This document shows positions 1 to 20,741 of a stretch of DNA of 20,741 bases, piece by piece. Where the stretch lies: the IMG/VR virus record IMGVR_UViG_3300010300_000156, positions 1 to 20,741 of that record; one strand, given 5' to 3'. Within the stretch, counting starts at the first letter, position 1; every line of letters begins with the position of its first letter. Under the pieces are notes generated by a model. That model searched no databases, was not told the origin of the DNA, and saw only the letters and a program-made list of their open reading frames with translations. The stretch comes from a virus. Position numbers and translations under genes: made by a program.

Positions 1-1319
1 TGACAACACCTAAAACAGATTTTTCTTTAGAATATATAGATGGAGCATTAATTTGGGTTAAATTAAGTAAAGCAGGAGGAGGAACTATTAACCCACCTCA
101 AGTTTTTAGTATAGATTTTTTATCAAATCAATTTGATAGTATAACAGATGAATTAGTAAATCCTAATCAACAAAGAGCATATACCATAGCTACATCAACT
201 GGTAGTGCTTATGGAGGCATACCTACTGGAGTAATAGAATTTAATGAACCAGCAGATAACTCTAAAGCTCAATTAGATGGATGTATGGGGGCTGATGAGC
301 TACTGTTAAAAGTAACAAGTGTTTCTCATGCAGGTTCTATTGATAAAACAATGTCGATAGTTGGGTTGCAATTATATTATAGGCAAACAATCCCAATTAT
401 TTTTCCTTCCATACCTGGCACTTCTAATAAATATATTGAAAGCTCAGGCTATCTCTATAAAAAGACCAATGATGCAGATACAGAAGAAAAAGCCAAAGAG
501 CAAGACCTAGAAAAACTAATGGGAGCAAAATATTATTATTGTGGTGCAAATGGCTTACAGGCATCTTGGAGTGGTACACCTGATATTACAGAAATACATG
601 AAGCACACAGAGACTTATTAATTAGGTTTGCAGGTATGGGAACATCTGATCCTAATGGGTGGAGTGATTTAAATAGTGCTAAAGATTGGAAAATAAGATA
701 TTGGCAACTTGAACCTGTAGAGCTTAAAAAAGAATTAGAAAAATTGCAGTATGAGGGTGGGTTTATATTTAGATACAAAAATGGAGATACATCAGAACCT
801 CAATATATTTTTATAAAAGACTCATATTCATCAGCAGATCACGATATAACTAGAGAAGATTTAAAAGATGTTAAAATAGTTCCTGACGGTTATGATTCTT
901 TACTATCTAAGATGGATATAAACTATCAAAAGCACCCAGCAGAAGATGGACATATATTTAGGTCAAGTGCATCAAACTCTACTACAAGAACTAATTATGG
1001 CATTAATTCTAAAGAAAATATTGTAGAGGTTAATTTAGATACATATTCATCGCCCGAGATACCAACATCACCAACTGCTAACCCTAATGATAATTTTTAT
1101 TCATACTATGATAATGTATATGGAGATATTAAAATTAACATATCAGGAACAGTAATTAACCCTAAGTTTTATCAAATTGATATAGGAGATACAGTTTCTT
1201 TTAGTGATATGCATCCCGAAAAAGCATTTGGTAAATCTTTTACAAATGTAATATTTATGATTACTTCTTTATCTAGGTCAAGAGGGGTATTAAAATTTGA
1301 AGCTAGAGAAATAGCATAA
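1..1319 (+). CDS. Structural protein, probably tail or adsorption apparatus; start lies across the window ends
   Basis: The frame is open from base 3 to the TAA at 1317-1319. If the molecule is circular, base 20741 (A) plus bases 1-2 (TG) give the ATG, so the protein is 439 aa; an internal ATG at 285 would drop 94 conserved-looking residues. That start overlaps the LamG stop codon as ATGA, the same coupling used elsewhere in this genome. The product is beta-rich and aromatic, with no signal peptide or membrane segment. The C-terminal stretch (NVYGDIKINISGTVINP, then FMITSLSRSRG) reads like a phage baseplate or tail structural protein, but I cannot name a family. It sits in the rightward late operon between the LamG protein and another structural protein. 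A virion role is inferred from position. Confidence 0.7.
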   Translation, partial: TTPKTDFSLEYIDGALIWVKLSKAGGGTINPPQVFSIDFLSNQFDSITDELVNPNQQRAYTIATSTGSAYGGIPTGVIEFNEPADNSKAQLDGCMGADELLLKVTSVSHAGSIDKTMSIVGLQLYYRQTIPIIFPSIPGTSNKYIESSGYLYKKTNDADTEEKAKEQDLEKLMGAKYYYCGANGLQASWSGTPDITEIHEAHRDLLIRFAGMGTSDPNGWSDLNSAKDWKIRYWQLEPVELKKELEKLQYEGGFIFRYKNGDTSEPQYIFIKDSYSSADHDITREDLKDVKIVPDGYDSLLSKMDINYQKHPAEDGHIFRSSASNSTTRTNYGINSKENIVEVNLDTYSSPEIPTSPTANPNDNFYSYYDNVYGDIKINISGTVINPKFYQIDIGDTVSFSDMHPEKAFGKSFTNVIFMITSLSRSRGVLKFEAREIA

Positions 1320-1322
1320 AAA

Positions 1323-1336
1323 GTTAAACATTTAAC
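1323..1336 (+). repeat. Plus-strand member of the A-tract plus GTTAA palindrome family
   Basis: Six-base arms GTTAAA and TTTAAC are separated by CA and preceded by an A run, directly after the stop codon of the upstream gene. It matches the leftward-gene copies (AAAAAGTTAAG-n-CTTAAC) in the same orientation relative to transcription, but with A in place of G at the sixth arm position. A further TTAAGTTAAGG lies just downstream, before the next gene. Confidence 0.5.
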
Positions 1337-1360
1337 TAATTAAGTTAAGGATTTGAACAA

Positions 1361-2404
1361 ATGGCAAACATGAACATAAGAAAACCAAGATTTTATATAG
1401 ATAGAGTAAACTACTTACTAACAAGAGGAATTGCTAACGACCAATTCTATTTAAATAGTGGATCTGGGTTACTGAGTACAATAATGAATAGTGGCACAGT
1501 ATCAGAGTTATTTGATATGCGACCACTAAATCAAGTAAAATTTAATACTGCTAATAACTCTACTGACCATATTCTTTTATCAGCAGATCAAAACTTTGGT
1601 TCTTATAAAACTAATTTTATAGCTATACTAAATCATAATATGTTCTCAGCAAAAGCAAGAGTTAAGATAGCATCTTCTGATACAGAAGGTCATGTACAAG
1701 CAATAGATATGGGTAGTGCTACTCCTATAACTAACGTAGAACAGATTTTAAATTCTGATGGCATAAGTTCAAATGTAATTACACCTGATGCTGATGGGCA
1801 TACTATCTTTACATTTGATGATTTTACCGATACATATATTGGAATACAATTTGAAGGAACTAATAGTGATGCTTTTGATACGAGTGGAAGTAATAATTTA
1901 GTTATAGGATGTATATTATTTGGAGAATATTATGATATGCCTCAAAGTCCAGATTTAAATGTAAAAAGAGATATTGTGTTTGATAAACAAAACTTACAAG
2001 AATCGATGGGTGGTCAAAAATATTCTAACTTATCTAGTTATGGTAAGCGATACATATCAGCAACTAATAAATCACCATTTCATACATATACAGGAAATGA
2101 GGATCGTGGAGTTTATGGTGGTAGGATTACATATGATATGAATTTTAGTTACTTAGACTCTAATAAAGTAATGCCTAGCACCTATCATATACAAAATCAA
2201 TCAGACGATACTGTTATAAGTGATGTATGGCATTATACTCATGGCAGTCATATACCATTTATATTTACTCAAGACTGTGATAGTAAAGGTAATAACGCTG
2301 AATCAGATTATATATTTGCTAGATTTGCTCAAAGTGGATTATCAATGAGCCAGATAGCTCCAGATGTATTTAACATGTCTTTTAAGATTGAAGAAGAGTT
2401 TTAG
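1361..2404 (+). CDS. Virion structural protein, probably tail or fibre component
   Basis: This 347-aa protein is the last gene of the rightward structural operon. It is rich in Asn, Ser, Asp and aromatic residues and predicted mostly beta, with no membrane segment, signal peptide or catalytic motif. It begins MANMNIRKPRFYIDRVNYLL and contains a PQSPDLNV turn near residue 197. I do not recognise a named family; position after capsid, LamG and the 439-aa protein suggests a tail, fibre or adsorption role. The ATG at 1361 has only a weak AAGGA-like site upstream (TTAAGGATTTGAACAA). Its last 23 bases overlap the end of the convergent NinB-like gene on the other strand, and no terminator hairpin is visible there. 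Confidence 0.7.
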   Translation: MANMNIRKPRFYIDRVNYLLTRGIANDQFYLNSGSGLLSTIMNSGTVSELFDMRPLNQVKFNTANNSTDHILLSADQNFGSYKTNFIAILNHNMFSAKARVKIASSDTEGHVQAIDMGSATPITNVEQILNSDGISSNVITPDADGHTIFTFDDFTDTYIGIQFEGTNSDAFDTSGSNNLVIGCILFGEYYDMPQSPDLNVKRDIVFDKQNLQESMGGQKYSNLSSYGKRYISATNKSPFHTYTGNEDRGVYGGRITYDMNFSYLDSNKVMPSTYHIQNQSDDTVISDVWHYTHGSHIPFIFTQDCDSKGNNAESDYIFARFAQSGLSMSQIAPDVFNMSFKIEEEF

Positions 2405-2741
2405 TATCGGGTATAACTATATTCAAGTCTACAGCACACCATCTAATTATACGCTCTATAAACGTAGCAAACTCTTTAGTGGATAAGGTTTTAGTGCTTT
2501 GTACATTGAAGTGTGCTTTGATTGTTGAGTGCATTTCTTGAGTTGTATAGCCTAAGTCATCTGCTATAATCTGAACAATCTTCCAATAATAATTGTTCTG
2601 TTGGGCAGAGCGAACTCCAGTTTCGTGAAGTTCAAGATAATACTCTCCCGAAAGGTTAAGGATAGCATTATCAAACTCTGCCCTGTTTAGGAGAACCAAA
2701 CTACCATTTTCTATCTTGCAAGGGAATCGCAATCTAGACAT
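2382..2741 (-). CDS. NinB-like recombination protein (Orf family)
   Basis: The product is 119 aa, close to the roughly 140 aa of lambda NinB/Orf. The N-terminus (RFPCKIENGSLVLLNRAEFD) and the central segment RSAQQNNYYWKIVQIIADDL followed by GYTTQEMHSTIKAHF match the pattern of this family (RS-x-x-QN, then a Trp and a helix). In lambda, Orf binds single-stranded DNA and SSB and assists recombination; that role here is inferred. It is the last gene of the leftward replication and recombination operon and overlaps the preceding zinc-ribbon gene by 31 bases. The same operon encodes an SSB-like protein and a NinG-like nuclease, which fits. The family call rests on memory of the motif, not a search. 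Confidence 0.65.
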   Translation of the reverse strand: MSRLRFPCKIENGSLVLLNRAEFDNAILNLSGEYYLELHETGVRSAQQNNYYWKIVQIIADDLGYTTQEMHSTIKAHFNVQSTKTLSTKEFATFIERIIRWCAVDLNIVIPDTKTLLQS

Positions 2742-2959
2742 ATCTTTTCATCCCATAGTTTCATATCAGGGCTACTCCACATTTCGCCCTCAAATATATT
2801 CCATTTTCTTCTGCATTCAGGACACCAAAATAAAGATTCATCTGCCCTAATCTCATCAGTTTTATGGTTCTCTCGTGATCTCTTTTCTATTATAGGACTA
2901 TCAAGTGCATCAATAACCCATTGTATAGAATCAAGTTTTCGTGTTTTTTCTTTCGGCAA
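2711..2959 (-). CDS. Small zinc-ribbon protein
   Basis: An 82-aa product whose second half carries two cysteine pairs, WCPECRRKW and ICLDCDSLAR, spaced like a zinc ribbon. The first half is charged and helical (IQWVIDALDSPIIEKRSREN). Function is unknown; small zinc ribbons of this kind often bind nucleic acid or a partner protein. The start used is TTG at 2959, after GGTGGAAT; no in-frame ATG exists before the core. It overlaps the genes on both sides (29 and 31 bases), showing translational coupling in the leftward operon. Confidence 0.6.
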   Translation of the reverse strand: MPKEKTRKLDSIQWVIDALDSPIIEKRSRENHKTDEIRADESLFWCPECRRKWNIFEGEMWSSPDMKLWDEKICLDCDSLAR

Positions 2960-3251
2960 TTATTCCACCCAACAATAATAAATAGTTTCTTGCATCCTGT
3001 ATCCTGCCGATTATAGGTTCTTCTGAAGCCTCTTTACCATTAAGAACATAGTTCCTAATAGAGTCCATATGCTTTAGTAAATAGATCAAAGCAACATATT
3101 CTGCATTTAGCTCCATTCTTTCTCCAATGCTTTTAAAGTTCTTGAACTTATCTTCATTGGAGACAGTGTACTCTTCTCCTTTTACAAGCATGAGTCTATT
3201 CTCTTCTTCCTGCATAGACTCTGCCCATTTCATAAAGTCGGGTACATTCAT
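2931..3251 (-). CDS. Small phage protein resembling DUF1599 / nucleotide-modification-associated (Nmad1-like) proteins
   Basis: The 106-aa, mainly helical protein has KGEEYTVSNEDKFKNFKSIG near residue 24, then YLLKHMDSIRNYV, an acidic segment, and a C-terminal GRIQDARNYLLLLGGIIAE. The order K-x-x-EY, D-x-F-x-NF, KH-x-DS, RI-x-D-x-x-NY is what I recall for DUF1599-like proteins found in phages, so this is a tentative family call. The biochemical role in phages is not clear. The ATG at 3251 overlaps the stop of the AbrB-like gene by 4 bases (ATGA). Confidence 0.5.
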   Translation of the reverse strand: MNVPDFMKWAESMQEEENRLMLVKGEEYTVSNEDKFKNFKSIGERMELNAEYVALIYLLKHMDSIRNYVLNGKEASEEPIIGRIQDARNYLLLLGGIIAERKNTKT

Positions 3252-3451
3252 TCTTCTTCCTCCACATATTTATTATAATCCTCGACTCTTTCAATAGTTA
3301 TAGTATTGTGAGTGAACTGATTATATTCACCATAGTGCTCTTCTGCTATGATTACATTAACATCATCATTAATATTCCAACCCAACTCTTCTATAGTATC
3401 TTTAGGTATATTAACCATAGCTAGTGATGTACTTCTTAGTTTATAACTCAT
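3248..3451 (-). CDS. AbrB/MazE-type (SpoVT-AbrB fold) DNA-binding protein
   Basis: The 67-aa protein has the swapped-hairpin pattern: LRSTSLAMVNIPKDTIEELG, then W-x-x-NDDVNVII, then ITIERVED. This matches AbrB and MazE-like antitoxin N-termini (RS-x-G-x-S-x-x-VxIPK, LGW, GDxV). Such proteins bind AT-rich operators as dimers. No recognisable MazF-like toxin is adjacent. I chose the ATG at 3451 over a GTG at 3472 because GGAGA sits at proper distance before it and the start overlaps the upstream stop as ATGA. A regulator acting on this genome's AT-rich palindromes is possible but unproven. The C-terminus is acidic (YVEEEE). Confidence 0.65.
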   Translation of the reverse strand: MSYKLRSTSLAMVNIPKDTIEELGWNINDDVNVIIAEEHYGEYNQFTHNTITIERVEDYNKYVEEEE

Positions 3452-3564
3452 TTGTCTCTCCAATATACCCACCTAGACTTAGTGGTTTCCCAAGCACCAC
3501 TTTCCCACAAACTACTATTATAAACTACTAATGCTAGTACAAACATTAACATTATCTCTATCAT
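3448..3564 (-). CDS. 38-aa single-pass membrane peptide
   Basis: ATG at 3564 follows AAAGGAG with a 6-base spacer, a strong site, and the TGA overlaps the AbrB-like start as ATGA. The peptide opens MIEIMLMFVLALVVYN, a hydrophobic helix, followed by a Trp-rich, charged tail ending RWVYWRDK. The tight coupling to the regulator suggests they are made together. It could be a small membrane toxin, a regulator or a superinfection factor; nothing in the sequence decides this. Confidence 0.6.
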   Translation of the reverse strand: MIEIMLMFVLALVVYNSSLWESGAWETTKSRWVYWRDK

Positions 3565-3565
3565 T

Positions 3566-3700
3566 TTATTCTCCTTTTTGTTTTAGAAGCGAAGGGAATA
3601 TGCTATGGAAATAAGAATGAGTAAATAAAAGGATACACATTCCCTTGCCTCTTGTTAAGTTTTTGCCCCTGAACGCCAATCCATTTATCAGAATATTCAT
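3566..3700 (-). CDS. Possible 44-aa ORF of unknown function
   Basis: The frame runs from ATG at 3700 to TAA just before the 38-aa membrane peptide gene, whose ribosome binding site lies inside its end. AGGTGG lies about 11 bases before the ATG, a weak site. The peptide (MNILINGLAFRG at its start) has a mixed basic and hydrophobic composition and no motif I recognise. It contains the long inverted repeat at 3592-3646, so the region may instead be an untranslated structured RNA. Confidence 0.3.
   Translation of the reverse strand: MNILINGLAFRGKNLTRGKGMCILLFTHSYFHSIFPSLLKQKGE
3592..3646. repeat. 12-bp inverted repeat with a 31-base loop (possible RNA structure)
   Basis: Arms AAGGGAATATGC (3592-3603) and ACACATTCCCTT (3635-3646) pair over 12 positions in the leftward transcript if two G-U pairs are counted; the outer 8 are perfect. 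There is no T run, so it is not a standard terminator. Confidence 0.4.
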
Positions 3701-3753
3701 TTATAATTTAACCACCTAAGTTAATCTTATTAATTAATTCTATGGGGCAAATA

Positions 3754-3978
3754 TTACTCGCCATATTGTTGCTCCATACCATCTACACATGTATCGCAGA
3801 CTTCAAAGCTACAAACTGAGCAAGTTTTTAATTCTTCTATATCACCAATAAGTTCATTAACTATATCACTAATCTTATCGATGTGTTTCTTTATACCAGC
3901 TTTTGATAAATCATCCATCTCCATTTCAGTATGATTCCAAATGCTCATTACCTTATCTTTAATCTTTTTTACTTTCAT
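3754..3978 (-). CDS. Small protein with cysteine knuckle
   Basis: A 74-aa product: helical, amphipathic N-terminal two-thirds (KKIKDKVMSIWNHTEME, then KKHIDKISDIVNELIGDIEE) followed by CSVCSFEVCDTC, four cysteines that could bind one zinc. TAGGAGAATTAA before the ATG is a good ribosome site. The family is unknown. It lies between the NinG-like nuclease and the small AbrB/membrane-peptide pair. Confidence 0.55.
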   Translation of the reverse strand: MKVKKIKDKVMSIWNHTEMEMDDLSKAGIKKHIDKISDIVNELIGDIEELKTCSVCSFEVCDTCVDGMEQQYGE

Positions 3979-3987
3979 TTAATTCTC

Positions 3988-4350
3988 CTAAAAATCAAAT
4001 TCTATTTGTCTTAATTTAGTTATAATCTCCTCATAATCGCTATCTAAAAATTTTACTACTTGGTTCTTTCTTTCTTTTAAAGTCTCGTACCATTGGATGC
4101 CACGCTTTTCTATTGCCCATTCAACAAACTCGGCAGGAGTCTTATGAGCAGAGAATTTGGAGGAGAACACATGGCATCCAACGCAGAGACAAAAACCATT
4201 ATCAATATCCCAACGAACAGAGCGAATAGACCTTGAGTAAAAATGATGAGCATTAAGAGGCTTAGTCTTGTGGCAGTATTCACACATTCCATATTCTTTA
4301 ACTTTGTCTGCCCATGCTTGGTCTAATTTCTTTGATAATGATTTCTTCAC
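3988..4350 (-). CDS. HNH endonuclease-like protein, NinG/Rap-like
   Basis: The 120-aa protein carries C23-x2-C26, then NAHHFYSRS (H35-H36), R-x-D-x-x-N51, and C54-L-C-x-x-C59-H60. This is a zinc-supported HNH (beta-beta-alpha-metal) core, with H36 as likely general base and N51/H60 as the remaining HNH positions. The HHF-x-SRS variant resembles lambda NinG (Rap), which cuts branched recombination intermediates, but a generic HNH nuclease is also possible. The start appears to be GTG at 4350 with no clear Shine-Dalgarno site, so translation may depend on the SSB-like gene ending 11 bases upstream. Its neighbours (SSB-like, NinB-like) support a recombination role. Confidence 0.65.
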   Translation of the reverse strand: MKKSLSKKLDQAWADKVKEYGMCEYCHKTKPLNAHHFYSRSIRSVRWDIDNGFCLCVGCHVFSSKFSAHKTPAEFVEWAIEKRGIQWYETLKERKNQVVKFLDSDYEEIITKLRQIEFDF

Positions 4351-4361
4351 AGAGGGATTAA

Positions 4362-4889
4362 TTAGAATGGCATATCATCATTAACTACAGGATCATCAGT
4401 AGGAGTTAAGCCCTTAACTTTTTCACTGTATTCTAATATATCTAATAATGCCAAAGTATTTGCTTCAATGATTGACACATCTTTACCTGAAAGTATATCG
4501 CCTTTCTTAGTACCAAATAACTCAACAGCTAACTTCAAACATACTTGCTTATGTATGTCGTGAGTTCTCTCATCTATTGTCCTTGTGGTAGTAGTGGCAG
4601 GAGCAGATGCAGTTGTGCCCTCTAAAGGTTTAACTGTCCAAGCGGATTTATTAGGAGCATACTCTTCTTTTTGTATGCTTAACTTTGCACCCTGACTATA
4701 AGCTGATAACTTCCTATGTAATGCGTCTGTTGCAAAAAAGCTAGTCTCTACACCATCTTTTCTTACCCCATATAAGTACCAATTACCATAGGTATTAGTA
4801 CCCGTTTTAGGCTGATTATATAGTAGCTCCACAACATTAGCATCAGTTGGATTTAGTTTGAATGTATCTTTATTTTCCATGAGTTTCAT
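4362..4889 (-). CDS. Single-stranded DNA-binding protein-like, with SSB-type C-terminal tip
   Basis: The 175-aa product ends DDPVVNDDMPF. The last five residues, DDMPF, match the acidic aromatic tip (DDxPF) by which bacterial SSB recruits replication and repair enzymes. The N-terminal 90 residues look like a small beta barrel (GNWYLYGVRKDGVETSFFA, then GAKLSIQKEEY, WTVKPL), consistent with a divergent OB fold. A Thr/Ala-rich linker (about 91-103) leads to a helical segment (107-157). The ATG at 4889 follows GGAG. It sits between replication genes and the NinG/NinB-like genes. SSB function is an inference from the tip, fold-like pattern and context. Confidence 0.6.
   Translation of the reverse strand: MKLMENKDTFKLNPTDANVVELLYNQPKTGTNTYGNWYLYGVRKDGVETSFFATDALHRKLSAYSQGAKLSIQKEEYAPNKSAWTVKPLEGTTASAPATTTTRTIDERTHDIHKQVCLKLAVELFGTKKGDILSGKDVSIIEANTLALLDILEYSEKVKGLTPTDDPVVNDDMPF
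4405..4418 (-). repeat. Palindrome-family copy inside the SSB-like gene
   Basis: GTTAAG and CTTAAC arms with a CC spacer, flanked by TTTTT on the plus strand (A run on the coding strand). It encodes KVKGLT. It has the same arms and A tract as the intergenic copies, but a 2-base spacer, so either it is a genuine copy or a codon-level coincidence. Confidence 0.4.
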
Positions 4890-5139
4890 TATTCTCCTTT
4901 TTTATTACGGTTTTTATTGTCTCTGTTAAATCTTTAGACTCAACAGTTTTTCTACCATCCCTATATTCTACACTAGCACATTCTAGATAGGGATGCCTTG
5001 ATTCAAAAGTATGAAGATAGTCTTGTACACCCTCAATCAAATCATCAATATTCATTCTCGTAATCGTTCTGTCTCCTTGAGTATACTCATCAATACCATC
5101 CCAACCTATAGTAGCGTAATATATAGCATCACTCTTCAT
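4870..5139 (-). CDS. Hypothetical protein, 89 aa
   Basis: Soluble, acidic/mixed product beginning MKSDAIYYATIGWDGIDEYT, with a central helix (IDDLIEGVQDYLHTF) and a Lys/Glu-rich end. No family recognised. Its start lies inside the end of the 45-aa gene (11-base overlap) and its end overlaps the SSB-like start by 20 bases, so it belongs to the same translationally coupled replication cluster. Confidence 0.55.
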   Translation of the reverse strand: MKSDAIYYATIGWDGIDEYTQGDRTITRMNIDDLIEGVQDYLHTFESRHPYLECASVEYRDGRKTVESKDLTETIKTVIKKENNETHGK

Positions 5140-5266
5140 GTTCTGAAATCTTTCTTAGAGTACAGGCATGTCTCTCTAATAGTTTAAATAGTCTGTTCCT
5201 TACAAAAGTGATCTCTTCACTACTGTAATCTTCAGGGAACTCAACTCTTATTGTCTCTCGTTTCAT
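5129..5266 (-). CDS. Small charged protein, 45 aa
   Basis: ATG at 5266 follows AAAGGAG at about 11 bases, and the TGA falls just inside the next gene. The peptide starts MKRETIRVEFPEDYSSEEI and continues with a basic helix (FVRNRLFKLLERHACTLRK). It looks like a small helical, possibly nucleic-acid-binding protein; no family recognised. It fills an otherwise empty gap and its coupling to both neighbours supports it being real. Confidence 0.55.
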   Translation of the reverse strand: MKRETIRVEFPEDYSSEEITFVRNRLFKLLERHACTLRKISEHEE

Positions 5267-5297
5267 ATTTAAAGTTACTCCTTTTCTTTAATATAAA

Positions 5298-6062
5298 TCA
5301 ACCTTTAATTAACTCTCCCCATAATGAAGTTTTACCATCTACAATCTGAACTAGATGTACAGTAAAAAATCCACTATGATAAAAGTCTACTATAGCAAAA
5401 GCATGTTGCCAATTATGTGCCCTATTACCAAGCCACTCATTAGCCTCTGCACTCATATCCTTTAGACAACCAATACTCCATGCAGACTTAACACCATCAA
5501 TATGAGTCACGCTAGATTGCTGTATATCGTGATGATGACCATACATAACATTACCACCCATTCTAAGTAAGTGGTTTCTAGTATGCTGTATACCCGCATA
5601 ATGATGTCCATGATAAAAATTTAATTTACCAATCTTTAACATCTTACCTAACCTATGGTATTTATAACCACGATCTTTTAATTGTAAAGCATTAGGCACT
5701 TTATAATTCTTAGCTAAATAAGGATTCTCTTCTACAAATCTATTAAGCCAATCTTCATGATTACCTTCAACAAAATGCCTCTCTTTAACATTAGCCTTAT
5801 CTAAAGATTCATCTATTATATCCATACCTTTATTAACCTGAGCGATCTCTTCATCAACAAATGGCAACTGATATTCTAGCGGTGGTCGTTTCTTTTTTTT
5901 CCACTGCCAGTGACTCACGGAACTCCATTCTCCAGTGTCGCCTAGATCTATATAACCATCAGGTTTTATAATCTCTATAGCCTGACATACAACGCTTATA
6001 GCTTTCATATCAGCCATAGGAAAATGTTTATCAGGGGTTACTATATATCGTTTTACTTTCAT
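5298..6062 (-). CDS. Calcineurin-like metallophosphoesterase
   Basis: A 254-aa enzyme with the full set of two-metal phosphoesterase motifs: D11-x-H13 (TPDKHFP), GDTGEW (D42), GNHEDW (N101-H102), HGHH (151-154) and GHHH (175-178). Such enzymes cleave phosphodiester or phosphomonoester bonds; the substrate here cannot be read from sequence, although nuclease or nucleotide hydrolysis fits its place beside the primase-helicase. I chose the ATG at 6062 (GCGGAG five bases upstream, and an ATGA overlap with the gene before it) over a GTG at 6083 that would add seven residues. About 30 bases follow its upstream neighbour's coupling signals; the AAAGGAG of the next gene lies just past its stop. Confidence 0.88.
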   Translation of the reverse strand: MKVKRYIVTPDKHFPMADMKAISVVCQAIEIIKPDGYIDLGDTGEWSSVSHWQWKKKKRPPLEYQLPFVDEEIAQVNKGMDIIDESLDKANVKERHFVEGNHEDWLNRFVEENPYLAKNYKVPNALQLKDRGYKYHRLGKMLKIGKLNFYHGHHYAGIQHTRNHLLRMGGNVMYGHHHDIQQSSVTHIDGVKSAWSIGCLKDMSAEANEWLGNRAHNWQHAFAIVDFYHSGFFTVHLVQIVDGKTSLWGELIKG

Positions 6063-6298
6063 ATTAACTCCGCATTTATCCACTTATCCAATGCTTGTTC
6101 CCATTGATTATATGTGGCTTTGTTATTGTTATACTTAATCCAAACCTCATCAAACTCTTCTGTTAGTCTGTTACGCATATGTCTTATATGTCTTTCTTTA
6201 CTTTGATTCCTGTATTTCTCATTACTTATAGCTGAGGTTTTATTCAAAAAGATTTTCTTTAAATTGGGTTTCTTCAAAATACTCATAATACCTACCAT
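6059..6298 (-). CDS. Small basic helical protein, 79 aa or less
   Basis: The product is rich in Lys, Arg and Asn (KYRNQSKERHIRHMRNRLTE) followed by EEFDEVWIKYNNNKATYNQW, predicted helical and probably nucleic-acid-binding; no family recognised. The ATG at 6298 makes it overlap the end of the primase-helicase gene by 59 bases in another frame, which is long for this genome; an ATG at 6286 or a later alternative start is possible. Its stop overlaps the metallophosphoesterase start as ATGA. Confidence 0.5.
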   Translation of the reverse strand: MVGIMSILKKPNLKKIFLNKTSAISNEKYRNQSKERHIRHMRNRLTEEFDEVWIKYNNNKATYNQWEQALDKWINAELI

Positions 6299-7922
6299 TA
6301 GTCAAATTGTATTTTAATTTTGCAGGATTACCTTGATTAGGTTTACCATTCTTATACTGGAATCTAATCTTATGAACATGAATACCTGCATAATCATCTT
6401 CATCTGTTTTATGTCTATGTACAGTTATAGCATTGTCACACTTATTAAACCAGTTGGCTGATCCGCTTATATCATACGGGGTAGGCACAACAGGCTTACG
6501 ATTAACATCATTCTCCATTTTTCGTGGATGTGCTACTAACCATATATGTAATTCATTTACTTTAGCAAATGCACTTAGCTGTGAAAGAACTCTTGATATA
6601 TATAAAGTCTCATTCTCTCCATCTCCGTATTTATGTTCAATCGTATTCCACGGATCTATTATAAGCCCATTTAAACCAAATCTATAATTAAGTATCTTAG
6701 CTTGTTCCATTATAGATTCAATGGTTACAGAGTCCTCTTGCGTACCTATAAACTTTATATGGTCATTGAGTATCTTCATAGAGCTTCGTGCTGTCTCTTC
6801 ACTTAGTTTATCTTCTCCCCAAAATGCTTTACCTGAGAATTTACCTACTAGTTTAAGTAAGTGATGTTCTACTGGAAAGTTTTCTGCTGAGAATATACCG
6901 AATCTCCAACCATAGGATTGAATCATGTTGATCATTAATGCATCCATCCACTCTGATTTACCCATATTAGGCACACCTGTAACCACTGTAACCTCTGATG
7001 GGCTAACTAAATAATGCGGATCTACAGCACTCCAACCTGTAGATAAACCTTTGTGTTGAGGCTTTAATAATAAATCAATAGCATCATCTTCAATATCTTG
7101 AACCATTATAACACCATCAATAGGATAAGGATGTGCATTAGATACTATGTTTTGTACTTCATCCTCTCCATGTTTTATAAGTACATCATTCATATCTTTA
7201 CACCCATCAGGATATGTAACTCTAAAACACTTCTCCCTACCTATCCTTCTTGATAACTCATCCCTGAGAAATTTACCTGCACTATCCGAATCAGTACATA
7301 ATATAATTGTATCTGCACTCATTAAATACTCTTCTGCTGACAATAGATAGCTGAACTTCTTATCTGTTGGATTAGAACCACTTGCGGGTGCACCATCAGG
7401 TACTGATACAACATTCATAAAGCCCGCTTGTACCAGTGATAAAGCATCCATCTCTCCTTCGGTAATTATAATAGTCTCCATACCTTTCATAGAATCAAAT
7501 CTATAAAAACACTTCTCAGCATTCTTAGATTGTTTAAATCTTTTATCTGCTGTCCGTGATTTAATATTAACTACTTCCTGATCTTTATAAAATGGAAAAT
7601 GTATCCATCGGTTATCATACCCTATTTTCTCTGCATCAACAACTGCTCTAGTTATACACCTATCCTCAAACCATTTGTAAACTTCTTCAGGTAACTCTGT
7701 TTTAGGTGGATCAGGTTTTTCTATTGGTTGAATTGTTAAGTCCTTAACTTTTTCTTTTAATGATCCTTTCCAACCACAATGATGACAATGCCATACACCT
7801 TCATCTACATTTACTGATAGGCATGTATCGTATGATTTTTTCCTACCCCTACTGCATTGTGGACAAGTTGTTTTTACTTGCCCACTGCCATTAACAAATA
7901 TTCCGTTCTCCTCAAAGGTCAT
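6240..7922 (-). CDS. Bifunctional DNA primase-helicase (T7 gp4 / Twinkle type)
   Basis: A 560-aa protein with three parts in order. A zinc finger: C20-x2-C23 and C46-x2-C49. A TOPRIM primase core: ITEGEMDALS (E155) and CTDSDSAGK (D211, D213). A RecA-like hexameric helicase: Walker A GVPNMGKS (316-323), Walker B GLIIDPWN (419-426), a WLVAHPRK segment with H465, and the YDISGSANW stretch. The length matches T7 gp4 (566 aa). It would unwind the replication fork and lay primers. It follows the initiator gene with an ATGA overlap (7919-7922), so initiator and helicase are made together. No DNA polymerase gene was found, so it presumably works with host polymerase. All key residues are present. Confidence 0.92.
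   Translation of the reverse strand: MTFEENGIFVNGSGQVKTTCPQCSRGRKKSYDTCLSVNVDEGVWHCHHCGWKGSLKEKVKDLTIQPIEKPDPPKTELPEEVYKWFEDRCITRAVVDAEKIGYDNRWIHFPFYKDQEVVNIKSRTADKRFKQSKNAEKCFYRFDSMKGMETIIITEGEMDALSLVQAGFMNVVSVPDGAPASGSNPTDKKFSYLLSAEEYLMSADTIILCTDSDSAGKFLRDELSRRIGREKCFRVTYPDGCKDMNDVLIKHGEDEVQNIVSNAHPYPIDGVIMVQDIEDDAIDLLLKPQHKGLSTGWSAVDPHYLVSPSEVTVVTGVPNMGKSEWMDALMINMIQSYGWRFGIFSAENFPVEHHLLKLVGKFSGKAFWGEDKLSEETARSSMKILNDHIKFIGTQEDSVTIESIMEQAKILNYRFGLNGLIIDPWNTIEHKYGDGENETLYISRVLSQLSAFAKVNELHIWLVAHPRKMENDVNRKPVVPTPYDISGSANWFNKCDNAITVHRHKTDEDDYAGIHVHKIRFQYKNGKPNQGNPAKLKYNLTNGRYYEYFEETQFKENLFE
7735..7748 (-). repeat. Palindrome-family copy inside the primase-helicase gene
   Basis: GTTAAG and CTTAAC arms with a TC spacer followed by TTTTT on the plus strand. 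It encodes KVKDLT, almost the same as the copy in the SSB-like gene (KVKGLT). It lies in the linker between the zinc finger and the TOPRIM domain. Confidence 0.4.
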
Positions 7923-8701
7923 TGTAATTGACTCCTGTAATTAGTTAATACATTATTCCACTTGGTAAAACCATTCTCTGATTTCTTTCTTAAGCTCCTT
8001 AATGATAAGATATTTCTATGCCAAAATTTATCCTGCAATGCCCAAGATACAACTCTTTTAATTAACTTATAATCTACATTATCTAACCTAATTAGATCGT
8101 AAATAATGTTTATTGATTGGTTAATTAAATTATTATCATCTTTCCAATCAGGATACAAATGTGGGAACCTACCACTCTGTATAGTATAAAAACTATTTAC
8201 AACTTCCTTAATATATTTTAATTGCTCTGAGTTTATAGATTTATTAATAGGGGTATTTAATGCCTGTTTATTGGTATGAGATATATCTATATTATTATTA
8301 TATAATAATGTTTTACCTGTGGTATTAGGGGTAGGCATACCCTCTTCCTCGTGAAATTTGTCTACCCCATCAACTGTAGGTAAATGGGTATGACTTGTAA
8401 TTGGGTTTACCCCATTACCTGTGGGTATAGGGGTAATGTATCTTTTTATAAACCTCTGAGTACCTTCTTCAAGTTCAATTTCAACATGAATATAACCATT
8501 ATCCCTAAGTTCTTTTAGGCATCTTGATACATATACTTTTGATATATCCATTATTTTACTAAAGTATATATTTCTTTTTACGCATATACCATCATCTTCT
8601 AAACTTGCTGTTATTTCACAAAATAACAATTTAGATAATGGTTTTAGATTCTTGTTGTGTCTTATATTAGTTGGCAATATGCCAAAATAACCATTAATCA
8701 T
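7919..8701 (-). CDS. Replication initiator, lambda O-like (winged helix plus helicase-recruitment domain)
   Basis: A 260-aa protein in two domains. Residues 1-90 (from GYFGILPTNIRHNKNLKPLS, then ISKVYVSRCLKELRDNGYI) form a winged helix-turn-helix of the kind at the N-terminus of phage replication proteins. Residues 90-150 are a Pro/Thr/Gly/Asn-rich linker. Residues 158-245 are helical, with DKFWHRNILSLRSLRKK, a pattern of phage initiator and helicase-loader C-termini. The linker's DNA contains repeated TACCCC/GGGGTA elements and an AT-rich tract, as the lambda origin lies inside gene O. The gene is directly followed by the primase-helicase (ATGA overlap). A GGAGGAAAA site precedes the ATG. 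Function is inferred from architecture and context. Confidence 0.7.
   Translation of the reverse strand: MINGYFGILPTNIRHNKNLKPLSKLLFCEITASLEDDGICVKRNIYFSKIMDISKVYVSRCLKELRDNGYIHVEIELEEGTQRFIKRYITPIPTGNGVNPITSHTHLPTVDGVDKFHEEEGMPTPNTTGKTLLYNNNIDISHTNKQALNTPINKSINSEQLKYIKEVVNSFYTIQSGRFPHLYPDWKDDNNLINQSINIIYDLIRLDNVDYKLIKRVVSWALQDKFWHRNILSLRSLRKKSENGFTKWNNVLTNYRSQLQ
8275..8312. other. AT-rich tract, candidate duplex-unwinding element
   Basis: Between about 8278 and 8310 the sequence is almost purely A/T (runs of ATT and TATAATAAT). It lies immediately downstream, in gene sense, of the iteron cluster, and is still inside the initiator's coding frame (encoding LLYNNNIDI). Position and composition are those of an origin melting region. 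Confidence 0.5.
8313..8435. repeat. Iteron cluster inside the initiator gene, candidate replication origin
   Basis: Three related elements: 8408-8435 and 8363-8390 are both 28 bp and agree at 23 positions. 8313-8333 matches the last 21 bp of the first at 18 positions. Each full copy starts TACCCCAT, has CTGT in the middle and ends GGGTA, so each is itself an imperfect inverted repeat. An additional GGGGTA-GGCA-TACCC dyad lies at 8329-8342. G/C-rich words of this kind are conspicuous in such an AT-rich genome, and the encoded protein is a low-complexity linker. Confidence 0.6.
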
Positions 8702-8715
8702 TTTTCCTCCTATGA

Positions 8716-8931
8716 TTAGAAACCTGCTGTTTTTCTTACTATGTGATCATAATACTGACAGTTATCTCCATTAGCAATCTTGCAAGGCTTATTATAATAA
8801 TCCTGATCAATATACTGTTTGAGATCTTTATCAATCATTACCCCGCAACATTTATAACCAGTATCATAATTTGCACAATAATTTTTTACAGATGTTTTTA
8901 TTGTGTTTTTTTCTCGATTCATCCTTAGCAT
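8716..8931 (-). CDS. Cysteine-rich small protein, 71 aa
   Basis: The product has six cysteines in the pattern NYCANYDTGYKCCGVMI, later KPCKIANGDNCQYYDH, which suggests metal binding or a small zinc domain. The first 15 residues are basic (REKNTIKTSVKN). AAGGAG seven bases before the ATG supports the start at 8931. It lies just upstream of the initiator gene. Function unknown. Confidence 0.6.
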   Translation of the reverse strand: MLRMNREKNTIKTSVKNYCANYDTGYKCCGVMIDKDLKQYIDQDYYNKPCKIANGDNCQYYDHIVRKTAGF

Positions 8932-8948
8932 GACTGCTCTCCTTACTT

Positions 8949-9230
8949 TTAGGTAATATGTTTTTTATAAAGGGATATGGCATATTTACTCCAGTGTTTT
9001 ATAGGCACTACTAACTTATTTTCCCCGCCTAAAGTTTTATAAAAACCATTAGCAAGTGCCTGTTCTGAATCTATTTCATAGACATACTGCTTTGTAATAT
9101 AACGAATACTATGGTATTCTGCAAGTGGAAACTGATCTACGTTAACAGTCCAACTTCCACCTGCCATTCTAAGTTTGCTAGATTCTTTTTCATGTTTATG
9201 TAATACATAGTTTTTTATATACGCTCTCAT
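8949..9230 (-). CDS. Hypothetical protein, 93 aa
   Basis: Mixed alpha/beta product beginning MRAYIKNYVLHKHEKE, with GGSWTVNVDQFPL in the middle and GGENKLVVPIKHW near the end. No membrane segment or catalytic motif is visible and I do not recognise the family. Its ATG overlaps the stop of the upstream gene as ATGA. Confidence 0.6.
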   Translation of the reverse strand: MRAYIKNYVLHKHEKESSKLRMAGGSWTVNVDQFPLAEYHSIRYITKQYVYEIDSEQALANGFYKTLGGENKLVVPIKHWSKYAISLYKKHIT

Positions 9231-9535
9231 GCTTGAGCTCCAATATCATGTATCTCGTCATAGTCATCGTATAAATCACTTACTATGCTAGATCTTAAAC
9301 CATCTAAAAAACTATCCATAGCATCTTCGCTCTCTTCCCAGTAATTTTGAAAATATAAACTAAGAAACTGTATTATAACAGTGGGTATAACATACTCTGA
9401 AAATTTTTCATACTTCAGGTTAGTGCCACCTTTTACTTGTTTCTCAAATATATCAATCATTGATTCATATAGTTTACTGCAATCTTTTTGAAATTGCTTT
9501 GATTTAAGATATCTATCGGTTTGTTGTTTATTCAC
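9227..9535 (-). CDS. Hypothetical helical protein, 102 aa, GTG start
   Basis: Predicted mostly helical; residues 37-65 include a hydrophobic, aromatic stretch (YVIPTVIIQFLSLYFQNYW) which could be a buried helix or a weak membrane segment. The C-terminus is very acidic (SDLYDDYDEIHDIG). GTG at 9535 is supported by AAAAGGAG eight bases upstream and no usable ATG nearby. A copy of the palindrome repeat sits directly upstream of this ribosome site. Family unknown. Confidence 0.6.
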   Translation of the reverse strand: MNKQQTDRYLKSKQFQKDCSKLYESMIDIFEKQVKGGTNLKYEKFSEYVIPTVIIQFLSLYFQNYWEESEDAMDSFLDGLRSSIVSDLYDDYDEIHDIGAQA

Positions 9536-9552
9536 TTTTTATTCTCCTTTTA

Positions 9553-9565
9553 GTTAAGTCTTAAC
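9553..9565 (-). repeat. A-tract plus GTTAAG-n-CTTAAC palindrome, copy 1 of the accessory region
   Basis: A perfect 13-bp dyad with a one-base centre, flanked by TTTTT on the plus strand. In gene sense it supplies the stop codon of the upstream gene (AGT TAA) and is followed by the next gene's ribosome site. Confidence 0.7.
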
Positions 9566-9821
9566 TTTTTATTATTTCATATAATACAAAATCTCTAAGC
9601 ATTTGTGCATGTGATGTTTTACCTTCGCATACAGGGCAAGTAACTTTAGATTTACCATACGTTACAAAGTCCTCATAAAATGTAACATACTTATTTATTA
9701 CCTGCTTACCTAGCCTAGATTTTTCAATATCCATTCTCTCCCAACATTTATTGCATTTTTTACAATGCTTAATAGCTTGGTCTGCTTCTTTATCTCTCCA
9801 TTCACAGCTAGTAGTTTTCAT
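9561..9821 (-). CDS. Zinc-finger protein, 86 aa
   Basis: Contains HCKKCNKCWERMD (C20, C23, C26) and a second pair VTCPVCEGKTSH, enough ligands for a zinc ribbon separated by a helical insert (IEKSRLGKQVINKYVTFYED). Role unknown; probably nucleic-acid- or protein-binding. The ATG overlaps the stop of the 51-aa membrane peptide gene as ATGA. The TAA lies in the palindrome repeat at 9553-9565. Confidence 0.6.
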   Translation of the reverse strand: MKTTSCEWRDKEADQAIKHCKKCNKCWERMDIEKSRLGKQVINKYVTFYEDFVTYGKSKVTCPVCEGKTSHAQMLRDFVLYEIIKS

Positions 9822-9973
9822 TTAATACCTCTAATCTGATGATTAAGTTTGAGAGAATAATACCTGTAGGTATCTACTTTAGCTCTCTCAATATTAAGTT
9901 CTGTTTTTAGTTTTGCTACCCATATAACGAGTGACATAATTAAAACAGATATTACAATATTTAATATAATCAT
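9818..9973 (-). CDS. 51-aa single-pass membrane protein
   Basis: ATG at 9973 follows CAGGAG at 7 bases. Residues 2-20 form one hydrophobic helix (ILNIVISVLIMSLVIWVA) followed by a charged, basic, soluble tail (KLKTELNIERAKVDTYRYY). No cleavage site is apparent, so it is probably anchored with the tail in the cytoplasm or outside. Such size and shape are seen in phage holin-accessory, spanin-like and exclusion proteins; the sequence does not decide. It is the first gene after the promoter candidate at 10001-10029 and is coupled by ATGA to the zinc-finger gene. Confidence 0.6.
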   Translation of the reverse strand: MIILNIVISVLIMSLVIWVAKLKTELNIERAKVDTYRYYSLKLNHQIRGIK

Positions 9974-10000
9974 TGTAAGTTCTCCTGTTGTTTGGTTTTA

Positions 10001-10029
10001 AGTTAAATATAAATATAAATTCGTGTCAA
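10001..10029 (-). promoter_or_regulatory. Promoter candidate for the 51-aa membrane protein and downstream genes
   Basis: A perfect TTGACA (-35, 10029-10024) is preceded by an A/T-rich stretch and followed by a nearly pure AT region with TATTTA/TTAACT as poor -10 matches. The leader to the ATG at 9973 would be about 25 to 30 bases. The -10 is the weak point. Confidence 0.4.
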
Positions 10030-10037
10030 GCAATATT

Positions 10038-10235
10038 TTATTCTCTCTCTTTTTTATAACTAATTTCAACTTCTTCTTCTTTGTTAGTTATAGCTTTAAC
10101 AATTTTAACTAGCACTTGATCATTTATTCCGTATGCATTATCTGCCATTCTTCTAATTAATAGATCTTGTTTCATACCTGAAAAAACTTTTTCAGATATT
10201 TTTAATTCTATCTTTTTATATTTTATTTTAGACAT
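10038..10235 (-). CDS. Small basic protein, 65 aa
   Basis: Lys-rich product (MSKIKYKKIELKISEKVFSG, later DLLIRRMADNAYG) ending in charged repeats. The central KQDLLIRRMADNAY could be a ribbon-helix or helix-turn segment, but no family can be assigned. ATG at 10235 follows GAGGG by 8 bases; a TTG three bases earlier is in frame. It overlaps the end of the preceding gene. Confidence 0.5.
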   Translation of the reverse strand: MSKIKYKKIELKISEKVFSGMKQDLLIRRMADNAYGINDQVLVKIVKAITNKEEEVEISYKKERE

Positions 10236-10425
10236 CAAAATATCCCTCGTTTAATCTACAAATATAATTACCTCTCATTGGCAAAGCTGAAAATATAAGC
10301 ACTTGCTTTTGATCATCTTCGTAAACTTCATAAAAATTATTATTATTAGTTATTATAAAGTTTGCTTGTTTACACTCGTTTAAAGTTTGCTTTAGTTCTT
10401 TTTTATTCCAAATTCTAACTCTCAT
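10228..10425 (-). CDS. Hypothetical protein, 65 aa
   Basis: Starts MRVRIWNKKELKQTLNECKQ (basic helix) followed by a beta-like segment (FYEVYEDDQKQVLIFSAL, MRGNYICRL). No family recognised. GGAAGGGA before the ATG lies in the last codons of the upstream HNH gene, so the two are translationally coupled. Confidence 0.5.
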   Translation of the reverse strand: MRVRIWNKKELKQTLNECKQANFIITNNNNFYEVYEDDQKQVLIFSALPMRGNYICRLNEGYFDV

Positions 10426-10428
10426 TTT

Positions 10429-10827
10429 TTAATCCCTTCCATGTATTGACATGTGACAATTAAAACAAATAACATCACATTTTTTAATTTCTTTTAAAAT
10501 ATTATCCCATGAAAAATTCATCATATCAGAAATATTAGCTACCTTATTATTTTTTTTGTGGTGAAATGTCAGGGATCTAGTGCTAAAATTATTTTTATCT
10601 CTTGCTTTAGAATACCCGCATTGACATTTAGCTTTTAACTTCCATGCATTAAGTTTTTTTCTGTTGGTATTCCTTCCGCTAGGTAAGTTTTTTTTGTGCT
10701 CCCAGTGACATTTTTTGCAAGGTTTACATAAATATTCATTATTATTTTTATCAAATTTTCCAGTACCGTTAAAATATTTTTTAGTATTTGGAAATATTTT
10801 TTTGCAAAATTTACACTCTTTAACCAT
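10429..10827 (-). CDS. HNH endonuclease-like protein with zinc fingers
   Basis: The 132-aa product has three cysteine groups: C5-x2-C8, C34-x2-C37-x2-C40 and C68-x-C70. These are followed by the nuclease core LTFHHKKNNK (H89-H90) and VICFNCHMSIHG (C121-x2-C124-H125 and H129). This is the zinc-braced HNH layout of many stand-alone phage nucleases, some of which are homing enzymes. Its start codon overlaps the stop of the 53-aa membrane protein (TAATG), and no Shine-Dalgarno site is evident, so expression probably depends on that gene. A palindrome repeat sits over the junction. A role in packaging or self-mobility is possible; neither is shown. Confidence 0.7.
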   Translation of the reverse strand: MVKECKFCKKIFPNTKKYFNGTGKFDKNNNEYLCKPCKKCHWEHKKNLPSGRNTNRKKLNAWKLKAKCQCGYSKARDKNNFSTRSLTFHHKKNNKVANISDMMNFSWDNILKEIKKCDVICFNCHMSIHGRD

Positions 10828-10988
10828 TAGTTAAGCCTTAACTTTTTATAAATTAAATAAATAAAGTAGATCCAAAATGTAACAGGGATCAAAATATTCA
10901 TTAGTATTAAAAAATAATGTCCTCCTAATATTAGCAATCCTAAAAATGATCCTAATGATAAGCCCAAAAATACCGCTAAATGTTGCAT
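10827..10988 (-). CDS. 53-aa two-helix membrane protein
   Basis: ATG at 10988 follows CGGAG by 8 bases. Two hydrophobic segments (about residues 4-22 and 27-46, including LGLLILGG and IPVTFWIYFIYLIY) are joined by a short HYF turn, ending in a basic tail KKLRLN. Size and topology match small class II holins, but also many phage exclusion peptides, and no lysin sits beside it. The gene ends inside the palindrome repeat and its stop overlaps the HNH gene's start. Confidence 0.6.
   Translation of the reverse strand: MQHLAVFLGLSLGSFLGLLILGGHYFLILMNILIPVTFWIYFIYLIYKKLRLN
10830..10842 (-). repeat. A-tract plus GTTAAG-n-CTTAAC palindrome, copy 2
   Basis: GTTAAG-C-CTTAAC followed by TTTTT on the plus strand. 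It forms the last codons (KLRLN) and stop region of the 53-aa membrane protein gene, just before the HNH gene's ATG. Confidence 0.7.
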
Positions 10989-11191
10989 TTTTTATTCTCC
11001 GCTCTTACTTCTTTTTCAATATGATAAATTAATTCATCTAGTATAGGTAAACTAGTTTCGAATTGATCTCCCATTTTAATTAACTCTTCCCTGTGTTTAT
11101 TTAGTTGTTCCAGTATTATTACAATATCTTCACCAAATAAACCTATTTTATATAGATGTTCATATTCTACAACAGAATTTATTCTAATCAT
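10976..11191 (-). CDS. Small helical protein, 71 aa
   Basis: Predicted coiled or helical (VEYEHLYKIGLFGEDIVIIL, then QLNKHREELIKMGDQFE), acidic/basic mixed, with no motif recognised. CTGGAGGAAAAAAA before the ATG is a strong ribosome site. A palindrome repeat lies directly upstream. It overlaps the start of the 53-aa membrane protein by 13 bases, so the two form one unit. Confidence 0.55.
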   Translation of the reverse strand: MIRINSVVEYEHLYKIGLFGEDIVIILEQLNKHREELIKMGDQFETSLPILDELIYHIEKEVRAENKKCNI

Positions 11192-11208
11192 TTTTTTCCT
11201 CCAGTTTA

Positions 11209-11221
11209 GTTAAGTCTTAAC
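11209..11221 (-). repeat. A-tract plus GTTAAG-n-CTTAAC palindrome, copy 3
   Basis: Perfect 13-bp dyad, plus-strand T run after it, between the stop codon of the Gp88-like gene and the GGAGG of the 71-aa gene. Confidence 0.7.
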
Positions 11222-11225
11222 TTTT

Positions 11226-12056
11226 TTAGTGTATTGGTATTACTATTTCAAAGTCTTTAAATGTCGTATTATTACCGCATGCATGACCTATTGAAGTACA
11301 TGATCCGCACAAGCTCGGACATACAAAAACTTTTTTCTTAAATTGCTTTCGTATTGATTTTTTAGATCCTTTGACCGCTGTAAAATTACCCCTGACAAAA
11401 GATTCCTTTTGTAATATTGGTTTAAGATAATCAAACCTACCGCCATTAGATAAATTTAAAACGTAATTAGACGGAAAATTAAAACCCGTATTAATAAGCT
11501 CCCTAAATACGTTTAATGACTTACTGTATCCATAGGCATTAACCCGCTTATTATTTTTTAATAATTGCATCCAGTTTTTTAAATGATCTGTATTATTAAA
11601 ATCACCGTCAACGTATAGCCTAAAATCTATTTTATTTGAATGTTTGAACTTATTACTGTTGATCATTTTTTCAAGTTCTGTTTCAATTATATTAAAATCA
11701 TCCATTAAAATCGTGTTTTGTAATTGACCAAAAAATACCGCTGGATATCTCCAGCCTTTTAATGAATAACAATAATCCAAACAAGCACCCGCACCCACGC
11801 AATTAATTACAGGTAGATTTGAAAAACTTAAAAACGGTAATTTTGAATTGCCAACTTTAAAAACATTGTAAGGTAGATCCCCGCCAACAGTTAACCAGTT
11901 TATGAATTTTTCTATATGATAGCCGTTTGAATTTGGTTTGTAAATTGCACCCTTTACAAGTAAGCTATCTAATAATTTAATTAACTCTATTTGGTTGTTG
12001 TGTAATCTAGCAATTTTAAATTTAGTTTGTTGATCCAGTTTTATATCTGTATACAT
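11226..12056 (-). CDS. Gp88-like phage protein with two cysteine clusters
   Basis: A 276-aa product. It has an N-terminal cluster C86-x5-C92-x3-C96 (GAGACLDYCYSLKGWRYP), a central IDFRLYVDGDFNNTDHLKNW, and a C-terminal cluster C246-x3-C250-x2-C253-x6-C260. The C-x-DYCY-x-LKG followed later by FR-x-x-x-x-GDF is the pattern I recall for the phage Gene product 88 family, whose function is unknown. The cysteines suggest an Fe-S cluster or zinc. The last cluster has CX3CX2C spacing like radical SAM enzymes, but at the wrong end of the protein, so I do not claim that activity. The ATG at 12056 is chosen over a TTG at 12071 because GGAGG sits eight bases before it. It has its own promoter candidate. 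Confidence 0.55.
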   Translation of the reverse strand: MYTDIKLDQQTKFKIARLHNNQIELIKLLDSLLVKGAIYKPNSNGYHIEKFINWLTVGGDLPYNVFKVGNSKLPFLSFSNLPVINCVGAGACLDYCYSLKGWRYPAVFFGQLQNTILMDDFNIIETELEKMINSNKFKHSNKIDFRLYVDGDFNNTDHLKNWMQLLKNNKRVNAYGYSKSLNVFRELINTGFNFPSNYVLNLSNGGRFDYLKPILQKESFVRGNFTAVKGSKKSIRKQFKKKVFVCPSLCGSCTSIGHACGNNTTFKDFEIVIPIH

Positions 12057-12085
12057 TTTTAATTCCTCCAAATAATGTATTTTAA

Positions 12086-12113
12086 TTTATATTAAATCTT
12101 TATTCAATGTCAA
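12086..12113 (-). promoter_or_regulatory. Promoter for the Gp88-like gene
   Basis: TTGACA (12113-12108), 16-base spacer, TATAAA (12091-12086), A-tract upstream; the transcript would start about 20 bases before the ATG at 12056. The palindrome repeat ends 6 bases upstream of the -35. This is the clearest sigma70-type promoter in the leftward block. Confidence 0.65.
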
Positions 12114-12119
12114 TAAATA

Positions 12120-12132
12120 TTTAAGTCTTAAC
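12120..12132 (-). repeat. Palindrome repeat copy 4, one mismatch
   Basis: Plus strand TTTAAG-T-CTTAAC then TTTTTTT: one arm base differs (T for G). In gene sense it carries the stop codon of the cysteine peptidase-like gene (AGT TAA) and lies just upstream of a promoter -35. Confidence 0.65.
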
Positions 12133-12631
12133 TTTTTTTGATCCTGTATAATTTTTGAGCTCTTAATTTTTTGCCGTTGCTCCAATCTTCAACAGATCCA
12201 TTTTTGATACAGGCTACATGCCCACTGACTGACATAATAAAATTACCTGTAGATAAATAATCTAAACAGTTGTTGACGGTTAAATCTGTTGGCAGACCTT
12301 GAACTGTAGGCTGTTCATTATATTTTAATTCTTTATTATCCTTATGAGTTTGAGCCCAAATATAAGTTTTGTTATAAGATCCAGTTTTTAAATTATATGT
12401 TCTTTTTAAAATCTTTTTTTCAAAACAATCAACTTTGTAATTAAATTTTTTGGCAAGTTCAAAAATTATTGAGCTCATCCAATAACCCTTATTTCTTTTT
12501 CTGCCATGCTTAAAAAATAGATCCTGCATTTTTTTGAATGGAATATCAAAAGCAATGGAACTAGCAACAACAGTACAACAATTTTTGTCGTTTAAATATT
12601 CTTCTGATCTTTTAATAGTTTTGTAATTCAT
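12128..12631 (-). CDS. Papain-like cysteine peptidase candidate (C39-type pattern)
   Basis: A 167-aa protein with a possible catalytic set: NDKNCCTVVASSIAF (C18 or C19 at the start of a helix), SVSGHVACIKNG (H138) and GSVEDWS (D149). The order Cys, then GRK-x-x-KG, then GHV-x-x-I-x-x-G-x-x-x-DW resembles peptidase C39 or transglutaminase-fold domains. No signal peptide is present, so it would act in the cytoplasm, for instance on a host or phage protein, rather than as a standard endolysin. An atypical lysis role cannot be excluded because no other lysin is evident. AGGAT precedes the ATG. The catalytic call is inference. Confidence 0.5.
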   Translation of the reverse strand: MNYKTIKRSEEYLNDKNCCTVVASSIAFDIPFKKMQDLFFKHGRKRNKGYWMSSIIFELAKKFNYKVDCFEKKILKRTYNLKTGSYNKTYIWAQTHKDNKELKYNEQPTVQGLPTDLTVNNCLDYLSTGNFIMSVSGHVACIKNGSVEDWSNGKKLRAQKLYRIKKS

Positions 12632-12651
12632 ATCCTGCCTTTATGAGTTAT

Positions 12652-12672
12652 GGCGGGGCTATTAACCCCGCC
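12652..12672. other. GC-rich intergenic hairpin
   Basis: Perfect 7-bp arms GGCGGGG and CCCCGCC with a 7-base loop, between the stop of the 186-aa gene and the start of the peptidase-like gene. There is no T run on either side, so it is more likely an mRNA stability or processing structure than a standard terminator. Confidence 0.55.
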
Positions 12673-12680
12673 TAATTTAG

Positions 12681-13241
12681 TTATTTTAGTTCGTTTATTA
12701 TTTGCTCATTACTTAAATCTACCTGAATAAATTCAATTAGATCATTAGCAAATTTTTCATGTTTATCCATTAGTTTCCGCAATTCCTCTTCGAACTCTTT
12801 TACTTCTGTTTTTTTCTCTTCAATTACTACTCTAAACTGTCCTAGATCCTTATCAGTGAAATTCATTAAACATTTACTATCTGCATTAAGCATAGGCAGA
12901 TTAACTTTTTTAATTGTCAATTTCTTAACTTTTTTATCTTTATCTAAAATAGAAACTTGAACGCTTTTTTCCTTAATCAATGTTTGAAGTCTTGTTTTGA
13001 TCCACTTCTTACAGCGTTCCTGCTGTAGTTTAGTCCCATCTGTAAAGATCTTATTTAATTCACTGGTGAGAACTGTTTCCCCTGTTTCAGCATTCATGTT
13101 AATAAGATCTCTTTTTAAGATATCTGTAAAATGTGAATCCTGCTTAACAGCGTTCATTCCTTTATTTATCATATCTTGGACATCTTTAACACTTGGCTTA
13201 TCTGCACCATCTAAAAAGTTAACTGTATTTAATTTACTCAT
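12681..13241 (-). CDS. Hypothetical helical protein, 186 aa, first gene of the leftward block
   Basis: Lys- and Glu-rich, predicted mostly helical. A middle segment (VQVSILDKDKKVKKLTIKKV) looks like a beta hairpin, and the C-terminal third (EVKEFEEELRKLMDKHEKF) is a coiled-coil. No family recognised. As the first gene after the main leftward promoter region, and closed by a strong hairpin, it is probably expressed early and highly. AAGGA about 10 bases before the ATG serves as ribosome site. Confidence 0.6.
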   Translation of the reverse strand: MSKLNTVNFLDGADKPSVKDVQDMINKGMNAVKQDSHFTDILKRDLINMNAETGETVLTSELNKIFTDGTKLQQERCKKWIKTRLQTLIKEKSVQVSILDKDKKVKKLTIKKVNLPMLNADSKCLMNFTDKDLGQFRVVIEEKKTEVKEFEEELRKLMDKHEKFANDLIEFIQVDLSNEQIINELK

Positions 13242-13279
13242 TTTATGTTTTATCCTTATTCTAATTAAAATTAACGTTT

Positions 13280-13307
13280 TAATTTAATCAATATTTTCAA
13301 ATGTCAA
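13280..13307 (-). promoter_or_regulatory. Promoter candidate for the 186-aa gene and leftward block
   Basis: TTGACA (13307-13302), a 16-base spacer and TAAATT (4 of 6 consensus) near 13285-13280. A palindrome repeat lies 11 bases upstream, as at the 12113 promoter. The leader to the ATG at 13241 is about 30 bases. Confidence 0.5.
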
Positions 13308-13318
13308 TAGCTTTTTTT

Positions 13319-13331
13319 GTTAAGTCTTAAC
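13319..13331 (-). repeat. A-tract plus GTTAAG-n-CTTAAC palindrome, copy 5
   Basis: Perfect 13-bp dyad followed by TTTTTTTT on the plus strand, at the upstream edge of the leftward block, just before a promoter -35. Confidence 0.7.
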
Positions 13332-13487
13332 TTTTTTTTGTATACCTTATATATGAGTAAAAAAATTCTATAATTTTTTATTTTTTGTTAAAAAAATGAT
13401 CCCAAATTAATTTTTTCCTTGCATTTCTCAAAAAGCTTTTAGAGCGGTCTAAATGGCTATTTATGGAGCTTTTTTAAGTAGTTGTAG

Positions 13488-13529
13488 TTTGGTATTAAAA
13501 AACTTTTTTACACTGTTTTAGATACCAAA
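13488..13529. repeat. 8-bp inverted repeat TTTGGTAT / ATACCAAA
   Basis: Arms at 13488-13495 and 13522-13529 separated by 26 bases; a third direct copy of TTTGGTAT lies at 13734-13741. Possible protein-binding sites or part of a regulatory or packaging element. Confidence 0.45.
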
Positions 13530-13680
13530 TACGGCTAAGATCCTCGGTAAAATATGGCTGAATTTAACCTGCATCCAATTAGGCATTAATTTAAACCTTG
13601 TATATTAGATCTATTAGTAGTACATACAAAACAATTAGGACAATTCCTAACAAAACTTTTATCTATTTTGGATTTTAATT

Positions 13681-13710
13681 TGCATACGTTCACACCACCC
13701 ACAATGTCAA
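13681..13710 (-). promoter_or_regulatory. Weak leftward promoter candidate
   Basis: TTGACA (13710-13705) preceded by an A-rich tract, with TATGCA after an 18-base spacer. The 12-base word CGTATGCAAATT downstream recurs, with one change (CGTATGTAAATT), at the rightward candidate at 13814-13825. The -10 match is poor. Confidence 0.3.
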
Positions 13711-13795
13711 GTAAAATCTTTTTTTATTTTTTATTTGGTATTGTGCCTAAAACTCCGTAAACTTTAGATTTTGCCCAACTTTTTTTAAATAATAC

Positions 13796-13824
13796 TTGAC
13801 AAGTACCCATAGGCGTATGTAAAT
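13796..13824 (+). promoter_or_regulatory. Promoter candidate for the small terminase gene
   Basis: TTGACA at 13796-13801, preceded by a T/A-rich stretch, then TGTAAA (4 of 6 consensus) after 16 bases. It would give a leader of about 210 bases before the ATG at 14043, long enough to hold the hairpins seen there. Confidence 0.45.
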
Positions 13825-13912
13825 TTAGGGGTTGGCGTTAGTCCGCATTCCCCATAAAATGTTATATAACAAACACTTAGCCCCATCTTATAAAAAAGTT
13901 TTCAAAAGAAAG

Positions 13913-13974
13913 TCCTAATAAAAGCTACGCTTTTATCTTATGTATTGTATAGTAGCATTTGTGCCTTATTAGGA
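13913..13974 (+). other. Overlapping leader hairpins before the small terminase gene
   Basis: Outer arms TCCTAATAA (13913-13921) and TTATTAGGA (13966-13974) are perfect over 9 bp. A second hairpin, ATAAAAGC-TAC-GCTTTTAT (13918-13936), shares four bases with the outer arm, so the two cannot both form fully. A 19-codon open frame (13859-13918, beginning MLYNKHLAPS) ends exactly at the outer arm, without a ribosome site. Confidence 0.4.
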
Positions 13975-14042
13975 TTCAGATGAAATATCTTGTATAAAAA
14001 AATTAAAGTCCGTAGAATATACCATAAAATAAGGATTTTATT

Positions 14043-14657
14043 ATGAGCGTTACCCTTCCAGTTAAGTGGAAACCAGAGAAATCTATCGCTATAGATATGT
14101 TAGTTAGTTCTCCAGAGTCCTCAATACAGGCTGTTGCAGATAAAGCTGGAGTTACGACAAATACGATACGGAATTGGTTTAAAGATCCAGAGTTCGTAGA
14201 AGTTTATTATCAGAAATATATGGTTACATTTGGTGCGAGATTGCCTAATGTTTTAAATAGTATGGTTCGTGAGGCTGAGGCTGGTAATGTTCAAGCTGGT
14301 AGACTTGTATTAGAACATTCTGGTAAACTTATAAAACGAGTAGAAGTAAATAATCATCAAAGTCCTTTTGAAAAGTTCTTAAATACACAAATTCCAGAAG
14401 AGGCTGAGGTAATTGAGGACATTGAGGTATTACCACAACGACCAATAGTTCCAGAAAATCCTTTAAAAATAAAACTAGAAGAGAAAAAAAGAGAAAAGAA
14501 AAATAAAAAAAGACGAGAGGCTCGTAGATGGAGAGAAAGAGCAGAGGCTGTTAATATTCCTCTACCTAATAAGGGTAGACAGACACCTAGACAGCGAAAA
14601 GAATGGCAGGAAAAAATAAAAAAACGAGAAAAAGCATTAAATATCAAAGTCCTTTAG
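14043..14657 (+). CDS. Terminase small subunit-like DNA-binding protein
   Basis: A 204-aa product with an N-terminal helix-turn-helix (about 25-50: SIQAVADKAGVTTNTIRNWF), a helical middle (PNVLNSMVREAEAGNVQAGR), and a very basic C-terminal third (KKREKKNKKRREARRWRER). This order, and the KAGVT-x-x-TI-x-NWF pattern, is typical of phage small terminase subunits that recognise the packaging site. AAGGA seven bases before the ATG supports the start. It is separated from the large terminase, which is on the other strand, and converges with that operon, overlapping its last small gene by 21 bases. Confidence 0.65.
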   Translation: MSVTLPVKWKPEKSIAIDMLVSSPESSIQAVADKAGVTTNTIRNWFKDPEFVEVYYQKYMVTFGARLPNVLNSMVREAEAGNVQAGRLVLEHSGKLIKRVEVNNHQSPFEKFLNTQIPEEAEVIEDIEVLPQRPIVPENPLKIKLEEKKREKKNKKRREARRWRERAEAVNIPLPNKGRQTPRQRKEWQEKIKKREKALNIKVL

Positions 14658-14783
14658 AAAACTTCTAGTGTCAAATGACTTACATTCTGGACATTCTTGA
14701 TTTCTATCTGGTTCGATAGATAATACTTCCCAAACCCAATGGCATTTAAGACAAATACACTTTAAAAACCCAAAATCGTTCAT
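14637..14783 (-). CDS. 48-aa zinc-ribbon protein
   Basis: ATG at 14783 overlaps the stop of the preceding gene (TAATG). The peptide carries KCICLKCHWVWEV and ECPECKSFDTRS: C-x2-C pairs spaced as a rubredoxin-like zinc ribbon. Short proteins of this kind are common beside phage packaging and head genes, with no settled function. It is the last gene of the leftward packaging operon, and its 3' end overlaps the end of the small terminase gene on the opposite strand. Confidence 0.65.
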   Translation of the reverse strand: MNDFGFLKCICLKCHWVWEVLSIEPDRNQECPECKSFDTRSFLKDFDI

Positions 14784-15025
14784 TATGATTTACCCCAAGA
14801 CTCATTTTCTATAGAATACTTAGATAAATAGGTTTGTATTTCTTTATCTATGGCATTTTCTTGTGTTTTTTGATAGGGAGCGATAATTTGACTTAAAAAT
14901 CCTAATAGGTTATTGTTTATAACCATCAAATCTTCTAATTCAAGTATTTTTTTGTTTAAGTCTACTATATCTGATTCTCTTTGAACCATATAGTCAATTA
15001 GTAGCCTTAATAATTCATTATCCAT
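14783..15025 (-). CDS. Coiled-coil small protein, 80 aa
   Basis: Strongly helical with heptad-like leucines (LLRLLIDYMVQRESDIVDLN, then KKILELEDLMVI), no cysteine or membrane segment. Family unknown. No clear ribosome site precedes the ATG. It lies between the gp10/gpG-like gene and the zinc ribbon in the packaging operon, so a morphogenesis role is possible. Confidence 0.5.
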   Translation of the reverse strand: MDNELLRLLIDYMVQRESDIVDLNKKILELEDLMVINNNLLGFLSQIIAPYQKTQENAIDKEIQTYLSKYSIENESWGKS

Positions 15026-15064
15026 TTATTAATCTATGGATAATAACCAATTTAATACAATAAC

Positions 15065-15466
15065 TTATTTTTTAAGAGCTTTGTTTATATTATCTATAAA
15101 CTTTTTATCAACTTCTTTTTGATAATTTTTTGTTGCCCCAATAAAGTCTTTTACATCTGTCTCTTTTCTGACATTAGCCCATTCTCCTTGATTATGTTTG
15201 TATCCATATTCAAGTATAGCTAATTCACCTTGCTTTGACTTTACACTGTTAAGCATTTTCCCAGAACTAATGAGAGGCTTTCTACCTTCTTTTCTTGCTG
15301 TGTAAGATGTTAATCTTTTTCCTTTTGTGCTTACGGAGTTATTAATATTCTCTTTAGTACCTTTTTCTGCCCCAACAGCATAATCAACAGAATACTTTCT
15401 TAAAAGCTCTGGTAAATTATTAGCCAGTTTACTAAAACTAAAATTAGTTGTTATCTTTAATTTCAT
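15065..15466 (-). CDS. Head-tail joining / virion morphogenesis protein-like (HK97 gp10 or Mu gpG type)
   Basis: The 133-aa basic protein has KPLISSGKMLNSVK near residue 76, an EYGYKHNQGEW segment, and KDFIGATKNYQKEVDKKF near the end. The order PLI-x-SG-x-x-x-NS, then H-x-x-G, then FIG resembles small tail-completion proteins, which sit at the head-tail junction. It overlaps the portal gene by 23 bases, a usual place for such a gene. A tail-completion protein in a genome with no recognisable tail-tube or tape-measure gene is notable. The family call is moderate. Confidence 0.55.
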   Translation of the reverse strand: MKLKITTNFSFSKLANNLPELLRKYSVDYAVGAEKGTKENINNSVSTKGKRLTSYTARKEGRKPLISSGKMLNSVKSKQGELAILEYGYKHNQGEWANVRKETDVKDFIGATKNYQKEVDKKFIDNINKALKK

Positions 15467-16730
15467 CTACAGGATTTTCTTGCTCATTAATACTTCTATT
15501 CTCGTCTATAATAGCTTGTGCTTGACTTACTGTCAGGTCTTTGTTATCACGAACCATTATCTTTGCTCTAGTAATAAGATTATTCTTAATATCAAATTCA
15601 TCTTTTAATATCTGATCTTGGATAGTCTTTGGATACTCTACTTCTTCAAAGTCTACACCAAATTCTTCTGGCAAACTAACACCGTTATAACCAGCAATAG
15701 TTCTTTCAACATCATAGAATTGCTTTTCATACATTCTCCAAAGAGCAATGTCATCATAATAATCTTCTTTTCTCTCCATATCTTTAATCATAAGAGAAAT
15801 ACCACTAGGAACTTCACCACCAGATTCTGCCCAAGTAATCCACAAATGATTATTGGTAGCAACTAATTCCATTTGAAACTTAATATTGTTTATTGCCTCA
15901 TCGATATTTCCTTGTGGGCTAGTAATATTGTAAGCCCCTTCTTCTCCCATATCGAGGATAGTATTAGAACCAGCTCTTAACATGCTTTGGTCAGCATTTA
16001 AACCTGTTACCCACGGTTGTCCAAACATATTAAACCTCATACCAAGATTCATTTCAGTTAAGGCAATATTAACTTGCTCATTGCAGTTTACAATATCAGA
16101 TGCTCCTTCAACAAAAAATGAGTCTATTTGATCTTCCCTATGGGTAAATACAAAAGGAATTATACCATATGGATTTGCAGACTCAGACATCATATTGCCA
16201 TCTTCATCCATAACTCCGTACTTTTCAGCATCCCAATACTCCCACTGTAAAGCCTCTGTATTAGACAAATCAGATGTGCTATTCAATAAAGGATAGACAA
16301 TAGCATTTGGCTCAAAAGGATTATCACCAAAGTATGTTTCAAAATAATAAATAGGTCTATAATCAAAAACTCCATCCATCCAATAAACTCTATTAGCAAC
16401 AGTTCCTAATAGCCTAGTCATTCTCTCAGAGTGTTTCATACGAACATCTTTAGTAGGAATAAGCTCATTATACTTCTCAGAGTTTCCTCCTGCTGTTCTT
16501 TTAGCACCTAAACTGTATATTCTGCTAATTTTATTAATAAATTTTCTTGTAAAGTTTGTAAGAGTTGGGGGGATTTCACTAAAAGCATCGCCATTAAAAT
16601 AATGGTCAATGTATTGTTCCGTAGAAACACCAGAGTAATAATCTAAATGTTTTCTTATCTCCTTCCGTCTTTGATGAGCCATCATTAGTTTTGTTTCTAA
16701 TAATTTTTCTTTTATCATCTGTTTTGTCAT
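15444..16730 (-). CDS. Portal protein (SPP1 gp6-like)
   Basis: A 428-aa protein with the features of SPP1 gp6-type portals: N-terminal HLDYYSG and a FINKISRIYSLG segment, a YWDAEKYGVMDEDG turn, PYGIIPFVFTH near residue 188, and the long helix region NEQVNIALTEMNLGMRF with FGQPWVTG. Portals form the ring through which DNA enters the capsid. The C-terminal 70 residues are charged and helical. Its start overlaps the large terminase stop by 4 bases (ATGA), so terminase and portal are co-translated. Length is in the usual range. Confidence 0.85.
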   Translation of the reverse strand: MTKQMIKEKLLETKLMMAHQRRKEIRKHLDYYSGVSTEQYIDHYFNGDAFSEIPPTLTNFTRKFINKISRIYSLGAKRTAGGNSEKYNELIPTKDVRMKHSERMTRLLGTVANRVYWMDGVFDYRPIYYFETYFGDNPFEPNAIVYPLLNSTSDLSNTEALQWEYWDAEKYGVMDEDGNMMSESANPYGIIPFVFTHREDQIDSFFVEGASDIVNCNEQVNIALTEMNLGMRFNMFGQPWVTGLNADQSMLRAGSNTILDMGEEGAYNITSPQGNIDEAINNIKFQMELVATNNHLWITWAESGGEVPSGISLMIKDMERKEDYYDDIALWRMYEKQFYDVERTIAGYNGVSLPEEFGVDFEEVEYPKTIQDQILKDEFDIKNNLITRAKIMVRDNKDLTVSQAQAIIDENRSINEQENPVDEIKDNN

Positions 16731-18040
16731 CTTTGTATCCTTTTCATTTCCTTATTTCTCATTGGGAATCTGTTAATTATAAAATACCTAAAAGCATCGT
16801 TTCCGTGATCGTGGAAACCATCCTTTAATGGTTCTTCTTTAATTGGTTTACCATCTTGACTTTCGGGGTATCTATACTCCTCAAAGTCCTCTATCATTTC
16901 AGTACATCTTCTGTCTACATGTACTCTTCTTAATCCATCAGCACTTTCAAAGAATCCTCTGGTATGTGCTATACTTGCTACTAAATTTCTACTTACCCTA
17001 TCTCTTGCAGATAGTATTCTAATACCACTTCTTCTAAATATCTCCATATCCCCAGCTCCACTTTGTCCTTGCACATTACTTCCAGCAGGATCACCGTAGT
17101 ATGAAAGAATAGGATAACCTTTAGTTTTTATCATTTTAATTAAATCTTCGGTTTTGATATTTTGTTTGTGAAGTATCGTATCAAATATTCTAATATGTTC
17201 TGTACCTCCATCATATTGTGTCTGAAGAAATAAAACAGCAGGTTGCCTGTATCCAAAGTCAATACTACAATAAGTAGGCAAATTAGGATCGTACTTATAA
17301 TCGCCAACATCTAAATCTCTATTAAAATCCCAAACTTTACCCTCAAATACAGAAAACTCTGCACCAAATTCTTGTCCAAACAACTCTCTTGACATGTTTC
17401 TTTTTCTCTCTATTATAGCAGGATCTTCGATTCCCAATGGAAACTCATGCTCATTTACCCAAGATGGAGCAGTATGACTTTCCCACATAGGATCGTCTCT
17501 ACCTAATTTAAACAAATCATATATCCAATTTCTACCTTCTGGGGTAGTTATAAAAATAACTTTTCCTTTTCTACCTGCTACAGTAGGAGATAAATACATA
17601 TCCCAAATCTTTTTATTCATCTTAGCAACCTCATCAATTACGAGTAGGTCAAGACCTTCTCCCACAAGACTTGATGGATTATCTGCTGACATACCTTCAA
17701 CTACTGTACCCCATTTAAAACGAATGTACATATCTTTTTCTGATGCTTTATCAACATCTTCTGGATGTCCAATAACCATGCGTTGCCAAATCTCACGAAA
17801 TATTAATCTCGCTTTCTTGTAAGACATCCCAACAACCCATATACGCTTATTTGGTTGAGATGCTACATAAGTAGCCTCCATAGCACTAGCCCAAGTCTTA
17901 CCAAACCTTCTCCCACATACTACGACTTGAAATCTCGCATCCTGTTTTTCTGGGAAATGTAGTGCTACTTGCCCTTGATGTGGTTTGTATCCTAAGTAAT
18001 CAAACCATTTTTTCTTAAATTCGTAATTTTTTTCTTGCAT
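16727..18040 (-). CDS. Terminase large subunit (packaging ATPase and nuclease)
   Basis: A 437-aa protein. The ATPase domain has Walker A CGRRFGKT (42-49), Walker B LLVIDE (132-137) and the coupling motif FITTPEG (163-169). The RNase H-like nuclease domain has SIDFGY (D261), YGDPAG (D317) and HDHGNDAFRY (D411, D415). All key residues are present and the length is usual. It drives DNA into the prohead and cuts the packaged genome. It is first in a leftward operon with a strong extended -10 promoter just upstream, diverging from the capsid operon. The ATG at 18040 lacks a clear ribosome site, so it may be translated from a short leader. Confidence 0.93.
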   Translation of the reverse strand: MQEKNYEFKKKWFDYLGYKPHQGQVALHFPEKQDARFQVVVCGRRFGKTWASAMEATYVASQPNKRIWVVGMSYKKARLIFREIWQRMVIGHPEDVDKASEKDMYIRFKWGTVVEGMSADNPSSLVGEGLDLLVIDEVAKMNKKIWDMYLSPTVAGRKGKVIFITTPEGRNWIYDLFKLGRDDPMWESHTAPSWVNEHEFPLGIEDPAIIERKRNMSRELFGQEFGAEFSVFEGKVWDFNRDLDVGDYKYDPNLPTYCSIDFGYRQPAVLFLQTQYDGGTEHIRIFDTILHKQNIKTEDLIKMIKTKGYPILSYYGDPAGSNVQGQSGAGDMEIFRRSGIRILSARDRVSRNLVASIAHTRGFFESADGLRRVHVDRRCTEMIEDFEEYRYPESQDGKPIKEEPLKDGFHDHGNDAFRYFIINRFPMRNKEMKRIQR

Positions 18041-18061
18041 TAGATTACTTTCATAACTTAC

Positions 18062-18070
18062 ATTATACCA
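18062..18070 (-). promoter_or_regulatory. Extended -10 promoter for the terminase-portal operon
   Basis: TGG-TATAAT (18070-18062), a consensus -10 with the TGn extension, which reduces need for a -35; no good -35 is seen. Predicted start about 18055, leader about 15 bases. Confidence 0.65.
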
Positions 18071-18078
18071 TATATTAA

Positions 18079-18097
18079 TGCAAGAGTAATTCTTGCA
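18079..18097. promoter_or_regulatory. Dyad operator candidate between the packaging and capsid operons
   Basis: Arms TGCAAGA and TCTTGCA, perfect over 7 bp with a 5-base spacer. It covers the -35 position of the leftward promoter and lies 30-48 bases before the capsid operon's first ATG, where a bound factor could control both directions. No second copy was noticed. Confidence 0.5.
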
Positions 18098-18126
18098 ATT
18101 TCAACTAACTCACTAAAGAGGTAAAA

Positions 18127-18624
18127 ATGTCTGAAGAAAAGACCATCGAACCAGATGTAAAAAAGGAAACCGACACACAAGTCGAAAACAATGTACCAAT
18201 ATCAAGGCTTAATGAAGTTATATCTGAAAGAAATAAACTTCGTGAACAAATGGAAGCCTTTAAACAAAGTCAGGAAGATCAAAAGAAAGCTGAACTGCAT
18301 GAACAAGAAAAGTGGCAAGAACTTAATACTGAACTTGTTAAAGAACTTGAATCTTACAAACCATATAAAGAAAAGTGGGATGCTATGGATACAAGGTTGC
18401 GTGAAGATGCTTTTTCTAGACTTCCCGAAGATAAACGAGAAAAATTCTCCAATGTGGACACTCAAACATTGCTAAGTATCGTGGATGAGTTTGCTGTTAA
18501 AAAAGAAAACCCACCAGATAGGAAAGGAACTGTACCTACAGAAAAACTAGGGAAAGTTACTGAAATGAGCATGGATGAGAAAAAGCGTAATTGGAGTCAA
18601 ATATTAGAATCTTACAAGAGGTAA
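18127..18624 (+). CDS. Capsid scaffold protein
   Basis: A 165-aa, highly charged protein directly upstream of the major capsid gene. Residues 25-90 form a coiled coil (ISRLNEVISERNKLREQMEA, later EKWQELNTELVKELESY), and the C-terminal end (DEKKRNWSQILESYKR) is basic and helical, as in scaffolds that bind coat protein. GAGG five bases before the ATG supports the start. Its last codons contain the ribosome site of the capsid gene, five bases away. Scaffolds direct prohead assembly and leave before packaging. Confidence 0.75.
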   Translation: MSEEKTIEPDVKKETDTQVENNVPISRLNEVISERNKLREQMEAFKQSQEDQKKAELHEQEKWQELNTELVKELESYKPYKEKWDAMDTRLREDAFSRLPEDKREKFSNVDTQTLLSIVDEFAVKKENPPDRKGTVPTEKLGKVTEMSMDEKKRNWSQILESYKR

Positions 18625-18629
18625 AATAA

Positions 18630-19508
18630 ATGGCTTATGCTACCCTACCAAACGGTATTACAGGTGATACAGAAGTAGATGTATTTATTCCAGAGCTGTG
18701 GAGTGAATATGTGTATGATTATCTGCAAAGAAAATTGGTTTTTAGACCATTAGTAGACGACTTTAGTGAATTAGTTAGTGGTAAAGGTGATGTTATACAT
18801 GTACCAATGCTTTCTGAAACTGGAGTTGAAACAAAATCAGAAAACACAGCAATTAAGTATGATACTGATGCTGGTGCAACATCTGATATTACAATTAATC
18901 AACATAAATATGTCTCAAAATTATTTGAAGATATAGCAGTCATACAGGCAAATCCTGGTATGGTTGAGAAATATTCTCAGGCTTTTGGATATGCCCTAGC
19001 TAAAGAGATTGATGCTCATATTGCTAGTAAGTTGATTACTGTTAATAACGGTGCAAGTGCTGATACTAACTTATCAAATGATAATGTTATCTCAGCATCT
19101 GAATTACAAGGTGCATTAGCATCTTTAGGCGAAGCTGACCTTGATTATAGAGACGGTGAGTTAATTCTTGCTGTAAATCCAACAATCTATGCTGATTTAT
19201 TAAATGAAGATAGACTTGTTAGGTTTGACTCTACTGGTCAAGCAAATGGCGGTATGCTTTCTGGAGTTGTTGAAAAAGCATATGGTATGCCTGTTCTTAT
19301 GTCTAATGCTCTTGAAAATGGAGCTAGTGATGTAGCTGGTGTAATTTTCCACAAAACTACAGTTGGTTTTGCAATGCAACAGGACATTAGAATGCAGAGT
19401 GAATACGACATAGATTATCTTGGTACTAAAGTAGTAGCAGATGCTATCTATGGTTGTGCATTAATCCACTCAACTCGTGGACATATATTCACAAACGCTG
19501 ATTCGTAA
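18630..19508 (+). CDS. Major capsid protein (HK97-fold)
   Basis: A 292-aa protein with the common phage coat pattern: PELWSEYVYDYLQRKLVFRP at the N-terminus, GKGDVIHVPML (E-loop-like strand), then ITINQHKYVSKLFEDIAVIQ and the spine helix YSQAFGYALAKEIDAHIASK. It continues with LILAVNPTIYADLL and GMPVLMSNAL, both usual in coat proteins. Length is standard for unprocessed coats, and no protease gene is present. It follows the scaffold with a 5-base gap and is followed by a GC-rich hairpin, suggesting high expression. Confidence 0.85.
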   Translation: MAYATLPNGITGDTEVDVFIPELWSEYVYDYLQRKLVFRPLVDDFSELVSGKGDVIHVPMLSETGVETKSENTAIKYDTDAGATSDITINQHKYVSKLFEDIAVIQANPGMVEKYSQAFGYALAKEIDAHIASKLITVNNGASADTNLSNDNVISASELQGALASLGEADLDYRDGELILAVNPTIYADLLNEDRLVRFDSTGQANGGMLSGVVEKAYGMPVLMSNALENGASDVAGVIFHKTTVGFAMQQDIRMQSEYDIDYLGTKVVADAIYGCALIHSTRGHIFTNADS

Positions 19509-19528
19509 ATAATCAGTTAGTAATAATC

Positions 19529-19553
19529 GTGGGGGTGGATAGTCTGCCCCCAC
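19529..19553 (+). other. GC-rich hairpin after the major capsid gene
   Basis: GTGGGGG and CCCCCAC, perfect 7-bp stem with an 11-base loop, 21 bases after the capsid stop codon. No T run follows, so it may stabilise the capsid mRNA or partly terminate transcription rather than being a classical terminator. Confidence 0.6.
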
Positions 19554-19559
19554 ATAATT

Positions 19560-19592
19560 TCACTATGCCAAGTGATCTTGGGCGGTAAGTGA
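19560..19592 (+). other. Second hairpin in the leader of the small virion gene
   Basis: CCAAG-TGAT-CTTGG (19568-19581) is nested within TCACT (19560-19564) and AGTGA (19588-19592). It lies just before AAGGAG and the ATG at 19613, so it could modulate translation of the next gene. Confidence 0.45.
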
Positions 19593-19612
19593 TGAGAACA
19601 CAAGGAGATTAA

Positions 19613-19909
19613 ATGTCAAAGAGACACTTTTCAGTATTAGAATCAAACAATGTAGCACTAGGGCAAGGCGGTTGCCTATTTGAGGATGGCACTTCTGCTA
19701 TCACAGGAAAGAAAATAGTAGCTATACAATTTTTAGAGGACTCAACCTTTACAACACTAACACCAGCAGATAGTTCTTATATGGGTACAGCAGGTGGCAA
19801 TGGAGATGCAATAGATTCTTCTAATACATTTCCACAAGGAGTTACAGTATTTGGTAGATGGACTGCATTCACATTAGCTAGTGGATCAGTTGTAGCATAT
19901 CTAGGCTAA
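19613..19909 (+). CDS. Small virion protein, capsid decoration or head-associated candidate
   Basis: A 98-aa beta-rich protein with no Lys-rich or helical part, opening MSKRHFSVLESNNVALGQGG and ending FTLASGSVVAYLG. Short Gly/Ser/Thr-rich beta proteins in this position after the coat gene are often decoration or head-fibre proteins. I do not recognise a named family. AAGGAG before the ATG supports the start. It lies in the late operon, and the LamG gene starts one base after its TAA. Confidence 0.6.
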   Translation: MSKRHFSVLESNNVALGQGGCLFEDGTSAITGKKIVAIQFLEDSTFTTLTPADSSYMGTAGGNGDAIDSSNTFPQGVTVFGRWTAFTLASGSVVAYLG

Positions 19910-19910
19910 C

Positions 19911-20741
19911 ATGCTAGGATTATCTAGTAGTTTAGTCAAGGGTGGTGCATCCCTTTTAACCTTTGTTAAGGACAACCTTAAACTATACCTCGACTTCAAA
20001 TCTAATAAGTCAGACACGCTAAAGTTCCCATCAGAAGGCTCAACAGATTTCGATGGTAGTGATTATATTTCATTTTCTAAAATAACTTTTGCTGATGCTT
20101 TTACTGTTGGGTTTTGGTTTAAAGGCGATACTGAAACTGATTATAAATTAATTTTAAAAGATAGCACAGGTGGTTCATCTAATGATATTTTAGTAAAAGA
20201 TACTAATGGACAAGTTACTATTAGAATTAATGGAGCATATAAAGCAATAATAAGCAACACTCCTCATAATACATGGTGTCATATTGTATTTACGAGAGAT
20301 GTTGATGGAAATATTAAAACATATTTAAATGCAGTTGCAAGTGGTACAAGTACAAGTACACATACTTTTGCATTAAATACTATTGGTTCTTCAAGTTCAG
20401 GAGCAACATTTAGTATGGCAAATCTTGCTATGTGGACACGAGAACTATCTCCAGAAGAAATCCAATCCATAATGAACAAATCCTATAGCCAACTAAAGGG
20501 TGTAGAAAAAACAAGTTTAGTTATGTGGCAGTCTCTTGATAGTGCAAGTAATGGAGTAGTACAACCTGCAACAGGTGAAGAATTAGGAAATGAAATATCT
20601 GGTGACCCTACTTTTGATAATGCAAGTAATTGGCTTATTATTTTAGGTACTGGTAGTTTAGATGTTAATACTACAGTATTAGGAAAATTAAGTGCAGTAG
20701 ATGCTCAAGATAAAAGATTATATAAATATTCCATATTAACA
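19911..20741 (+). CDS. LamG (concanavalin A-like) virion protein; stop codon at window base 1-3 if circular
   Basis: Residues about 45-192 form a LamG-like lectin fold: FDGSDYISFSKITFADAFTV, then VGFWFKGD, the TWCHIVFTRDVDGNIKTYLN strand pair and MANLAMWTRELSPEEIQSI. This is the usual laminin-G/pentraxin order, and such domains on phages bind sugars at adsorption. The N-terminal 30 residues (LSSSLVKGGASLLTFVKDNL) may anchor it in the particle. The reading frame is open to the last base; joined to base 1, TGA follows at once, giving 277 aa. The stop overlaps the next gene's ATG. The ATG at 19911 has only AGG upstream. Confidence 0.8.
   Translation, partial: MLGLSSSLVKGGASLLTFVKDNLKLYLDFKSNKSDTLKFPSEGSTDFDGSDYISFSKITFADAFTVGFWFKGDTETDYKLILKDSTGGSSNDILVKDTNGQVTIRINGAYKAIISNTPHNTWCHIVFTRDVDGNIKTYLNAVASGTSTSTHTFALNTIGSSSSGATFSMANLAMWTRELSPEEIQSIMNKSYSQLKGVEKTSLVMWQSLDSASNGVVQPATGEELGNEISGDPTFDNASNWLIILGTGSLDVNTTVLGKLSAVDAQDKRLYKYSILT

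Follow-up and report, generated by a model that had tools for sequence, protein, structure and literature searches.

The locus raises the question of whether a short array of repeated DNA inside a phage initiator gene is the replication origin of that phage and, if so, how a helicase is brought to it. The window, meaning the whole stretch of DNA that was analysed, is an entire IMG/VR virus record of 20741 bp. The following features are central to the question.

6240..7922, minus strand: T7-type primase-helicase, 560 aa, with zinc-finger cysteines, TOPRIM and DnaB_C; its start codon overlaps the end of the initiator gene
7919..8701, minus strand: initiator gene, 260 aa, assigned from its domain layout and from comparison with lambda O and Lactobacillus PMBT4
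8408..8435, no strand assigned: iteron 1, a 28-bp dyad TACCCC-N16-GGGGTA with 12/12 dyad positions
8363..8390, no strand assigned: iteron 2, a 28-bp dyad with 11/12 dyad positions, starting 45 bp from iteron 1
8313..8333, no strand assigned: iteron 3, a partial copy of 21 bp with the left half-site TACCCC and the shared interior, lacking the right half-site, beside the A/T tract
8280..8314, no strand assigned: A/T tract, the least stable 35 bp and proposed unwinding element, encoding LLYNNNIDIS

Read on the coding strand, the two dyads come first (iteron 1, TACCCCTATACCCACAGGTAATGGGGTA; iteron 2, TACCCATTTACCTACAGTTGATGGGGTA), followed by the left half-site with the same interior and then the A/T tract. 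A sequence-only reading of this DNA had reported two 28-bp repeats, a third copy of 21 bp and an A/T tract beyond them, and each is present as described. Iterons 1 and 2 are identical at 25 of 31 positions (8405-8435 against 8360-8390), the partial copy at 8313-8333 is identical at 18 of 21, and the tract has the lowest stability of any 35 bp among all 20741 bp of the record. Outside the origin stretch the window has one isolated site scoring at least 10/12, a 10/12 match at 1262-1289. It sits within the gene at 3-1319 and is probably a chance match.

The dyads had been placed in DNA coding for a linker between a winged helix and a helical C-terminus, and domain and disorder prediction agree. 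The N-terminal domain is a winged helix (aa ~5-92), the linker spans aa 95-148 with disorder predicted at residues 95-136 and 140-148, and the C-terminus (residues 157-259) is helical and lambda O-like. Within it, residues 203-240 match lambda O residues 227-264 (hhalign, 38 columns, 34% identity, E=1.3e-5, probability 80.5). All 29 aligned initiator members match the PHROG 'O-like' family phrog_391, assigning them an O-type C-terminal domain, and the nearest cultured matches of this domain include annotated replication protein O genes beside phage replicative helicases. The N-domain is homologous to that of the Lactobacillus PMBT4 initiator (hhalign probability 99.4, E=6.2e-22) and is also of the type found in Staphylococcus phage initiators (HTH_36); the Pfam HTH_36 match of the window initiator is weak, at 19.7 bits under a cut-off of 25. 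Pfam gave no Phage_rep_O (PF04492) match in the window initiator, whilst lambda O itself matches at 5.7e-36. Searched against solved structures, the initiator sequence returned weak matches alone (E>=0.037). Foldseek against PDB returned none at E<=0.001; the top structures, 4pql, 5kbj and 4pt7, carry initiator or Rep-DNA labels but fall outside that limit. Judged by its sequence matches, the initiator is a chimera by family, with an HTH_36-type N-domain and an O-like C-domain. The description 'lambda-like' consequently holds for the layout and the C-terminal tail (residues 203-240) but not for the DNA-binding domain, which is of HTH_36 type with no Phage_rep_O match.

Viral contigs were scanned for the initiator and the primase-helicase; the primase-helicase was matched at 44 loci, and 34 initiator genes were recovered. 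These genes comprise 29 distinct DNA sequences and 21 representatives at <90% protein identity, mostly 35-65% identical pairwise. The initiator is directly upstream of the primase-helicase in most loci; 186-610 bp separate the two in L008, L019, L020, L021, L024 and L042, the genes otherwise touching or overlapping. Homologues keeping the linker protein and losing the DNA repeats had been named as the case that would speak against an origin. The comparison went against that case: the dyad layout, its spacing and the A/T tract are kept at the same gene position in 21/21 representatives, whilst the linker protein varies. The first dyad lies at gene nt 266-281 in all 21 and the second 43-45 bp further on. 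In L008 the second-best scan match falls elsewhere, but alignment shows a second site at 45 bp. Duplex stability within the gene is lowest in a 35-bp stretch lying at nt 386-450 in 21/21, and dyads of at least 10/12 are nearly absent outside the origin stretch. In lambda, used as a control, the lowest-stability measure in O recovers the unwinding region, falling at nt 438-473, just past the four annotated O iterons (nt 348-432).

The three window copies share one reading frame, so their peptides repeat too. The repeats might thus be a feature of the protein, with linker motifs recurring for reasons of their own and the likeness in DNA following from them. For each linker, 1000 synonymous versions were generated from the codon usage of its own phage and scored by their two best dyads. 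The best window recoding scored 21 against the observed 23 (p=0.001). Among the representatives, the observed pair gave p<=0.003 in 18 genes, 0.005 in L019, 0.02 in L028 and 0.106 in L008. GGG makes up 12% of glycine codons genome-wide and 46% in the linkers, and codons in the A/T tract favour A/T, and hence lower stability, beyond usage-based recodings (p<=0.03 in 15/21). The DNA words are also kept where the peptides change. A one-base shift puts the right half-site of dyad 2 out of frame in L009, L022 and L023, preserving the word and altering the peptide. The interior copies of L014 are inverted relative to each other, so no peptide repeat accounts for the agreement within that gene. The recoding, frame-shift and inverted-copy results do not fit selection on the peptide and speak against a peptide repeat or chance as the source of the dyads, leaving a protein-level cause scarcely credible. 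The proposal that the repeated linker peptides are dictated by DNA is supported, as recoding loses the dyads and homologues keep the DNA words with changed peptides. On the best explanation, constraint on the DNA largely dictates the linker peptide, which acts as a flexible tether.

The whole group shares the outer TACCCC/GGGGTA words, while the 16 bp between them vary from phage to phage. Interiors from one gene resemble each other more closely than interiors from different genes do (permutation p=0.0002). Interior similarity tracks how alike the N-domains are (Mantel r=0.24, p=0.007) and shows no correlation with C-domain identity (Mantel r=-0.02, p=0.55). The recognition-helix motif KDTAS is accompanied by CA[AG]AA in iteron 1 in 7/7 cases against 0/14 of the others; once N-domains are thinned to <70% identity, the contrast is 4/4 against 0/10 (p=0.001). 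The initiator of L010 is a mosaic: its N-domain is shared with L018 (93%), whereas its C-domain goes with those of L006 (73%) and of the window (69%), which indicates that N-domain and origin move as one unit. The KDTAS link could reflect such block inheritance; functional matching is also consistent with it.

Binding sites of this kind might instead form an operator with which the initiator represses or times its own operon, or a partition- or packaging-type site, the origin lying elsewhere. Most winged-helix proteins in this fold class regulate transcription, and intragenic binding sites can block transcription. An adjoining least-stable tract in 21/21 genes is however expected of an origin and not of an operator. 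The PHROGs annotation of the family is replication initiation in 29/29 members, related HTH_36 initiators adjoin helicase loaders or helicases, and the terminase gene is far off (16727-18040), arguing against a packaging site. We consider an operator, partition or packaging-type site improbable. The region at 13.3-14.0 kb, a possible rival start, holds A/T-rich repeats only and no iteron-like array. GC skew was rejected as an origin signal: it follows gene direction (+0.14 to +0.20 in plus-coding and -0.20 to -0.22 in minus-coding regions of three records) and thus gives no independent signal. That the feature is a phage replication origin inside the linker-coding part of the initiator gene, whole mechanism included, is in our judgement highly probable.

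We infer a theta-type origin bound by the product of its own gene, which would recruit the phage primase-helicase. Initiator dimers would use their N-terminal winged helices to bind the 28-bp dyads, the conserved TACCCC edges serving as a family mark and the variable interior as the phage-specific recognition element. The two dyads, about four helical turns apart, and the third half-site would assemble a nucleoprotein complex which, by analogy with lambda O, may help to melt the adjoining 35-bp A/T tract. The lambda O-like C-domain would then bring in the phage primase-helicase, probably without a separate loader, and a host polymerase would finish synthesis, the latter being proposed because no phage polymerase was found.

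The helicase neighbour combines TOPRIM and a DnaB_C-type helicase in a single chain, as in T7 gp4 (phrog_239, E=7.9e-96). One DnaB_C match per record was found in 16/16 phage records, in primase-helicase-sized open frames of 556-589 aa. Lambda P (PF06992) was found in 0/16 of these records and was detected in lambda as a control. An IstB/DnaC-like loader and a family-A polymerase, the families searched for, had no match in the 16 records, several of which are 33-37.5 kb with completeness not established. No second long replication-type ORF was recognised by eye in two near-37-kb records. The domain matches and the search of 16 records uphold the suggested pairing with a T7-type primase-helicase in place of a recognisable loader. 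The early region of the window also encodes a GP88 family protein (11226-12071; PF17338, E=1.7e-19). Scanned bacterial genome contigs gave distant primase-helicases alone (six long matches, 29-36% identity) and no host or prophage of the group. In four of these contigs (L064, L066, L067 and L069) a DnaD-type-like open frame of ~225-390 codons lies just upstream of the distant primase-helicase.

Whether the C-domain contacts this enzyme directly bears on the last steps of the mechanism. The helicases of the window and L018 are 98% identical whilst their C-domains are only 46% identical, suggesting either that the contact uses few conserved residues or that a host factor is involved. The origin could thus be real and the C-domain recruit a host helicase loader or primase, with the phage primase-helicase loading itself later; in pSK41, the C-domain of Rep binds host DnaG (PMC5703833). 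By contrast, O-type C-domains elsewhere adjoin phage helicases, and C-domain divergence here correlates with the helicase half (r=0.36, p=0.001), although the genes are adjacent and linkage could be the cause. Tight co-evolution of initiator and helicase was rejected, as this correlation is merely moderate and confounded by linkage. We regard recruitment of a host factor as unlikely, if a serious contender. As to direct recruitment, we propose that the O-type C-domain delivers the fused T7-type primase-helicase to the intragenic iteron origin with neither loader nor phage polymerase, forming a two-gene self-contained module in which N-domain and origin are exchanged as a specificity cassette. 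The chances of this full proposal appear to us about even.

Several known systems resemble parts of this arrangement. As here, ori-lambda lies in the middle of its initiator gene O, with an A/T tract beyond its palindromic iterons, and the C-terminal motif is homologous (PMC7466680). Lambda however has four 18-19-bp iterons 20-24 bp apart, against two 28-bp dyads 45 bp apart and a partial copy here. It also uses P and host DnaB, whereas the present phages have no P, their own primase-helicase and a DNA-binding domain other than Phage_rep_O. The HTH_36 initiators of Staphylococcus, Lactobacillus and Fusobacterium phages share the homologous winged-helix N-domain. Five cultured relatives (Staphylococcus, Lactobacillus, Fusobacterium and Flavonifractor phages) carry repeated iteron-like words in the same gene stretch; in most of them the words have CCCC edges and an A/T tract follows. 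The cultured HTH_36 initiators differ in having other C-terminal domains (e.g. Phg_2220_C) and in preceding a DnaC-like/IstB-like protein or a DnaB-like helicase. ORF20 of S. aureus 80alpha and gene 38 of SPP1 are likewise initiator genes reported to embed origins (PMC5499656).

In plasmids, the rep gene of pSK41 embeds its origin and an HTH_36-type chimera, pPR9, replicates (PMC5703833). The winged-helix N-domain of RepA_N initiators such as that of pSK41 binds sites midway along the gene that encodes it; in pSK41/pPR9 the origin-encoded linker is dispensable and N-domain and origin are swapped as a module (PMC5703833). These RepA_N systems differ in being plasmids that rely on host replication proteins, and the window initiator has no sequence match to solved RepA_N-type chains.

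The nearest cultured primase-helicases are those of the Bacteroidetes phages PJN03, elemoA, JQ and phi10:1. There a DnaD/DUF6291-like gene of 223-286 aa lies directly upstream of the TOPRIM primase-helicase, but these genes belong to unrelated N-terminal families (DUF6291 in two) and have other repeats. These phages pair other initiator families with a primase-helicase, so the gene pairing itself is not unique. The DUF6291-type gene of PJN03 (L054:3267-3938) has 39-bp repeats in three copies and then an A/T-rich linker, and that of elemoA (L057:3237-3965) has 20-bp repeats and then an A/T-rich linker. Both repeat-bearing genes are likely to contain unannotated intragenic origins.

Intragenic origins are already known from lambda, SPP1, 80alpha and pSK41; the novelty here lies in the chimera of HTH_36 domain and O tail and in its primase-helicase partner. 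In the part of the literature covered, no paper was found describing the initiator/primase-helicase pairing as an origin module. Using sequence only, the analysis predicts an origin and its initiator for a little-studied set of uncultured phages. With ~14 diverged initiator/iteron pairs, the recognition rule of the DNA-binding domain becomes readable. The results also suggest where to seek further origins, namely in other phages where a DnaD/DUF6291-like gene is partnered by a TOPRIM primase-helicase. If the tail does recruit the primase-helicase directly, these phages would have a minimal, loader-free way of starting a replication fork.
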